Assembly: GCA_037721215.1 (NCBI GenBank)
Contig: JBBJNV010000003.1
Coordinates: 119,646-182,727 of the forward strand
Direction: 5' to 3'
DNA: 63,082 nucleotides
Source of the DNA: Gemmatimonadaceae bacterium
Lineage (GTDB): Bacteria > Gemmatimonadota > Gemmatimonadetes > Gemmatimonadales > Gemmatimonadaceae
The notes below the pieces were generated by a model. The model did not search any database and had not been told where the DNA came from. It worked only from the letters and a program-made list of their open reading frames with translations. Below are positions 1-63,082 of this stretch, piece by piece. How positions within the stretch are numbered: position 1 is the first letter of the stretch; each line of letters starts with the position of its first letter. The position numbers and the translations under genes are program-made.

Positions 1-2
1 GG

Positions 3-650
3 AAGCGGCTTGCGGGCGTGTTGACCCATGGAGGACACTCGTATGCCTGCCGAACAGCAGATTGTGCCGCAGATGTGGCGGAGCAGGAGCGGCGGACGGT
101 GACGCGGGCCGCCGACGTTTTGCGTGAGGCGGGATTATCATGCGAGATGGTTTCGATTGGATCTACGCCAAGCGTCACGCATGCGCGAGCGCTCGACGGC
201 GTGACTGAAGTGCGGCCCGGCGTGTACATGTTTGGCGATCTTTTTCAGGCTGAGATCGGGTCGTGCACGCGCGAGGACATAGCGCTGACGGTGCTTGCGT
301 CGGTGATCGGGCGGAGAGAGAGCGAGAACCGGATTCTCATCGACGCGGGCTCGCTTGCCTTGTCGAAGGACAGGAGCACTGCGGCAACGGATCACGACGC
401 AGGGTTTGGAATTGTGTGGGGTATCGATTGCGAACCGGTATACGGGGAATGCAGGATCGAACGCGCATACCAGGAGCACGGTGTCGCAACGGGGGACACG
501 TCTCTGCCATTCGAAAAAATTCCGGTTGGCACAAAGGTGCGCGTTGCGCCAAACCATGCCTGTCTGACCGCGGCCGCGTATGACCGGTACTACGTTGTGG
601 AGGGCGGGGACGAGGTGGTCGCGATCTGGGATCGGATCAACGGCTGGTAA
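3..650 (+). CDS. D-serine dehydratase-like / D-threonine aldolase family PLP enzyme (partial, 5' end missing)
   Basis: This is the C-terminal part of a fold-type III PLP enzyme (alanine racemase N-domain superfamily, DSD1/D-threonine aldolase branch). The frame is open to the left window edge, so the N-terminal PLP-lysine region is missing; a GTG at 18 is only an internal codon. The diagnostic motif is His-x-Cys at about 554-562 (context PNHACLTAA), which in this family binds the catalytic metal. The glycine-rich stretch around GVYMFGD agrees with the phosphate-binding loop side of the barrel. Members act on D-serine, D-threonine or 3-hydroxyaspartate; the substrate cannot be told from this fragment. 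Family assignment is good, exact activity unknown. Confidence 0.8.
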   Translation, partial: KRLAGVLTHGGHSYACRTADCAADVAEQERRTVTRAADVLREAGLSCEMVSIGSTPSVTHARALDGVTEVRPGVYMFGDLFQAEIGSCTREDIALTVLASVIGRRESENRILIDAGSLALSKDRSTAATDHDAGFGIVWGIDCEPVYGECRIERAYQEHGVATGDTSLPFEKIPVGTKVRVAPNHACLTAAAYDRYYVVEGGDEVVAIWDRINGW

Positions 651-834
651 AAGGGCGATCCGCTCTCGGGCTGTGGGCTATCAGCCGGGGCTATCAGCTC
701 TGGGCTTTTAGGGGCAACACCCTCGGTAAAAAAGCCAATGGCTTGAGCTTCATGGCTGGAGCCGGGAGCAAGACAGGGCGAAACGGCGAATTACGGGGAA
801 GTGCAACGACACGGGGCTACACAGTGGCTGACGA

Positions 835-2211
835 TCATGCCTCAATTCTGGTGATCTTCACACTCTTGATGTTGACGAACTCACGGATTCCGAACTCGCC
901 AAGCTCCCGGCCATAACCAGAATTCTTCACACCGCCGAAGGGGAGTCCCGGCTCAGATGCAACCATCCCGTTCACGAACACCATGCCGGATTCGAGATCG
1001 TGAATAAATTGTTCGCGTTCTCCAGTGTCATTGGTCCATACACTCGCGCCGAGTCCGAAGCTTGTGCGATTGGCAATGCGGATTGCGTCGCTGGTATTCG
1101 CTGCTTTCCAGACTGAGGCAACCGGGCCGAACAACTCTTCGATGGCAGCTGGACTTTCGTCGGGAATGTCGGCGAGAACTGTTGGCTGAAAGTAGAAGCC
1201 CGGCCCGTCGATATTCCTCCCGCCGCACAGCAGCTGAGCGCCCATGGCAATGCTTTTCTCGACTTGAGCAGCAATGTCATCACGGATACTCGCAGTCGCG
1301 AGCGGGCCAAGCTCGGTCGCCTCGTCCGTTGGATCACCAACACGGATTGAGCGAACGCCGTCAACAAAACTGCGGAGAAAACGATCGTAGATTTCCTCGT
1401 GCACGATGAAGCGCTTCGCGGCAATGCACGATTGTCCGTTGTTAATCATTCGCGCCTTGACGGCAGTGGTGACCGCCGCGTCGATATCCGCGCTCGGCAT
1501 CACGATGAACGGGTCGCTCCCGCCGAGCTCGAGAACAGTTTTTTTCAAGTGCTGACCCGCAGTCGCAGCGACTGACCGTCCGGCTGCTTCGCTGCCGGTG
1601 AGGGTAACTGCGGCAACGCGAGAATCTGCGATAATCCGCTCGACGGCGTCGGATCCCACCAGCAACGTCTGAAACACTCCGTCGCCAAATCCTGCCCTGC
1701 GGATGATGTCTTCGATTGCGAGCGCGCACTGCGGGACGTTCGAGGAATGCTTCAACAGGCCCACATTGCCAGCCATCAGCGCGGGAGCGGCGAACCGGAA
1801 TACCTGCCAAAGCGGAAAATTCCAGGGCATGACTGCCAGCAGGACACCGACGGGTTGAAACATGACCCGGCTCTCGCCTTTCTCCACGGGGAACTGCAGG
1901 TCCGCGAGAAATGCGGCCGCGTTATCCGCATAGTACCGACAACCGGATGCGCATTTTTCCGCCTCGGCAATCGCTGCGGAGATCGGCTTGCCCATCTCCA
2001 GGGTCATCAGGCGGCCGAGTTCAGTCTTTTCAGACTCGAGGATCCCGGCAGCCCGGTTCATCGCTGCGGCTCGCTCGGCAAATGATGTCGAGCGATGTTC
2101 AGCAAACGCACGCGCGGCCCGTTCGAGGCGAACATCCACCTCGGCTTTGGTGAGCGGATCAAAGGTCCTGAGCGTCTCCCCGGTCGCGGGGTTCATCGTT
2201 GCGATTGGCAA
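835..2211 (-). CDS. gabD: NAD(P)-dependent aldehyde dehydrogenase, succinate-semialdehyde dehydrogenase type
   Basis: A full-length 458-residue ALDH-superfamily protein. Visible motifs: [10 protein letters not shown] (cofactor-binding start), the general-base glutamate in LELGGSDPF, the catalytic cysteine in [11 protein letters not shown], and LFGPVASV plus [13 protein letters not shown] near the C terminus. The sequence starts directly at the [12 protein letters not shown] box typical of short succinate-semialdehyde dehydrogenases, which oxidise succinate semialdehyde to succinate in the cytoplasm (GABA shunt). No GABA aminotransferase lies nearby, so the gene stands alone and the substrate is inferred from family resemblance. 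The ALDH call is very secure; the gabD symbol is moderate. Confidence 0.88.
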
Positions 2212-2297
2212 CAGTTACGCGATCGGAGCTACCCGGGACCTGCCCGTTACTCTGGAAACGGAACTGACACAGGCTTCAAGCAACCTGCTGCACTGAA

Positions 2298-3422
2298 TTA
2301 CTGATACTGGATATAAAGAGGCGGAGGCGTCAGTCGCAAAACCTCGCCCGGGGTCAGCACTGGATCGCCCTTCTTCGTGTCATTGCCGTAGAAGATCTTG
2401 AATCCCGTGAACTGTACCGGCTCGGCCTGAACATAGTCACGATACGAATCGTACTTGAGCCACGGTGCGCCCCAGCCGTCCATATCAATTACGATCTGAA
2501 CCCGCGGATCGAGTCTGATATCCTTGTAGCCGCTGACCATCTTGCGCGTGAACCTGTGCACTACGAGGATCTTGGGCGGGAGATTGTTCGCCTTCGCAAG
2601 GTTCGAGAGGTAATTCGTGGTCCAGTTGATGTCACCGGCGTTCATCGTGCCGATTTTCGAGCCGGGTCTTTCGCCACCCTTCATCGAGAACTCGGGATCG
2701 AGGCCAAGATGAAAGTTGGGGCGCTTCAGAAATTGCTCGAGTCGCGGGACTTCCTGCTGAACCGTGCTCAATCCCACCTGAATGTCGACGAACACCAGAG
2801 CTTTTCGTGTTGCCGCCCAGGAAGCAACCTTTTCAATGAGAGTGTCCGGCATGCGCAGCCGGTACTTTCCGTCGCGTCCGGGTGCGCCCTGCGCGACGAC
2901 GACGATGAGATGTAGTGCAGGCACGACGGGATGAGCGGGATCGGCGCGGTTCCAGGCGGCGACATCACGATCGAGGCGGGCGAGCATGTCGTCGGATTTA
3001 TATTCGCCGAGTATTCCCATCCGCTTGGAGAGCGGGTTGCCGTAATAGGCGACGACGCGCTTCGCGGGGAAGATCGAACCCGGAAGAACCGCCGGGCCCT
3101 TCACCGGCCAGCGGGTTTCCTTTGCGCCAGCGCGAATGGCGGAGACCAGCGCGATGCTGTCTTTCTTGCTGCGGCCACGAACCGAGGGCACGGTGATGGG
3201 AGCCGGTTTTGCCGGGGCACTGTCGCCGGCAGCAGAGTCAGCGGGCTGTGCCGGCTGACCGGGCGACATCGTAGCGGAGTCAACCGCCACGACTGAAACC
3301 GGATCCATAGCGGGCACCGGCACGTTGGATATTGCGGTCGAGGGCTCTGCATCGTTCATCGTGCAGGCGGCGAGCAGCGAGAGGGCAAGTGCGCCCAGGG
3401 CGAAAAGACCAGGAGTTTTCAT
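2298..3422 (-). CDS. Conserved lipoprotein of unknown function
   Basis: A 374-residue protein with a lipoprotein signal: short basic n-region (MKTPG), hydrophobic core and lipobox LLAAC with Cys20. Then comes a low-complexity Ser/Pro/Ala linker (about residues 25-80) that probably spans the periplasm, followed by a compact domain of about 280 residues. That domain has repeated hydrophobic strands (RVVAYYGNP, LHLIVVVAQ, KALVFVDIQVG, KILVVHRF, VQIVIDMDGWG) and acidic strand ends (LDPEF), like a TIM-barrel glycosidase-type fold. I do not recognise a specific activity. It follows the aldehyde dehydrogenase gene upstream of it on the same strand side by only 86 bp but is read first, so the two could share a transcript. 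Confidence 0.75.
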   Translation of the reverse strand: MKTPGLFALGALALSLLAACTMNDAEPSTAISNVPVPAMDPVSVVAVDSATMSPGQPAQPADSAAGDSAPAKPAPITVPSVRGRSKKDSIALVSAIRAGAKETRWPVKGPAVLPGSIFPAKRVVAYYGNPLSKRMGILGEYKSDDMLARLDRDVAAWNRADPAHPVVPALHLIVVVAQGAPGRDGKYRLRMPDTLIEKVASWAATRKALVFVDIQVGLSTVQQEVPRLEQFLKRPNFHLGLDPEFSMKGGERPGSKIGTMNAGDINWTTNYLSNLAKANNLPPKILVVHRFTRKMVSGYKDIRLDPRVQIVIDMDGWGAPWLKYDSYRDYVQAEPVQFTGFKIFYGNDTKKGDPVLTPGEVLRLTPPPLYIQYQ

Positions 3423-3666
3423 GCGCGGGACATCGTGATTGGAGGGTAGGAGTACAAAGCTAATTACCCCACATGCAGGGAGCGGGTCGTAGAGAGTTTA
3501 TGGAATGGATCGAGGGTTGGTTTTCAGGGAATGGAGTAGGAGGCGGGGAGCAGTCCGGAAGGTCATCAATCCTTAGTCCTGGTCAATTCACAGTGTCATT
3601 CTCATCTCCATCCGACTACACTGTCCTGGCTGACCAAACATCGCCTCACCGCGCGCTGAAAAAACG

Positions 3667-3695
3667 TTGCACAATGGCGGCGCGTCCACCATAAT
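3667..3695 (+). promoter_or_regulatory. Sigma-70-type promoter for the phhA leader
   Basis: The -35 element TTGCAC (3667-3672), a 17-bp spacer and the -10 element CATAAT (3690-3695) form a good vegetative promoter. The predicted start near 3702 lies just upstream of a short leader reading frame and about 165 bp before phhA. Confidence 0.55.
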
Positions 3696-3705
3696 ACAGA
3701 ACAAT

Positions 3706-3792
3706 ATGCTCACTCTCGCCCGCCTCTTTCATTCCTACCGCAGCTATCGGAAAAACTCCGGAAGCTGTGGGCGATCGCGTGTTGTTGTGTAG
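3706..3792 (+). CDS. Putative leader peptide upstream of phhA
   Basis: A 28-codon frame (begins MLTLARLFHSYRSYRK) starts a few bases after the predicted transcription start and ends 18 bp before a terminator hairpin. Codons for Phe (TTT), Tyr (TAC) and Tyr (TAT) fall within seven residues, and the second Tyr codon is inside the hairpin at 3738-3770. This is the arrangement expected for ribosome-mediated attenuation by phenylalanine or tyrosine supply. There is almost no room for a ribosome-binding site, so translation would be nearly leaderless. It is an inference from position and composition; no homologue is known to me. Confidence 0.35.
   Translation: MLTLARLFHSYRSYRKNSGSCGRSRVVV
3738..3770 (+). 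promoter_or_regulatory. Leader hairpin (possible pause or anti-terminator element)
   Basis: Arms CCGCAGCT and AGCTGTGG pair over 8 bp (one G-U), a 2x2 internal loop follows, then CGGA/TCCG closes around AAAAC. The hairpin overlaps the Tyr codons of the putative leader peptide. The left arm CAGCTA (3741-3746) is also complementary to TAGCTG at 3790-3795, which would give an alternative fold. Confidence 0.45.
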
Positions 3793-3820
3793 CTGACTTT
3801 ACGCAAACGTTCCCCCCTCA

Positions 3821-3847
3821 GCCTCCGAATCCTCGGGGGCTTTTTTT
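3821..3847 (+). terminator. Intrinsic terminator in the phhA leader
   Basis: The stem GCCTCC/GGGGGC with an 8-nt loop is followed at once by seven T residues. It ends about 10 bp before the phhA ribosome-binding site (AAGGAG) and has no gene upstream on this strand that it could serve, which argues for a conditional (attenuator) terminator. Confidence 0.7.
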
Positions 3848-3867
3848 GTTTTCAGCAAGGAGATCCA

Positions 3868-4608
3868 ATGCAGACCGAAACTCAGGCATCGCCGCCGAAG
3901 TTCATCGAGCAGAAATGGAGCGATTACACGGCCGAGCAGCACGACGTGTGGCGCATCCTGTACGAACGCCGAATGACACAGCTCGTGGACAACGGCAGCA
4001 AGGTCTTTCTGAATGGCGCGGAAACGATCGGTCTCCGTCGCGACAGTGTCCCTGATCTGGCGGGAGTAAACGCGCAACTCGGCGCCATCACCGGTTGGGA
4101 GGCCGTGCCGGTCGCCGGATTTCTGCCCGCGCGGGAGTTCTTCGCGTGTCTTGCCCAACGCAAGTTCCCGACGACAATCACTATCCGGCCGCGGGAGCAG
4201 CTGGATTACCTGCCCGAGCCGGACATCTTCCACGATGTTTTCGGGCATGTGCCGCTGCACTCCGATCCGGCTTTCGGCGATTTCCTGCAGCACTACGGCA
4301 AAGCCGCGTCCGCGGCAGAAAGCGATGCCGATGTGCTGCGAATGACCCGGCTTTTCTGGTTTACGATTGAATTCGGGCTGGTGCGCGAGGATGGTAAGGT
4401 CAGGGTGTACGGAAGCGGCCTGATATCATCGCACGGGGATGCCGCCAACGCGCTCGGCCCGAATTGCGATCGCCGGCCGTTCAGTCTAGACGCAGTGTTC
4501 GACCAGCACTTCGAGATCGATCATCTGCAGGATGTGCTCTTCGTCGTGGAGTCGTTCGATCAGTTGTTCGAGGCGGTGACGGAGGCTGAGCGGAGGATTG
4601 CGAAATGA
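3868..4608 (+). CDS. phhA: Phenylalanine 4-monooxygenase
   Basis: A 246-residue non-haem iron hydroxylase that converts phenylalanine to tyrosine with tetrahydropterin and O2. The three iron ligands are recognisable: His122 and His127 in FHDVFGHVPLH and Glu168 in FWFTIEFGL. The pterin/substrate segment RPREQLDYLPEPD precedes them and YGSGLISSHGD follows. The length fits bacterial single-domain enzymes without an ACT domain. An AAGGAG Shine-Dalgarno sits 7 bp before the ATG. It appears monocistronic, downstream of a promoter, a short aromatic-codon leader and a terminator, so expression is probably controlled by attenuation. No pterin dehydratase (phhB) is in the window. Confidence 0.95.
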   Translation: MQTETQASPPKFIEQKWSDYTAEQHDVWRILYERRMTQLVDNGSKVFLNGAETIGLRRDSVPDLAGVNAQLGAITGWEAVPVAGFLPAREFFACLAQRKFPTTITIRPREQLDYLPEPDIFHDVFGHVPLHSDPAFGDFLQHYGKAASAAESDADVLRMTRLFWFTIEFGLVREDGKVRVYGSGLISSHGDAANALGPNCDRRPFSLDAVFDQHFEIDHLQDVLFVVESFDQLFEAVTEAERRIAK

Positions 4609-4802
4609 TCAGGGTTAAGCGAGTAAATTGCGCGCAAACAAGGTGTTCCGGGATTGGCGCGGCCTGAGGTGTATTGGCGTGTGTTGGCGTGTACCAGAGT
4701 AAAGTGGATCGTGCCGCCGTGTGACGATACGTCCATTGCGTGGCCTCGTCTGACATGATTACACTCGCTGTCGTTTCAACGCCCGGTGGATCTGGTACAG
4801 AT

Positions 4803-5191
4803 CTATTGCGTGTACACCAAGCCTCTTGAGACTCGCTTCGCCGAGTGGCCACCAAAATTCCGTAGCTTCGTGCGTACCTCGCTCTCGATCCGGTCCGCCG
4901 TCGCATGGTCCGCGAGAAAATCGACATGCTGCTCCCACGGCAGACCCACCACGACGCGAAGTCCATGGCGTTGCGCCGCGTCGAGCATCCAGAGCGGGGG
5001 CGGCGTTTACGTCCGAATCGCGTTGCACCTCGCCGCAGCAATCTGTTCGAGGTCGAATTCGACTCGCGCGCGGTCGTGGAATCTTAACCCCCTCCCTTGG
5101 GCCGGAACGTGCCATAGGTAACGCCGCGGAGGTATAACTTGGCGTTATCGGCCCAGATGAATTTGCCCCGGACATAGGGCCTGCCACTGAA
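4803..5191 (-). pseudogene. Remnant of a GH2-like TIM-barrel / glycosyltransferase-associated protein
   Basis: Two reading frames on the minus strand hold consecutive pieces of one protein. 5084-5191 reads GRPYVRGKFIW and LYLRGVTYGTFRP, the start of a glycosidase-like domain often fused to family 2 glycosyltransferases. After a frameshift, about 5060-4803 reads RTxTPPPLWMLDAAQRHGL and VVVGLPWEQHV. In that frame the x is a TAA stop where a Tyr would be expected. The similarity fades after about 4820, so the gene is also truncated at its 3' end. The rest of 4609-5591 (both flanks) shows no credible gene, RNA or repeat. Confidence 0.6.
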
Positions 5192-5591
5192 GGTCGCGGC
5201 TAGCTGATGCCGGGCAGTGTCATCAGTTTCGATTGCCTGTGGGGAGTCAACGGACTGGGTGACAATGCCGCGAGAGGCATGCGGCGAAGCCTCTCCCGGA
5301 AGATGTGAACCTGGCGATTGACGCGGGTCCGGCTTGAATGTGGGACTTCCTCGGTTGCTCATATCTGCAGCGGGTTCACGAAGGCATTATGCACTGTGAG
5401 CAACAGAGGGGAAGATTCGGGCACAGCCTCCACGTACTTCGATTCGAATACGGTCCTATCGGGACTGCTGGAGAATGCGATTGGGTGCGGGAAGCGCGTG
5501 ACAGCGCCTGGGTTGGGAAGATCTTCCTCCGTTCGCACGCCGCGCCGACCGATAGTTTGCCATCCATACAGAGGGGGACGATCTTGCTCTC

Positions 5592-6704
5592 ATGACGATA
5601 GCCAAAACTAATCCGGAATCGGATAAACTCGCCGCCGGCGCTCGGCGCTCACTGGACGAGCAGGGTCTCAACACCGGGCCATCTCCGAGCCAGCTTGGCA
5701 GTCGGTTTATCACTCCGGCCGAGCTGTTTTTCACGAGGAGCCATGCCGCCATCCCGTCTCTCGATGCCGCGAACTGGCGCCTTCGCGTCCACGGTCTCGT
5801 GGGGCGGAAGCTAGAGCTTTCGCTCGACGATCTGAAGCACAGCTTCACTGCCCGCGAAGTGGACGCAACCCTGGTTTGCGCGGGGCTTCGCCGAACTGAA
5901 TTGGAGAACGTTGCCCCCATACCAGGCGAGCTGCCCTGGGGACTCGAGCCCATAAGTACCGGCACATGGAGGGGGATTCAGCTCCGCGACGTTCTGTTGA
6001 GTGCCGGCGTCGAAGAGGATGCCGGACACGTCTGGTTTACCTCGGTGGACGTGGTCGAACGACATGGAAAAAAATTTGCGTTTGGCGGATCCATCCCGCT
6101 GGCGAAAGCGCTTGGCCCCGAAGTGTTGTTGGCGTATGAGCTGAATGGCGAGCCGCTGTCCCCGGATCATGGATTCCCGGTCCGCGCCCTGGTTCCCGGT
6201 TACATCGGGGCGCGCAGTGTCAAATGGCTTGGCGAGATCGAAGTACGCGCCGAACCATCAGCGAATTATTTCCAGACGCAGGCCTACCGGCTGCTGGCGA
6301 AACGCGACGGTGATGATGGGAATGTGCGTAATGGCACGGAGATGAACGAGACACCCCTCAACGCCGTTATCCTTTCGCCTGAGGCGGGGGGGCAGGTACC
6401 GGCGGGCGCGGCGGAATTGAGCGGATGGGCACTCGGACGCGAAGGGGCGCCGGTAATGGTGGTTGAATGCTCGGGAGATAATGGCGATACATGGACCCCG
6501 GCGGAGGTATACGCCTCAGGAAGTCCATGGGCATGGCAGCTCTGGCGAGCGACGCTGACACTGGCAGCAGGTTCGCATACGCTCGTGGTCCGGTGCTCCG
6601 ATGGCCGTGGTTTGACGCAGCCTCCCGATGTGAAGGATGTGTGGAATGTGAAAGGCTATGGCAACAATGCCTGGCATCGTGTCGCTGTCGAGGTAAGGGC
6701 CTGA
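5592..6704 (+). CDS. Sulfite oxidase-type molybdopterin oxidoreductase
   Basis: A 370-residue protein with the sulfite oxidase fold. The catalytic-domain hallmark is the molybdenum-ligating cysteine in LVCAGLRR (Cys96), followed by WRGIQLRDVL, a serine-containing VWFTSVDVVE segment, and HGFPVRALVPGYIGARSVKWLGEI, all typical of the family. From about residue 250 an immunoglobulin-like dimerisation domain follows (SGWALGREGAPV, WTPAEVY, WNVKGYGNNAWHRV). No signal peptide is visible, so it is probably cytoplasmic, or exported with a partner. There is no adjacent cytochrome gene. The start lies 13 bp after a GAGGGGG stretch, and a TTG at 5584 is a possible alternative. Substrate (sulfite or other) is uncertain. 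Confidence 0.9.
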   Translation: MTIAKTNPESDKLAAGARRSLDEQGLNTGPSPSQLGSRFITPAELFFTRSHAAIPSLDAANWRLRVHGLVGRKLELSLDDLKHSFTAREVDATLVCAGLRRTELENVAPIPGELPWGLEPISTGTWRGIQLRDVLLSAGVEEDAGHVWFTSVDVVERHGKKFAFGGSIPLAKALGPEVLLAYELNGEPLSPDHGFPVRALVPGYIGARSVKWLGEIEVRAEPSANYFQTQAYRLLAKRDGDDGNVRNGTEMNETPLNAVILSPEAGGQVPAGAAELSGWALGREGAPVMVVECSGDNGDTWTPAEVYASGSPWAWQLWRATLTLAAGSHTLVVRCSDGRGLTQPPDVKDVWNVKGYGNNAWHRVAVEVRA

Positions 6705-6746
6705 CAGGTAGTCAGACCCTCACCCGAAATACAGCCGCCCTGCCCC

Positions 6747-8060
6747 TTATTTCTGCGGCTTGACCCTCGAGATCTTCTTCTCGTACCGCTCCTTCCCGCG
6801 GCGCGCATTATACGCGCGCTGGTAGAGATACTTCTCGTCCGAGAGCGTGACCTCTTCGTTTTCATATTTGGATGCCATCGCCATCAGATCGACTGCCTGC
6901 TCATCCATAACGCTGCCACCCAACGGCATCGACGCGCATGCCACGCTGGCCTCACGCAGCATCGCCGCGGCTCCACCGTAATCGCCTCTCTGGCCGCGCA
7001 CACGCGCCTCATCCCGGGCCTTCGCGGCATCCAGCAGAATTTTCGTACGCTGAATTTCCGGCTCCTCACGGCCCTCAGCCGAAAGGGTGGCGGCAACGGG
7101 GATTCGGATTTCCTGCCGCTGCACGCCGCCGTCAGCGCCCACGACATCAGCAGTGACAGAGATCACAGCAATGCTTCGGTCGCCGACTGTTTCTACGTCG
7201 GCAACGAAGAATTCAATCAGCAGTGATTTCGGATCGCGGGCGTAGAGATCGCCGACAGCCACCGTTATGCCGTCGGTATTGCCGTGTGACTGATAGTCGT
7301 TGTGAACATTCACGAGATCGACGAATGGCTCTGGCTTGATCTTCACCTCGATGTTCTGGGCGGCGAGACTCAGCAGACCCTCGATCTCTTCCTCGAACAC
7401 CCCGGGTGCCTGATCGGGATTCTCGATGTAATAGCTGTGCCCGCCTCCCGCTTCAGCCATTCCTCGTAGCAGCTCTTCGTCGTAATCCCCACCAAATCCG
7501 ATCGTGGTCGTGGTGACTCCCTGCTTCAGCCCATTACTGCACAAGCCGAGCAGTCGCACAGGATCGGTGATGCCGACGTTGGCATGACCGTCGGTCATCA
7601 GAATGACCCGATTGATCGCACTGCCCCGGGATGCATCACCTGGCTCAGCGGGAGCATCCGGGGTACTGGATCCGTTTCGCGTCACCAGGTCTCGGCCTCT
7701 CAGCCAGCCGCCGCTCAGATTGGTGCTGCCGCCAGACATGATGGTCTCGATTTCACGCGCCAATCCCGCCTGCGCAGCACCTGTCGCGGGCTCGGCGACT
7801 GTGATCACACTGTCGTCATAAGCGACTACACTGACTACATCAGCGGGCCGCAGCCGGCGAACGAGGAACGCAGCCGCTTTGCGTGCATGCTCCAGCTTTT
7901 CCCCGCTCATCGAGCCCGAGCGATCGAGTACAAGCGACAGATTGAGCGGCACCTCCCTCGGGTTTTCGACTGAATCTCCCTCGAATTTCAGCAGGGCGCG
8001 GACGGCATATCCGGCTCGGCCATCAGCCTGCTGATAGTCAAGAATAACTTGCGATTTCAT
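6747..8060 (-). CDS. VWA domain-containing protein
   Basis: A 437-residue protein. A von Willebrand factor A domain (about residues 40-230) carries the MIDAS metal site DxSxS as LVLDRSGSMSG, plus VILMTDGHANVG and a TIGFGGDYDEELL strand. After the A domain comes a beta-rich region and a C-terminal helical segment rich in Arg/Glu (YLYQRAYNARRGKERYEKK). I chose the ATG at 8060 because GGAG lies 5 bp upstream and the protein begins at a conserved MKSQVILDYQ strand; an in-frame ATG at 8201 would overlap the divergent helicase gene. No signal peptide is seen. Proteins of this type mediate metal-dependent protein binding; the partner is unknown. Confidence 0.85.
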   Translation of the reverse strand: MKSQVILDYQQADGRAGYAVRALLKFEGDSVENPREVPLNLSLVLDRSGSMSGEKLEHARKAAAFLVRRLRPADVVSVVAYDDSVITVAEPATGAAQAGLAREIETIMSGGSTNLSGGWLRGRDLVTRNGSSTPDAPAEPGDASRGSAINRVILMTDGHANVGITDPVRLLGLCSNGLKQGVTTTTIGFGGDYDEELLRGMAEAGGGHSYYIENPDQAPGVFEEEIEGLLSLAAQNIEVKIKPEPFVDLVNVHNDYQSHGNTDGITVAVGDLYARDPKSLLIEFFVADVETVGDRSIAVISVTADVVGADGGVQRQEIRIPVAATLSAEGREEPEIQRTKILLDAAKARDEARVRGQRGDYGGAAAMLREASVACASMPLGGSVMDEQAVDLMAMASKYENEEVTLSDEKYLYQRAYNARRGKERYEKKISRVKPQK

Positions 8061-8117
8061 GGCGTCTCCAAAGCGGGTATGAAGGCAAGTTAGAGAGGGG
8101 GTCTGACAGTCCGTTTT

Positions 8118-8130
8118 GCAACACTGTTGC
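8118..8130. promoter_or_regulatory. Small palindrome between divergent genes
   Basis: GCAAC-ACT-GTTGC, a perfect 5-bp inverted repeat, lies in the 128-bp divergent region between the VWA gene and the helicase gene. It could be an operator, but a palindrome this short may be chance. Confidence 0.25.
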
Positions 8131-8188
8131 GTTGCGGCGGTGAGACGCCATCCACATTTCCGTATGTCGTCCAGCGCTATATTCGGAC

Positions 8189-11080
8189 GTGCCACACACA
8201 CCGTCTGATTCCCAGCGTTTGGTTATCGAAGCCGAGCCCGGAGCGCTGCTCGTATTCGCGGGTCCCGGGGCGGGCAAGACTTACTGTCTGATCGAGCGCA
8301 TCCGCTTCCTCGTGGAGAAGCGTGGCCTGAACCCAGCTCGCATCTGCGCGTTCACCTTTACAAACAAAGCCGCAGAGGAGATCTCATCGCGTCTCGAGAC
8401 ATATCTCGGATCGCAGGCGGGAAAGATCAAGCGGGGGACGATCCATTCATTCTGCGCGGAACTGCTCCGCGAGTTCACTGCCGAAGCGGAGCTCAGACCG
8501 GGTTTCGGAATAGCGGATGAGGAGTACCAACTGCGCGCGCTCTATCGCGTGGAGGGCTATAGCCGCTGGCACAGGAAGAGAGTGAAGCAGTTCACTGCCT
8601 ACCGCTTCTGCGCAGAGCCGTTGCACGAGAACGATCGAGGTGTATACGACCGGTATCTGGCATTCCTCGAGAAGCGCAACATGGTCGATTTCGACATGCT
8701 CGTTCTCAAGACATCCGAGTTGCTTCGTAACGAGGAGGTTGCGGCGGCAGTGCGTCAGCGGTGGGACTGCATCCTGGTGGATGAATTTCAGGATCTCAAC
8801 ACCGTTCAATACTCGATTATGCGCTCACTGGCGCTCGAGCATGGGAATGTGTTTGCCGTCGGCGATGACGAGCAATCCATCTACTCATGGGCAGGGGCCG
8901 ATCCGCGTGTATTCGGCGATTTCCTGAACGATTTCGGTTTGTCCACCCGGTTGCAGCTCGGCGAGAATCGACGTTGCCCGAGCGAGGTCATCACGCTTTC
9001 ACGCCGGCTCGTAAACATCAATACGCCGATGTTTGGCGATCGAAGATTCGCCGACTCCGGGCGCCACTCTCCCTTCCCGGTCGAGGCCATGACCTTCGGC
9101 GACGAACGGGAAGAACTGGCCTGGATTTTTGACGATCTCCGCCGCGACCGCGAGGCGCATACACTCGAATGGGGCGACTACGCACTGCTCTACCGAACGC
9201 ACGAGATAGGTCATACAGCGGAATCCGCGTTTCTTGCCGCCGGTATTCCCTGCCGGATGGCGCAGGGTCATGCGCTCGCTGATGATCCCGTTGTCAGGTA
9301 TCTCGTCGCAGCGCTCAGGGTGATATCGAATGCCGAAGATCCCATTCATCGTGAGCGCTTTCTCCAGGTGGTACTGCCGCGGCCACTATTCGACAGCGCA
9401 CGCGCGAAGGCAGATGAAGCAGGCAGCGACCTCCTTCAATATTTCGAGCAGAGGGCGCGCAGACAGACAACGGCGGACGCCGATCGGAGCAAGATCTGGA
9501 AGGGTCTGTTTGCACTGAAGAATCTCGCCGCACTGGGGGCGTCCCATTCGTCTCTCTCCGGTCTTGTCGACGAGTTGCTTTCCCAGCGCGTGGGCGAGTA
9601 CCGAACGGTGCTGGAGGACAATCACGATGAGTTGTCAGACCCAGCCGAGAACGAGGAGGTTCAGCTTCTGGCAGCGCGGCTCAGGGATGCTCTCGACTTC
9701 GGAAAGACAGTGTGGATTCCGCGGCTGGGTGGCCTCGAGATAGCACTCAAGGGAATGCTGGCCGGCATCGACCTGAATCGCGTCCAGCTCGGAGGGTATC
9801 CCGAAGCCGGCGCAGTATCGATAGGTCATTCCGATTGTAAATCGCTCGGCATCGCCCTCGGCCTATTCAAGGCCGCGCAGCTAGCTCGGAGCGCAGGGTT
9901 CTCGAATCACTTCCTCGATTTCACGGCCGTCGATCTCGAAACGACGGGCAAGGATATCGCGCAGGCCGAGGTGGTTGAAATTGCCGCGGTGAAAGTACGA
10001 AAAGGTCACGTGGAGGATGAGTTTCACTCTCTCGTCAAGCCTCGTGTTCCGATCACTGAAGGCGCGTTTGCCGTCCACGGTATATCGGCAGGCGACGTCG
10101 CAGAATCTCCTTTTTTCGAAGAAGTCTGGCCGCAGTTCCGCGAGTTCTGCGGCCCCGACATCTTCGTGGCACATAACGGCTACCAGTTCGATTTTCCAAT
10201 TCTGCGGCGCATGGCCGAGTCACTGTCCGGCTCCGACTTCTGCACGTACGATACGCTGGTGCTGGCGAGAGAACTTCACTCTGGGAGCGCCAGGCTTGTG
10301 GACCTCGCACGGTATTACGGAATAGAGACCGGTCAGTCCCATCGCGCGCTCGACGATACCAAAGCGCTTGCCCGGCTTTTCCTCGTGCTGGGTGAAGCCA
10401 AAATTGTGCGTGCGCGAAAAACGGCGCTCATCGAGCTGCTTGGACCGCTCGGTTTGGCACTTGCCCTGAGTGACGAGTCATTGCTCTGCGACGAAGCCAG
10501 GCGCATGGTGGGCTTCACGCGCGTGTTCGCGCTCGGCCGCAACAGCAACTGTCTGACGTTTTATCAGGCCGAGGCCGAGGCCTGTAGCGATGCATACGTC
10601 ACAACACTCGCAGATCTGATCGAGTTGCTTGGCGGCGAAACAGTGATGTCGAGAATACGCGCCGACAAAACTGCGGTTGAACGCTATCCGGAGGTCATGC
10701 TACGACTCAAGCCGTTGCTCGATGTTTTTGAAGGCCAACCGATGCCCGAGCAACTCGCCGGGTTTCTCGAGCGCGTGGCGTTGTCGAAAAAAGACGGAAC
10801 GGAGGGTGACTCGGCGCGTGTCAATTTGTTGACGCTTCACTCGACAAAGGGTCTGGAATTCTCACGAGTTTACATTGTTGGCGCCGAGGATGCGGAGCTC
10901 CTCGGCGAAAGGGATCCTGACACGCGTCAGATCGAGGAGGCGCGGCGACTGCTTTATGTTGGAATGACACGCACGAAGGACCGGCTGGTATTCACGCGAG
11001 TTGAAGCCCGCGCCGGTAAGCCGACCGGGGGACATCAGTTCCTCGACGAAATGGGGTTGACGCCAGTGAGGCCGAAATGA
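8189..11080 (+). CDS. UvrD/Rep-family helicase with an internal DnaQ-like 3'-5' exonuclease domain
   Basis: A 963-residue superfamily 1A helicase. The Walker A motif is FAGPGAGKT (about residue 23), motif Ia is TFTNKAAEE, motif II is VDEFQDLN (about 198), motif III is AVGDDEQSIYSWAGA, motif IV is ENRRC, motif V is LTLHSTKGLEF (about 875) and motif VI is RLLYVGMTRTKD (about 919). Between motifs IV and V, at about residues 577-750, sits a complete DEDDh exonuclease: DLETTG (Asp582), FVAHNGYQFDFP, and HRALDDTKA carrying the final His and Asp. The nuclease is therefore nested inside the helicase, probably in the 2B subdomain. Start is GTG at 8189, with a possible -10 (TATATT) just before. Presumably acts in DNA repair or foreign-DNA processing. 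Confidence 0.93.
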   Translation: MPHTPSDSQRLVIEAEPGALLVFAGPGAGKTYCLIERIRFLVEKRGLNPARICAFTFTNKAAEEISSRLETYLGSQAGKIKRGTIHSFCAELLREFTAEAELRPGFGIADEEYQLRALYRVEGYSRWHRKRVKQFTAYRFCAEPLHENDRGVYDRYLAFLEKRNMVDFDMLVLKTSELLRNEEVAAAVRQRWDCILVDEFQDLNTVQYSIMRSLALEHGNVFAVGDDEQSIYSWAGADPRVFGDFLNDFGLSTRLQLGENRRCPSEVITLSRRLVNINTPMFGDRRFADSGRHSPFPVEAMTFGDEREELAWIFDDLRRDREAHTLEWGDYALLYRTHEIGHTAESAFLAAGIPCRMAQGHALADDPVVRYLVAALRVISNAEDPIHRERFLQVVLPRPLFDSARAKADEAGSDLLQYFEQRARRQTTADADRSKIWKGLFALKNLAALGASHSSLSGLVDELLSQRVGEYRTVLEDNHDELSDPAENEEVQLLAARLRDALDFGKTVWIPRLGGLEIALKGMLAGIDLNRVQLGGYPEAGAVSIGHSDCKSLGIALGLFKAAQLARSAGFSNHFLDFTAVDLETTGKDIAQAEVVEIAAVKVRKGHVEDEFHSLVKPRVPITEGAFAVHGISAGDVAESPFFEEVWPQFREFCGPDIFVAHNGYQFDFPILRRMAESLSGSDFCTYDTLVLARELHSGSARLVDLARYYGIETGQSHRALDDTKALARLFLVLGEAKIVRARKTALIELLGPLGLALALSDESLLCDEARRMVGFTRVFALGRNSNCLTFYQAEAEACSDAYVTTLADLIELLGGETVMSRIRADKTAVERYPEVMLRLKPLLDVFEGQPMPEQLAGFLERVALSKKDGTEGDSARVNLLTLHSTKGLEFSRVYIVGAEDAELLGERDPDTRQIEEARRLLYVGMTRTKDRLVFTRVEARAGKPTGGHQFLDEMGLTPVRPK

Positions 11081-11751
11081 CAGCGACTGAATGGAAGATC
11101 GACGTTCGAGGAGATCAGACCACCGCTGTGTTCGAAGCCGCAACGGCGCAGCAGATTCGCGACACGGTGTTTGTCTGTGCCCACGGCGCGGGTGGACACA
11201 TGGGCGACAAGGGGATGTCGAAGCTCGTCGATACACTCCGATCGAGCGGGGTCAATGTTGTTCGGTTCAATTTTCTTTACAGCGAAAGGGGCTCGGGCCG
11301 GCTCGACCCGATGCCACGGCTCGAGCAATGCTTTGCGGCGGTCGTCGATCGCGTCCGGCAGGAAATCGATCCGCGAATTCTGATCATTGGCGGACGGTCC
11401 ATGGGCGGTCGCGCTGCTTCAATGATGGCGGCAAAGGGATTCGTGTGTGACGGTCTGCTGCTTTTCGCGTATCCGCTTCATCCGGCGGGACAGCCAGAAA
11501 AATTGCGCGATGCCCACTTGCCGTCGATCCGCGTGCCGGTGCTCTGCTTCAATGGGACGCGCGATGCGCTCTGCACGCCGTCGCTGATGGAGGCTGCATT
11601 GCAGACCGTGAACGCGCAATGGGCAATGACATGGCTCGAAGGCGCCGATCACAGCTTCCACGTTCTGAAGTCGTCTGGAAAAACGGATGCCGCTGTGCTG
11701 GGTGATGTTGGTGATACGACGCGGCAGTGGCTCCTGCGCCTGGTGGAATAA
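11077..11751 (+). CDS. Small alpha/beta hydrolase (TEX30/KANL3-like, dienelactone hydrolase fold)
   Basis: A 224-residue single-domain hydrolase. The oxyanion strand is VFVCAHGAGGHMG, the nucleophile elbow is IIGGRSMGGRAAS (Ser in GRSMGG), the acid is in LCFNGTRDALC, and the catalytic His is in GADHSFHVLK. No signal peptide, so cytoplasmic. Its ATG overlaps the stop codon of the helicase-exonuclease gene (ATGA), which suggests translational coupling. Substrate unknown; a functional link with the helicase is only suggested by the overlap. Confidence 0.88.
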   Translation: MTATEWKIDVRGDQTTAVFEAATAQQIRDTVFVCAHGAGGHMGDKGMSKLVDTLRSSGVNVVRFNFLYSERGSGRLDPMPRLEQCFAAVVDRVRQEIDPRILIIGGRSMGGRAASMMAAKGFVCDGLLLFAYPLHPAGQPEKLRDAHLPSIRVPVLCFNGTRDALCTPSLMEAALQTVNAQWAMTWLEGADHSFHVLKSSGKTDAAVLGDVGDTTRQWLLRLVE

Positions 11752-11783
11752 GCGGGGCGCGGGACGCGGAGTGCGGAGAGGAG

Positions 11784-13106
11784 TTATTCCCTGGCCGGAG
11801 CGCGTGCGAGCGGTGTTACTCCCAGCTTGCCCAGCACCCATGCTCTCACGCGGTCGTCCTGCCCCTTGGTGGTAAAATGGCCAACTTCGGGAACCAGGAA
11901 GAGTTCCTTCGGAGCAGTGACAAGGTTGTAAGCGGCATACATCGATGTCGGAGGAACTGTAACGTCGTTGTATCCCCACGTGTAAAACCCCGGCACGTGC
12001 AGCAGTCTGGCGAAATTCACGACATCGTAGTAGCGAAGCGTTTCCATTTTCTCGGGCATGGCGCGCATGCCGACGGTATCGGCAAACACGTGCGGCCATC
12101 CCCCGGGTTGGCCGGCCAGATACGCGAAATGGTCTGCCATGGCGGGATGGATTACCGCGACAGCCTTCACCCGCGTGTCGAGCGCTCCAGCAACAACCGC
12201 GAGCCCGCCGCCCTGGCTTCCCCCCTGCACGACGTAGTTCGTGCCGTCGAACTTGGGCAGGCTGAAAATAAAATCGCCGGCACGGACGACTCCGGCAAAT
12301 ACGCGTCTGTAGTAATAGCTGTCGCGGCTCTCGATTCCGGTCGCCCAGTATCGTGAAAGCGCGGTTGCGCGGAGCTCGTTGTAAAGCAGGGAGTCACGGT
12401 CTACCGGAATGCCGTGAATTCCAAGTCGCAGGTGAATCACTCCCTTCCGCGCGAGGGCCGTATCAGGGAAGTATGGACGTACTCCAGCGCCGGGAAGCAC
12501 GAGCACTGCCGGAAATTTGCCGGCGCGGGCGGGCACGGAGAGCAATCCGTACAAACGGCTTCCAAGGCGGTCATTCTGAAAGGAGACGTGATACACGTTT
12601 ACGTCAGGTGTGGACCAGCGGGTTAATCTGGTCATCACGGGCGAGAGCGGGACGCGCCGGGCAGATTCCAGAGTCTCTTCCCAGAACCGTTCGAAGTCGC
12701 CGGGCATCGTTGTCGTTGCCTTGATGCTCTCAGGGCTGAACGCAGCCGTCGCCATCCCTCTATAGGTAACGCTATCGAGGACTGCGGTCGCACTTGCGCG
12801 AAGAAATCCGGGGCGGGGCAGCGTTGCCTTCACGACCTGACCGTTCGTAACACGTCGCAGGGTATCGCTGCGGGCCGGACGCATTCGTTCGGCGCCGATG
12901 TCGACAATTACCGTCGCATTGGAAATGGGTCGTCCAGCGCGAGTGAACGCGACGCTGAACCGTGCAGTGTCGCCGGCGTTGTATCGCCAGTCAGGCCGGT
13001 CGAGAGTTACAGCGAGCTCGATCGTCGTGTCAGGACGTTGCGCTGCAACACCAGCAGGGAAGGTGCATGAGAGCAGGCATAGCCTGATAATGCGGCGTGC
13101 TCTCAT
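11784..13106 (-). CDS. Exported acetylxylan esterase-type hydrolase
   Basis: A 440-residue protein with a Sec signal peptide (RIIRLCLLSCTFPAGVAAQ, cleavage after AAQ). Residues about 25-120 form a beta-sandwich (Ig-like) domain. The hydrolase domain has the nucleophile elbow VVQGGSQGGGLA, an acid in GYNDVTVPP and a His in PEVGHFTTKG, in the order and spacing of AXE1/cephalosporin-C deacetylase esterases. It would act in the periplasm or outside, removing acetyl groups from carbohydrate or similar esters. It faces the preceding alpha/beta hydrolase gene tail to tail with 32 bp between them. Confidence 0.85.
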   Translation of the reverse strand: MRARRIIRLCLLSCTFPAGVAAQRPDTTIELAVTLDRPDWRYNAGDTARFSVAFTRAGRPISNATVIVDIGAERMRPARSDTLRRVTNGQVVKATLPRPGFLRASATAVLDSVTYRGMATAAFSPESIKATTTMPGDFERFWEETLESARRVPLSPVMTRLTRWSTPDVNVYHVSFQNDRLGSRLYGLLSVPARAGKFPAVLVLPGAGVRPYFPDTALARKGVIHLRLGIHGIPVDRDSLLYNELRATALSRYWATGIESRDSYYYRRVFAGVVRAGDFIFSLPKFDGTNYVVQGGSQGGGLAVVAGALDTRVKAVAVIHPAMADHFAYLAGQPGGWPHVFADTVGMRAMPEKMETLRYYDVVNFARLLHVPGFYTWGYNDVTVPPTSMYAAYNLVTAPKELFLVPEVGHFTTKGQDDRVRAWVLGKLGVTPLARAPARE

Positions 13107-13122
13107 CGGTTATGCAGCTCTG

Positions 13123-13584
13123 CTAGGTCGTCGCGGCATCCGCGCCCCTCTCGGAGTAAATCCATGCCCCCACCATCGATGCGAGAAGGAGGTTGACGAG
13201 CCAGACCAGGCTGTAGCTCCACCACAATCCCGACGACATGATCCCCATTTCCTTGTAGCCGAACGTGAGGATCATGCCGAACACAAAGAAGAGGAGTGCG
13301 ACGTACATCGCCGTTCGCGGACCAGGGCCGAAACGCGGGCGAATCGCCGCATACGTCCATACAAGAAGGAATCCGACGATGAAGTCGAAAAAGACATAGC
13401 CGGCAATCTGACCGGCGTCCATCTCCGCGAACCGGTCGCCGAGGCCTGGCTTGAAGGCGTTGGCGTCGGCCTGCATCCGCTGGGCGAAAACGACACCGTT
13501 CGAGAGGAAGTCGATGATGTTGAGGACGACACCTGCCGCAATGCCGCCAGCCAGAAGCTTGCCTGTATTCATGTTGACAGCCAT
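13123..13584 (-). CDS. Four-helix inner membrane protein of unknown function
   Basis: A 153-residue protein with about four transmembrane helices (LLAGGIAAGVVLNIIDFLS, AGYVFFDFIVGFLLVWTYA, MYVALLFFVFGMILTFG, WWSYSLVWLVNLLLASMVG). A short polar stretch with acidic residues (GLGDRFAEMDAGQ) lies between helices 1 and 2. I chose the ATG at 13584 because AAGGAG lies 6 bp upstream; a longer frame to 13695 lacks one. It is read before the esterase gene (16-bp gap), so the two probably form an operon. I cannot name a function. Confidence 0.75.
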   Translation of the reverse strand: MAVNMNTGKLLAGGIAAGVVLNIIDFLSNGVVFAQRMQADANAFKPGLGDRFAEMDAGQIAGYVFFDFIVGFLLVWTYAAIRPRFGPGPRTAMYVALLFFVFGMILTFGYKEMGIMSSGLWWSYSLVWLVNLLLASMVGAWIYSERGADAATT

Positions 13585-13616
13585 GCTGCGCTCCTTCGAT
13601 GAAAAGTGAACGAGAA

Positions 13617-13647
13617 CGCGCGTATCCGACCAGTCGAAATACGCGCG
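13617..13647. repeat. Perfect 9-bp inverted repeat upstream of the membrane protein
   Basis: CGCGCGTAT (13617-13625) and ATACGCGCG (13639-13647) are separated by 13 bp, 33 bp before the start codon of the minus-strand membrane protein. It could be a 5'UTR hairpin or a repressor site between promoter and gene. Confidence 0.45.
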
Positions 13648-13665
13648 CCAGCAAACTGCAGATGA

Positions 13666-13695
13666 ATTGTAGGGTCTAAAGCCCCCGCGGAACAA
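13666..13695 (-). promoter_or_regulatory. Possible promoter for the membrane protein-esterase operon
   Basis: On the minus strand TTGTTC (13690-13695), an 18-bp spacer and TACAAT (13666-13671) match a sigma-70 promoter moderately well. The predicted start near 13659 precedes the inverted repeat at 13617-13647. Confidence 0.35.
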
Positions 13696-13705
13696 GCATT
13701 ATCTG

Positions 13706-14032
13706 CTACTTCCCTGTCACGTCGGGTTCGCGATTTGGATTCATCTCGTCCGAGACGTGCTTGTGTTTGTTGATGTCCCGGGAGAGGCGGGTTCTTTCGC
13801 TCTCCTTCTCCGCATCGTCGTGCTGTTGTCGCCCCTCGAAGAGTCGATCCTTGCCCTCATCGTTGTGTTCCCGGATGTCGGCCGGGTCGTGCCCGGGTCC
13901 GCTCTGGCTGTGTTTGGTGCTTTGCTGGGAGTGAAGCGTCTCGGACTGTTTCAAATGTGTTTTCTCCGGCCGCCCGGACGCGCCATCTGCCGCTTCGTGC
14001 TGGTGGCCATCATTCTTCTTGTCTTTTGCCAT
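13706..14032 (-). CDS. Small highly hydrophilic protein of unknown function
   Basis: A 108-residue protein made almost entirely of charged and polar residues (MAKDKKNDGHQHEAADG, later DDAEKESERTRLSRDINKH). It has no hydrophobic core, so it is probably intrinsically disordered, like stress or hydrophilin-type proteins. The start at 14032 has AAGGAG 7 bp upstream, which supports a real gene. I do not recognise a family. Confidence 0.6.
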   Translation of the reverse strand: MAKDKKNDGHQHEAADGASGRPEKTHLKQSETLHSQQSTKHSQSGPGHDPADIREHNDEGKDRLFEGRQQHDDAEKESERTRLSRDINKHKHVSDEMNPNREPDVTGK

Positions 14033-14215
14033 TTTGTTTCTCCTTGTTGACGGATGAAAGGGCAACGCGCATGCCGTGAATGGACAAAGTTGAGATTCTC
14101 CCCCGGCTTCTTGGATTTTGCCCGACTCCTTCAGGCCCTGCCAGGCAGATGGAGCTAGATTCGGTGCGTCTCCCGCCGACCACGCGTGACTCCAGTTTCC
14201 AACAGGATATTCAAC

Positions 14216-14944
14216 ATGACCGACTCGACCGCAGTTGCAACTCCAGAAAAAGCCGCGTTATGGGAAGATTTCGTGGACATCTTCTACCAGCCGTCCGATG
14301 TCTTCGCGCGACGTCGCGAGGGGAAGTTCGGCCTCGCATTGCTGTTTCTCGCAATCGCTTCAGGAATTCTTTTCGTTCTGTTTCAGAATGCTCTTGGCCC
14401 CATATTCGACGCTGAGATTACACGGAGCAATGCCGCGACGCTGGCTGCAAACCCGGAGCTCAAGGCGGAACAACTTGCGCAGGGACAGGCGATGATGGAG
14501 AAGTTCGCCGCCGTGGGCTATGTGATTGGAATGCCGATCGCCGTCCTGCTGCTGGGAGTCGTGCTATGGATCGCCGGCAAGCTGTTCGACGCGAAGCAAA
14601 CCGTCGCCATGGCGATAATGGTAGTGACGTACGCGCAATTTCCGCGGCTCATAGAGCTTTGCGTCAACGCCGTGCAGGGGATGCTGATGGCTCCCGAAAA
14701 CATTACGTCGCGGTTCACCGTCAGCCTGGGCCTGGCGCGATTTGTCGATGACGCGACGATGAGTCCCGTGCTGCTCGCCGTACTGGGCTCTCTCGATCTC
14801 TTCACCCTCTGGGTGACCGTACTGATTGGTATCGGGGTGTACGTCACCAGCGGAGTGAAGAAAGAATCAGCGGCGATCATCGCGGGAATCGTGTGGGTTG
14901 CAGGACTGGTTCCTACACTGTTCGGAGCGCTCAGACAGGGTTGA
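14216..14944 (+). CDS. YIP1-family membrane protein
   Basis: A 242-residue protein of the Yip1/DUF1282 type. The soluble N terminus contains FVDIFYQPSDVFARRREG, the typical entry into the first helix, followed by about five transmembrane segments (LALLFLAIASGILFVLF, VIGMPIAVLLLGVVLWIAG, LFTLWVTVLIGIGVYV, AAIIAGIVWVAGLVPTLFG). I placed the start at 14216, where the protein begins MTDSTAVATPEK and an AGGA lies about 9 bp upstream; the frame extends to 14186. Molecular role unknown. The 14033-14215 spacer holds no recognisable gene. Confidence 0.75.
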   Translation: MTDSTAVATPEKAALWEDFVDIFYQPSDVFARRREGKFGLALLFLAIASGILFVLFQNALGPIFDAEITRSNAATLAANPELKAEQLAQGQAMMEKFAAVGYVIGMPIAVLLLGVVLWIAGKLFDAKQTVAMAIMVVTYAQFPRLIELCVNAVQGMLMAPENITSRFTVSLGLARFVDDATMSPVLLAVLGSLDLFTLWVTVLIGIGVYVTSGVKKESAAIIAGIVWVAGLVPTLFGALRQG

Positions 14945-14955
14945 CGGGCGCGGTG

Positions 14956-16362
14956 CTAGACCGCGTCCGACAGACTCGTAAAGTTGAAGTCCTTCACCTT
15001 CAGCGTCGGCATCACTACCGGGCCTCCACCTTCGGTGCCCGCAATCCGAACCGAGGGACCAATCGCCTCGACGTTGTTCAACATGAACAGCGGCGACTCA
15101 TTGAACCGGAAATTCTTGATCGCTTTGGTAATTTTTCCGTTCTCGATCAGGAATGTGCCGTCGCGGGTAAGACCGGTGAACAGAATGGTGCGCGGATCGA
15201 CCTGCCGCAGATACCACAAGCGGGTGACGAGAATGCCTCGCGGCGTGGACTTGATCATGTCGGCAGTCGACGTCGTACCACCGATCATCTTGAGCGAGGT
15301 TGCTCCTCCGTTCGCGACCTTGCCCTGCTTCTGCGCCCAGAATCTCGAATAGGCAAGTTGCTTGAGTACGCCGTTCTCGATCCATGCCTGGCGTGACAAT
15401 GGCAGGCCCTGCCCATCATATGGTTGTGCAAGAAGCTGCGAATCGAACGGGTCGGAAATAATCGTCACGCGCTGGTCCACGATCTTCTCTCCCATCTTGT
15501 TGCCACCGCCTGCCTTGGTGAAAGCACTTCGGCCTTCGTCGGCACCGCGCGCGCCAAGTGACCCGCCAATGAGCTGAACCAGATCGCCCACGGCCTGGGG
15601 CTCGAGGATCACTGTATAGCGTCCGGGCTCGATCGCAACAGGGTTGCGTGACAGTCGCGCCTTCTCGATCGCCGTCGCGCTCAACTTGCGGAAGTCGATC
15701 TGCCTCCAATCCGGATGCTCTGCTCCTGCCCAGCCTGAGCCGGTGCCGTCGGCGGTGCGAACCGTGACGGTGTAGTTGGCGATGGTTGCGCGGTTGTACG
15801 CGAACAATCCCTTGCTGTTGCCAAGAGCGTTTGCGCCAGCGCTGACAATAATAAAGCCGGCGGCGTTGAGATCGCCCGCTTTGCGCGCCGGCTCGAGCGC
15901 CGTCAGCGCCGCACGCGCTCGCTCAGTGGCCGTAACCTCGGCAGTGGCTTCAACGTACCCGCGGCCAGGCATGTAAGTCTGCGACGGCAGGCCCGGCAAC
16001 CATTCAGGATCGTCGGGAGAAAGCTTCGTCAGCGCTTCCGATTGCTCGACCACGCGCTTGAGCGACTCGTCGGAAAGATCGTTGGTCGCGGTGGTCGCGT
16101 GCTTCTTTCCAAATACGCTTGTCACACTCACCTGTCCATTGCTGACGCCGCCGGCAGTGGACATCTGATTGTTGGCGAACCGGACATCGGACTGATATCC
16201 GCCGCCGACGCCAACGATGACCTCATCGGCCTTCGACATTCTCACCACGCGCCCGATCAGCGACTGTGCCTGCTCACGGGTGATGATTGCACCGGCGGGA
16301 ATCGCAGTGTTACCGAGCAGCCGCTTCGGCTCGCCGCGTCCTGTGGAGTTCGACCGGCTCAT
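14956..16362 (-). CDS. TldE/PmbA-like protein, partner of TldD
   Basis: A 468-residue member of the TldD/PmbA (microcin-processing) family of the TldE type. The N-terminal domain has the TldD-like A fold (ADEVIVGVGGGYQSDVRFANNQM) and the C-terminal domain has LLAQPYDGQGLPLSRQAWIENGVL. It lacks the HExxxH zinc motif, as TldE subunits do. The start at 16362 has GGAGGAAGG directly upstream, and its ATG overlaps the TldD stop codon by 4 bp. In E. coli the TldD/E heterodimer trims unfolded peptides through TldD's active site. No signal peptide is visible here although TldD has one. Confidence 0.9.
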   Translation of the reverse strand: MSRSNSTGRGEPKRLLGNTAIPAGAIITREQAQSLIGRVVRMSKADEVIVGVGGGYQSDVRFANNQMSTAGGVSNGQVSVTSVFGKKHATTATNDLSDESLKRVVEQSEALTKLSPDDPEWLPGLPSQTYMPGRGYVEATAEVTATERARAALTALEPARKAGDLNAAGFIIVSAGANALGNSKGLFAYNRATIANYTVTVRTADGTGSGWAGAEHPDWRQIDFRKLSATAIEKARLSRNPVAIEPGRYTVILEPQAVGDLVQLIGGSLGARGADEGRSAFTKAGGGNKMGEKIVDQRVTIISDPFDSQLLAQPYDGQGLPLSRQAWIENGVLKQLAYSRFWAQKQGKVANGGATSLKMIGGTTSTADMIKSTPRGILVTRLWYLRQVDPRTILFTGLTRDGTFLIENGKITKAIKNFRFNESPLFMLNNVEAIGPSVRIAGTEGGGPVVMPTLKVKDFNFTSLSDAV

Positions 16363-17981
16363 GCCTTCCTCCCGGTGTTGATGACATTGATCTGCTTGAA
16401 GCGGCTCGGCACGCATCCATGGCTCACTGCATTCGATTGCCCCGGCTGCCCCTTGCCATCGTTGAAGCTCGAACCGAGCTGATAGCTTTTTGCGCCGCCG
16501 ATCATGTCCATGGAGTTCCAGAAATCAGGCGTTCGCATCTGATACGCGACATCCTTCAGCATGCCGCCAATCTTTCCGTTCCTGATTTCGTAGAATACCT
16601 GTCCGCCGAACTGCGCGTTGTAGCGCTGCTGGTCGATGCTGAACGAGCCGTCGCCAATGATTGCAATGCCACGGTCGGTAGCCGAGATGAGATCATTCCA
16701 GCCGATATCGCGCGTTCCCGGCAGCAGGGAGACGTTGGGCATTCGCTGGAACTGCACGCTGCTCCAGGAATCGGCGTTGGAGCAACCGTGTGACCGCACC
16801 GGCGTGTTCTTCGAGTCGTACCACCACTTGAGCCAGTTGGCCTGCTCGCGGGTGGTCTGGTAGTCGTTGAACATACCATTCTTGATGATCAGGAAGTCCT
16901 CGGGCTTCACTCCCTCGTCATCGTATCCGATCGTCGCGCATGCGCCTGGTTCCGAGCGGTCGCCGCGCACGTTCATGAACTCAGGGCCGTATTTCAGTTT
17001 GCCGAGCACTTTGTCAGGAGGCGAGACGAAGCTCGTGCCGGCGTAATTCGCTTCGTATCCCATCGCCCGGTCGAGCTCGGTTGGATGCCCGATCGACTCA
17101 TGGATCGTGAGCCAGAGATGCGACGGGTGCAACACGAGATCGTACCGGCCGACATCTACCGACTTCGCGGTGAGCTTCTGCACTGCTTCCTCCGCCCATT
17201 TCGGCGCATTGCCGACGAGATCCTGCTCGAGGACGTACTCCCAGCCGCGCCCAATTGGCGCAACTGCGCCGCCGCGGGTCTGAAAGTCCGAGCGATCGGC
17301 GGAGACAGCCGTGACAGTGAAGGGAACCGATGTGCGCACGATCGTCTGTGCGATCACCGACCCCTCGGTAGAGGCGAAGTTTCGATCCTCCTTTACGAAG
17401 AAGAGTCCGGAGTTCACGAACTGCACACCCTTCACCTTCATTGCTTCAGCGTTTGCCTTGAGGAGGAGCTCGGCGCGCTGTTCGACCGGAATCGTGAACG
17501 GGTCGATGGTGAAGGAGCTCTTCCACGTCGCATTTGGATACGACTGCACCGGCGCGAGCTGCACCGGTTGATCGCGGGCGATACGGTTTGCCTTCGCGAT
17601 CGCTACAGCTTCGCGTGCCGCGGCCGCGACTCCATCGCGGGTGAGAGTCTTCGTAGCGCCGAAGCCCCACGTGCCGTCGACGAGCGCGCGCACCCCGGCG
17701 CCGATTGAGTCGGTGTCCGCGGTGTTGACGATCTGCTGCTCGCGAGTGAAGACGATGCTGTTGCGGTAGCGGCCGATGCGCACGTCTGAATAGCTCGCGC
17801 CCGCCGAGCGTGCGGTGTTGAGCGCCGTCATCATCAGCTCGCGAACGGTGTCCTCGGGCGGCATCTCGGCAGCGCCAGGCCTTGTGGAGATGATCGCGTG
17901 GGCCGGGTTGAGAACACCGGACGCGGCGACGGCAGCCGCAGCCATTCCGCCCTGCTTGAGGAAGTCTCGCCTTGTTTTCAC
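16359..17981 (-). CDS. tldD: TldD-like metallopeptidase with Tat signal
   Basis: A 540-residue zinc peptidase. The twin-arginine signal is clear: TRRDFLKQGG followed by a weakly hydrophobic Ala-rich stretch and NPAHAIIS (about residues 1-31). The catalytic HExxxH is LTIHESIGHP (His294, Glu295, His299), with GACATIGYDDEGV and HGCSNADSW downstream. E. coli TldD is cytoplasmic, so this enzyme is predicted to be a periplasmic version. It is the first gene of a two-gene operon with the TldE-like gene, behind a promoter at 18010-18038. Confidence 0.92.
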   Translation of the reverse strand: MKTRRDFLKQGGMAAAAVAASGVLNPAHAIISTRPGAAEMPPEDTVRELMMTALNTARSAGASYSDVRIGRYRNSIVFTREQQIVNTADTDSIGAGVRALVDGTWGFGATKTLTRDGVAAAAREAVAIAKANRIARDQPVQLAPVQSYPNATWKSSFTIDPFTIPVEQRAELLLKANAEAMKVKGVQFVNSGLFFVKEDRNFASTEGSVIAQTIVRTSVPFTVTAVSADRSDFQTRGGAVAPIGRGWEYVLEQDLVGNAPKWAEEAVQKLTAKSVDVGRYDLVLHPSHLWLTIHESIGHPTELDRAMGYEANYAGTSFVSPPDKVLGKLKYGPEFMNVRGDRSEPGACATIGYDDEGVKPEDFLIIKNGMFNDYQTTREQANWLKWWYDSKNTPVRSHGCSNADSWSSVQFQRMPNVSLLPGTRDIGWNDLISATDRGIAIIGDGSFSIDQQRYNAQFGGQVFYEIRNGKIGGMLKDVAYQMRTPDFWNSMDMIGGAKSYQLGSSFNDGKGQPGQSNAVSHGCVPSRFKQINVINTGRKA

Positions 17982-18009
17982 TATTTGGGGGTTTGTGTGG
18001 TGTCAGTCG

Positions 18010-18038
18010 AATATTGACGCACGTACGCTTTGTCGCAA
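18010..18038 (-). promoter_or_regulatory. Promoter for the tldD-tldE pair
   Basis: Minus strand: TTGCGA (18033-18038), 17-bp spacer, AATATT (18010-18015), 28 bp upstream of the tldD start codon at 17981. The rest of the divergent spacer to 18225 shows nothing certain. Confidence 0.45.
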
Positions 18039-18225
18039 CGTAAAACCGACGCATTCGGGCCTCGAGGGATCAACTTTACAACAGCATTACAACCAGGCCC
18101 GGTGCCAGTCACTTATGGTCACAAGCTGAATATCCGGCCTTACAAACAATTACCGCGCGGCGCCGCTACGCTCACAACGGGGGCTGCGTAGCTTTCGGGC
18201 AACGCGGTTCATCCGCTTACCCAGA

Positions 18226-19260
18226 GTGAGTATGGCTGTCCAATCGATTTCAATCAGAACCCAGGATACGTCCCGCGAAATCCTTCTCGCCGCGGCGTCG
18301 CGTCTCCGCACCGAGATCGCAAAACGCATCGTCGGGCAGGAAGCAGTCATCGACGAGGTGATCATGGCGCTCCTCGCCGGAGGGCATGCGCTGCTCGTCG
18401 GCGTTCCAGGCCTCGCCAAGACACTTATCATCCGCAGCGTGAGCGAAGCCATGGATCTCGATTTTCGACGGATTCAGTTCACCCCCGATCTCGTCCCAAG
18501 TGACATCACCGGTACCGAGATCATGGAAGAGGACACGGCAACCGGCGGACGGTCATTCAGATTTGTCAAAGGTCCCATCTTCGCCAACATCGTTCTTGCC
18601 GACGAGATCAACCGGGCACCACCTCGCACCCAGGCGGCGCTGCTCGAAGCGATGCAGGAGCATCGTGTCACCGCGGCCGGCGAAACGATGGCGCTTCCCG
18701 AGCCATTCTTCGTTCTTGCGACGCAGAACCCTATCGAACAAGAGGGGACGTATCCCCTCCCTGAAGCCCAGCTCGATCGCTTTCTGTTCGACATACGCGT
18801 CGGCTACCCCGACGAAGAAGCGGAAATCGGAATACTTCGCTCCACCACAGGTGTCGAGTCCGAGCCACTTCGCCCGGTGATTAACGGCGAAGAAACCCGC
18901 GCGCTACAGCAACTGGTGCGCGAAATACCCGCCGCCGACGCTGCACTCAGATTTGCCGCACGTCTCGCCCGCGGTACCAGACCGGCAGAACCCGGGGCGT
19001 CCGAGACGGTAAAAAAATATGTCCGCTGGGGTGCAGGCCCGCGAGCCGGGCAGGCACTCATTCTCGGTGCCAAGGCGCATGCGCTTCTTGCTGGCCGGTT
19101 TGCCGTATCGCCCGCCGATATTGTTCGCGTAGCGCGACCCGTGCTACGTCACCGGGTGCTCCCCAATTTTGCTGCCGAAGCAAAAGGCTTTACGGCCGAG
19201 CAGATCATCGACGGGCTGCTGGAGGACGTGAAGCCGCCCAAGAGCGAAATCGGGCTGTAG
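18226..19260 (+). CDS. MoxR-family AAA+ ATPase
   Basis: A 344-residue MoxR-type chaperone ATPase. Walker A is LLVGVPGLAKT, Walker B is NIVLADEINRAPPRTQ with the usual LLEAMQEHRVT after it, and sensor 1 is VLATQNPIEQEGTYPLPEAQLDRF. The C-terminal lid is present (VRWGAGPRAGQALILGAKA). MoxR proteins act with DUF58 and VWA proteins to mature or insert metal into partner complexes. It is the first gene of a six-gene cluster, with the DUF58 gene 6 bp downstream. Start is GTG at 18226 or ATG at 18232. Confidence 0.95.
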   Translation: MSMAVQSISIRTQDTSREILLAAASRLRTEIAKRIVGQEAVIDEVIMALLAGGHALLVGVPGLAKTLIIRSVSEAMDLDFRRIQFTPDLVPSDITGTEIMEEDTATGGRSFRFVKGPIFANIVLADEINRAPPRTQAALLEAMQEHRVTAAGETMALPEPFFVLATQNPIEQEGTYPLPEAQLDRFLFDIRVGYPDEEAEIGILRSTTGVESEPLRPVINGEETRALQQLVREIPAADAALRFAARLARGTRPAEPGASETVKKYVRWGAGPRAGQALILGAKAHALLAGRFAVSPADIVRVARPVLRHRVLPNFAAEAKGFTAEQIIDGLLEDVKPPKSEIGL

Positions 19261-19266
19261 CTGAAG

Positions 19267-20196
19267 ATGCTCCCCTGGGGAAATTTTGACTCCGCTGCCG
19301 GGCGGCGGGCACCAGGCACCGGAAACGAGTTTGCAGATCTCCTCGATGCCGTGCACGGTATCCGTTGGCCCTCGGGCTCAGCAGTGAGGAGCGGCGCTTC
19401 CGGAGCGCATAACTCGCGGCTTCGCGGAACCTCGGCCGAGTTCACCGAGTATCGCCCGTACCGGCAGGGAGACGACCTCGGCCGTATCGACTGGAAGCTG
19501 TTCGCGCGCAGCGATCGCGCATACATAAGGCTGTCAAATGATCGTGCGGTTTTGCCGACCACGATCGTACTCGACGCGAGTGCGTCGATGGCGTTTCCTG
19601 TCGACTCGCTGGCGAAATGGAAGTATGCGGCGCAGATCGCAGTTGGACTCGCGGCGGTCGCGCGCAATTCCGCCGATCCTGTTGGCTTGGTGATCGCGCA
19701 CACCAGCGAACCAGTCCAGCTTCCACCGAGAACGCGGCAGAGTGCCATTCACGAAGTGATTCGCGCGGTCAGTGAAATTCAGCCCGGCGGAGATGCACCG
19801 TTGTCGCCGTCGGTCAGCGCCGCGATACGTGTCAGTGGACGAGTGGTCGTCATTACTGATTTTCTCGGCGACTCCGCCGATCTGCTCGTCAATGCGGCGC
19901 GGGCAGTAGCCGGCGCGCGAGAGCTGCACGCGATTCATATAGTTGCGCCGGAAGAGATGGAACCGTCGCGCGAGACGCGCCTTGTCGCAGACCCTGAGCA
20001 GCCCGACGTGCGCCGGCCACTGACCGAAGACGCCCGCGTACAATACCTCACGGCATTCAGTGCATGGCGGGACAATATCGCTCACGATTGGAGTGATGCA
20101 GGGGTTTCATATACCCTTGCGCTTGCCGGAGCGGAGGAGCCGGCCAGTTTCATTCGCCGCGTAACTGCGCCTCGTGGCATGGTGGCCAGCGTGTGA
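19267..20196 (+). CDS. DUF58 domain-containing protein
   Basis: A 309-residue cytoplasmic protein. The DUF58 signature is LRGTSAEFTEYRPYRQGDDLGRIDWKLFARSD in two halves (FTEYRPYRQGDD and RIDWKLFARS), followed by a VWA-like fold whose metal site reads LDASASM (DxSxS). Ends TAPRGMVASV. This type is the standard partner of MoxR ATPases. Its stop overlaps the start of the next gene by 4 bp. Confidence 0.92.
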   Translation: MLPWGNFDSAAGRRAPGTGNEFADLLDAVHGIRWPSGSAVRSGASGAHNSRLRGTSAEFTEYRPYRQGDDLGRIDWKLFARSDRAYIRLSNDRAVLPTTIVLDASASMAFPVDSLAKWKYAAQIAVGLAAVARNSADPVGLVIAHTSEPVQLPPRTRQSAIHEVIRAVSEIQPGGDAPLSPSVSAAIRVSGRVVVITDFLGDSADLLVNAARAVAGARELHAIHIVAPEEMEPSRETRLVADPEQPDVRRPLTEDARVQYLTAFSAWRDNIAHDWSDAGVSYTLALAGAEEPASFIRRVTAPRGMVASV

Positions 20197-21554
20197 CGCT
20201 GCTCGCTCCCGGCTTTCTTTACGCCGCAATGGCTGTTGCAGCAGTAATCACAGCTCTCCATTTCCTTGTGACGCGCCAGCCACAGGCCGCAATGCTCCCG
20301 ACCGCCCGGTTCGTCCCCAACTTGCCGGCAACGGCCACCTCCCATGCAGCTCGCCCGTCGGATCTTATTCTTCTCCTGTTGCGGCTGCTGCTGGTGATTG
20401 CGACGGGGGCTGCGCTCGCGCGTCCTGCGCTGACTCCGTCCAGGGCGCCAATGGCGCGGCTCATACTTGCCGATGTATCGGGCGCGGTGCGGAATGTCGG
20501 AGAGCTTAGAGACAGCGTGGGCAGCGTATATCGAAGGGGCGACGTTCTGATCGCGTTTGACTCCGCGGCCCGCCGGATTCCCAGCGGCGCGGTCGACAAG
20601 GTCGCTTCGTTACCGGTATCAGCGGCTCGCGGCAATCTGTCCGTGGCGCTCGTGTCCGCGATTCGTGCCGGGGGGGACATGCGCGAACGAGCCGACAGCA
20701 TCGAGCTGGTCATCGTGTCACCGTTTGCGGCGGAGGAATGGAACGCAGCGACCGACACCATTCGAAAGCTGTGGCCGGGTCGCGCCCGGATCATTCATGC
20801 GGGGGCCCCGGCAGAAACTGTCAGGCCTCGTTCTTTTCAGATACTGACGAGAGCACCGGCCGGCGATCCAATGCATGTGACGGCGACACTCTCAGCCACT
20901 GAGCGGCGCAGCGAGACGCGTCTGATTCGCGACGATGCAACGGTTGCGGATGCTCAATGGGCTGCCACCGCCAATCGCGTCCTTGTCGCATGGCCTGCCG
21001 AAGCGCGACCGCCCGGCGCTGTCACGCGCCCAGGGCAGAACGTGAATGAACAGCCACCAGCAGGTGGCGTCGTCGCCGGAAGTGCCGTGGTTATCGCCGC
21101 GTTCGAACGACAGTGGGTATTCCCCGCCGATTCAATTGCAGGCGCTCATGTGGTTGCACGGTGGATAGATGGTGAACCCGCCGCAGTCGAGCGCCAAGCC
21201 GGGGATGGTTGCGTTCGGTCTGTTGCAATACCAGTCACGCACTCCGGCGATCTCGCAATCAGAGCCGAGTTTGTCCGCCTCGTGACGGCGCTTACTGGAC
21301 CGTGCGTCGCTGAGGTCAGCGGTGCGCCGCTCGTCCAGCCGAAGCTGGCAACACTCGCCGGCAGTGGCGGATTTGCGCCCCGCGAGGCGTTCAACGCAAG
21401 CGCCGCTGGTAACTCGTTGCTCGCGCCATGGCTGTTTGGTTTGGCGATTGCCGCCGCGGTGCTGGAGCTTTTCGTTCGCGGTACTGACCGCACCGCTGCA
21501 AGTGGGAAAACGGATGGAGCACAGTCGGGCACTTTGGAAAAGGGCCAGTCATGA
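20193..21554 (+). CDS. BatA-type membrane protein
   Basis: A 453-residue protein with two N-terminal membrane helices (FLYAAMAVAAVITALHFLV and LILLLLRLLLVIATGAALARP) in the BatA/aerotolerance N-domain arrangement, then a VWA-like periplasmic region and a C-terminal helix (LLAPWLFGLAIAAAVLELFV). The VWA-type strand LILADVSGAVRN lacks the canonical DxSxS, so the metal site is probably lost. It overlaps both neighbours by 4 bp and belongs to the MoxR cluster. Such proteins anchor the cluster in the inner membrane. Confidence 0.8.
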   Translation: MTLLAPGFLYAAMAVAAVITALHFLVTRQPQAAMLPTARFVPNLPATATSHAARPSDLILLLLRLLLVIATGAALARPALTPSRAPMARLILADVSGAVRNVGELRDSVGSVYRRGDVLIAFDSAARRIPSGAVDKVASLPVSAARGNLSVALVSAIRAGGDMRERADSIELVIVSPFAAEEWNAATDTIRKLWPGRARIIHAGAPAETVRPRSFQILTRAPAGDPMHVTATLSATERRSETRLIRDDATVADAQWAATANRVLVAWPAEARPPGAVTRPGQNVNEQPPAGGVVAGSAVVIAAFERQWVFPADSIAGAHVVARWIDGEPAAVERQAGDGCVRSVAIPVTHSGDLAIRAEFVRLVTALTGPCVAEVSGAPLVQPKLATLAGSGGFAPREAFNASAAGNSLLAPWLFGLAIAAAVLELFVRGTDRTAASGKTDGAQSGTLEKGQS

Positions 21555-23545
21555 CCGCAAAACAGCGTGTCGACTCTGCGCGCATGCAACTCGGCGTTGC
21601 TGTTATCGCCGGTGCAGTGGCCTGGGGCGCGGCGTCGATGCTCGGTGTACTCGCGGCCTTTTCTTTTGCATCAGCGATTGCACCTCCCGGTAACGATGCT
21701 GGTAACTGGAAGCTCGTCACCGCAATTACCGCCGGAGCGCTTGCAAGCGGGACAATCCTGTGGCGGGCCCGGCATCTCGCATCGCGCTATCGAGTTGCGC
21801 TCTGGATCGAGGAACGAATCCCGCGCCTGCACTACTCACTCATCACTGCAATCGAACCCGCGTTCGCCGCAACTTCTCCCAGGGAACATTTTTCCAGGCT
21901 CGAAGAAGCCGTAGCCCGGGAAGATTTTGCTGCCGTAACTGGAGCGGCCGTTCGCCGAACGATGCTACCCGCCATTGCGGCGGCTTTCATTGCAACCGCA
22001 GTGCTCTATGCCTCCGCGCTCTCCGCGCCTGGTGAGGAAGGATTGTTGTCGCGACTGGCTGACGGAACTCCGCAATCCACCGCAGCAGCCGGCAGCAAAC
22101 TGGAAAAACTCGAAGTAATTGTGACGCCCCCCGGCTACACCGGCGCGCGGTCGGAGACGCTCGACAATCCGTCGTCGGTTTCCGCACTGACTGGCAGCAG
22201 GATTCTTGTCAAAGGCGCAGGCACTGCCGAGAGTCTGCGCGCGTCTCTCGGTACGGCCAGGCTGACCGTATCGGCTGGGCGCGAATCGTGGTCGCTTTCG
22301 CTGACCATGCCGCGGGGAGCCGCAGCACTTTCACTTCGGGATCGAGGCCACGAGCGGCTTCTGATACTCGAGCCGATGTCGGACGCACCACCTGTAATCG
22401 CACTGTTGTCGCCACAGCGTGACAGCACACTCCGACAGCCACGAATGGTCGTGCGATTATCCGCGAGAGCCACCGATGATATCGGTCTCAACGGCGCGTA
22501 CTTCGAGTATCTGGTAACAACCGGGTCCGGGGAAATATTCAGCGCCCGTACTTTGGCGACACCAGTCGTTCGCTTTGAAGGAGCGAAAACTGGATCGTTC
22601 AGCGCAACGCTGGACCTGGGATCCCTGAAACTCGGTCAGGGTGATGTAGTCTCGATGCGGGCGGTCACGCATGATCGGAACTCGCTGAGCGGGCCCGGCA
22701 TCGCCACGTCCGATACGCGGACTTTTCGCATCGCGCGCGCCGACGAGTACGCTGCCCTCTCTGTGGATGCAGCAGCCCCTGCGCCTGTCGACAGTTCGGC
22801 GATGAGCCAGCGGATGCTGATCATGATGACCGAAGAGCTCATCAGAAAGGAGAAGAAATTGTCTCGCGCCGAATGGGTGAAGCAGTCAACCGATCTCGGC
22901 GATATGGAGGACCGTATCCGAAAGCGGGTCGACGCGATTCTCAACGCCAGCGATTCGCCGGAGGACCAGTCGCACCTGGAGGAGGCCGGTCATGTGCACA
23001 CTCTGGATGAGAACGACGGACCCCTGAACAAGGATCTCCTGGAAGCATACAACGCGCTTTGGGAAGCTGTGCGATCGTTGCAGATCGGTGAGCCAGGGCC
23101 TGCACTGCCGCCGATGCGTGTGGCACTGAAAGCGCTGGACCGCGCGCGGGTGGCAAACAGGTTATACCTGCGCGGAGCACCACCGGCAGTGATTGTCGAT
23201 CTGGCGCGCGTGCGTCTCTCGGGCAAGGAGAAGGGTGCGGCGAGCACACGTACTGCACGGACTGCTGCCGATACTGCAAGAGCGAGAATGGTCCTCAGGT
23301 TCAACGATGCGATCGAGATGTTGCCGCGCGCGGCGCCGGGTGCGCTCCGAACGTTGATGCTGCTGCGCGTCGAAGCCATTGCCGTTGCGCCATTGTTCGC
23401 GGCAGCATTGGGCGAGGCCGTCGAAGCATTGAGATCGGGGCGTGACGCGACTCTTTCGCTGCTGCGTGCGCGCCGCGCGCTCGAGGGCGAGCCCAGCGGA
23501 GTTCCTGGTCTGTCGCCGTGGTCGGGATCGGGGGCAGGCGGCTGA
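21551..23545 (+). CDS. DUF4175-like large membrane protein
   Basis: A 664-residue protein. Two N-terminal helices flank residues 17-70, a third lies near 145 (MLPAIAAAFIATAVLYASAL). The large periplasmic part has beta-rich segments (VIVTPPGYTGARSETLDNP) and a central run (SPQRDSTLRQPRMVVRLSARATDDIGL in two parts), as in DUF4175 proteins found next to MoxR/DUF58 genes. The C-terminal third is helical with coiled-coil potential (EELIRKEKKLSRAEW, MEDRIRKRVDAI). Function unknown; probably a structural or scaffolding member of the complex. Overlaps neighbours at both ends. Confidence 0.75.
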   Translation: MTAKQRVDSARMQLGVAVIAGAVAWGAASMLGVLAAFSFASAIAPPGNDAGNWKLVTAITAGALASGTILWRARHLASRYRVALWIEERIPRLHYSLITAIEPAFAATSPREHFSRLEEAVAREDFAAVTGAAVRRTMLPAIAAAFIATAVLYASALSAPGEEGLLSRLADGTPQSTAAAGSKLEKLEVIVTPPGYTGARSETLDNPSSVSALTGSRILVKGAGTAESLRASLGTARLTVSAGRESWSLSLTMPRGAAALSLRDRGHERLLILEPMSDAPPVIALLSPQRDSTLRQPRMVVRLSARATDDIGLNGAYFEYLVTTGSGEIFSARTLATPVVRFEGAKTGSFSATLDLGSLKLGQGDVVSMRAVTHDRNSLSGPGIATSDTRTFRIARADEYAALSVDAAAPAPVDSSAMSQRMLIMMTEELIRKEKKLSRAEWVKQSTDLGDMEDRIRKRVDAILNASDSPEDQSHLEEAGHVHTLDENDGPLNKDLLEAYNALWEAVRSLQIGEPGPALPPMRVALKALDRARVANRLYLRGAPPAVIVDLARVRLSGKEKGAASTRTARTAADTARARMVLRFNDAIEMLPRAAPGALRTLMLLRVEAIAVAPLFAAALGEAVEALRSGRDATLSLLRARRALEGEPSGVPGLSPWSGSGAGG

Positions 23546-24156
23546 TGAGCGAATTTGTCTTCTGTACCGGGCGCTATGAATCGGGCGATTGGGATAGTGC
23601 GCCCACCTTGCCAGCCAATCTGATTGATTCTGTCGCGCGATATACCGGGGTCGACGTGGCGCCATCGGGGGCGATCGTGTCGCTCGCATCCGAAAGAATT
23701 CTCGATTATCCGCTCGTGTATCTCACCGGACACCTCCCATTCCGTTTCACCGAGGCCGAACGGCGCAATGTGCGCACACTGGTCAATCGCGGCGGGATGC
23801 TCTTCATCGACGACCACAATCATGACATCGGCGGCGTCTTTCACAAAACGGCCGTAGAGGAAATCAGCCGCACGTTCGCGCCACCGCGCGATCTCCCGAA
23901 CGATCACACCTTGTACAACTGTTTTTTCAAGTTCGACGACGGGCCTCCTGCGACAAGCCATGAGCTCAACGGATGGGGTGACAACCTTGTGCACCGCAAT
24001 CTTCAGGCAGTGATGCGCGGCGACAGGATTGCCGTGCTTTACAGCAGCAAGGATTACAGCTCGGAATGGAACTACCACCCCGACAACAAGCGCTTCTCGG
24101 CCGTCGATAACACGCGGTTCGGCGTCAACATCATAGTGTATGCCCTCACACGTTAA
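23545..24156 (+). CDS. DUF4159 domain protein
   Basis: A 203-residue protein beginning MSEFVFCTGRYESGDW. It matches DUF4159, a Rossmann-like domain: YPLVYLTGHLPFRFTEAE in parts, then LVNRGGMLFIDDHNHD and LYNCFFKFDDG, ending with YSSKDYSSEWNYHPDNKR and [11 protein letters not shown]. The start overlaps the previous stop by 1 bp (TGATG). In other bacteria this domain sits at the end of MoxR-DUF58 clusters, as here. Enzymatic activity is not established. Confidence 0.8.
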   Translation: MSEFVFCTGRYESGDWDSAPTLPANLIDSVARYTGVDVAPSGAIVSLASERILDYPLVYLTGHLPFRFTEAERRNVRTLVNRGGMLFIDDHNHDIGGVFHKTAVEEISRTFAPPRDLPNDHTLYNCFFKFDDGPPATSHELNGWGDNLVHRNLQAVMRGDRIAVLYSSKDYSSEWNYHPDNKRFSAVDNTRFGVNIIVYALTR

Positions 24157-25441
24157 CGGGCGGCAGATGGCCGAGCATGTGCTGCGTGCGATGAGTATCG
24201 GCGTGCTTGGGTGGATGTTGTGGCTGTCGTTCGACAAGGGCGTCGCCGTATCGAATGTGTCGGCGGGTTCGGCAACGATTGCGGGCGCGTTACTCGACTG
24301 GACGACGACAACTGTTGCGCCACCGCGAATCGCCATGCGTCTCGACAGTGCACCGACACCGATCGAGAGGGATTGGCTGGCAGCGCTTCGCGGAGCTGGC
24401 AGCGCCGTCGTGTGGAGCGGAGCTGTCGCGGCGTTGGGGATTTCTGTTCAACCGGTGGTGTCGCCAAACGGGGGCTTGACCGTGACGGTCGCTGCCCCCG
24501 ACAGCGCGGTCGTGGCGCTGAGCGATGAGCTTGGGGCGATCGACACTGTCATGGCCATTGGATCGGGCGCGAGGTTCGATGTTCCCGCGTCGACTGGACT
24601 ATTGACGGCGCGGGTTGGTGGCACCACAACTCGTACGTCCAGGACAGACAGTGTGACGATCCGCCGACTGCTCGTCATTGGCGCGGCCGGGTGGGAATCG
24701 AAGTTTGTTGTTGCGGCGCTGGAGGAGGACGGGTGGAAAGTCGACGCCGACATCAGGGTCGCGCCGGGAATCGGCGTGAGTCAGGGAGATATTGCTTCGA
24801 TCGACACATCACGTTACGCGGCGGTGGTGGTTCTCGATGCGTTGGGAGCGGGGCGGGCGTCGCAGGTCGGCGCCTATGTTCGGAGCGGGGGTGGAGTGAT
24901 TCTGGCGGGGAGGGCGTCGTCGGCTGACGCGTTTGCGGAACTCCGTGCGGGCTCGCTCGCAACGGCTCGTCCCGGCGGTGACGGTATCGCTGTCGCGGTG
25001 GGTGCGACGACTCTGCGGACTCTTGCATTCGCCCCGGTATTCAACCTCAGGGCTGACGCAGTTGCGCTGGACCGCCAGGGAACGACCGTCACGGCGGCTG
25101 CGAGAAGGCACGTCGCGGGCCGGGTGTTGCAGCACGGGTATTCCGAAACGTGGCGTTGGCGGATGAGCGGAGGTGAAAACTCTGTCAGTGAGCACCGGCG
25201 CTGGTGGACATCGGCCGTAGCAAGTGTCGCCTACGCTCCGCGAATTGGCTTGGCGCGCGTCGAAGGGACTGGTGCCGCGCCGCTCGCGGCGCTTACGGCT
25301 GCGCTTGGTCCGCGATCGGCTGTTCTGCCGTCAGATACAGGCGAGGGCGCGCGGTCGATACCGATGTGGTGGCTATTCGCGGTGTTGTCGGTTTCGCTAA
25401 TCAGCGAGCTGGCGTCGCGCAGGTTGCGTGGTGTGCGATAA
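24140..25441 (+). CDS. Membrane-anchored protein closing the MoxR cluster
   Basis: A 433-residue protein with an N-terminal helix ([14 protein letters not shown]), a long beta-rich periplasmic domain containing a Rossmann-like stretch ([45 protein letters not shown]), and a C-terminal helix ([22 protein letters not shown]). This resembles glutamine-amidotransferase-like domains of BatA-associated proteins. The start could be the ATG at 24167, which has GGGCGG upstream; the one at 24140 overlaps the DUF4159 gene by 17 bp. Its last 13 codons lie inside the left copy of a 78-bp direct repeat. Confidence 0.75.
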
Positions 25442-25479
25442 ACCTGGCGGGCCGGCGCGGTCGGTTCCTGACGAGGCGC
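25402..25479 (+). repeat. 78-bp direct repeat, left copy
   Basis: This 78-bp sequence (begins CAGCGAGCTGGCG, ends GACGAGGCGC) recurs at 27843-27920 with only two differences, both around the stop codon of the BatA-cluster gene. It contains the last codons of that gene plus 38 bp downstream. Confidence 0.95.
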
Positions 25480-25677
25480 AGTGCGGGAACGCTGTCCGGC
25501 GGCGAGAGAGCCCGCGTCGCGCTGGCGATGATTGTTCTCGCGCGGGCCAACCTGCTGGTCCTCGATGAGCCGACCAATCACCTCGACGTCGAATCGATTG
25601 AAGCGCTCGAAGAATATGACGGTACCGTGATTCTGGTGAGCCACGATCGGGAGGTGTTGCGAACGCTGGTCGTTTAG
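25478..25677 (+). pseudogene. 3' fragment of an ABC-F ATPase gene
   Basis: Directly after the left repeat copy, the frame reads [40 protein letters not shown] and [16 protein letters not shown]. These are the ABC signature, Walker B and H-loop of an ABC-F (Uup/EttA-type) ATPase second cassette. Everything upstream (first cassette, linker, Walker A) is missing, the segment between EALE and EYDG seems a few codons short, and the C-terminal tail is cut. It is a dead fragment joined in frame to repeat sequence. Confidence 0.75.
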
Positions 25678-25684
25678 CCTGCGC

Positions 25685-27346
25685 CTACGGTGGCCGCGAA
25701 GCTCGCGCTGCTCTGTAGAATTCGCTGTCCGCTGTCCACCTGAATGGTGAGTGCATTTCCGCCGCGTGCACGCCAAGATGGTAGAGAAATCGAGCTTCCT
25801 CTACGGCGCCCGACATGTCCCACGTTGGAAGTATCTCGTCCGAGGGAACGTGGGTTTGCGTCGAGCTCAATTGCTCGAGTGCCCACCCGCGAGGCTTGCC
25901 TGTTACTTCGCCGTCCAGACCTCCAAACCATGACGGAACACCTTTGGTAAGAAACGCCGACTGGTCGGAGGCCATCCAGTAGTCGCTCCATCCAGGCACA
26001 AACTTCTTCCCCATGCGCCGTGCTATTAAACCAGCGGCTGAGTCGACGGTCGAGTATCCAAAGCCGTTCGAGGAGATGGTGTCGGTTCGTCCCCATGTCC
26101 ATGTCCAGTCCATGCCGATCGCCAGCACCGTCTTGTCCATCGGACAAACCGGATTGGCCACGTACGCGTCCGCGCCCAACATGCCCGACTCTTCTGCCGT
26201 CGTTGCAAGAAATACTGTGGTTCGGGCCGGAGTACGCGGCAGGGCGCGTGTCGCTTCGGCGATCGCGAGCATGGTGCTTACCCCCGCGGCGTTATCGAGC
26301 GCGCCGTTATAGATCGAATCGCCGTTCACCGGCGGCCCTACTCCGTAAGCATCCCAGTGCGCGGCATACACAACGCATTCACTCCGAAGCGCCGGGTCGG
26401 AACCGGGAATTATGCCAATGACATTGTGGCTTGTGAAAGGAATGGAATTCACGACGAAGTCCGCGTCGAGCATCACCGGCAGCAACGAGGGCGTAAACGC
26501 AGAATCCTTCGCTCGTTGTCGCCATCCCGCGATGGAATCGCCGATGCTGCGCGCCAGTCGATCAGCGCCGGACGCTGAGAGAACGACTGTAACTGGAGGC
26601 TCCGGTATTGTAGAAGGTGCGTCCCCGATTGTCGCACTGTGTTGCGTGCGGCGAGCGCGAACCGCATGGACCGAATCGCTTCCCCCACGTACGATGATAA
26701 CGCCGGCGGCACCGTGCGCAATCGCATGACGAGCGCGGAGAAACCACATGCCGTGATACGTCGATGACGCGTTCGGCGCAAAGCCACGACTCGTGAGTGA
26801 CGCGGGTTCCCCATCGAGGATAACGGCGATGTTGCCAGCGAGGTTCGCGCCCTTGTAGTCATCCCAGCGGAATTCAGGTGCAACGATTCCGTGACCGACG
26901 AGAACCAGTGATGCACGCGATATTCGATGCGGTCCGGGCTTGATCGCGCCGATGATGACCTGCCGATCCTGAATCAGCGCGATCCGCTGTCCCCGTGCCG
27001 TGAAGCGAACCGACCCTTTTGCTGACGCGGTTCGCAGCCGAACGGGCTGGAGATATTGTCCAAGTCTTGCGGGCTCGAGACCGATGCGCCTCATCTCACG
27101 CGACAGATATTCGGTTGTTATCGTCCCGCCGCGGTGTCCGGGCTTCCTTCCGAGCATGGAGTCGTGCGCAAGGGCCGATATGCGACCCATCAATCTGGCA
27201 ACGCTGATGACACTCGCGCTTTGATCAACCGCGCGAGGGTCGAGAGGATGTTGCGCAGCAAGCGCGAGTGGTGCAGCGACGAGGATCACGGCGAGGATAA
27301 TCAACGCAAATATCGCCACCGCCTGATTCAGAAAGCGTTTAGTCAT
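25685..27346 (-). CDS. Exported M28-family zinc aminopeptidase with PA domain
   Basis: A 553-residue protein. Start at 27346 gives a signal sequence (AVAIFALIILAVILVAAPLALAAQ). A protease-associated (PA) insert occupies about residues 120-300 (ASLVLVGHGIVAPEF, HGAAGVIIVRG). The M28 zinc ligands are all present: AAHWDAYG (His), GALDNAAG (Asp), TTAEESGMLGA (Glu-Glu), AIGMDWTW (Asp) and SSTQTHVPSD (His). It would cleave N-terminal residues from peptides in the periplasm or outside. The gene lies inside the block bounded by the 78-bp repeat and is opposite in direction to the gene fragments on either side. The exact start is uncertain (frame extends to 27469). Confidence 0.88.
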   Translation of the reverse strand: MTKRFLNQAVAIFALIILAVILVAAPLALAAQHPLDPRAVDQSASVISVARLMGRISALAHDSMLGRKPGHRGGTITTEYLSREMRRIGLEPARLGQYLQPVRLRTASAKGSVRFTARGQRIALIQDRQVIIGAIKPGPHRISRASLVLVGHGIVAPEFRWDDYKGANLAGNIAVILDGEPASLTSRGFAPNASSTYHGMWFLRARHAIAHGAAGVIIVRGGSDSVHAVRARRTQHSATIGDAPSTIPEPPVTVVLSASGADRLARSIGDSIAGWRQRAKDSAFTPSLLPVMLDADFVVNSIPFTSHNVIGIIPGSDPALRSECVVYAAHWDAYGVGPPVNGDSIYNGALDNAAGVSTMLAIAEATRALPRTPARTTVFLATTAEESGMLGADAYVANPVCPMDKTVLAIGMDWTWTWGRTDTISSNGFGYSTVDSAAGLIARRMGKKFVPGWSDYWMASDQSAFLTKGVPSWFGGLDGEVTGKPRGWALEQLSSTQTHVPSDEILPTWDMSGAVEEARFLYHLGVHAAEMHSPFRWTADSEFYRAARASRPP

Positions 27347-27486
27347 GCACCACGGATGCAGGTCTTCCGGCCGGAGCGCAAGGGAGCTGTTCGTCTTCAC
27401 CGGCGCCCGCATGAGGTGAATCCGCCGGACGATAAGACTCGTAAATTCGCACTGAAGCGTACGACCCACTGTGAGCGAGTGGGCGA

Positions 27487-27850
27487 CTTCGACGCGACAA
27501 CCGCCTGTACTATTCGAAGGCGATCGTCGCCGCAGCCTTCGGATTCCAGTATCCTGACCGCGGTCCTCTTCGGCCAGCGGACTTCAGTGGTGGTGAGGCT
27601 ACCGTTCAGGCGAAACTAGGGGAGCTCGGATTCGAAAGGGTGGCAGTGAGGCCAGTTGCGCCGGCCCTCGCCGAAGTGGGAGATACCGGCGTGGAGCTCG
27701 AACAGCGTTTCCACAGGCGCATGATCGACATCTACAAAGCTGCAAGGACATCGGATACAACACGTCTCGGTTTCTCTCGATGGTGAATGAGCATGGGGGC
27801 TTGGAAACCGCCAAGATTCTTCTTCGAGCGAAGACGGTGTACCAGCGAGC
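27487..27850 (+). pseudogene. Remnant of a ScoMcrA-head-like (restriction-type) protein
   Basis: The + strand reads RRDNRLYYSKAIVAAAFGF and PLRPADFSGGEATVQAKLGEL from about 27490, which resembles the ScoMcrA N-terminal head domain of modification-dependent restriction enzymes. It continues to QRFHRRMIDIYKAA, then a one-base shift near 27745 restores the C-terminal stretch GYNTSRFLSMVNEHGGLETA and KILLRAKTVYQR up to the right repeat copy. A 5' end and a nuclease domain are lacking. Family identification is by memory of motif patterns, so moderate. Confidence 0.5.
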
Positions 27851-27920
27851 TGGCGTCGCGCAGGTTGCGTGGTGTGAGGTAAACCTGGCGGGCCGGCGCG
27901 GTCGGTTCCTGACGAGGCGC
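27843..27920 (+). repeat. 78-bp direct repeat, right copy
   Basis: 76 of 78 bases match 25402-25479. Here the repeat follows the restriction-protein remnant without any of the BatA-cluster gene before it, so only the repeat itself, not the host gene, was duplicated. Confidence 0.95.
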
Positions 27921-27958
27921 GTCGCACCGCCCCGCCCCGCATCGGACGGCCCGTGATT

Positions 27959-28360
27959 TCAGGGGATGCGCAGCGTATCGACGCGAGAGCTGCCCATCGA
28001 TTTGCGCCTGATCAGGTAAGTGGCGGGCTGCTGGAGCCTCTTCAGCTGCACACGCTGTAGCGGCGACAGCAGAGAATCGATGCTACGCTGCATGGAGTCC
28101 GATACCGCTGCGAGGCGTGGAGCGAGTGAGATGAGCACGGCGTCGGTCGACGGCTGAAATCGCGCGAACACCTCGTCCACCTGCTGCCGCTGCGTTGGGG
28201 TGAGCTGAAGCTTGCCAGCCGCTTCCGACCAGCCGTGTGCAACGGGCGTTCGAGAACGCAAGCGCATGACATCGACCGCGCGCATCGAGGCGGCTCCGGC
28301 CGCAAAGGTGGCGGCAAACGCGAGCGCTGCCATCAGTCGTGGTGAAGAAACCATTTTCAT
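27959..28360 (-). CDS. Periplasmic Spy/CnrX-like sensor protein
   Basis: A 133-residue protein starting MKMVSSPRL with a membrane anchor or signal (MAALAFAATFAAGAASM) and a helical hairpin domain carrying the LTPTQRQQVDEVF box and PLQRVQLKRLQ, as in the Spy/CpxP and CnrX/ZraP heavy-metal sensor family. Its ATG overlaps the upstream gene's stop by 4 bp. As the third gene after an ECF sigma factor and a one-TM protein, it looks like the periplasmic sensor of a sigma/anti-sigma pathway. The ligand is unknown; few His/Met/Cys residues are present. Confidence 0.7.
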   Translation of the reverse strand: MKMVSSPRLMAALAFAATFAAGAASMRAVDVMRLRSRTPVAHGWSEAAGKLQLTPTQRQQVDEVFARFQPSTDAVLISLAPRLAAVSDSMQRSIDSLLSPLQRVQLKRLQQPATYLIRRKSMGSSRVDTLRIP

Positions 28361-28686
28361 GGCGCTAATTCCATCGTGATCCCACTCATCGCAGCATAGA
28401 CATCCTGCGCACGCGGCAGGGTCCCTTGCAGCGCCGTCGACAGAATCCATGGTTCTGATTCGATCGCTCCAACCGGGGCAAAAATGCCAAACACCAGCAT
28501 CACAACGGTCATTGCACCGGCGATCACACTCAACCGCACCGCCGCACTTTCGACGGCAAGCGCAGTTCTGGACGGTAGGCGTCTGGGATTCTCGCCAAGG
28601 GATCGACAGATTCCTTCGGCGAGGCGCTCCATCCGCTGCCGGTCTGCTGGCGTCGCGCACAACGCATCCAGGTCGTGTCCGTTCAT
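28357..28686 (-). CDS. One-TM protein, putative anti-sigma factor
   Basis: A 109-residue protein with a cytoplasmic N terminus (MNGHDLDALCATPADRQRM), one transmembrane helix (LSVIAGAMTVVMLVFGIFA) and a short periplasmic tail. It sits between the ECF sigma gene (ATGA overlap) and the sensor gene (ATGG overlap), the position of CnrY-type anti-sigma factors. No ZAS zinc motif is visible. The role is inferred from context only. Confidence 0.6.
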   Translation of the reverse strand: MNGHDLDALCATPADRQRMERLAEGICRSLGENPRRLPSRTALAVESAAVRLSVIAGAMTVVMLVFGIFAPVGAIESEPWILSTALQGTLPRAQDVYAAMSGITMELAP

Positions 28687-29432
28687 TCGTCGCCTCGATA
28701 CTGGTGAAGCTCCAACTTGAGCGCGCGACGCGCGTTCATAAGATGCTTGCGCGACATCAGCGCGGACGTACGCAGCAACTCGGCGATTTCCGCATGCGAA
28801 AAGCCTTCGACGTCGTGGAGCCATAAGACTTCGCGTGGCACCGGCTTCAGCGTCGCGAGCGCCCGGAGGATGGCGGCACGCGCGTCGCTCCTTTCGGCGA
28901 GGATTGACGGATCGGCGTCCTCCGATGCCGGCTCGAACCCCGACAATACTTCGTGCTGTCGTACCCGACGGAACTCCACCACGTTGTAAGCACGGTTCCG
29001 CACGATCCGGAGAAGCCACGCGCGAAACCTACCTGGGTCGCGCGCCGAGCGAAGTTCCTTGAACGCGAGGAGAAACGCGTCCTGGACGACGTCATCGGCG
29101 TCCGCATCCGACTCGACCACCGCCCTGGCGACGGCGTGGGCGACGGCGATGTAGCGATGGACCAGCTGCGCGAACGCGCCGGCGTCTCCGCCAAGTGCGC
29201 GCGCGACGGCATCCGCGTCCTCGATTCCCCGACTTGGGTCATGGTGCGTCTTGGGCTCGTCGGCCAGTGAAATCCCGCTGCAGAGACTCGTGCTGTTGGT
29301 AGACAGGTTTGGCCGGGGAAGTGTTACCGCGCTCTGGTAACAATGTCGGGGGTGCGCCTGTCTCCTTCGTAACTCGACTGATTGAAACTGTTGCTTTCTC
29401 CCACCGGAGTGCCGGATGCGAATCGTGCGCAT
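28683..29432 (-). CDS. ECF-family RNA polymerase sigma factor
   Basis: Sigma-70 region 2 is visible as FAQLVHRYIAVAHAVARAVV, DADDVVQDAFLLAFKEL and FRAWLLRIVRNRAYN. Region 4 reads LKPVPREVLWLHDVEGFSHAEIAELLRTS. The only conventional in-frame start is the ATG at 29432, but it lies in a palindrome overlapping the divergent gene. Homology seems to begin near LADEPKTHHDPSRG, which would imply a start near 29267 (a CTG) and a more usual length of about 195 residues. Operon with the putative anti-sigma and sensor genes downstream. Confidence 0.88.
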   Translation of the reverse strand: MRTIRIRHSGGRKQQFQSVELRRRQAHPRHCYQSAVTLPRPNLSTNSTSLCSGISLADEPKTHHDPSRGIEDADAVARALGGDAGAFAQLVHRYIAVAHAVARAVVESDADADDVVQDAFLLAFKELRSARDPGRFRAWLLRIVRNRAYNVVEFRRVRQHEVLSGFEPASEDADPSILAERSDARAAILRALATLKPVPREVLWLHDVEGFSHAEIAELLRTSALMSRKHLMNARRALKLELHQYRGDE

Positions 29433-30861
29433 TGTTGCAGTGAGCTGGCTTTTGACGACCGCGATGGCGTACGCGGCAAGCGCCCAGGGCGGCGGTCCGC
29501 CGTCCGACTCGGCGCTGGCGCGGTCGATCGCGTCCTACCTGGACGCCGAAGCCGACCGTTTCTCGGGCGTGGTGCTGGTCGCGCGGCGCGGGGAGCCCAT
29601 CGTCGAGCTCGCGTGCGGCTACGCCAATCGAAAGATGTTGGTCGCGAACACCGCGGCGACGCGATTTCAGCTTGCCTCCGGCGACAAGTGGTTCGCGAAG
29701 GTGGCGATCTCTCAACTGGTTGCTGCGGGGAAAGTGAAAACCTCCGACACGGTCGGAAAGTTTCTTCCGCGGTATCCGAGCGCGACGGTTCGGTCAAAGG
29801 TCACGGTCGAGCAGCTCTTGACGCACCGATCCGGGCTCGGCATGTACTGGAACGATGCGTATGCCGCGCGCAGGAAGAGCCTGCGGACCCTCGACGACGT
29901 CGTCGCGCTTTTCTCGCACGAGGAACCGGCGTTCACCCCGGGCGAACGACAACTGTACTCGAACAACGGGTATGTGCTGCTTGGGCGCATCGTCGAAGTG
30001 GCAAGCGGCATGTCGTGGTATGAGTACGTCCGGCGCCAGATAACCACACCTGCGGGGATGACCCGAACCGCGTACCTGACGCTCGACGAATGGCCCGCCG
30101 ACAAGGCGATCGGTTTTACTGCGACTGCGGGCGCGCCGCAGGCCACCGAGAACACGCGAAGCATTGCGTTTCGCGGTTCCTCGGCCGGAGGCGGGTACTC
30201 GACGGCTCGCGACCTGCTGCGTCTCGACGCCGCGTTGCGCAGGGGCGAGATCGGAGACACGGCGGTCCTGGCGCGAATTACGGCGCGAGCTCCGGGCGGT
30301 CGCGTGATTCTCGCGAACGGTGGTGGCGCGGGCGCGAACGTGGAGATCAGCCGGCTGGGGGACTACACGATCATCGTACTGGCCAATCTCGACCCACCGG
30401 CAGCTACTCGCGTTCTCACGCAGATCGTGGCGCTACTGCAACCGGCGGCACCCCCGCCGGCCAATCCACCGTTCGCGGCCGGTGCGAACCGGCCCGCGGC
30501 GAACCTGCGAGCGGAGGTCGAACAGCTCAACGCGTCGATGGTCGAGGCGTTTCAGCGAGGTGATCCATTGGCGGTCGCCGCGCATTACACCGATGACGCG
30601 CGGATCATCGGCCCACGCGGCGCGGCGGTGGAGGGCCGTGAAGCCATCAACGCATACTGGAAGGGCTTTCCGTCGCAGGGGCGCACGTGGAAGCTCGAGG
30701 CGCTTGATGTCGGTGGCACGCGCGACCTCGTGTATCAGTACGGCCGCTCGACGATTTCCGGCGGGATAGGCTCGCAGAGCGTTGCGTGGATCGGCATTTG
30801 GCGGCGACAGGCAAACGGCCAGCTTAAGCTCGCGGTGGACTACTGGGTGCCGAGCCAGTAA
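29416..30861 (+). CDS. Class C beta-lactamase-like serine hydrolase fused to a SnoaL/DUF4440-like domain
   Basis: A 481-residue exported protein (signal SWLLTTAMAYAASAQ). The penicillin-binding fold carries the nucleophile motif SGDK (SxxK, Ser88) and the YSN motif in QLYSNNGYVLLG; a GG motif after ILANGGGAG stands for the third box. A Pro/Ala linker (QPAAPPPANPPFAAGANR) at about 340-360 leads to a C-terminal SnoaL-like alpha+beta domain (MVEAFQRGDPLAVAAHYTDDA, GREAINAYWKG). The catalytic domain probably cleaves peptide or ester bonds in the periplasm; the C-terminal domain may bind a small ligand. Confidence 0.85.
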   Translation: MRIVRIVAVSWLLTTAMAYAASAQGGGPPSDSALARSIASYLDAEADRFSGVVLVARRGEPIVELACGYANRKMLVANTAATRFQLASGDKWFAKVAISQLVAAGKVKTSDTVGKFLPRYPSATVRSKVTVEQLLTHRSGLGMYWNDAYAARRKSLRTLDDVVALFSHEEPAFTPGERQLYSNNGYVLLGRIVEVASGMSWYEYVRRQITTPAGMTRTAYLTLDEWPADKAIGFTATAGAPQATENTRSIAFRGSSAGGGYSTARDLLRLDAALRRGEIGDTAVLARITARAPGGRVILANGGGAGANVEISRLGDYTIIVLANLDPPAATRVLTQIVALLQPAAPPPANPPFAAGANRPAANLRAEVEQLNASMVEAFQRGDPLAVAAHYTDDARIIGPRGAAVEGREAINAYWKGFPSQGRTWKLEALDVGGTRDLVYQYGRSTISGGIGSQSVAWIGIWRRQANGQLKLAVDYWVPSQ

Positions 30862-30870
30862 TGAATAATT

Positions 30871-31020
30871 TCAGCGGGCGCTGATCGCCGGCAGAATGTA
30901 CCGAGGTATGTACTCGCGCTGCGAAATGAAGCCTGCAGCCTGCGCGTAATTGCCGCCTGTGAACGCAATCACCAGGTCTAGATCCGGAATCGTTCGGTTC
31001 GCCCGGCCGGCCGCGTTAGT
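30871..31020 (-). pseudogene. C-terminal fragment of a serine hydrolase
   Basis: Minus strand reads RTIPDLDLVIAFTGGNYAQ and REYIPRYILPAISAR then stop, which matches the extreme C terminus of beta-lactamase-type hydrolases. The upstream part is replaced by the promoter and start of the prephenate dehydratase gene, so only about 45 codons survive. Confidence 0.55.
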
Positions 31021-31051
31021 CTTCTTATCAGGTAATAGTTGAGGGGGTTCG

Positions 31052-31720
31052 ATGAAGATCACCGCCAACGGGCAGGTGATGGTTCCGGTCGCCATTCGCG
31101 AACAGCCCCGAGTCGCATTTCAGGGCGCGCTCGGCTCGTTCAGTGACGAGGCGGTGAGCAGAATCTGGGACGGGCAGGCTGTATTGATTCCGATGCGTGA
31201 CTTCCACGCCGCGGTTCAAGCGGTCGTGGTGAGCGATGCCGACTACGCCGTCCTGCCGGTCGACAATACTATAGTAGGGCGGATCTCCGAGAGCCGCGAA
31301 GCGATCTCAGGTACCCCCGATGCATTCGTCGTCGGGGAACTCACCCTGATGGTTCGGCAGTGCCTCCTTGGGCAACCGGGAGCCACGATTGAACGTCTAC
31401 TCCGCGTGTTCAGCCACCCAGTTGCGCTCGCACAATGCAAAAAGTTTCTTGCCATGTACCCGGCGATGGTTCCAATCGAGGCGTACGATACGGCGGGAGC
31501 TGCCGCCGAAGTAGCTTCACGTGGAGATGCTGCAGAGGCTGCGTTTGCACCCCACGGGGCGGCCGCGCGCCACGGACTGGCTGTGCTCGCCCCAGACGTT
31601 CAGGATGACGCAGCCAATGCGACCAGGTTTGCTATTCTCGCATCGGCCAACGACAACGAACATCCGCCGAGCTGGCGACCTGCGCCATTTTTTTACCAGT
31701 TCCCCCGGGAACTGGATTGA
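31052..31720 (+). CDS. pheA: Prephenate dehydratase without ACT domain, with an AbrB-like N-terminal extension
   Basis: A 222-residue enzyme for phenylalanine synthesis (prephenate to phenylpyruvate). PDT motifs: RVAFQGALGSFSDEA at the start, LPVDNTIVGRISES (variant of the PIENS motif), and NATRFAIL with the catalytic Thr-Arg-Phe. The protein stops soon after, so the regulatory ACT domain with ESRP is missing; feedback inhibition by Phe is not expected. The first 17 residues (MKITANGQVMVPVAIRE) look like the N terminus of an AbrB/SpoVT-type antitoxin rather than PDT. GAGGGGG precedes the ATG. Followed 12 bp later by chorismate mutase. Confidence 0.9.
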   Translation: MKITANGQVMVPVAIREQPRVAFQGALGSFSDEAVSRIWDGQAVLIPMRDFHAAVQAVVVSDADYAVLPVDNTIVGRISESREAISGTPDAFVVGELTLMVRQCLLGQPGATIERLLRVFSHPVALAQCKKFLAMYPAMVPIEAYDTAGAAAEVASRGDAAEAAFAPHGAAARHGLAVLAPDVQDDAANATRFAILASANDNEHPPSWRPAPFFYQFPRELD

Positions 31721-31732
31721 TCCGAGGAACTC

Positions 31733-32152
31733 ATGGACAGTGAGCACGGCAGCAATTTTGAGATGACGCGCGTACGGGCGGTGCGGGGAGCGACGGTGGT
31801 GAGCGCTGACGAAACACGGCTCGTCTGCGACGCGGTCCGCGAACTGCTCAACGAAATGACTCGACGAAACGGTATCGCGACGGACGACATCGTCAGCGTC
31901 CTGTTCACGATGACGCCCGATCTCAAAAGCGAGTTTCCGGCGCGGGCGGCGCATGCGCTCGACGGCTGGCACGAAATACCAATGCTGTGCACAATCGAGA
32001 TCGACGTGCCCGGGGCGCTTGCAAAATGCATCCGCGTATTGATGCATGCTTACTCCCCGCTGTCCCGTTCGGAGATCAGGCACGCCTACCTGGGCGACGC
32101 GCGGCAGCTCCGGCCCGATCTGCTGGAAGGCGCCGGCGGCTGGTCACTGTAG
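31733..32152 (+). CDS. aroH: Chorismate mutase, AroH type
   Basis: A 139-residue AroH-class (Bacillus-type trimeric) chorismate mutase. Signature: MTRVRAVRGATVVSADE, then ELLNEMTRRNGIATDDIVS, SVLFTMTPDLKSEFPARAA and PMLCTIEIDVPGALAKCIRVL. Arg and Glu residues of the active site are in RAVRGAT and LFTMTPD. It converts chorismate to prephenate, the substrate of the enzyme encoded just upstream, so the pair is a two-step Phe operon. The conserved core starts at Met11; the real start could be there. Confidence 0.93.
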   Translation: MDSEHGSNFEMTRVRAVRGATVVSADETRLVCDAVRELLNEMTRRNGIATDDIVSVLFTMTPDLKSEFPARAAHALDGWHEIPMLCTIEIDVPGALAKCIRVLMHAYSPLSRSEIRHAYLGDARQLRPDLLEGAGGWSL

Positions 32153-32205
32153 TTCGACAGTGACATCAGTTACGTTGTAACTCTTCTGTGTGAAAAGGGA
32201 CAGGA

Positions 32206-32682
32206 ATGTCATTGGTCGTCAGCATGCGCCTCAAGGAGCCGCAGATGAACCGTCTTCGGAGGCTTGCCCGCCGCCTCGGACGGACGCCAAGCGAAGCCGG
32301 CGCATTATTGATCGAAGAAGCACTGCGGCAGACAGAATTCGGGCAAATCGTTTTCCGGGACTCGCCCGCAGGAAGGCAGGCGTATCTCCAGGGCTCGGGG
32401 CTGGCTGTGTGGGAAGTAATCGACGTCGCCTCCCACTACGGCATGGACCCCATACGGACGGCGAGACACCTGCACTGGCCCGACGAGCGCGTAAAGGCGG
32501 CGCTGAACTACGCCAATGCGTTCCCCGAGGAGATCGAAATCGCGCGGGAGGACAATGCCTCGTACAACCCTGAAGCGGTATTGCGAATGTTGCCGCAGGC
32601 AACCGTCTTCTCGGCAGCGGATAAGCGACCGCGAGGAAAGTCAGCCAGCCGTCGCAAGCCCACACCGCCTGCGCGCTCGTAA
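32206..32682 (+). CDS. DUF433-type antitoxin
   Basis: A 158-residue protein. The N terminus (SLVVSMRLKEPQMNRLRRLARRLGRTPSEA in parts) is a ribbon-helix-helix-like segment, followed by a DUF433 helix-turn-helix domain (LAVWEVIDVASHYGMDP, ARHLHWPDERVKAALNYANAFPEEI in parts). The C-terminal tail is basic and disordered. DUF433 proteins are the antitoxin partner of DUF5615 PIN-like proteins, and the next gene encodes one, 38 bp downstream. Probably autoregulates the operon. Confidence 0.82.
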   Translation: MSLVVSMRLKEPQMNRLRRLARRLGRTPSEAGALLIEEALRQTEFGQIVFRDSPAGRQAYLQGSGLAVWEVIDVASHYGMDPIRTARHLHWPDERVKAALNYANAFPEEIEIAREDNASYNPEAVLRMLPQATVFSAADKRPRGKSASRRKPTPPARS

Positions 32683-32720
32683 GGAACCTGACCAGGGAGC
32701 ACGAGAACCGATCACACCGC

Positions 32721-33095
32721 GTGGCACTGCATTTTCTGCTCGATGAGCACATCTCTCCCGATGTCGCGGATGCCCTGCGACTGGCGCGTCCCCGGTTGCG
32801 CGTCACCACCGTCCGGGATTGGGGGGTCGGAATGCACCTCGGAATAGCTGATGACGCAATGCTCGCCGTCGCCCACGCTCACAAGCAGACGCTGGTCACG
32901 TACGACCAGCGGACGATTGTCCCACTCATCAAACGACTGGCGGAAGCCACAATACCGCACGCCGGGGTCATTTTCGTCGACGAAAGGACTTTCGCTCCCA
33001 GCGACCTCGGCGGATTGGCACGTGCACTCGGCGTACTATGGGACGAGCTCGGCCGATCCGACTGGACGAACCGCGTGGCGTACCTGATCCGCTGA
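32721..33095 (+). CDS. DUF5615 PIN-like toxin
   Basis: A 124-residue PIN-like protein of the Mut7-C/DUF5615 type: MALHFLLDEHISPDVADAL with the first acidic pair (Asp8, Glu9), VTTVRDWG, GIADDAMLAVAHAHKQTLVTYDQ with the central acidic residues, and HAGVIFVDE. Such proteins are predicted metal-dependent RNases. Paired with the DUF433 antitoxin upstream. Start is GTG. Confidence 0.82.
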   Translation: MALHFLLDEHISPDVADALRLARPRLRVTTVRDWGVGMHLGIADDAMLAVAHAHKQTLVTYDQRTIVPLIKRLAEATIPHAGVIFVDERTFAPSDLGGLARALGVLWDELGRSDWTNRVAYLIR

Positions 33096-33116
33096 AGGCC
33101 TCGCCAGTCTATCGGT

Positions 33117-34352
33117 CTAATACCGCGCGACCGTCGGGTCCACCTCCTCGCTCCACCTGATTATGCCGCCAGTCACGTTATTGAGTCGCATAAATCCCTC
33201 GGCCTCAAGCTGCCGCGCGGCGGCGAGGCTCCGTACCCCGCCCTTGCAATAGATAACCAGCTCGCGATCGGGATCGAGCCCCGGAATCGCGGCCGCCAGA
33301 GTTCCCAGCGGAATCAGCCTCGCCCCCTCGATACGCGCGATCTCCCACTCGAACGGCTCCCGTACATCGATGAGATCAAAGTCATCACCACGGGCAATTC
33401 GCGCTGATAAATCCAGTGGAGACAACTCGACAATCCCGGAATTACCGCCACCCGTCGCGTGGGTAGCGGCAGCGCCTGATTGTGCGTGACCCACACCGCA
33501 GAACTGCTCATAGTCAATTAGCTCCCGTATTTCCCGTGTTCCACACGCGGGGCATTCAGGATCGCGTCGAAGCTTCACTGTGCGGAACTGCATTCCGAGC
33601 GTATCCACCAGCAACAACCGGCCGGCGAGCGATTCGCCCACGCCCAGAATGAGCTTGATGGTTTCCGTAGCCTGAATGGTACCGATAATTCCTGGCAGCA
33701 CGCCAAGCACACCGCCTTCCGCGCAGCTCGGCACAAGTCCCGGTGGAGGAGGCTCGCGAAACAGGCACCGATAGCAGGGACCGTCGGCCGTGGCGAATAC
33801 AGATGCCTGGCCCTCGAAGCGGAAAATGCTGCCGTACACGTTCGGCTTGCCGAGCAGGACGGAAGTGTCGTTGACGAGGTAACGGGTGGGGAAATTGTCG
33901 GTGCCGTCGACGATTATGTCGTATTCCGCGGCTATCTCGAGCGCGTTGGCGGATGTGAGCGCAACCTCATGCGGCTCCACCGTCACGTGCGGATTTACGT
34001 CGTTGATACGGTCGCTCGCTGAGGCGATCTTCGGGCGGCCGACGTCTTTCGTGCCATGAATAACCTGTCGCTGCAGATTCGTCACGTCGACAACGTCGAA
34101 GTCCACGAGGCCGAGTGTGCCGACGCCGGCAGCGGCAAGGTACAGTGCCGCCGGTGAGCCGAGGCCGCCGGTCCCAACCAGCAGCACCCGCGCGGCCTTG
34201 AGGCGCCGTTGTCCCTCCATGCCGACATCTGGAAGAATGAGATGCCGGCTGTAGCGCAGGATCTCTTCGTTGCTTAGCGGCGGAAGTGCGCCTGAATCGG
34301 AAACGGTCGCTCCGCCTGAACTTACATGATCAGAGTATTGGGCCACTGTCAT
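33117..34352 (-). CDS. moeZ: MoeB/MoeZ-type E1-like adenylyltransferase with rhodanese domain
   Basis: A 411-residue enzyme that adenylates and sulfurates the C terminus of a ubiquitin-like sulfur carrier. E1-like domain: ATP loop GTGGLGSPAALYLAAAGVG, LVDFDVVDVTNLQRQ, GTDNFPTRYLVND, and zinc cysteines in CYRC and CPACG. The C-terminal rhodanese domain has the active-site loop YCKGGVRS. Start at 34352 is 4 bp after the stop of the carrier gene and has GGAGG upstream. It ends the panB-thrC-thrB-moaD-moeZ operon, and its obvious substrate is the carrier encoded just before it. Confidence 0.93.
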   Translation of the reverse strand: MTVAQYSDHVSSGGATVSDSGALPPLSNEEILRYSRHLILPDVGMEGQRRLKAARVLLVGTGGLGSPAALYLAAAGVGTLGLVDFDVVDVTNLQRQVIHGTKDVGRPKIASASDRINDVNPHVTVEPHEVALTSANALEIAAEYDIIVDGTDNFPTRYLVNDTSVLLGKPNVYGSIFRFEGQASVFATADGPCYRCLFREPPPPGLVPSCAEGGVLGVLPGIIGTIQATETIKLILGVGESLAGRLLLVDTLGMQFRTVKLRRDPECPACGTREIRELIDYEQFCGVGHAQSGAAATHATGGGNSGIVELSPLDLSARIARGDDFDLIDVREPFEWEIARIEGARLIPLGTLAAAIPGLDPDRELVIYCKGGVRSLAAARQLEAEGFMRLNNVTGGIIRWSEEVDPTVARY

Positions 34353-34356
34353 ACAG

Positions 34357-34632
34357 TCACCCTCCGGCAATTGCCGGGACGATAATGATCTCGTCGCCAT
34401 CACGCACCGGCGCCGAGAACCCGCCGGCAAAGCGTACGTCGTCATCATTGAGATAGAAGGTGACGAAGGGATAGGGCGCGCCCGATTCGTCCCGAAGCCG
34501 CGGCGCAAGGTCGGGGAATCTGCCGGCGACATCGGCAACGACTTCGCCGAGTGTCAGGCCGTCTGCGTCGAGTGTGCGGCGACCGCCGGCGAGTTTCGCC
34601 AGCACCGTCGGGAGGGCGAGTGTTACGGACAT
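34357..34632 (-). CDS. MoaD/ThiS-family sulfur carrier protein
   Basis: A 91-residue ubiquitin-fold protein ending in the diglycine AIAGG, which is thiocarboxylated by MoeB/MoeZ enzymes. Other marks: GLTLGEVVADVAGRFPDL and PVRDGDEIIIVPAIAGG. The start at 34632 has AGGAG 6 bp upstream and overlaps the end of thrB by 10 bp. The immediate partner is the MoeZ-type gene 4 bp downstream. Whether it serves molybdopterin, cysteine/homocysteine or another sulfur pathway cannot be read from the sequence; no moaE or cysM is next to it. Confidence 0.9.
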   Translation of the reverse strand: MSVTLALPTVLAKLAGGRRTLDADGLTLGEVVADVAGRFPDLAPRLRDESGAPYPFVTFYLNDDDVRFAGGFSAPVRDGDEIIIVPAIAGG

Positions 34633-35660
34633 TGGTTCTCCTGTAGAATGATGGCCGACGCGCCGGCCGGTTCGTGCAGAATGATAGCAGTCGCATCTAT
34701 CCCGATCCTTTTCCACGCCGCGACCATTGCGTCACCAGCATATTTGGCGACGCTTGCAGTCGCGATCGCGAGAAGGGACGAACCGGAGCCACTGAGAGTC
34801 GCGCCGATCGCGCCGGCCGCAATCGCTGCGGCCCTGACCTCATCGAAGCCCGATATTGCCGCGCTTCGATAGGGAACGTGAAGCAAATCGTCGAGCCCGG
34901 CACGGAGAAGCTCTTGATCACCGGTCTCGAGTCCTTTGACAAGTGCAGCGGATCTGCTGATGGCACTCACGGCGTTAGCGTATGCCACAGACTCAGGCAG
35001 GACTGAACGCGAAACTTTCGTATCGCACGCAAAACCGGGAATGACTATTACGAATGCAACGCCCGGAGCTACACGCAGTCGTGCCACCGCGTGACCCGCG
35101 GCGGTTCGCACCGCCAGCACGGCGCCACCGTAAAGGGCAGCCGCAACGTTGTCGGCATGACCTTCAATATCGACGGCCAGCGCCAACAACTGCGCGGTAG
35201 TGAGTCCGAGACACAGGGCTTCGTTCGCGAGCATGCATCCAGCTACGATCGCTGATCCCGACGAGCCCAGCCCGCGACCAACTGGGATATCGGAGCTGAC
35301 CATGAACGCGACATGCCGGGATAGCTTCACTCCCGCGAACAGGTACGCGCTCCTGAACCCGATATACACAAGGTCGTTTGCGGCCTCGACGGGCAGGCCT
35401 TTAAGTGTGCCGTTGCGCACGAACGAGACACCCTCGCGTTGAGCAGCGATCCCTGACGGCAAGCCCGGACGGATTTCGTCTAACGATACAGTTGCAACGA
35501 GCCAAAGATCGACGGCGAGCCCGACGCAATCGAAGCCTGAGCCGATGTTGCTGGTCGAGCCCGGAACGCGAACAGTTGCAGTGCGCGTCACCGCTGACGA
35601 TTCTTGAATCGCATTGGATTTCGCGGTCCTGCCACTGTTGTCTGTAATCACAGCGGTCAC
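34623..35660 (-). CDS. thrB: Homoserine kinase
   Basis: A 345-residue GHMP-family kinase that phosphorylates homoserine in threonine synthesis. Motif 1 VRVPGSTSNIGSGFDCVGLA, the ATP loop VGRGLGSSGSAIVAG, and the C-terminal motif GATLSGSGSSLLAIA are present. I chose the GTG at 35660 because GGAGG lies 10 bp upstream; the ATG at 35777 lies inside thrC. It follows thrC by 64 bp and overlaps the sulfur-carrier gene. Confidence 0.93.
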   Translation of the reverse strand: MTAVITDNSGRTAKSNAIQESSAVTRTATVRVPGSTSNIGSGFDCVGLAVDLWLVATVSLDEIRPGLPSGIAAQREGVSFVRNGTLKGLPVEAANDLVYIGFRSAYLFAGVKLSRHVAFMVSSDIPVGRGLGSSGSAIVAGCMLANEALCLGLTTAQLLALAVDIEGHADNVAAALYGGAVLAVRTAAGHAVARLRVAPGVAFVIVIPGFACDTKVSRSVLPESVAYANAVSAISRSAALVKGLETGDQELLRAGLDDLLHVPYRSAAISGFDEVRAAAIAAGAIGATLSGSGSSLLAIATASVAKYAGDAMVAAWKRIGIDATAIILHEPAGASAIILQENQCP

Positions 35661-35724
35661 CCGAGCGATGCCTCCAAAAGGGTTTCGTTGCCCTTTGTCT
35701 CCATCGTTCCTTGCCACAGACTGG

Positions 35725-36990
35725 TCACGCCCGTGATCCCTCCACCAATGCGCGCACTTCCCTGAGCCTCGCCCCAATCACTGGCGCTTCGGGGAGAATA
35801 CCCGCGAGAACCTCCGTAGTCTTGAGCCCGTTACCAGTGATGCACAACACGACTTCGTCGTCATCGTTGAATCTTCCCTGCGCTGCAAGCGCAAGCGCGC
35901 CCCCCAACGTCACCCCGCCGGCCGTTTCCGTGAAAACACCGGTGCTCTCAGCGAGGAGGCGAATGCAATCCACGATTGCCTGTTCGCTCACTCGCGCCGC
36001 CCAACCTCCGCTGTCGACGATCGCACGTCTCGCGAACAATCCGTCGGCCGGATTTCCAATAGCTATCGAACGCGCAATGGTGTCAGGCACCACCGGAGTG
36101 ATCGCATCGGCTCCGCTCTCGACAAGATTGACGATAGGTGCGCAGCCACATGCCTGGGCTCCATAGATGCGCGGCGCCTGGCCGCCCACAAGGTTCGCGT
36201 CAGCGAATTCATCAAATCCCTTTCGTAATTTCGTAACCAGCGATCCGCCAGCCATCGGGGCAACTACGGCAGTCGGAAGCCGCCACCCCAACTGTTCGGC
36301 GATCTCGAACGCCATCGTCTTGGACCCTTCGCCATAGTAGCCACGCAGGTTCACGTTCACGATTCCCCAGCCGAACTCATCAGCCACCTGCGCGCAGAGA
36401 CGGTTGACGTCGTCGTAATGGCCGCGCACCCTCACGAGGTTTGGTCCGTGCACGGCAGTCGCCATGACTTTACCGAGCTCGAGGTTTTCAGGGATGAATA
36501 TCCACGCCTTGAGTCCGGCGCGGGCGGCCTGTGAAGCGACGGCGTTGGCGAGATTTCCTGTCGATGCGCAGCCGATCGTATCGAGCCCGAACGCGGCAGC
36601 CGCATTGATTGCGGTAGCGACAACGCGATCCTTGAATGACAGCGACGGATGCGAAACGCTGTCGTTCTTTACCCACACGCGGGCGACGCGAAGCACTGAC
36701 GCGAGCCGAGGCGCCTCGACCAGCGGAGTGAACCCCGTATCCAGCGAAAGCGCGGGCTCGCCGTCAAAGGGAAGCCACTCTTTGTAACGCCAGAGCGAAG
36801 CCGCGCGAGACGCGATCACTTTCCGCGTCGGGAGGACGCGCGCCGGATTTGGGAACGGATCGATGGGGCCCAGGCACTCGTCGCAGATAGCGACTGGAGC
36901 CGCGTCGTACTCGGCGGCGCACACGCGGCAGCGTTGCGGACGCGGACGCAGGGAATCGACTGCCACATTCGGATGGACGTTTGTGGTCAT
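35725..36990 (-). CDS. thrC: Threonine synthase
   Basis: A 421-residue fold-type II PLP enzyme converting O-phosphohomoserine to threonine. The N terminus carries a rubredoxin-like zinc knuckle (CRVCAAEY, ICDECLGP). The PLP lysine is in PSLSFKDRV, followed by GCASTGNLANAVASQAARAG. Catalytic-domain segments VVAPMAGGSLV and CITGNGLK also fit. In the operon it lies between panB (48-bp gap) and thrB. Because it sits with a sulfur carrier and its activator, an alternative role as a sulfhydrylase on the same substrate is conceivable but not shown. Confidence 0.92.
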   Translation of the reverse strand: MTTNVHPNVAVDSLRPRPQRCRVCAAEYDAAPVAICDECLGPIDPFPNPARVLPTRKVIASRAASLWRYKEWLPFDGEPALSLDTGFTPLVEAPRLASVLRVARVWVKNDSVSHPSLSFKDRVVATAINAAAAFGLDTIGCASTGNLANAVASQAARAGLKAWIFIPENLELGKVMATAVHGPNLVRVRGHYDDVNRLCAQVADEFGWGIVNVNLRGYYGEGSKTMAFEIAEQLGWRLPTAVVAPMAGGSLVTKLRKGFDEFADANLVGGQAPRIYGAQACGCAPIVNLVESGADAITPVVPDTIARSIAIGNPADGLFARRAIVDSGGWAARVSEQAIVDCIRLLAESTGVFTETAGGVTLGGALALAAQGRFNDDDEVVLCITGNGLKTTEVLAGILPEAPVIGARLREVRALVEGSRA

Positions 36991-37038
36991 CTAAAAAAAT
37001 ACCTCACCGACGCGATGCCCCGTGCACGACGAGCTGCG

Positions 37039-37968
37039 TCACCTCGCGATCACCAGCTCGGCCGGGAACGAATTCTCGTGCGCCACGCACGGAGGAGCCT
37101 CGATCCGCAGGTCGCGCACGTTTTCCCGCAGGTCATGAATCTCGGCTTCCTGTTCGCGGGATATCGCGTAACAGTGTTCCGGCCCCGGGAAACGAGCGCC
37201 GCGCACGTCATCGGCATACGCGCGGAAAACACGCTCGATCTCCTCGCCCACACCTCCGTACCGCTTGACGAAGCTCGGCCGGATGTCTCCGACAAAATTG
37301 CCGAGTATGTCGTGGGAGATAACGAGCTGGCCGTCAACGTGCGGGCCCGCCCCGATCCCGTACACCAGGATCCCGACGCTCTCCCGCACAAGCGCCGCCG
37401 TCTCAGCGGGCATCGCCTCCAGCAGCAGAGCAAAGGCGCCCGCCTCCTGCAACGCGATGGCGTCGTCCACGAGTTTTTCCGCGGCAGCGCGGGATTTGCC
37501 CTGAACCCGGTAGCCACCCAGCTGGCCCAGCGACTGCGGCGTGAGTCCCAGGTGTCCCATGACGTTGATGCCGGCGTCGGTCATTGCCCGCACGCGCGAT
37601 GCAACGCGTGAGCCCCCCTCGCATTTGACGGCGTCGCACCCGAGCGCGACAAACCGTCCAGCGCTGATAATTGCCGTCTCGTCAGATGGCTGATACGAGA
37701 GGAAGGGCAGATCTCCGACGACGAAGCTGTACGTGCTCGCTCGACAGACACTGCGGACGAAGACAATCATCTCGTCCATGCCGATGCCAAGCGTATTGGG
37801 AAGCCCCATCATCGTCATCGCCGCCGAATCCCCAACGAGCAGCATGTCGACTCCGGCGCGTTCGGCAAAAGCAGCCGTAGCGTAATCGTAGGCGGTAACG
37901 AAGACAGCTTTTTCTCCACGTTCACGAAAAGCGGCCAGCGTTGCAGTCGTGACTTTCTTGCGTGTCAT
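37039..37968 (-). CDS. panB: 3-methyl-2-oxobutanoate hydroxymethyltransferase
   Basis: A 309-residue PanB, first enzyme of pantothenate synthesis (ketoisovalerate plus methylene-THF to ketopantoate). Motifs: FVTAYDYATA, LLVGDSAAM with the Mg ligand, LPFLSYQ, VKCEGG, VMGHLGLTPQS, and ISHDILG. Residues after about 265 are an extended tail. It is the first gene of a five-gene minus-strand operon and has a 190-bp leader containing a terminator hairpin. Confidence 0.95.
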   Translation of the reverse strand: MTRKKVTTATLAAFRERGEKAVFVTAYDYATAAFAERAGVDMLLVGDSAAMTMMGLPNTLGIGMDEMIVFVRSVCRASTYSFVVGDLPFLSYQPSDETAIISAGRFVALGCDAVKCEGGSRVASRVRAMTDAGINVMGHLGLTPQSLGQLGGYRVQGKSRAAAEKLVDDAIALQEAGAFALLLEAMPAETAALVRESVGILVYGIGAGPHVDGQLVISHDILGNFVGDIRPSFVKRYGGVGEEIERVFRAYADDVRGARFPGPEHCYAISREQEAEIHDLRENVRDLRIEAPPCVAHENSFPAELVIAR

Positions 37969-38055
37969 GGCGGTACTCCGGGACAGCAGCGGAAGGGCGG
38001 CGGGCGATCTGCGTGGTGCCCGAGCACCTGCGCCGCGTCAAACACTCGCCGAGTG

Positions 38056-38094
38056 GCTGCTGAAAACACGAAAGCCCACGGAGTAGCCGCGGGC
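38056..38094 (-). terminator. Attenuator-like terminator in the panB leader
   Basis: On the minus strand GCCCGCGG-CTACT-CCGTGGGC forms an 8-bp stem with one G-U pair, followed by TTTCGTGTTTT. Read on the plus strand the G-U becomes an A-C mismatch and there is no adjacent T run, so the orientation is toward panB. It lies between the predicted promoter and panB. Confidence 0.65.
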
Positions 38095-38115
38095 GAGAGC
38101 GTTTTAGCGAGTTGT

Positions 38116-38148
38116 TTAACGTGGCTGCAATAGGCGGCAAATCACCAC
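38116..38148 (-). CDS. Possible leader peptide of the panB operon
   Basis: A 10-codon frame from GTG at 38148 (MVICRLLQPR) ends 22 bp before the terminator hairpin. It contains Val, Ile and two adjacent Leu codons (CTA, TTG) that are uncommon in this GC-rich DNA. Position and content fit a branched-chain amino-acid attenuator. There is no visible Shine-Dalgarno, so confidence is low. Confidence 0.3.
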   Translation of the reverse strand: MVICRLLQPR

Positions 38149-38167
38149 GAAATCAGTTGTACCATCA

Positions 38168-38196
38168 TTGATACCGCGCACGGCCCCTGTTGTCAA
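38168..38196 (-). promoter_or_regulatory. Promoter of the panB-thrC-thrB-moaD-moeZ operon
   Basis: Minus strand: perfect -35 TTGACA (38191-38196), 17-bp spacer, -10 TATCAA (38168-38173). Predicted start near 38161, about 190 nt before panB. Confidence 0.65.
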
Positions 38197-38223
38197 GCCG
38201 CGAAACTCGTTCAGATTTCCTGA

Positions 38224-40032
38224 ATGGATATTCTCAAGGGGTACCTGAAGAACTACTGGAAGCTGGTGGGACTGGCGCTGGTCCTCGCCACCATCAATCA
38301 GGTCTTCTCGCTTCTCGATCCGCTGATTTTCCGTCACATCATCGACAACTACGCGACCCGCTACAAGGATTACACCACCGAGCAGTTCATAAGAGGGGTT
38401 GCGCTGCTGCTGAGTGCTGCTGTCGGTGTGGCATTTGTCTCGCGGGTGGCAAAAAACTTCCAGGATTATTTCGTCAACGTCGTTGTGCAGCGGCTGGGTG
38501 CCCAGATGTACTCGGACGGAATCCGCCACTCGCTCGAGCTGCCGTACTCGGTATTCGAGGACCAGCGCAGCGGCGAGACACTCGGCAAGCTGCAGAAAGT
38601 GCGAAGCGATGTCGAAAAGTTTATTTCGATGTCGATCAACATGCTATTCACGACGCTGGTTGGGGTGGTGTTCGTGGTGATCTACGCACTGTCAGTGCAC
38701 TGGGTGATCGCGCCGGCGTTTCTGCTCACGGTTCCAATGCTGGGCCTTCTCAGCTCAATCCTCAGCAAGCGGATCAAGGTGATCCAGAAGGAGATCGTCG
38801 CCGAGACGACGGCGCTCGCGGGATCGACTACGGAGTCGCTGCGGAACATCGAGCTCGTCAAGAGCCTGGGGCTTGCCGATCAGGAAGTGAAGCGGCTCAA
38901 CTCCACGACCGACAAGATCCTCAAGCTTGAGCTGAAGAAGGTCCGGTATCTCCGCAGTCTGAGCTTTATCCAGGGAACGTTCGTAAATCTGCTGAGAACG
39001 TGCATCCTGTTTTTGATGCTGTATCTGATCTTCACACAGAAAATCACCGTTGGGCAGTTCTTCTCCCTGCTGATCTATTCGTTCTTCATCTTCGGCCCGC
39101 TGCAGGAGCTGGGAAACATCATCAACACGTACCGGGAGACCGAGGTATCGCTGGAGAATTTTCGCGCGATACTTGCCATCCCCAAGGACCCAAAGCCGGA
39201 GAACCCAGTTCCGCTGGAGGAGCTCAACCGGCTGGAGTTCAGCAACGTCAGTTTCACGCACCAGACCGCGAGCACGCCCGCACTCAGCGACATCTCGTTC
39301 AGTGTCGATCGTGGTGACACGATCGCGTTTGTCGGTCCGTCGGGCGCCGGCAAGACAACTCTCGTCAAGCTTCTAGTCGGACTTTATCCGGCGAAGCAGG
39401 GCGAGATTCTGTACAATGGTCACTCGAGTACCGTGATCGATCTCGACCATTTGCGTGAACGCATTGGTTTCGTCACTCAGGACACTCAGCTGTTTTCCGG
39501 AACGATTCGCGAGAATCTTCTCTTTGTGAGCCCGCAAGCCACTGACGAAGAGTGTCTCGACGTACTACACAAATCGGCTGCGCACACTCTCCTCGCCAGG
39601 GCCGACAAGGGGCTTGATACTGTTATCGGCGAGGGTGGCGTGAAGGTATCCGGTGGAGAAAAGCAGCGGTTGTCAATTGCGCGGGCATTGCTGAGACGGC
39701 CGCACCTGCTCGTATTCGATGAAGCGACGTCGTCGCTGGATTCACTGACCGAAGAGGAGATCAGCCGGACGATGCGCGATGTTGCGAGCGACCGTGGAGT
39801 GATGACAATACTCATCGCTCACCGGCTTTCGACCATCATGCATGCCGATTGCATCTACGTGCTCGAGCAAGGGCGCATTGTCGAATCGGGGCGGCACGAC
39901 GAGCTCCTCGAGCGGACGGGACTGTACTATGCGATGTGGCGGCAGCAGGTTGGGGAGCGGAGGGTTGCTGCGCCGACGCCCGCGGCGCCGATGCTCGCGA
40001 TGCCAAAGGGTGTGGGCGCAACGGTCGGATAA
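38224..40032 (+). CDS. ABC exporter, fused permease and ATPase (MsbA/multidrug type)
   Basis: A 602-residue half-transporter. The N-terminal type I exporter domain has six helices (first LVGLALVLATINQVFSLLD; pair LRTCILFLMLYLIF and FSLLIYSFFIFGPLQ). The ATPase has Walker A FVGPSGAGKTT, Q-loop GFVTQDTQLFSG, signature VSGGEKQRLSIARA and Walker B LLVFDEATSSLDS, with the H-loop IAHRLST. The C terminus is a Pro/Ala-rich tail. It would work as a homodimer exporting a lipid or drug. Divergent from panB, 255 bp apart. Confidence 0.93.
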   Translation: MDILKGYLKNYWKLVGLALVLATINQVFSLLDPLIFRHIIDNYATRYKDYTTEQFIRGVALLLSAAVGVAFVSRVAKNFQDYFVNVVVQRLGAQMYSDGIRHSLELPYSVFEDQRSGETLGKLQKVRSDVEKFISMSINMLFTTLVGVVFVVIYALSVHWVIAPAFLLTVPMLGLLSSILSKRIKVIQKEIVAETTALAGSTTESLRNIELVKSLGLADQEVKRLNSTTDKILKLELKKVRYLRSLSFIQGTFVNLLRTCILFLMLYLIFTQKITVGQFFSLLIYSFFIFGPLQELGNIINTYRETEVSLENFRAILAIPKDPKPENPVPLEELNRLEFSNVSFTHQTASTPALSDISFSVDRGDTIAFVGPSGAGKTTLVKLLVGLYPAKQGEILYNGHSSTVIDLDHLRERIGFVTQDTQLFSGTIRENLLFVSPQATDEECLDVLHKSAAHTLLARADKGLDTVIGEGGVKVSGGEKQRLSIARALLRRPHLLVFDEATSSLDSLTEEEISRTMRDVASDRGVMTILIAHRLSTIMHADCIYVLEQGRIVESGRHDELLERTGLYYAMWRQQVGERRVAAPTPAAPMLAMPKGVGATVG

Positions 40033-40149
40033 AAACTACGGGCTGCTCGCTGAGCGCCATCCTCGGCTCTGCAAGAATATTCAACCGTAAATGTGCAACG
40101 GAGCAGACCGCCCGCGTCCTAACAGTCACACTCAAACGAGCTCACTAAA

Positions 40150-41076
40150 TTGAAATCGCCACTGCTGATTACCTTTGCGGGATTTCTCATGCTCGCTTGC
40201 GACGGGTCCGAGCGGGACGGTTCGGGCACTATGGGCACTGAGAATCAGGTCGCAACCGATACTGCCGCGACCGGCTCGGCGAGCGAGCCGAGGTCCGCGC
40301 CTCCTCCTGGCATGTCAAGGAAGGTGCAGGGTGTTCGCATGCGCCAGGGCGGAGTCGCGGGCGCAGCCGCAACTCAGGCTGGTACGGCGGGCGCCGGCCA
40401 GCTCCCGTCGGCCGAGATTGCGCCGAGCATGTTGATCCGCATGGGGCAAGCATCGATCGAGGTCGAGAAGCTCGACCCCGCGATTGTTCGCCTCCGGCAG
40501 TTGACTGCGCAACTGGGCGGGTATGTCGCAAACTCGTCCATCAGCGGCGGCCGCGACCAGATTCGCAGTGCGACTCTGGAGCTGAAAATTCCCGCGGCGC
40601 GATACGACCAGGCGATTAACGGACTCGGCGGCATTGGGAAAGTCGAGTCGGTGAATACGTCGGTGGAGGACGTTGGCGAAGAATACGTGGATATGACGGC
40701 TCGCGTAACGAACTCCCGGCGACTCGAGGAACGCCTCGTCGGATTGCTTGCCACGCGCACCGGGAAACTCGAGGACGTGCTTGCCGTGGAGCGGGAGCTC
40801 GCCCGTGTGCGGGAGGAAATCGAGCGATATGAGGGGCGGCTTCGTTTTCTGCGTACCCGGGCGGCGGTCAGTACTCTCAGCGTCACCGTCCATGAGCCGA
40901 CACCGATTCTCGGACAGACTCCCGGAGAGAATCCCATCGCCTCGGCGTTCCGGCAGGCCTGGCGCAACTTCGTCGGTTTCATCGCTGCGCTGATTGCATC
41001 GCTCGGCGTGCTTATTCCGCTTGCGTTGCTGGCAGCGGCGGGGTGGATTGTGTATAGGAGAGTGAAGCGGGGATAA
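40150..41076 (+). CDS. DUF4349 lipoprotein
   Basis: A 308-residue protein beginning at TTG 40150. Lipobox FLMLAC marks an acylated cysteine near residue 17. The DUF4349 core spans about residues 95-275: LIRMGQASIEVEKLDPAI, a typical MTARVTNSRRLEERLVGLL region, and the coiled-coil RELARVREEIERYEGRLRFL. A final transmembrane helix (LGVLIPLALLAAAGWIVY) ends in RRVKRG. It is probably membrane-anchored at both ends, an envelope protein of unknown role. Confidence 0.82.
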   Translation: MKSPLLITFAGFLMLACDGSERDGSGTMGTENQVATDTAATGSASEPRSAPPPGMSRKVQGVRMRQGGVAGAAATQAGTAGAGQLPSAEIAPSMLIRMGQASIEVEKLDPAIVRLRQLTAQLGGYVANSSISGGRDQIRSATLELKIPAARYDQAINGLGGIGKVESVNTSVEDVGEEYVDMTARVTNSRRLEERLVGLLATRTGKLEDVLAVERELARVREEIERYEGRLRFLRTRAAVSTLSVTVHEPTPILGQTPGENPIASAFRQAWRNFVGFIAALIASLGVLIPLALLAAAGWIVYRRVKRG

Positions 41077-41255
41077 AGGGCTGAGGTGCGGACTGGCCGA
41101 AAGCTTGGTCCGTAATCCGCAGCCGATAGTCGTCCGGCACTGCCCGAGCCTTGGCGCTAGAGCTTGGGGCTCGCAAGTGAGGACGGGGATCGCTCGTCCG
41201 ATAGTTAGCCCCGTTAAACCCTGCGACGACGAGCGGCATCATAGATACGAACCGA

Positions 41256-41837
41256 ATGATCACCTTCCCCGTAACGCCGACGCCGACGATTCCATTTCCT
41301 TCATCTGAAAGCGGCGTTGCACTGAACGCGGTCCGCCGTGCGCAGGGCGGTGACGTCGGCGCATTCGAGGAGATTTATCGCGAGCATTCGCCGCGAGTCT
41401 ACGCTCTTTGCCTGAGGTTATCGGGAAACTCGGGGATGGACGCGACGGAGCTGATGCAGGACGTGTTCATTCGGGCATGGAACGGGCTTGGGACGTTCCG
41501 CGGTGACTGCGCGTTCTCGTCATGGTTGCATCGTCTGGCTGTGAACGTGATGCTGGAAACCGCACGGGGCGACGGACGCCGAATGGCTCGTGTAGTAACG
41601 ATGGAGGAGCCGGACACCGTCGGGGCGATGTCGGCGCCGGTTACACCTGATCTGCGGATGGATCTTGAAAATGCAATCGCCGGACTTCCCCCCGGCGCCC
41701 GTACAGCGTTCGTCCTTCACGACATCGAAGGATACAAGCACGAAGAAATCGCTGAACAACTCGGCGTAGCGGTAGGAACCGTCAAGGCGCAGCTCCATCG
41801 CGCCCGCAAGCTCCTGATAAAGGCCCTGGACAGATGA
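41256..41837 (+). CDS. ECF-family RNA polymerase sigma factor
   Basis: A 193-residue sigma factor. Region 2: FEEIYREHSPRVYALCLRL, MDATELMQDVFIRAWNGL and AFSSWLHRLAVNVMLE. Region 4: LPPGARTAFVLHDIEGYKHEEIAEQL and GVAVGTVKAQLHRARKLL. It is the first gene of an operon with a one-TM regulator and a DUF4097 protein, overlapping the next gene by 4 bp. The spacer 41077-41255 holds an inverted repeat GGACG/CGTCC near 41183-41201 and no gene. Confidence 0.92.
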   Translation: MITFPVTPTPTIPFPSSESGVALNAVRRAQGGDVGAFEEIYREHSPRVYALCLRLSGNSGMDATELMQDVFIRAWNGLGTFRGDCAFSSWLHRLAVNVMLETARGDGRRMARVVTMEEPDTVGAMSAPVTPDLRMDLENAIAGLPPGARTAFVLHDIEGYKHEEIAEQLGVAVGTVKAQLHRARKLLIKALDR

Positions 41838-42472
41838 AAGACGACATCATGGATGACGACGTCGATGAGAGCATCGATGACAGCTCAGTCAACGATACGC
41901 GGCTCCGGGCGTTGCTTGCCAGAGCGGCTGAACTTCCGAAGAGTGTCGAGCCACCTGCCGATGCATGGCCGAAAATCCGGGAGGCTATTGCGGCTAAGGG
42001 TGCAATCGCCCCGGAAATCAACCGGCTCCAGAGGAAACCGGCACTGTGGCAACGCCCAGCGTTCCTTCTTGCAGCCGCGGCAGTGCTCGTAATCGGATCA
42101 TCAGCAGTCACGGCAAAACTGGTGGGCGGGAAAACCGATGCGGCTTCGCAGCCAGTCGCCGTCACCTCGTCCCCCGAGCGCGCGCGTGCATCCGGGCCGG
42201 CGACGCTCGCCGAGTTCGTGGAAGTCGAGAAGGACTACATCAGGACTGCGAGCCAGTTGTCGGAGACACTCCAAAGTGGTGAGGGTTCTCTGGCTCCCGA
42301 AACCATTGCGAAGCTTGACGAAAGTCTGCGCGTGATCGATGCCGCGATTCTCGAGGCCCGTCGTGCGCTCGCTGCCGATCCGGCCAACCGTACCATCGTG
42401 GAAATGCTGTCTGGATCGTATGAGCAGAAGCTCGACCTGTTACGCCGCACGACAGAGATGGCGCGCAGTTGA
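41834..42472 (+). CDS. Putative anti-sigma factor, one TM helix
   Basis: A 212-residue protein. The cytoplasmic N-terminal part (acidic DDIMDDDVDESIDD, then LRALLARAAELPKS and PPADAWPKIREAI) precedes one helix (AFLLAAAAVLVIGSSAVTA) and a periplasmic helical domain (EFVEVEKDYIRTASQLSETL). Overlaps the sigma gene start-stop, typical of sigma/anti-sigma pairs. No zinc-binding HxxxCxxC motif, so the call rests on context and topology. Confidence 0.7.
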   Translation: MKDDIMDDDVDESIDDSSVNDTRLRALLARAAELPKSVEPPADAWPKIREAIAAKGAIAPEINRLQRKPALWQRPAFLLAAAAVLVIGSSAVTAKLVGGKTDAASQPVAVTSSPERARASGPATLAEFVEVEKDYIRTASQLSETLQSGEGSLAPETIAKLDESLRVIDAAILEARRALAADPANRTIVEMLSGSYEQKLDLLRRTTEMARS

Positions 42473-43524
42473 GAATGCGATGTGCGGGCTCTGGTTGGCG
42501 GGCAATAGCCGGGATCGCTCCTGCATTCCGTGTCGTTGTGGGCGTAGCCGTCATCGGTTTGAATCACGGCATTGCAGCGGCCGGTATCCAGGCACAGGCG
42601 CCGTCGGAAGCACGGCAGAAGGTGGACGTTCAGACGTTGGCAAAAGCACAGGGGGGAGTGAAGGCTCAATCGTCGGCAAGAGCACAACCGGGAGTGAATG
42701 CTCAATCGTCGGGAAAGGCGCTTCGGGGACTGCCGCTCAACCCGGATGGCGCGATCCGCATTTACAATCTCGTTGGCAGCGTGCGCATCTCGGCGTGGAA
42801 TCGCGACTCGGTTGCGGTGCGCGGTGCGATAGGCAGGGGCAACTCACTGCATATGGGTGGCGGGCGCACCGGAATGAAGATGTTCGTCGAAGGTGCGGAC
42901 GAAAGAAATCCGCAGCCCGCCCGTCTGGAGATCTCGGTGCCGGCGCGGAGCAAGGTATGGATAAAAACCGCGACGGCTGATGTCGATGTATCGGGTGTGA
43001 CAGGTAGCCTCGATATCTATGTAGTAGGCGGGACGATCCGCGTGGCGGGAAATCCGGCCGACGTCAATGCGGAAGCAATAGACGGTGCGATCGTGATTAC
43101 CGGATCTCCCGCGTGGGTAAGGGCGAAGAGCGCCAGCGGTACAGTAATCCTTCGAGGGTCAAGCGCGGATGCGACCCTTTCGACTGTCAGCGGCGGTATT
43201 GTCGTCTCGGGAGCCGGGTTCGAGCGCGCGAAGTTCGAGACCGTAACCGGCAGCATCGGCTTCAACGGAAGCTTTCAGCGGGGTGGTTCGATCGACTTCG
43301 AAACTCATGGTGGCGCAATCGATATCGGTATTCCGTCGGGCTCACCCGCAGATTTCGATATCGTGTCGATCGCCGGTTCGATCAGCAACCGGCTCACGAA
43401 GCAGGCAGTGCTGGCTGGGCGTTACGGCCGCGGCGCGGAACTCTCGACGTCGAATGGGGGTGGCGGCGCGAGGGTGTCGATCCGGTCTTTCAAGGGACCG
43501 GTGACGCTGCGTCGCATCAAGTGA
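42469..43524 (+). CDS. DUF4097-family periplasmic beta-helix-like protein
   Basis: A 351-residue protein with an N-terminal signal-like helix (AIAGIAPAFRVVVGVAVIG) and a 12-residue tandem repeat (see 42634-42719). The beta-strand repeat domain has repeating hydrophobic strands: GAIRIYNLVGSVRISAWN, KTATADVDVSGVTGSLDIYV, AEAIDGAIVITGSPAWV and VTGSIGFNGSF. This is the DUF4097/adhesin-like fold. Start is TTG 42469 or ATG 42475, overlapping the putative anti-sigma gene. Function unknown; a likely envelope effector of the sigma regulon. Confidence 0.82.
   Translation: MRMRCAGSGWRAIAGIAPAFRVVVGVAVIGLNHGIAAAGIQAQAPSEARQKVDVQTLAKAQGGVKAQSSARAQPGVNAQSSGKALRGLPLNPDGAIRIYNLVGSVRISAWNRDSVAVRGAIGRGNSLHMGGGRTGMKMFVEGADERNPQPARLEISVPARSKVWIKTATADVDVSGVTGSLDIYVVGGTIRVAGNPADVNAEAIDGAIVITGSPAWVRAKSASGTVILRGSSADATLSTVSGGIVVSGAGFERAKFETVTGSIGFNGSFQRGGSIDFETHGGAIDIGIPSGSPADFDIVSIAGSISNRLTKQAVLAGRYGRGAELSTSNGGGGARVSIRSFKGPVTLRRIK
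42634..42719 (+). repeat. 36-bp tandem repeat inside the DUF4097 gene
   Basis: Two full 36-bp units (42634-42669 and 42670-42705) and a partial third encode the 12-residue repeats TLAKAQGGVKAQ and SSARAQPGVNAQ, then SSGKA. It forms a flexible linker between the signal and the beta domain and could vary in copy number. Confidence 0.8.
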
Positions 43525-43690
43525 CAAGCGGTGCACAAATGAGATCAGCGCACCGGAATTAGTAGCTAAATAGTACTAATGTTTCTTATTCCGTAATTGC
43601 AGCGAGTCGTTTCAACCACTGAGAGTCCGGTGGCATCGTACTTGTGCAGGGTGCTTCGCACTGGCTGCTCACTCGATAAGGAGATACTCC

Positions 43691-44185
43691 ATGTTCCGCT
43701 CACCGCTTCGCCGTCTCGCTCTCGTCGCCGGTCTTTCGCTCGCAGTTTCCGGCATTGCGCACTCTGGTCCGCCCTGGATCGCAATCGAGTATCCGGTTAA
43801 TCCGCACGACCCTGCAACGCGTGGTGCATTCATGACCGTTCGCACTTACCATCACGGCGATCTCGTTGGTTACGAATTGACGGGCACCGCCGAGGGTCTC
43901 GTGAACGGCCGTCGCCAGTCGGTGAAACTCGACATCCAAAGGTTGTCGCGGCCGGGTGTATACGTGGTGCGGTGGCAGAAACCTGCGCAGGGAACCTGGG
44001 TGCTGATGGTCTCGAGTATTCGCGACGGCCAGCATGCGGCATCGGCGATGGTTTCGGTCGACACCCGCGGCAGAGTTGCCGGCGTATCGGTTCCATCCGA
44101 TCCGATAGAGGGCGGCAGGTGGCAGGTTCCGCGTCGAGTTGCGGCGACCGAGCTGGATGCGCTCCTGCGTGTGCCGAGGATGTAG
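43691..44185 (+). CDS. Exported protein of unknown function
   Basis: A 164-residue protein with a clear Sec signal (LALVAGLSLAVSGIAHS, cleavage near HSG). The mature part is beta-rich (WIAIEYPVNPHD, VTVRTYHHGDL-like, VYVVRWQKPAQGTWVLMVSS). AAGGAG lies 8 bp before the ATG. I recognise no family. Not obviously in an operon; 166 bp after the DUF4097 gene and before an acetyltransferase. Confidence 0.7.
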   Translation: MFRSPLRRLALVAGLSLAVSGIAHSGPPWIAIEYPVNPHDPATRGAFMTVRTYHHGDLVGYELTGTAEGLVNGRRQSVKLDIQRLSRPGVYVVRWQKPAQGTWVLMVSSIRDGQHAASAMVSVDTRGRVAGVSVPSDPIEGGRWQVPRRVAATELDALLRVPRM

Positions 44186-44226
44186 TTCTGTTCCGGCTGT
44201 TATGGGGATGCTGCGCCCGGCATTCC

Positions 44227-44964
44227 ATGGTTGCGTCGGTCAACACCACTTTGCAGTATGACCTGATGACCGGAACGCAACGATCGCACGACAGTCTTAT
44301 CTCAACGGTCGAAATCACGGAAGAATATCCATCCGCGCTCCCGGATTACGCGCGTGTGCCGATCGCTTTCGAGGTTCGCGAAGTGTTCGATGTCATGGCA
44401 GCCGCGCATGGCACCGAAGGCCCGCATCTACGACTCCGAACCCTGGCTACACCTTATGTAAAGGACTACGACGCCGATCCTGCGCACGGTCCGCTACAGT
44501 GGGTCGTTCGCTTCGACCTGAGACGATGGGGTTTTTTCAAGGCTTCGCTCAATGGCAACCGCGTCGGAGCCGCGGCCATCGTACATGACAGTCCCGATAT
44601 CGACATGCTGGAACGACAAAGCGATCTCGCCCTTCTTTGGGACCTGCGGGTCGCACCTGATGCGCGCCGGGAGGGTGTCGGTGCTTTACTGTTTCAGGCA
44701 GCCGAACGCTGGGCGTCGATGCGAGGGGCCCGCCGTCTCAAGGTCGAAACACAAAACATAAATGTGCCGGCCTGCCGGTTTTACGCGAGTCAGGGATGCA
44801 CACTGGGCGCAACCGATCACACTGCGTACCCTGACCTGCCAGATGAAGTGCAGCTTCTATGGTATAAGGAACTTGCTACACCCCTTTGTCTGCAGACAAC
44901 ACATCGGTGTGCACAGAATCCTGATCCTGGTGCGGCGGGGGCGGGAGATTCACCGGCACAGTAG
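44227..44964 (+). CDS. GNAT-family N-acetyltransferase
   Basis: A 245-residue acetyltransferase. The acetyl-CoA site is LLWDLRVAPDARREGVGALLFQAAE, in which the R-x-x-G-x-G/A loop is RREGVGA. The C-terminal half, VETQNINVPACRFYASQGC and YPDLPDEVQLLWYKE, resembles streptothricin-acetyltransferase-type proteins. The start is unclear: ATGs at 44227 and 44266 are both plausible, neither with a strong Shine-Dalgarno. Substrate unknown. Confidence 0.85.
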   Translation: MVASVNTTLQYDLMTGTQRSHDSLISTVEITEEYPSALPDYARVPIAFEVREVFDVMAAAHGTEGPHLRLRTLATPYVKDYDADPAHGPLQWVVRFDLRRWGFFKASLNGNRVGAAAIVHDSPDIDMLERQSDLALLWDLRVAPDARREGVGALLFQAAERWASMRGARRLKVETQNINVPACRFYASQGCTLGATDHTAYPDLPDEVQLLWYKELATPLCLQTTHRCAQNPDPGAAGAGDSPAQ

Positions 44965-45188
44965 TGGCTGACGCTACCAACTCGCCGCTGGAGGTGAGTG
45001 CTCCCTCAAGGCGGTGCATCGTGCCGCAAGAAAACGGCTTTGTAGACGACGGGGAGCCCGCAACAGTATTGGGAGAAGCGCGCAAGAATGCCGACCGTGA
45101 CCGATTGCTATGGCGCACGTACCCGTTCGAGTATCGCATGGCGAAGCCTGAAACGCTGCCGGGCGCGCCGCCGGTCCCACCTCCGTGA
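44964..45188 (+). CDS. Small ORF of uncertain reality
   Basis: A 74-codon frame (GTG start) that shares one base with the acetyltransferase stop (TAGTG). Composition is polar with a proline-rich end (PGAPPVPPP). No recognisable family and no conserved features. Listed only because of its tight junction with the previous gene. Confidence 0.25.
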   Translation: MADATNSPLEVSAPSRRCIVPQENGFVDDGEPATVLGEARKNADRDRLLWRTYPFEYRMAKPETLPGAPPVPPP

Positions 45189-45270
45189 CCCCTGAGCACG
45201 CCGCGACAGACGTATGATGTAAGCAAGTAGGCACTTGCACGCAGCGGTCGTGCTCCGTACGTTAGGGCGC

Positions 45271-45903
45271 ATGGACACTCGCACAACAATCATCCAGGCA
45301 GCGGCATCGGTTTTCGCTCAGCATGGCTTTCGCGGCTCCACTACCCGGCGGATCGCTGATGCTGCGGCGGTCAACGAAGTCACGATTTTCAGGTACTTCG
45401 GATCCAAGGAAGTCCTGCTGCAGGAAGCAATCAATCATTCAGTTGGCTGCGAGATCTCCAGTCCTCTTCCATCGTCGCCTGTTAACCCCGAGGCCGAACT
45501 GGCGGGGTGGTGTGCGGTGGTCATCGATCATCTGCGATCGCGACGGGGAATGATCCGGAAATGCATGAGCGAGACGGAGGAGAGGCCAGAGATGAAATCG
45601 GCGGCGGCGGCCACCCCGATCCGGGCGACGAGTGAACTGTGCGCCTATTTCGGCGCGCTCAAGAGCAGCGGTTTCATCAATGAAGATTTCGATGCATCGG
45701 CAGCTGCGGCGATGATGATGGGGGCGTTGTTCCACGACGCGATGGGACGCGACATGATGCCTGATGCCTATCCGGAACCCGCGGACCAGGCTCCGCAACG
45801 CTACGCGCGCCTGCTGTTGCGAGCGATTGGAGTCAGTACCAGCTCAGTAACGACAGACGGCCGGCACAAGCGCGGGAAACAAATCACACAACCACTCACG
45901 TAA
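45271..45903 (+). CDS. TetR-family transcriptional regulator
   Basis: A 210-residue repressor-type protein. The N-terminal helix-turn-helix domain reads MDTRTTIIQAAASVFAQHGF, then STTRRIADAAAVNEVTIFRYFGSKEVLLQ. The C-terminal ligand domain is helical (LAGWCAVVIDHL, AAAAMMMGALFHDAMG). ATG at 45271 chosen over 45235. It lies 7 bp before the TolC-like gene of an efflux operon, so it probably represses the pump. Confidence 0.92.
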   Translation: MDTRTTIIQAAASVFAQHGFRGSTTRRIADAAAVNEVTIFRYFGSKEVLLQEAINHSVGCEISSPLPSSPVNPEAELAGWCAVVIDHLRSRRGMIRKCMSETEERPEMKSAAAATPIRATSELCAYFGALKSSGFINEDFDASAAAAMMMGALFHDAMGRDMMPDAYPEPADQAPQRYARLLLRAIGVSTSSVTTDGRHKRGKQITQPLT

Positions 45904-45910
45904 CACTGAT

Positions 45911-47653
45911 ATGACTGCCCGGAAACCTTACAACCGATTACGCGTGGCGACTCGCACGTGGATGCTGTGCAATGCGGTCGTGACGCCTCTTGTCATTTCA
46001 GCAATTGCATCGTTCGCGAACGCGCAAGCGGCTCCCCGACCATCTACGGTAATGGTCCCAGCCGTTTCGCCACCGGCCGGAGCCAATGCAGTCGCTCTTT
46101 CTCTCGACGATGCAATACGTGCCGCAGAAACGCAGAGCGAAGCTGTGCAAATAGCCCGTGCAGGCGTGCAGCGCAGCGAGGGGCAGCGGCTGCAGGCCCG
46201 GAGCCAGCTCTTCCCGCAGATCTTCGGCTCGGGCGGGTACACCCGCACTCTCAAATCGCAGTTTCAGGGAATCAGCGGTGATAGCCCCGCACCCGACACC
46301 ACCGGTCCGCAGCCACCGGCACCACCGTGCGACGCATACCTTCGTGACCCAAATGCGTCTGTCGCCGATCGTCTTGCCGGGCTCGAACAGGCATCGCGCT
46401 GCGGCGCCGGCATCAATCCGTTCGCGGCTTTCAGCAGCCTTCCGTTCGGCCAGGCGAACCAGTACCAGCTTGGCCTCTCCGTCTCACAGAATCTCTTTAA
46501 CGGCGGCCGCGTCTCGGCTCAGAACGAAGCGGCGGCGGCCGGCAGGCGCGCGGCCGGGATCGAGCTCACTGCACAGCGCGCGCAGATCATCCTCGACGTC
46601 ACCCAGGCTTATTACGAAGCGTCGCTCGCCGATCGTCTCGTCGCGATAACGGACGCTTCATTCACGCAGACTCAGAGTGTGCTGCGTCAGGTTCAGCTCA
46701 ACAAGACCGTGGGAAACGTTTCCGAGTTCGAGCTTTTGAGAGCGCAGGTGACGAGCGATAACCAGCGGCCACAGGTAATCCAGCGCCGCAGCGATCGCGA
46801 GGTCGCGTATCTGCGACTGAAACAACTGCTGAATATTCCGCTGAATCAACCGGTAGTGCTGACGACACAGATCGAGGATTCCACAGCCGCGTCGGCGGGA
46901 ATACAGCTTGCCGGTGTGTCGGTCGCTTCGTACCTCACTCCCGACACCTCGACCGCAAACCGCGCCGGCGTCAGGCAGGCTGCGGAAGCGCTCGAAGTCC
47001 AGCGCGAGCTGCTTCGGGTGGCCAGGTCGCAGCGGCTGCCGTCGCTATCGCTGTCGTCGCAATATGGTGCCGTCGCATATCCCCTATCGGGCTTGCCTGG
47101 AACAAATGACTTCCGCGCAAACTGGACCGTTGGAATCGCCGCGCAGCTTCCGATCTTCACTGGCGGACGCATTCGAGGTGAAGAAATGGTGGCTCAGGCA
47201 AACGTTGCGGAATCGCGCTCGCGGCTCCAGCAGGTCCGTGAGTTCGCAGCGCTCGATGCGCGCGTAGCCATCAACGCCCTCATTCAGGCCAACGCCGCGT
47301 GGGAAGCGAGTCGCGGAACCGCCGAACAGGCCTCCCGGGCATACACAATTGCCGAGGTGCGATACCGGGAGGGCATATCGACGCAGCTGGAGTTGAATGA
47401 CTCGCGAATTCTCCTCGAGCAGTCGACAGGAAACCGCGCCCTCGCAGCCCGCAATCTTCACATGGCGCGGATAAAGCTCGCGCTGCTTCCCAATCTTCCC
47501 CTGCAGGCTGGCGGTTTCGGGCAGTCGGACGCAGCGATTCAAACACAGCAGCAGCCCACGCAACCCGGCGGACAACAGCAACAGCAACAACAGCAGCAAC
47601 AACAGTCGCAGTCAGGCACGCTTGCGTCCCAGCAGATACCCCCTGGATTCTAA
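45911..47653 (+). CDS. TolC-family outer membrane efflux protein
   Basis: A 580-residue protein with a signal sequence (VVTPLVISAIASFANAQA). Typical TolC-type repeats: LSLDDAIRAAETQSEAVQIA and GIAAQLPIFTGGRIRGE, with long coiled-coil helices. An insertion near residues 125-180 (PPCDAYLRDPN, ASRCGAGINP) holds two cysteines and is likely an external loop. The C terminus has a long Gln run (QQQQQQQQQQQ at about 47575-47610). Partner of the adaptor and RND genes that follow. Confidence 0.93.
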   Translation: MTARKPYNRLRVATRTWMLCNAVVTPLVISAIASFANAQAAPRPSTVMVPAVSPPAGANAVALSLDDAIRAAETQSEAVQIARAGVQRSEGQRLQARSQLFPQIFGSGGYTRTLKSQFQGISGDSPAPDTTGPQPPAPPCDAYLRDPNASVADRLAGLEQASRCGAGINPFAAFSSLPFGQANQYQLGLSVSQNLFNGGRVSAQNEAAAAGRRAAGIELTAQRAQIILDVTQAYYEASLADRLVAITDASFTQTQSVLRQVQLNKTVGNVSEFELLRAQVTSDNQRPQVIQRRSDREVAYLRLKQLLNIPLNQPVVLTTQIEDSTAASAGIQLAGVSVASYLTPDTSTANRAGVRQAAEALEVQRELLRVARSQRLPSLSLSSQYGAVAYPLSGLPGTNDFRANWTVGIAAQLPIFTGGRIRGEEMVAQANVAESRSRLQQVREFAALDARVAINALIQANAAWEASRGTAEQASRAYTIAEVRYREGISTQLELNDSRILLEQSTGNRALAARNLHMARIKLALLPNLPLQAGGFGQSDAAIQTQQQPTQPGGQQQQQQQQQQQSQSGTLASQQIPPGF

Positions 47654-47734
47654 TCGAAAATGACACACATACATCGCTCGACAGGCAACGCGACACACCC
47701 GGAAGGTTCAAGGTGGATCTCTGTATTCCCGGGA

Positions 47735-48862
47735 ATGACGAATGGATTGAGCCGGTACGCCGCGTTCACCCTTCTGCTCGCGGTCGTAGCCGCGTGTAAC
47801 CGGGGAGCGGCCGCTGAATCCGACTCGACAGCCGTCGCTCCGATGACCATCGGGCCTGAAAATATCGCTGTCGTATCGAACGGGTCGTTATCCAATGGCC
47901 CGGCGATATCCGGTACCCTCATGCCCGAACGCGAGGCAATGGTGCGCGCGCAGGTCGGTGGCAGTGTCCTGCAGACCTACGTCGAGCAAGGCCAGACAGT
48001 TCGCGCCGGCCAGGTGCTCGCCCGCATCGACGGTGGAGGATTGCAGGATGCGTTTCTTTCCGCACGGGCGGGCCTCACATCGGCTCGCAACAATGCCGAC
48101 ATCGCTCAACGTGACCTTGCCCGAAGCCAGAAACTTCTTGCCGTGGGCGCGATCGCCGAGCGGGAGATCGAGCAGACCCGCCGGAGTTCGGTGGCGGCGA
48201 CCGCCGCGCTGGCCGATGCGCGTGCCCGCCTTTCCATGGCGCAGAAGCAGGTTGGCAACACAACCGTTAGAGCGCCGATATCGGGAGTGGTCAGCGACAG
48301 ACAGGCCTCGCCGGGTGATGTACTGCAGCCCGGCGCCGCGATGTTCATAGTCGTGGATCCGTCGAGCATGCGTCTCGAAGCGTCGGTTCCGGCAGAAAAT
48401 CTCTCGCAAGTGCGCATCGGAACTCCGGTCGCGTTCACAGTGAGTGGCTATCCTGACCGCGACTTCGCCGGCCGTGTGACTCGAATCAACCCCACCGCAG
48501 ATCCCGCGACACGCCAGGTGCGGATATTCATCTCGATTCCCAACACTGCCGGGACACTCGTCGGCGGACTCTTTGCGAACGGCCGCCTGTCGAGCGACAC
48601 CCGCACCGGGCTGATTGCGCCGGTGTCGGCAATCGATGCCCGAAGCAGCGTTCCGGCAGTGCTTCGTATCAAGCAGGGAAAAATCGAGCGAACTCCGGTG
48701 CAGCTCGGCCTTCGCGACGAAGGCTCGGAACGAATCGAGATCGCGTCGGGAGTGCAGGCGGGCGACACGCTTCTCACTGGCGCCGCGCAGGCAATCTCAC
48801 CCGGTACGGTCGTGAGGGTGTCGGCTCCAACAGACGAGCCGCGCAAGGAATCGAGGAAATAG
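47735..48862 (+). CDS. RND-pump periplasmic adaptor lipoprotein (MFP/HlyD family)
   Basis: A 375-residue protein. Start at 47735 gives a lipoprotein signal (LLLAVVAAC); a longer frame begins at 47660. The lipoyl-like half-motifs are GGSVLQTYVEQGQTVRAGQVLA and RAPISGVVSDRQASPGDV, joined by a coiled hairpin (LTSARNNADIAQRDLARSQK). It links the inner-membrane pump to the TolC channel. Ends 3 bp before the RND gene. Confidence 0.93.
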   Translation: MTNGLSRYAAFTLLLAVVAACNRGAAAESDSTAVAPMTIGPENIAVVSNGSLSNGPAISGTLMPEREAMVRAQVGGSVLQTYVEQGQTVRAGQVLARIDGGGLQDAFLSARAGLTSARNNADIAQRDLARSQKLLAVGAIAEREIEQTRRSSVAATAALADARARLSMAQKQVGNTTVRAPISGVVSDRQASPGDVLQPGAAMFIVVDPSSMRLEASVPAENLSQVRIGTPVAFTVSGYPDRDFAGRVTRINPTADPATRQVRIFISIPNTAGTLVGGLFANGRLSSDTRTGLIAPVSAIDARSSVPAVLRIKQGKIERTPVQLGLRDEGSERIEIASGVQAGDTLLTGAAQAISPGTVVRVSAPTDEPRKESRK

Positions 48863-48865
48863 CGG

Positions 48866-51800
48866 ATGGTAATTTCAGATTTCGCGATCAAGCGCCCGAT
48901 GATCACCATTGTGACGATGGTGGCACTAGCGGTATTTGGTCTTTTCGCGCTGTTGCGGCTCCAGACTGACGAATTTCCCGACGTTCAGCAGCCGGTAGTG
49001 TTGACAGGCATTCCGTATCCCGGCGCGTCGCCGGAAGGCGTCGAACGCGAGCTGCTGAAGCCCGTCGAGGATGCCATCAAGGGAATAGCTGGAGTCGATC
49101 AGGTTTTCGGCACCGCCTCTGATGGCTTCGCCCAGATCATCACGATCTTCGTGTATGAAAAGGATATCTCGCAGGCAACGCAGGATATCCGCGATGCAAT
49201 CTCATCCATCCGGGCAGACCTGCCGCTCGAAATGGAGGAGCCGATTCTGAGCCGGTTCGATCCAGGCGATCAACCGATCGTGTCGTTGACCCTGGCATCG
49301 GATACCTACACGCCGGCGCAGCTCACGCGAATGGCCGATCCAAAGATCACCAGTGCAATCCGAGGAATTTCGGGCGTGTCGCAGGTCCGGATAATCGGTC
49401 AGGTGGATCGCGAGATGACGATTCAGCTTCGGCCACAGGCGCTGCAGGCCGCGGGAGTCAGTGTGTCGCAGGTGGTGGAGGCGCTTCAGGCGCAAAACCT
49501 CGCCGCTCCCGTCGGCCGGATCACCGGTACCCTGGATGAGCGAACGATCAGGCTGCAGGGCAGGCTCGAGGGCCCCGAGGATTTCATGCAGCTCGTTGTC
49601 GCCGAGCGGAATGGTCAGGTCATCAGGCTGGGCCAGGTTGCAGATGCGCTGGATGGAAATCAGGAGCAACGCTCACTCGCGCTGTTCGACGGCAAGGAAG
49701 CCATCGGTATCGACATCAGCAAATCGAAGGGCTACAGCACCACCGCCGTCAGTGCAAAAATCGCGAAAGCGGTGGCGGAGGTTCAGAAAACGCTGCCTGC
49801 CGGAGTGAAGATGAACACGGTTCGCGACTCGGGAGAGCGGGTTAAGAACTCGGTGCGAACTGTCGAGGAAGCGCTGATCGTGGGCGCACTTCTCACCATT
49901 CTGGTGGTCTTCATCTTTCTCAATTCATGGAGGTCTACCGTCATCACGGGACTGGCGCTGCCGGTATCGGTGCTGGCTTCGTTCGTGACAGTCTGGGCTT
50001 TTGGTTTCACGCTCAACACGATGTCGCTTCTCGGTCTCTCGCTCGCGATCGGCGTTCTCATCGACGATGCGATCGTCGTGCGCGAGAACATCGTCAGGCA
50101 CATCGAGATGGGGAAGGACCACATGACCGCCGCGCATGACGGGACCGACGAGATCGGACTGGCAGTGGCGGCAACAACGTTCTCGATCATCGCCGTGTTT
50201 GTGCCGGTGGCGTTTATGGCCGGAGTCGCGGGCCAGTGGTTCAAGCCGTTCGCTTTGACCATCGCCAGCTCAGTGCTCGTATCGCTGTTCGTTTCGTTTT
50301 CACTCGATCCGATGCTTTCCGCCTACTGGGCCGATCCCAAGCGGGTACCGGGCCAGCGCGTGAACATCATTACCCGCACGCTCGACCGGTTCAACCATTG
50401 GTTCGACCGGCAGTCGGAGCGCTATAAGAAAGTCATCGGCTGGGCACTGGACCACCGTCTTGCGATGGTGGGGCTAGCGGTTGGCTCTTTCATTCTTGCG
50501 ATTGCTCTTCCGGTCGCAGGCCTCGTCGGCACGAGCTTTTTCGGCGAAGACGACAACTCTGAATTCAACATCGGCGTTGAAACTCCTCCGGGCTCCAATC
50601 TCGATTACACGAGGCTCAAGGCGGAGGAGGCTGGACGCATAGTGCGCGCGCACCCCGAGGTCGTGTACACCTACACCACGCTCGGCACGGGAACCGGTGC
50701 GGTCGACAACGGCAATATTTACGTTCGGATGACGAAGAAGCACGAGCGGGATGTTAGCGCCGAGGATTTCGGTGGGACGATTCGAAGGGAAGTCGGGCGG
50801 ATCGGTGGTGCGACGATGACCGTTTACACCGGCGGATTCCAGGGGGCCGAGAAGCAGATTCAGATTCAGCTTCGGGGCGGGACGCCCGATGGGCTGAACA
50901 CAGCGGGTGCGATGATTGCGGCCGAGCTGAAGAAAGTGAGAGGCGCCGTGGATGTCGGACTGTCGACCAAGGGGTTGAAGCCAGAGGTCGATGTCGAGTT
51001 GAATCGCGGTCTCGCCGGCTCGATTGGCGTGACCGTGGGTCAGGTGGCGCAGGCGCTGCGTCCAGCGTTTGCGGGTATCAAGGCAGGTGACTGGGTCGAT
51101 CCGTCGAACGAGATGCGGGAGGTGAACGTCCGCCTCGCGCCGGAGGCTCGCATGCGCGCAGCCGATCTCGTGCAGCTTCCGATCGTGATTCAGGGTGAGA
51201 ATGGACCGGCAACGCTGCCGCTTGGACAAATCGCTACGGTCACCGACGGATTCGGTCCTGCACAGATATCGCATCTCGATGGAGAGCTGGTAGTAACGGT
51301 TCAGGCGAATACATCGGGCCGGTCGCTGGGCGAAGTGATGACGGACATCAATGGCGAGATCGCGAAGATGGCTCTGCCGCCCGGCGTCACGATCACGCAG
51401 GGTGGTGAAGCCGATGCGCAGGCGGAAGTGTTTGGCAGTATTTTCGCGGCGCTCGGCGTTGCGGTAATGCTCATGTACTTCATTCTCGTCGTGCAATTCG
51501 GCTCGTTCCTCGAGCCGCTGGCGATTCTGTTGTCGCTGCCGCTGTCACTCATTGGCGTAATGCTCGCGCTCATGATCACCGGCGACACCATCAATCTGAT
51601 GAGTCTGATCGGCGTGATTCTGTTAATGGGGATCGTGGCGAAAAACGCAATTCTATTGATAGACTTCGCAAAGTGGGCGCGAGAGAAGGACGGGTTACCG
51701 CGGCGTGAGGCGCTGATTCAGGCGGGTGCAATTCGCCTCCGACCAATCATGATGACTACGCTGGCGCTGATTGCCGGCATGAGCCCGGTTGCACTGGGAA

Positions 51801-52033
51801 TCGGCGAAGGCGCGGGGTGGCGCGCGCCGCTTGGCCGCGCTGTGATCGGCGGCGTGATCACTTCGACAGTGCTGACGCTGGTGGTGATCCCGACGTTCTA
51901 TGAGATCATGGATGAGTGGCGCGAGTGGGTGATGAAGAAATTTGGGTTGACGCCCAAGGGTACGGGGGAACATCGGGTGGTGGGCGGCGCGAGCGGGATT
52001 CCTGAGGGGGCAGTGGGGTCGGTGCAGGGGTGA
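48866..52033 (+). CDS. RND-family efflux pump permease (AcrB/MexB-like)
   Basis: A 1055-residue inner-membrane transporter. It begins MVISDFAIKRPMITIVTMV with the first helix, and has two 6-helix halves and two periplasmic porter domains. The proton-relay stretch reads GVLIDDAIVVRENIVRHIE with Asp residues in helix 4; the second half has LMGIVAKNAILLIDFAKW, where AcrB-type pumps carry a lysine. Exports drugs or lipophilic compounds. Last gene of the TetR-TolC-MFP-RND operon. Confidence 0.95.
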   Translation: MVISDFAIKRPMITIVTMVALAVFGLFALLRLQTDEFPDVQQPVVLTGIPYPGASPEGVERELLKPVEDAIKGIAGVDQVFGTASDGFAQIITIFVYEKDISQATQDIRDAISSIRADLPLEMEEPILSRFDPGDQPIVSLTLASDTYTPAQLTRMADPKITSAIRGISGVSQVRIIGQVDREMTIQLRPQALQAAGVSVSQVVEALQAQNLAAPVGRITGTLDERTIRLQGRLEGPEDFMQLVVAERNGQVIRLGQVADALDGNQEQRSLALFDGKEAIGIDISKSKGYSTTAVSAKIAKAVAEVQKTLPAGVKMNTVRDSGERVKNSVRTVEEALIVGALLTILVVFIFLNSWRSTVITGLALPVSVLASFVTVWAFGFTLNTMSLLGLSLAIGVLIDDAIVVRENIVRHIEMGKDHMTAAHDGTDEIGLAVAATTFSIIAVFVPVAFMAGVAGQWFKPFALTIASSVLVSLFVSFSLDPMLSAYWADPKRVPGQRVNIITRTLDRFNHWFDRQSERYKKVIGWALDHRLAMVGLAVGSFILAIALPVAGLVGTSFFGEDDNSEFNIGVETPPGSNLDYTRLKAEEAGRIVRAHPEVVYTYTTLGTGTGAVDNGNIYVRMTKKHERDVSAEDFGGTIRREVGRIGGATMTVYTGGFQGAEKQIQIQLRGGTPDGLNTAGAMIAAELKKVRGAVDVGLSTKGLKPEVDVELNRGLAGSIGVTVGQVAQALRPAFAGIKAGDWVDPSNEMREVNVRLAPEARMRAADLVQLPIVIQGENGPATLPLGQIATVTDGFGPAQISHLDGELVVTVQANTSGRSLGEVMTDINGEIAKMALPPGVTITQGGEADAQAEVFGSIFAALGVAVMLMYFILVVQFGSFLEPLAILLSLPLSLIGVMLALMITGDTINLMSLIGVILLMGIVAKNAILLIDFAKWAREKDGLPRREALIQAGAIRLRPIMMTTLALIAGMSPVALGIGEGAGWRAPLGRAVIGGVITSTVLTLVVIPTFYEIMDEWREWVMKKFGLTPKGTGEHRVVGGASGIPEGAVGSVQG

Positions 52034-52116
52034 CGCTATCGCTGCCTGCACTGCACGCGGCCGACGCCAGAGCGCCGGCTGTTGACATCGTAATCAATGA
52101 GTCGAAAGCTGCGTAT

Positions 52117-52506
52117 CTAGTTTACGACGACCCTGCCGGACATGGACGTGCCGTGGATCCGGCAGTGGTAGGGATACGTGCCGGGCGACGTAAAAGTCCG
52201 CACGTAATTACCGTTCGACAAAACGCCTGACGTAATGCCGTCATCAAAAGCCACGTCGTGCTCGGCGCACTGCTGGCCGCTGCCATAGGCATCGCCCCCG
52301 CGGCACGAGTCCCACGTCCAGGTCACCCGCGATCCCGCCGACGTCGACAGCGCATTCGGAGCGAAAGCGTTGTTGGTGACGACGACTGAGTTCGGCGTAC
52401 CCGGGGGCGGGGGCAATGGCCTCTTCTCCGAACCGGGCGCGATCGCATTCCCGCTACTACACGCGGCAAGGAGAGTAACTGTGATCATGAACATTGTTTT
52501 CCGCAT
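52117..52506 (-). CDS. Cupredoxin-like lipoprotein
   Basis: A 129-residue protein starting MRKTMFMITVTLLAACSSG with lipobox LLAAC, then a proline linker and a plastocyanin/pseudoazurin-type blue-copper domain. Ligands: His in CAEHDVAF, then Cys, His and Met in YPYHCRIHGTSMSG. Possible electron carrier or copper protein of the envelope. GAGGT lies 8 bp upstream. Divergent from a regulator gene, with a shared promoter region at 52607-52671. Confidence 0.87.
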   Translation of the reverse strand: MRKTMFMITVTLLAACSSGNAIAPGSEKRPLPPPPGTPNSVVVTNNAFAPNALSTSAGSRVTWTWDSCRGGDAYGSGQQCAEHDVAFDDGITSGVLSNGNYVRTFTSPGTYPYHCRIHGTSMSGRVVVN

Positions 52507-52606
52507 TGTAAAAACCTCATATTGTGTTTGCAGGATAAATGCTTTCTCGATCAGGTGGTATGACTCCCGAGGCCGGAGGTTCCAACACCCGTTTGCCCTG
52601 TGATTT

Positions 52607-52671
52607 AACATAGGTAGATACAGCAATAAGTCAAGAGATAATTTGACTAATTTTTAAAATCAGACTACCTT
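52607..52671. promoter_or_regulatory. Back-to-back promoters with an inverted repeat
   Basis: Plus strand: TTGACT (52643-52648), 17 bp, TACCTT (52666-52671) toward the regulator. Minus strand: TTGACT (52629-52634), 16 bp, TATGTT (52607-52612) toward the cupredoxin. The two -35 boxes form the palindrome AGTCAA-N8-TTGACT, so one bound protein could cover both. Confidence 0.55.
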
Positions 52672-52696
52672 TCGACAGCAAAAACGGGGAATTATC

Positions 52697-53338
52697 ATGG
52701 CGTGGTGGCAAAAACACTTCCGAAATACAACCCGCGGCAGGATTGTCGCTCTGCTCCGGCGTAAGGAACAAAGCGTAGAAGAACTCGCGGCGGCGCTCTC
52801 TCTGACCGACAACGCCGTGCGCGCCCAACTTGCTACGCTTCAGGCAGATGGCGTGGCCGCTGCTGTGAGCGTTCGCCGGGAAGGCGCCGTCGGAAAACCT
52901 GCAGTCCTCTATGGGATAGCGAAGTCTGCCTCGGATTCACTCTTTTCCAATGCGTATGGGCCGGTACTCGCAGTGGTGCTCTCAGAGCTGGCCAGAACAA
53001 TGACACCGACCCAGATTCGTGACGTGTTGCGGCGAGCAGGACGCCGCCTGGCACCGATGCCCAGGTCGGGCCACTCTCTTGCGGCTCTCGAGGCTCGGGT
53101 CCGCGATGGCGCAGCGTTTCTGATTGCCCTGGGCGGAGACGTCCAAGTGACCAAAACCGCAAAAGGCTTCGAAATCCAGGGCTTCGGCTGTCCGATCGGG
53201 CAGGCCGTCTCAGCCTGCCCCGATGCCTGCGCAGCCATCGAGGCTCTATTGAGCGAAACTACAGGTGCGAATGTCCGCGAGCATTGTGAGCGGACCGGGT
53301 CGCCGCATTGCCGGTTTGTGATTCCGGCAACAGGGTAA
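52697..53338 (+). CDS. SufR-like Fe-S-type transcriptional regulator
   Basis: A 213-residue winged helix-turn-helix regulator (MAWWQKHFRNTTRGRIVALLRR in parts, SVEELAAALSLTDNAVRAQLATL). The C-terminal domain carries a conserved cysteine pattern: GCPIGQAVSACPDACAAIE, VREHCERT and HCRF. This matches SufR-type iron-sulfur-binding repressors. It probably senses cluster or metal status and controls the divergent cupredoxin gene; no suf operon is in the window. Confidence 0.82.
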   Translation: MAWWQKHFRNTTRGRIVALLRRKEQSVEELAAALSLTDNAVRAQLATLQADGVAAAVSVRREGAVGKPAVLYGIAKSASDSLFSNAYGPVLAVVLSELARTMTPTQIRDVLRRAGRRLAPMPRSGHSLAALEARVRDGAAFLIALGGDVQVTKTAKGFEIQGFGCPIGQAVSACPDACAAIEALLSETTGANVREHCERTGSPHCRFVIPATG

Positions 53339-53434
53339 ACATCCCCGACGCCCATTGTGAGCTACAGTGCCCCCGCGCAACCTGGCGCGCGCTGGCACTG
53401 TAGCTTGGGTCAGTTGTATTGGCGAGTGGTTCGG

Positions 53435-54040
53435 TCAGCCCTGGCCGAGGGAGGCCTCCAGCTCTCGCGCATGCTTCAAGTGAGCTTCCACGGCAGGCCG
53501 CGTCTGCTCGAGCAAAGCCTTCAGCTCAGCGTTCTGCGAGCTCGGAATGAGCACCGTGTCGATCGCGCCAAGGAGGTCGACGTGATACGTGATTTCGCTT
53601 GCGATGTAGGCGCGGTCAAAGTCGGCGCCCGTCTTGCCCTTCAGCGACTCGCGGACCTGCGCTCCCTTGTCAGTTTGTTGCCGGCTGACCTCGCTCTCCT
53701 CCGGCTTGACGTTCAGCTTCGTGACCAGCGCGACAGCGGCTTTGTTGACGCCAGAATGATCGGTAATCATGCGCTGCGCGAATTCCTTGACCTTCGAATT
53801 TTTCGAGGTCGACGCAGCCAGCCGCCCGCCGGCGATGTCGGCGTCGTTGGCGGCAACAACAATGGCCGCAATCTGAGGATCTGTAACGGCGGGTGCGGCC
53901 GGGGTGGCGCTCGCCGCGGGCGTCTCGGTTGCGAGTGGCGCGACGCTGGCCGTGCTATCGGTTGAAACGGCCTCGTTGTCGCCCTTGCTGCAGGCCGAGA
54001 GCAATGCGGCGGTAGTCAGGAGCAGTGTGATTGTCTTCAT
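53435..54040 (-). CDS. DUF4142 lipoprotein
   Basis: A 201-residue lipoprotein (lipobox LLSAC). After an Ala/Pro/Thr linker comes the DUF4142 four-helix domain: TDPQIAAIVVAANDADIAGG, SKVKEFAQRMITDHSGVNKAAV and FDRAYIASEITYHVDLLGAID. This ferritin-like fold has EH pairs but the function is not known. Ends ELEASLGQG. Confidence 0.88.
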   Translation of the reverse strand: MKTITLLLTTAALLSACSKGDNEAVSTDSTASVAPLATETPAASATPAAPAVTDPQIAAIVVAANDADIAGGRLAASTSKNSKVKEFAQRMITDHSGVNKAAVALVTKLNVKPEESEVSRQQTDKGAQVRESLKGKTGADFDRAYIASEITYHVDLLGAIDTVLIPSSQNAELKALLEQTRPAVEAHLKHARELEASLGQG

Positions 54041-54119
54041 GTGAACTTCCTCTTGTTAGTCGCGACGCGACGTATGATTTCTGGCCGGCCGCGTTTGCGA
54101 GCCAAACCGGGTCCTGCGA

Positions 54120-54566
54120 TTATCGCACGATGAGAGTGCCGCGCATCGTGGGGTGGAAAGCGCAAACATACTGATGTGTCCCCGCGTCTGTTGCCACGAA
54201 CTGACCCAACGCTTTGGACTCGATACCGCCTGTGTCGAACTCCTTCTGCATTGCCGTCGCCGTATGCGGAACGAGGTCAGCGTTTTTCCAGAGTACCGTA
54301 TCGCCCAGTGCCACAGTCAATGATGCAGGCACGTACTGGAAGCCGCGAATGGTGATGACGTGGGCGCGGGGAAGAGGCGCTCGGCAGCTCGCGGCACCGA
54401 GCACGAGCGCGGCCATCCAGGCACCGGTGCGGCCGACCCCATATGACGGCCAGGCGGCACGTGACCTGACTGCACAGGGCGGTGCCAGGTGATGGGCCAC
54501 CTGGGCGGCGTGAGGTATGTAGAGACTGGTCATACCAGTGTAAACCTGCGGCAGAATTTCAGGCAT
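54120..54566 (-). CDS. Cupredoxin-like lipoprotein
   Basis: A 148-residue frame with a lipoprotein signal near the middle (AALVLGAASC), so translation probably starts at the ATG at 54533 or 54416. The cupredoxin domain reads ITIRGFQYVPASLTVALGD, TVLWKNADLVPHTATA, and YVCAFHPTMRGTLIV, giving His, Cys, His and Met copper ligands. Second copper-type protein within 2.5 kb. Confidence 0.82.
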   Translation of the reverse strand: MPEILPQVYTGMTSLYIPHAAQVAHHLAPPCAVRSRAAWPSYGVGRTGAWMAALVLGAASCRAPLPRAHVITIRGFQYVPASLTVALGDTVLWKNADLVPHTATAMQKEFDTGGIESKALGQFVATDAGTHQYVCAFHPTMRGTLIVR

Positions 54567-54674
54567 TCCTGTCGAACATAAATGGCACAGGGATGTATGT
54601 CAACAATTTATTGGACATATTCGCGATGGCATGATGATCGAGCAATCTGACGACAGGCGCAACCGTTACCGCGG

Positions 54675-55584
54675 TCACACACTCATCACGGGAACCGTTC
54701 TCTCTGGACCCACACGCCCCCACGCCAGCGTCCTCGCCAGCAGCATCGACGAGATCGAGCTGGCGCCGATGAGGAGCCAACCGATCGGTGCCGGCGCGAC
54801 CAGGCCGAGGAAGCCCCGCATCGGAGGAAGAACGAGCATCGCGGCCAGCACGCCACCGGTACCCATCATGGGGCGCACGCTCGCCCCGCTCCAGTCGAAC
54901 CTTGGACCCGGCGTTAAACGGCGGAGTTCCGTCGACACGCTCCTCGTATCTGCGCCATGCGGCGCGGCGCGACATCACCTCAGCGAGCATGCGGGTAGCC
55001 GCAAGGCCGCTGAGGGCGAGTCCAAGAGTGCCCCCGGCCGCGGTAAGGCTGACGATAGTGGCCACGCCGAAGAGCACATCGGCAGCATCCGACCCGAGAT
55101 GGCGGCGAGCGCCCTCCCGCAGCGCGGGGAACCCCTCGATAACGCTGACGGCGGCCGCCACTACAACTGGCGTTCCGGACGATACCGGTGATCCGGTTGC
55201 GCCGCGCAGCCGCCGCCCCGCCAGCAGGCCAAGGCCAATAGCGCTGCCGACAACCCGCGTCCCGCTCTGCACGAGCCGGTGGCTCTGCATCGGATCAGCC
55301 GGCCTGGTCGCGCTGACCTTCGCAGCTGTCGTGCGCGCGTGCGCGGTCGGCACCTCGACGCCTGCGACGGACGCCAGGACACGCTCCTCGCTCGTCAGCC
55401 TCGAGTCGAACTGCACGAGGAGGTTCCCGGTTAGGGCGTTGATCCGGACATCGCGGATGCCGGGCTCGCGGCGCAGCCGTGCCTCCAGGTAAGTGTGTTC
55501 TTCCCCAGACAAACGGGCAAGACGAATGCGGATACGCCCGGACGAGCGGTGAACTACATGGGCGGCGGCCTCGAATGCCTCCGC
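54675..55584 (-). pseudogene. Heavy-metal P-type ATPase remnant lacking the catalytic core
   Basis: From 55584 the minus strand reads an HMA-like domain (AAHVVHRSSGRIRIRLAR, DVRINALTGNLLVQFDS), membrane segments (VLFGVATIVSLTAAGGTLGL) and MSRRAAWRRYEERVD, the start of the actuator region. In another frame, about 54870-54675 gives GVLAAMLVLPPMRGFLGL and PIGWLLIGASSISSMLLA, resembling the C-terminal helices of P-type ATPases. The DKTGT phosphorylation motif and the nucleotide domain are absent, so the middle seems deleted. There is also no normal start codon upstream. Identification is by pattern memory. Confidence 0.55.
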
Positions 55585-55629
55585 GCTCAGGCCCGTCTCG
55601 CTCGGAAGAGCCGAATCACGCGAGCGGCA

Positions 55630-56040
55630 TCAAGAGGCCCGAGTGGCGTCGTCGCGACCGTGCTGCCGCAGTTGCTGCGCGTCGACCATGATATCCTCCG
55701 CCCGTTCGCGCGCGAGCGCGGCAGAGCGCATCAGCCGCTCGCGCATTGCGCCCGCCTCCTGGCCCGCGCGGTTCACGATCGCCTCTGCTCGTGCCAGCGC
55801 GGACACCTCGGGTTCCCCGTGCGGCTGACCATTGCCAGATTCTTTGGAGGGCTGGCCCCCTGTACCGCTCGTAGAGATAGTGGCAAGTGCCGACGCAGCC
55901 AGCTCTCCCAACCGAAACGCAGCGAGCGCAGAGAATCTGCCCACGTCCTGGCCGGCGCGGTGCGCCGTGGAGACGATCGAGGCAGGGGACGGCAGTGCGG
56001 GCTTCAGGCTGTCGGCGCTGCCGGCGTTGCGATCATCCAT
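55630..56040 (-). CDS. Small helical protein of unknown function
   Basis: A 136-residue protein beginning MDDRNAGSADSL. The C-terminal half is a long amphipathic charged helix (ARAEAIVNRAGQEAGAMRER, AALARERAEDIMVDAQQL), as in YtxH-like proteins. It overlaps the previous gene by 8 bp and leads into the P-type ATPase remnant, so it may be a companion of that gene. Confidence 0.55.
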   Translation of the reverse strand: MDDRNAGSADSLKPALPSPASIVSTAHRAGQDVGRFSALAAFRLGELAASALATISTSGTGGQPSKESGNGQPHGEPEVSALARAEAIVNRAGQEAGAMRERLMRSAALARERAEDIMVDAQQLRQHGRDDATRAS

Positions 56041-56458
56041 TGCGGGACCTGGTCGGCGGATCAGGCGCTGAAGGCTTGGCGCGGCGCGTGGCTGTAGTGC
56101 CGGCCGACTTGCGTGGCGGACGACGTCGTGCCCCCGTACCTCGCACTGATGAACCGGCTTTCGGCTTGGAGACGGTCTCCGGAACTGGGCTCTCACTGGC
56201 GACGCCGGGCGCGTACAGATTGGATTCCATGCGTGGGCCCTCGGCCGGCAGGTCCTGACTTCGCGCCGCCGACGCACCTTGGACTCCGTCGCTCACCCCA
56301 CGAGCGAAGGCAACGAGGGCATCGCCCGCGACCAGGACTCCCGCAAGGCCGTGCACAGCCCCCTGCCGCAACAGCCCGCGTACGCGCGGCGAAAGGAAAG
56401 CCGCGGTCACCATCGCGGTCATTGCGACCTGCGCTCCCGCACCGTCTTCACTTCCCAC
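56033..56458 (-). CDS. Small hydrophobic protein of unknown function
   Basis: A 141-residue protein (GTG start) with two N-terminal hydrophobic stretches (VAMTAMVTAAFLSPRVRGLL and AVHGLAGVLVAGDALVAFA) and a basic, Pro/Arg-rich C-terminal tail (ARRRPPRKSAGTTATRRAK). It is the first gene of the small cluster ending at the P-type ATPase remnant. I recognise no family. Confidence 0.5.
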   Translation of the reverse strand: MGSEDGAGAQVAMTAMVTAAFLSPRVRGLLRQGAVHGLAGVLVAGDALVAFARGVSDGVQGASAARSQDLPAEGPRMESNLYAPGVASESPVPETVSKPKAGSSVRGTGARRRPPRKSAGTTATRRAKPSAPDPPTRSRNG

Positions 56459-56657
56459 TCCATACCTCTCAGACAGAATGCTAAATCCATCGCGGAACGC
56501 GAACCGTCGGCACTTGCATCATCTGTGCCCTGCAAAAAGCGTCCTGACAAACTCCCACCGACTGTGCGCTGAACGCGCGAGATGGACAAAATCACGCGCT
56601 GCCGGGGCCGGATGCCGGCGAAGTGTAAGTCGGCCACGATTGAGATAACTTTTCGCG

Positions 56658-58805
56658 ATGCCATCAGAGATTCATACCGTCATTCCTGAACGCATCCGCG
56701 GCCTGCACGATGTGGCAAATAACCTGGCGTGGAGCTGGAACCGCGAAGCCCGCGACCTGTTCCGCTCGATCGACGAAAACATGTGGCATCTCCATCGCCA
56801 CAATCCCGTCGATCTTCTCACCAACATCGATCCAGCACGCTTGGCCGCGCTCGCCACGGACCCGGCCTTTCTGGAACGATACGACGCAGTCATCCGCTGG
56901 TTCGAGGCTGAAACTTCCTTCGACGATACGTGGTTCAGCCGCACCTACCCAGACCTTCGGGGCAAAACCATTGCCTATTTCTGCGCCGAATTTGGCCTCC
57001 ACAGCTCCGTACCGATCTACAGTGGCGGACTCGGCGTGCTGGCGGGCGATCACTGCAAGGCAGCGTCGGATCTCGGCGTCCCGCTCGTCGGCGTCGGCAT
57101 TCTTTACCGCGCCGGGTATTTCGATCAGCGAATCCGCATCGACGGGTCGCAGGAGGACACCGACGTCAAATTCGACACGGCGCGGACACCGATCACCGCG
57201 CTGGAAGGCCCAGCCGGTGAACCGTATCTGGCGATCGTTAACACGTTCGGACGCGACATCCACGTGCGCGCATCGCAACTGAGGGTTGGGCGGACGCCAA
57301 TCATCCTTCTCGACGCCGATCTCGAACAGAATCATGCCGACGATCGGCAGTTGCTGAGCAAGCTGTACGCGGGCGGGCCGGCTATGCGCCTCCGCCAGGA
57401 ATGGCTGCTCGGCGTCGGTGGCGTGCGAGTGCTGCGCGCACTCCGCTACAGTCCTGCAGCGTGGCACGCGAACGAAGGCCATGCTTCGTTCATGCTTGTC
57501 GAACGCCTGCGAGAGTTGACAGTTGCAGGGATGCAATTCGATGAGGCGATGCACACGGTGCGTGGGGCAAGCACTTTTACAACACACACTCCGGTTCCTG
57601 CCGGCCACGACATCTTTGGGCCTGATCAGATCGCAAGCTGTACCGGCCCGGTGTGGAAAGAGATGGGAATCGATCGCGAGAAATTTCTTTCTATTGGCAG
57701 GCATCCTGTAGCCGGTAACGATTCATTCCATATGACGTCCACTGCGATTCGTTTGTCGCGCCGCGTCAACGGTGTCTCCCGACGGCACGGCGTGGTGACA
57801 CGAACGCTCTGGAAAAACCTTTGGGAGGGGCGTGACACCGAGTCGGTTCCGATCGGGCATGTCACCAACGGCGTACACCTGGCGACATGGATGGCGAATC
57901 CGGTAATGGCCCTGCTCGATCCGCACTTTGGTTCACACTGGGGGGCCCATTTTTCGGAACCGGGCGCGTGGGACCGTGTTCTGTCGATCGACGACACGCG
58001 GCTTTGGCAGGTACACCTCGGTCTCAAGGCCGCGCTGATGCGGCTCGTCCGTGAGGAAGCCCGGCGTGCGTTTGCCAAACGCTCTCACGAAGCTGCGCAG
58101 CTGGTGGGATCGGGGCTCCTGCTGGACCCCGACGCGTTGACGATCGGCTTTGCGCGCCGCTTCGCAACCTACAAGCGCGCGAACCTGATATTCCACGACG
58201 TCGAGCGGCTGCGCGCGCTTCTCATCAATACGTCGAGGCCGGTGCAGATCATCTTCGCCGGCAAAGCTCATCCCGAAGACACCCCCGGCAAGCAGGTATT
58301 GCAGAGCGTCCACCATTACACCCGGGATCCTCGCTTCGAGGGCAGGGTGGCGTTCCTCGAGGATTACGACATGCACATCGGGCATCTATTGGTGCAGGGT
58401 GTCGACCTCTGGCTGAACCTGCCGAAGGTGCCGCTGGAGGCGTCGGGCACGAGCGGGATGAAGGCAGCACTCAATGGCGTCCCGCAACTGAGCACGATCG
58501 ACGGATGGTGGGAGGAAGGCTTCGATGGAACCAACGGCTGGGCAATTCCCGAGGCCTCGAGCGATGACGCCGCTGATGCCGAAACAGCGGATCACCTGTA
58601 TTCTCTCCTGGAATCGCAGGTCGTTCCCCGTTTCTACAACCGCGCCGGTGGAATTCCCCATGGCTGGGTGGAGATGATGAAGAATGCCATGCGCGTTGCC
58701 GGTGGCAAATTCACCGCGCGCCGCATGCTCGAAGAGTACGTCGAGAACTATTACGTTCCTTCGATGACGCCAGCTTCTGCGCCGGACAACCCGCCGACCT
58801 CCTGA
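56658..58805 (+). CDS. glgP: Alpha-glucan phosphorylase (short, DUF3417-containing type)
   Basis: A 715-residue GT35 phosphorylase of the short bacterial/archaeal type. The N-terminal DUF3417 segment (HDVANNLAWSWNREARDLF) precedes the phosphorylase core: YFCAEFGLHSSVPIYSGGLG, GIGYRAGYFDQ-like segment, THTPVPAGHD, WHANEGHASFM, and PLP region EASGTSGMKAALNG with the lysine. It releases glucose-1-phosphate from glycogen in the cytoplasm. First gene of the glycogen operon; 2 bp before the synthase gene. Confidence 0.95.
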   Translation: MPSEIHTVIPERIRGLHDVANNLAWSWNREARDLFRSIDENMWHLHRHNPVDLLTNIDPARLAALATDPAFLERYDAVIRWFEAETSFDDTWFSRTYPDLRGKTIAYFCAEFGLHSSVPIYSGGLGVLAGDHCKAASDLGVPLVGVGILYRAGYFDQRIRIDGSQEDTDVKFDTARTPITALEGPAGEPYLAIVNTFGRDIHVRASQLRVGRTPIILLDADLEQNHADDRQLLSKLYAGGPAMRLRQEWLLGVGGVRVLRALRYSPAAWHANEGHASFMLVERLRELTVAGMQFDEAMHTVRGASTFTTHTPVPAGHDIFGPDQIASCTGPVWKEMGIDREKFLSIGRHPVAGNDSFHMTSTAIRLSRRVNGVSRRHGVVTRTLWKNLWEGRDTESVPIGHVTNGVHLATWMANPVMALLDPHFGSHWGAHFSEPGAWDRVLSIDDTRLWQVHLGLKAALMRLVREEARRAFAKRSHEAAQLVGSGLLLDPDALTIGFARRFATYKRANLIFHDVERLRALLINTSRPVQIIFAGKAHPEDTPGKQVLQSVHHYTRDPRFEGRVAFLEDYDMHIGHLLVQGVDLWLNLPKVPLEASGTSGMKAALNGVPQLSTIDGWWEEGFDGTNGWAIPEASSDDAADAETADHLYSLLESQVVPRFYNRAGGIPHGWVEMMKNAMRVAGGKFTARRMLEEYVENYYVPSMTPASAPDNPPTS

Positions 58806-58807
58806 CG

Positions 58808-60328
58808 ATGGTGCCCGGAATCACCGCGCGCCCGCGCAGGAATTCGCACGCGTCACCGCTCCGCTCGGCGTCAGGCCATGCCGTCACTGTGGTTCACCTC
58901 ACGGCGGAATACACTCCCTACGCGCGCACCGGCGGGCTCGCCGAAGCGGTGCAGGGCCTTGCGAACATCCAGACGCGGCAGGGCATCCCGGTAGTCGTCA
59001 TCGTGCCGCTTTACCGCGAAGCACGGAACGTCGCCAGGAATCTCGTACCGATCGGGAAAGCAGTAGATGTGTACGTGGGCCCGCGTCGCGAGCAGGTGCG
59101 CTTCTTCCGCGACGGCGACATCACGAGTGGCCCAATGGTCATCTTCGTCGATCACCCGGGATACTTCGACCGGGACGGAATTTATGTCGAACGGGGAGCC
59201 GACTATCCGGATAATCCACGCCGTTTTGCTCTCTTCACGCGTGCGGCACTCGAAGTGATCCCGATGGTGGTGAAGGGGCCGGTGCTCGTTCACGCACACG
59301 ATTGGCATTCGGCATTGGCGCTCGTCTATATGCGCACCTATGCGGATCTGCGCCGGCGATATCAGGGCACGGCAGCTGTTGTTTCGGTTCACAACGGCGG
59401 CTACCAGGGACACTTTTCTCCGGCCATTATCGGCGACCTTGGAATTCCTCCGGAAACTTTCAACTACCACCAGCTCGAGTGGTACGGAAAGGTCAACCTT
59501 CTCAAGGGCGGCCTGGCGTTCTGTGATTTCGCGGTGACGGTGAGTCCAAGCCACTCCAGTGAGCTGCGCACTCCGGAAGGAGGATTCGGACTCCATGCTA
59601 TGTTTGCGTCGATGGGTGAGCGATTCCAGGGAATCACGAACGGGATCGACCAGAAAATCTGGAATCCCGCAACGGATACACAGATCACCGCGAACTTCAC
59701 GCGCCACGACACGTCGAACAAAGCGAAATGCAAGGCAGCGCTCCAGCGGACGTTCGGGCTTCCGCAGCGCAGCCGTGTTCCCGTTTTCGGGATGTGCGGA
59801 CGGCTGGTGAAGCAGAAGGGGTTCGACATTCTCCTTGCCAGCGGCGCACTGAACGCACTCGATGCGCAATTCGTTTTCCTCGGCGCGGGCGAGGAGCGCT
59901 ACAAGGCGGGACTGAGGAGCATCGCCGCCCGGCGGCCGCAGCATGTCAGTTCCGAATTCAAGTTCACCGACAAGATCGAGCATCGGCTGATTGCCGGCTC
60001 CGACCTTTTGCTGATGCCTTCGGAGTATGAGCCGTGCGGGCTGACGCAGATGCGCGCGCAACGGTACGGTGCGCTCGTCATCGGGCGGCGAGTAGGTGGG
60101 ATCAGCGACACGGTGCACGACGACGCAACTGGGTTCCTGTTCGATGCGTTCACTCCGGGCGCCTTCGACCATGCGGTGGGCCGCGCATTGCAACGCTACA
60201 ACGACACGGCAGCATGGCGGCCTCGCATGCACGAAGCGATGGGCCGCGACTTTGGCTGGGAAAGCTCGGCGAGCCGCTACCTCCAGCTCTATCGCCGCGC
60301 GCTCGCCGCCGCCAACCCAGGGAGCTGA
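58808..60328 (+). CDS. glgA: Glycogen synthase
   Basis: A 506-residue GT5 enzyme. N-terminal domain: VVHLTAEYTPYARTGGLAEAV, VHAHDWHSALALV, VVSVHNGGYQGHFSP, VTVSPSHSSE and ITNGIDQKIWNP. C-terminal: CGRLVKQKGFDI, FVFLGAGEERY and MPSEYEPCGLTQMRAQRYG, holding the E-x7-E donor motif. It adds glucose from ADP-glucose to glycogen chains. The usual Lys of the KxGGL donor motif is Arg here (RTGGL). Confidence 0.93.
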   Translation: MVPGITARPRRNSHASPLRSASGHAVTVVHLTAEYTPYARTGGLAEAVQGLANIQTRQGIPVVVIVPLYREARNVARNLVPIGKAVDVYVGPRREQVRFFRDGDITSGPMVIFVDHPGYFDRDGIYVERGADYPDNPRRFALFTRAALEVIPMVVKGPVLVHAHDWHSALALVYMRTYADLRRRYQGTAAVVSVHNGGYQGHFSPAIIGDLGIPPETFNYHQLEWYGKVNLLKGGLAFCDFAVTVSPSHSSELRTPEGGFGLHAMFASMGERFQGITNGIDQKIWNPATDTQITANFTRHDTSNKAKCKAALQRTFGLPQRSRVPVFGMCGRLVKQKGFDILLASGALNALDAQFVFLGAGEERYKAGLRSIAARRPQHVSSEFKFTDKIEHRLIAGSDLLLMPSEYEPCGLTQMRAQRYGALVIGRRVGGISDTVHDDATGFLFDAFTPGAFDHAVGRALQRYNDTAAWRPRMHEAMGRDFGWESSASRYLQLYRRALAAANPGS

Positions 60329-60338
60329 GTCAGCCGCC

Positions 60339-62006
60339 ATGGATTTCGTTCTCGCGCTTCACAGTCATCTCCCCTACGTGCTGAACCACGGCCGCTGGCC
60401 GCACGGCAGCGACTGGATCTGCGAAGCCGCGGTCGACACGTACCTGCCTCTCATCGACTCGCTTAACGCACTCGCGGATGAGCAGATTGCCGCGCCGGTG
60501 ACTGTCGGCATCACACCCATCCTCGCCAACCAGCTGGCGAGCGCCGTGTTCGAAAGTGAGCTGCGCCAGTTCTTTGGCCAGCGACTGGAAGCGTGCGACG
60601 AGGCTGAAGCAGACATGCGAAACACCGCCGACTCGCACCTGATTCCGGTCGTCGGATACTGGCGAAATCGCCTCCACAGCCTGCTGGCGCTCTACGACTC
60701 TCTCGACGGAAATATTCTCGGAGCATTCAGAGAACTCGAAGAGAACGGACGCCTCGAGCTCATCACCTCGGCTGCGACCCACGGCTTTCTTCCACTGTTG
60801 GCGCGCGATGAGAGCATCCGCTTTCAACTTGCGGTTGGCCATGCAGAGCATGAGCGATTGTTTGGGAAACGTGCGGCGGGATTGTGGATGCCTGAATGCG
60901 CCTACCGTCCGGCGGGCCCATGGCAGCCGTTGCCGAGTGCTCGTGCGTATCGGCATCGGGACGGGCTGGAGACGTTTCTCATGGAGGCCGGCGTACGCTT
61001 CGTTTTCGTCGACGCGCATCTGGCCGGTGCGGGTCGCCCGCTCGGCGTTTACGGCGAGCTTCCGACATCGCCGCGCGAACTGGTTCAGGCGCGGCAGGCG
61101 AGGGAGCCACGCACGCAGCATTCGCCATACCGACCATACTGGATTGGGGAGCACGGCCAGCGACTGGCGCCCCGCGCACTGATTCGCGACCCGCGCTCGT
61201 CGATGCAGGTCTGGTCGCGGCACGGCGGCTACCCTGGCGACGGTGCTTATCTCGAGTTTCACAAGATTCGGTATCCCGGTGGCCTCAAGATGTGGCGGGT
61301 AACGTCGGAGACGGCGGGTCTCGGCGACAAGCTAGGGTACGACCCGGATGCCGCGCGTACTCAGGTGCTGCGACACGCGAGGCATTTTGCGAGACTGCTC
61401 GGCCGCGTTGGCGGAGCGGTGCAATCACGCGGTGGGGAGCTCGTCGTTGCGCCGTTCGACACCGAGCTGTTCGGGCACTGGTGGTTCGAGGGCGTGGACT
61501 TCGTCGAGGAGCTCTACCGTCAGATCGACATCCAGGGCGAAGTGCGGCCGGTAACGGCGTCGTCGCACCTCGACAACGCACGCTCGGACGATGCACTTCG
61601 TCTCTCTGCTGGTTCCTGGGGGAAGGACGGGGACTGGAGCATGTGGCTGAATCCCGAGACCGCATGGACCTGGGAGAAGCTCTGGCCGCTCGAGGAAGAG
61701 TTCTGGCGCGTGGCTCCCGACGCGATCCGGCGGCCGGAGCTGCATTCCATTCTGGCGCAGGCGGCGCGCGAGCTGTTGCTTGCCCAGTCGTCCGATTGGC
61801 AGTTCATCATTACCACCGGCGAAGCAGCAGATTATGCCGAGGCGCGCATCAACCTTCACATCGCTGACTGTGCAAAGTTGATGGAGGCACTGAGGAGCGG
61901 TGACGGCGATCTCGAGAGTGCGCGCCAGCTCGCGGAAGAGTTGCACGTTCGTGATGCGATTTTCCCCAACGTTCTCGACTCGTTGAGGTCGTGTCTGCCG
62001 GCGTGA
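60339..62006 (+). CDS. GH57 1,4-alpha-glucan branching enzyme
   Basis: A 555-residue GH57 enzyme with DUF1957. It begins MDFVLALHSHLPYVLNHGRW. The catalytic nucleophile is Glu in GLWMPECAYRP and the acid is Asp in VAPFDTELFGHWWFEG; the C-terminal helical domain has WGKDGDWSMWLNP. It cuts alpha-1,4 and makes alpha-1,6 branches. Start at 60339 is 10 bp after the glgA stop. Overlaps the next gene by 4 bp. Confidence 0.93.
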   Translation: MDFVLALHSHLPYVLNHGRWPHGSDWICEAAVDTYLPLIDSLNALADEQIAAPVTVGITPILANQLASAVFESELRQFFGQRLEACDEAEADMRNTADSHLIPVVGYWRNRLHSLLALYDSLDGNILGAFRELEENGRLELITSAATHGFLPLLARDESIRFQLAVGHAEHERLFGKRAAGLWMPECAYRPAGPWQPLPSARAYRHRDGLETFLMEAGVRFVFVDAHLAGAGRPLGVYGELPTSPRELVQARQAREPRTQHSPYRPYWIGEHGQRLAPRALIRDPRSSMQVWSRHGGYPGDGAYLEFHKIRYPGGLKMWRVTSETAGLGDKLGYDPDAARTQVLRHARHFARLLGRVGGAVQSRGGELVVAPFDTELFGHWWFEGVDFVEELYRQIDIQGEVRPVTASSHLDNARSDDALRLSAGSWGKDGDWSMWLNPETAWTWEKLWPLEEEFWRVAPDAIRRPELHSILAQAARELLLAQSSDWQFIITTGEAADYAEARINLHIADCAKLMEALRSGDGDLESARQLAEELHVRDAIFPNVLDSLRSCLPA

Positions 62007-63082
62007 CGCAATCAGTGGTGGTGCACGGCCACTTTTATCAGCCACCGCGTGCGAACCCATGGACCGGCGTTGTCGACAGGGAGCCGAGCGCGGCGCCGTT
62101 TCATGACTGGAACCAGCGCATCGAGAGCGAGTGCTACGCGCCGATGGCGGGCGCACGCGTGCTTGGGGCTGACGGAAGTGTCGCGCACCGGGACAATCTT
62201 TACGCGGCGATGAGCTTCGATATCGGGCCAACGCTGTTTGAATGGATGGAAAGGAGCGCGCCCGCGACATACGCCGCCATCCTGGACGCAGACCGCATCA
62301 GCGTCGCGCGTCTAGGGCACGGCAACGCGATCGCGATGCCCTACCATCATACGATCCTTCCGCTTGCATCGCGACGCGATAAGGTGACGGAAGTAAAATG
62401 GGGAATCGCCGACTTCCGGCGGCGTTTCGCGCGCGAGCCGGAGGGCATGTGGCTGCCGGAGACTGCGTGCGACGACCAGACACTCGAAGTGCTCGCGGAG
62501 GCGGGCATCCTGTTCACCGTTCTCGCACCGCACCAGGTCGAGGCGCGCAACCCGAGCGGGTTGCCACTCAGTTTTCGCGCCGGAAAAGGACGGACGATCG
62601 CGCTCTGCGTTTATGACGGTGAGACTTCCGGCGGGATAGCCTTTGGCCCCCTGCTCACCGATGGCGCGCTGCTCGCGCGTCGTCTTGCGCCCGGTGCGGG
62701 CGGTGCGGGCGGTGCGAGCGACGACAACGAGGCCAAAGATGTCGCGCTCACCGCGGCCGTCGTCGATGGAGAGACCTTCGGGCACCATCATCACTTCGGC
62801 GAGATGGCACTCGCCCGCGCGCTTCGGATTGTTGGCGAGGGCAATGGCGTCCGGATCGAAAACTTCGCGTCGTTTCTTGCCAGAAATCCGCCGACCGACG
62901 ATGCGATCCTCGTCTCGCCGAGCTCGTGGAGCTGTTCGCACGGCGTCGAGCGTTGGCGGTCCGAGTGCGGCTGCCGCATGACACCAGGCGACGGCACGAG
63001 CCAGGCGTGGCGCGGCTCGCTGCGCGACGCGTTGGATTGGCTTGCCCGCGAGCTGCACGAGATCTTTGCGCGCGAGGGGTGC
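62003..63082 (+). CDS. GH57 family DUF3536 alpha-amylase/glucanotransferase-like protein (partial)
   Basis: Starts at GTG 62003 (GTGA overlap with the branching enzyme stop) and stays open for 360 codons to the window end. GH57 fold: VVHGHFYQPPRANPWTG at the start, nucleophile Glu in GMWLPETACDD, and an acidic residue in VVDGETFGHHHHFGE. DUF3536 marks such proteins next to glycogen genes. Activity may be amylase or 4-alpha-glucanotransferase; the C-terminal part is missing. Confidence 0.9.
   Translation, partial: MTQSVVVHGHFYQPPRANPWTGVVDREPSAAPFHDWNQRIESECYAPMAGARVLGADGSVAHRDNLYAAMSFDIGPTLFEWMERSAPATYAAILDADRISVARLGHGNAIAMPYHHTILPLASRRDKVTEVKWGIADFRRRFAREPEGMWLPETACDDQTLEVLAEAGILFTVLAPHQVEARNPSGLPLSFRAGKGRTIALCVYDGETSGGIAFGPLLTDGALLARRLAPGAGGAGGASDDNEAKDVALTAAVVDGETFGHHHHFGEMALARALRIVGEGNGVRIENFASFLARNPPTDDAILVSPSSWSCSHGVERWRSECGCRMTPGDGTSQAWRGSLRDALDWLARELHEIFAREGC

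Follow-up and report, generated by a model that had tools for sequence, protein, structure and literature searches.

A predicted tyrosine-sensing leader-peptide attenuator upstream of phenylalanine hydroxylase is one member of an attenuator family in Gemmatimonadota

Leader-peptide attenuation is a classical mode of bacterial gene control, and bacterial phenylalanine hydroxylase has mostly been described as a catabolic enzyme under the control of protein regulators. The locus analyzed here raises the question whether a phenylalanine hydroxylase gene can be controlled by an attenuator and which amino acid such an attenuator would sense. It is located in a stretch of 63,082 nucleotides from a Gemmatimonadaceae bacterium (the window), in which phhA (3868-4608, forward strand) encodes a class I phenylalanine 4-monooxygenase of 246 amino acids that matches Pfam PF00351 and reaches 305.5 bits against NCBIfam NF008877 (cut-off 247). 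An earlier note had proposed a candidate attenuator responding to aromatic amino acids directly in front of this gene. The analysis leads to the reading, to which we assign a probability of about 0.88, that this leader attenuates transcription by way of a translating ribosome, with tyrosyl-tRNA as the sensed signal and phhA being controlled as a gene for tyrosine synthesis.

The elements described in the earlier note, i.e., a promoter, a 28-codon frame with one Phe and two Tyr codons and a hairpin on the Tyr codons, are present within 3667-3867. The predicted promoter (3667-3695, forward strand as are all following elements) consists of a -35 box TTGCAC (3667-3672), a 17-nt spacer and a -10 box CATAAT (3690-3695), an arrangement for which about one similar site per 3.6 kb is expected by chance. 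Transcription is predicted to start approximately 3-4 nt upstream of the ATG of the leader ORF (3706-3792), which encodes the peptide MLTLARLFHSYRSYRKNSGSCGRSRVVV followed by a stop codon, has no room for a Shine-Dalgarno sequence and is kept in frame in relatives. Its single Phe codon (TTT) is at position 8, and the codons regarded as regulatory from modelled stalling and conservation are the Tyr codons TAC (codon 11, 3736-3738) and TAT (codon 14, 3745-3747). A hairpin formed by segments 1 and 2 (3738-3770, -21.0 kcal/mol) spans both Tyr codons and has 13 bp instead of the 12 bp noted before; in its two closest relatives, L002 and L003, a similar hairpin can form from changed sequence. Between the leader ORF and phhA follows an intrinsic terminator (3820-3847), detected by scanning and supported by covariation over 26 leaders, with a stem of nine pairs including one G-U at 3820-3841 and the described seven T residues at 3841-3847. 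As the upstream gene (2298-3422, minus strand) is divergent from phhA, the terminator is not needed by any upstream transcript, as had been stated. The phhA ribosome-binding site AAGGAG follows at 3857-3862.

Two features were absent from the earlier note, the wider family described below and the antiterminator. The 5' side of the latter, segment 2 (3759-3773; CGGA, GCTG, GGG, G), can pair with segment 3 (3814-3827; CCCC, CAGC, TCCG), forming a duplex of -19.6 kcal/mol in which CGGA/TCCG, GCTG/CAGC and GGG-G/CCCC are separated by single mismatches. Segment 3 overlaps the 5' arm of the terminator and is common to both structures, so that antiterminator and terminator helices are mutually exclusive. 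The energy of a duplex between leader ORF and terminator arm was tried as a test and discarded as weak, with 33-38 of 200 codon shuffles being as good for the window alone, because GC-rich leaders pair by chance. Support for the pairing of segments 2 and 3 rests on its position, on comparison and on the ribosome model. Taken alone, the promoter and terminator scans are at about chance level, and the leader region folds better than 200/200 shuffles (z -4.0). What lifts the site above chance is its conservation, as seen in the score of the covariance model R1 (66.7 bits, E 1.6e-17 within the genome, with the window being part of the R1 seed alignment) and in the many R1 copies elsewhere that were not in the seed.

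Comparison of the leader across relatives, as had been proposed, shows that hairpins and frame are conserved and covary; a lack of conservation, set beforehand as refutation, was not seen. Among 110 phhA loci fetched for this comparison, 26 distinct loci have a leader of 21-30 codons with 2-5 Tyr codons, followed by a terminator and phhA. They are mostly from Gemmatimonadota, with four in metagenome-assembled genomes (MAGs) labelled Acidobacteriota (L043, L044, L051, L055), and Gemmatimonadetes MAGs are the nearest relatives that bear a name. The conserved core comprises the TAT/TAC run, CACGGG(A/C)CG inside the ORF, the terminator GGCCCGTG...CACGGGCC and the T run; in the window, as in L002 and L003, letters of this core are replaced with retention of the pairings. 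In the alignment of the 26 leaders (A1), 93.5% of the terminator cells are paired and 8 of 12 pairs are changed on both sides. The antiterminator helix is paired in 88.4% of cells compared with 26-43% in slid controls (about 25-45% for both helices), 6 of its 10 pairs have changes on both sides and its covariation exceeds 500/500 shuffles. A second alignment (A2) of about 99 full-length matches was made to a model containing the terminator only and not fitted to the antiterminator; here the antiterminator is paired in 90.5% of cells (27-42% when slid), with 14 double-change cells versus 2.7 in shuffles. The slid controls weigh more than the shuffles because sequence kinship inflates shuffle tests.

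Of 48 genomes with class I phhA, at least 32 have the leader directly upstream of the gene. Most of the exceptions are accounted for by nine genus-mates (L004-L012), in which phhA is found directly behind an ORF identified by eye as histidine-kinase-like, with neither leader nor terminator; the sequences suggest that the attenuator disappeared, or was not acquired in the first place, where phhA belongs to another operon. Neither leader nor terminator was detected for the planctomycete and most of the acidobacterial phhA loci among L057-L110.

Which amino acid is sensed was addressed by relating the codon run to the downstream gene in distinct leaders preceding phhA (32), DAHP synthase (59), hisG (10) and pheA (5). 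To assign the downstream genes, tblastn was run with queries for phhA, DAHP synthase, chorismate mutase, prephenate dehydrogenase, HisG, HisD and prephenate dehydratase; HMM libraries confirmed the identity of most of these queries. All 32 phhA leaders contain at least two Tyr codons and 26 of them no Phe codon (mean 3.5 Tyr and 0.2 Phe per leader). DAHP synthase leaders have 3.6 Tyr and 1.6 Phe, pheA leaders 3.8 Phe and hisG leaders 6.3 His codons each, with at least two His codons in 10/10 and at least two Tyr codons in 0/10 of the hisG leaders. Label permutation (10,000 trials) reached the observed association never for His with hisG, once for Phe with pheA and never for Tyr minus Phe with phhA. 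The codon run of the short ORF thus appears to match the amino acid whose synthesis the controlled gene serves, and since PhhA makes tyrosine, the attenuator before phhA would be of the biosynthetic type. The proposed attenuator is strongly supported by these sequence comparisons together with the ribosome model; of the two aromatic amino acids suggested originally, Tyr would be the signal and Phe would not, which is a correction.

The leader before phhA is one member of a family in Gemmatimonadota whose codon run (Tyr, Phe or His) tracks the downstream operon, as judged from the compared sequences. R1 matches were found in 172/288 genomes of the order (E <= 0.001) and, in a sample of 395 genomes from the phylum, in 165 (E <= 1e-5), among them members of further families that belong to the class but not to the order; partial matches on reverse strands were discounted, the terminator being palindromic. 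The family is widespread and, judging from the open-access literature, apparently undescribed so far. The same chassis with Tyr/Phe codons precedes operons of DAHP synthase and, usually, chorismate mutase, often with tyrA behind, and the hisG, pheA and phhA leaders differ mainly in the codon run. The genome of the window itself has three leaders, namely the phhA leader, MSCLRRCYASYYYETPITGRARRRALD before a DAHP synthase-chorismate mutase-tyrA operon (L157) and MLRTPASNAHAYHHHPLRAGAIARASVTG before hisG (L179).

As further observations on this chassis, Phe-run leaders occur before pheA (prephenate dehydratase) at L173, L215, L222, L243 and L219, in some cases followed by an ilvD-like ORF, and His-run leaders before hisG-hisD at L159, L163, L164, L172 and L179, the last being the locus from the window's own genome.

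How translation could be coupled to termination is suggested by the start of the leader and by a fold model. TTGAC occurs within 60 nt upstream of 91/108 leader ATGs (1/49 in a control stretch), with 81 occurrences at a spacing of 34-39 nt that peaks at 36 nt (39 nt in the window), and no Shine-Dalgarno signal was found before the ATGs of the 108 leaders. Most leaders are therefore predicted to be leaderless, i.e., to start at the predicted transcription start, as is reportedly also the case for the uORF of Sinorhizobium meliloti trpL. In the fold model a 30-nt ribosome footprint is moved along the RNA, and the RNA behind the ribosome may refold. The modelled probability that segment 3 of the window is paired with the leader is 0.73-0.78 when the A site is at codons 9-14, including Tyr codons 11 and 14, compared with 0.24 for a stall at Phe codon 8, 0.18 at the stop codon and 0.23 if no ribosome is present; among 300 leaders whose codons were permuted while the Tyr codons stayed in place, not one equalled this switch. 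Across 99 leaders, values of mostly 0.6-0.8 persist up to the regulated run and drop to about 0.3 over the next four codons. An earlier fold model blocking everything upstream of the ribosome gave no contrast for the DAHP synthase and HisG leaders, whereas the footprint model does. Stalling at or around the regulatory codons, and not elsewhere, is thus modelled to free the antiterminator, with a weaker contrast near the stop codon in relatives. There the probability rises again in many cases and the antiterminator stays accessible to some extent in this crude model, so that the off state in these relatives probably hinges on timing or kinetics and on re-formation of the 1:2 hairpin. The repressed state near the stop codon would be the weakest step of the mechanism.

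According to the proposed mechanism, transcription would start a few nucleotides before the ATG, and a ribosome would load on the near-leaderless ORF and trail RNA polymerase. When charged tRNA-Tyr runs low, the ribosome would come to a halt on one of the Tyr codons (11 or 14) and cover segment 1, segment 2 would pair with segment 3, no terminator would form, phhA would be transcribed and PhhA would then make Tyr from Phe. With sufficient Tyr the ribosome would proceed, segment 2 would be masked or return into the 1:2 hairpin, which would also sequester it when no ribosome is stalled, and the terminator would form and stop transcription. We infer that phhA is regulated in this way and would respond to tyrosine limitation in cells.

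Points against a tyrosine attenuator include the single Phe codon of the window leader and the phhA genes of the nine genus-mates, which lack the leader. The Phe codon at position 8 could mean that Phe, the substrate of PhhA, is sensed and induces or represses the gene, and for catabolic phhA, control of the PhhR type has been described (PMC1173090, accessible portion). This is very improbable, as 26/32 phhA leaders have no Phe codon, a stall at codon 8 gives an antiterminator probability of only 0.24, and the true Phe-run leaders of the family precede pheA; moreover, attenuation is lifted when the sensed amino acid is lacking, and for an enzyme that consumes Phe a shortage of Phe would make no sense as a signal. 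The chance-level scans would fit a constitutive terminator with incidental ORF and hairpin, an explanation that we consider extremely unlikely because conservation and covariation extend over the frame and codon run of the leader and over both alternative helices, and because codon identity tracks the downstream gene over four gene classes.

Some attenuators work through a bound ligand or protein, and the strong, stable leader hairpin might be seen as a riboswitch or a protein-binding site rather than as part of a ribosome sensor. However, for the leader no Rfam riboswitch or T-box reached the gathering threshold, the best weak match being suhB with 19.5 bits versus 41, and in-frame codon runs and complementary segments are conserved instead of a fixed aptamer, making this explanation hardly credible. 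Termination would leave a small RNA, and in S. meliloti the trpL leader peptide works in trans according to the available part of the report (PMC7298713), so that the leader could act in trans as small RNA or peptide, or else control phhA translation; the alternative pairing engages the terminator and not the phhA ribosome-binding site (3857-3862), and we give these options little weight. The tyrosine-sensing transcription attenuator remains the preferred reading. It agrees with the attenuator before phhA as originally proposed, in that the leader frame and its Tyr codons are conserved, terminator and antiterminator covary and the ribosome geometry is as expected.

In the whole window, only one known riboswitch or T-box model reached its gathering threshold, the SAM_alpha riboswitch (RF00521; 38083-38158, minus strand; 52.7 bits, gathering threshold 36). 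It is located upstream of a PanB-like ORF (37039-37968, minus strand) followed by a threonine-synthase-like ORF (35725-36990, minus strand), and a SAM switch ahead of such a pair would be unusual.

Physiologically, a Tyr-codon attenuator would mean that the cell treats such a phhA as a Tyr-making gene, which fits the rarer occurrence of tyrA in genomes with phhA. In 163 genomes of at least 90% completeness, tyrA is present in 34/71 genomes with phhA versus 69/92 without (Fisher p 5e-4, uncorrected for kinship), and in 10/25 genomes with leader-phhA versus 93/138 others (p 0.013, likewise uncorrected for kinship; the 25 include G109, whose leader contig stops before its gene). The genome of the window has tyrA. 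None of 26 class I phhA loci with leader adjoins the gene for HPPD (4-hydroxyphenylpyruvate dioxygenase), whereas 8/13 class II phhA loci do and none of these 13 has the leader; one class II phhA (L028) sits behind acetoacetate-CoA ligase. The leader would thereby offer a sequence-level means of separating biosynthetic from catabolic phhA. Concerning homogentisate dioxygenase (HgmA), only an HgmA-like fragment of 47 residues with an in-frame stop was observed in the window's own genome (L257, G000:C8:109480-109620).

The four acidobacterial MAGs have one strong R1 match each, which is the phhA leader, and no R1 match before the other amino-acid genes tested, compared with often several matches in Gemmatimonadota genomes. 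This suggests from the sequences that leader and gene moved together to Acidobacteriota; an error in MAG binning could also explain these copies. Taken together, we regard it as fairly probable that one chassis with a leaderless ORF and swappable Tyr, Phe and His runs controls an amino-acid regulon, that its phhA branch is the first Tyr-responsive leader-peptide attenuator and marks a Tyr-synthesis class of phhA that substitutes for TyrA in some species, and that the leader-phhA unit was passed to Acidobacteriota. One RNA frame with exchangeable sensing codons would constitute a natural experiment on gaining new specificities in a little-studied phylum.

In the open-access literature no published Tyr-responsive leader-peptide attenuator and no report on attenuators in Gemmatimonadota was found, nor any on attenuation of phhA, in agreement with the earlier note, which knew of no described case. 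In Actinobacteria, a comparative study detected neither Phe nor Tyr attenuators (PMC1262725), and a broad terminator screen from 2010 stated that leader peptides were previously known only from Proteobacteria and Actinobacteria and added the Firmicutes (PMC2965389). Attenuators were predicted before tyrA operons, with no Tyr-codon leaders described in the accessible portion of that source (PMC1173090). Among the nearest aromatic systems is aroR before aroF in Corynebacterium glutamicum (Neshat et al. 2014, as cited in the available part of PMC11802643), which resembles the family in its aromatic-codon leader, its DAHP synthase operon and the relief of termination by stalling. Its leader contains Phe-Tyr-Phe and Tyr availability was without effect on the operon (PMC11802643, same part), whereas Phe is nearly absent from the Tyr-run leaders before phhA, which precede another gene and belong to another phylum. 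The uORFC-13-1 motif before aroF of Acholeplasma, a candidate by prediction only, likewise combines a predicted uORF and a terminator in front of DAHP synthase, but has a Phe run and a ribosome-binding site and is from another phylum (PMC8632094). The enterobacterial pheA leader (pheL; RF01859) shares the leader peptide, the mutually exclusive terminator and antiterminator and an aromatic amino acid as signal, but uses Phe codons and controls other genes; the Rfam model RF01859 (Phe_leader) gave 15.8 bits on the window, below the gathering threshold of 55. S. meliloti trpL (peTrpL) is also a leader-peptide attenuator, with Trp codons and trp genes (PMC7298713, available part). Phenylalanine hydroxylase is regulated as well by PhhR and sigma-54 on phhABC of Pseudomonas, where a protein activator acts on a catabolic operon (PMC1173090, accessible portion), in contrast to the window system, which would attenuate at the RNA level and be of the biosynthetic type.
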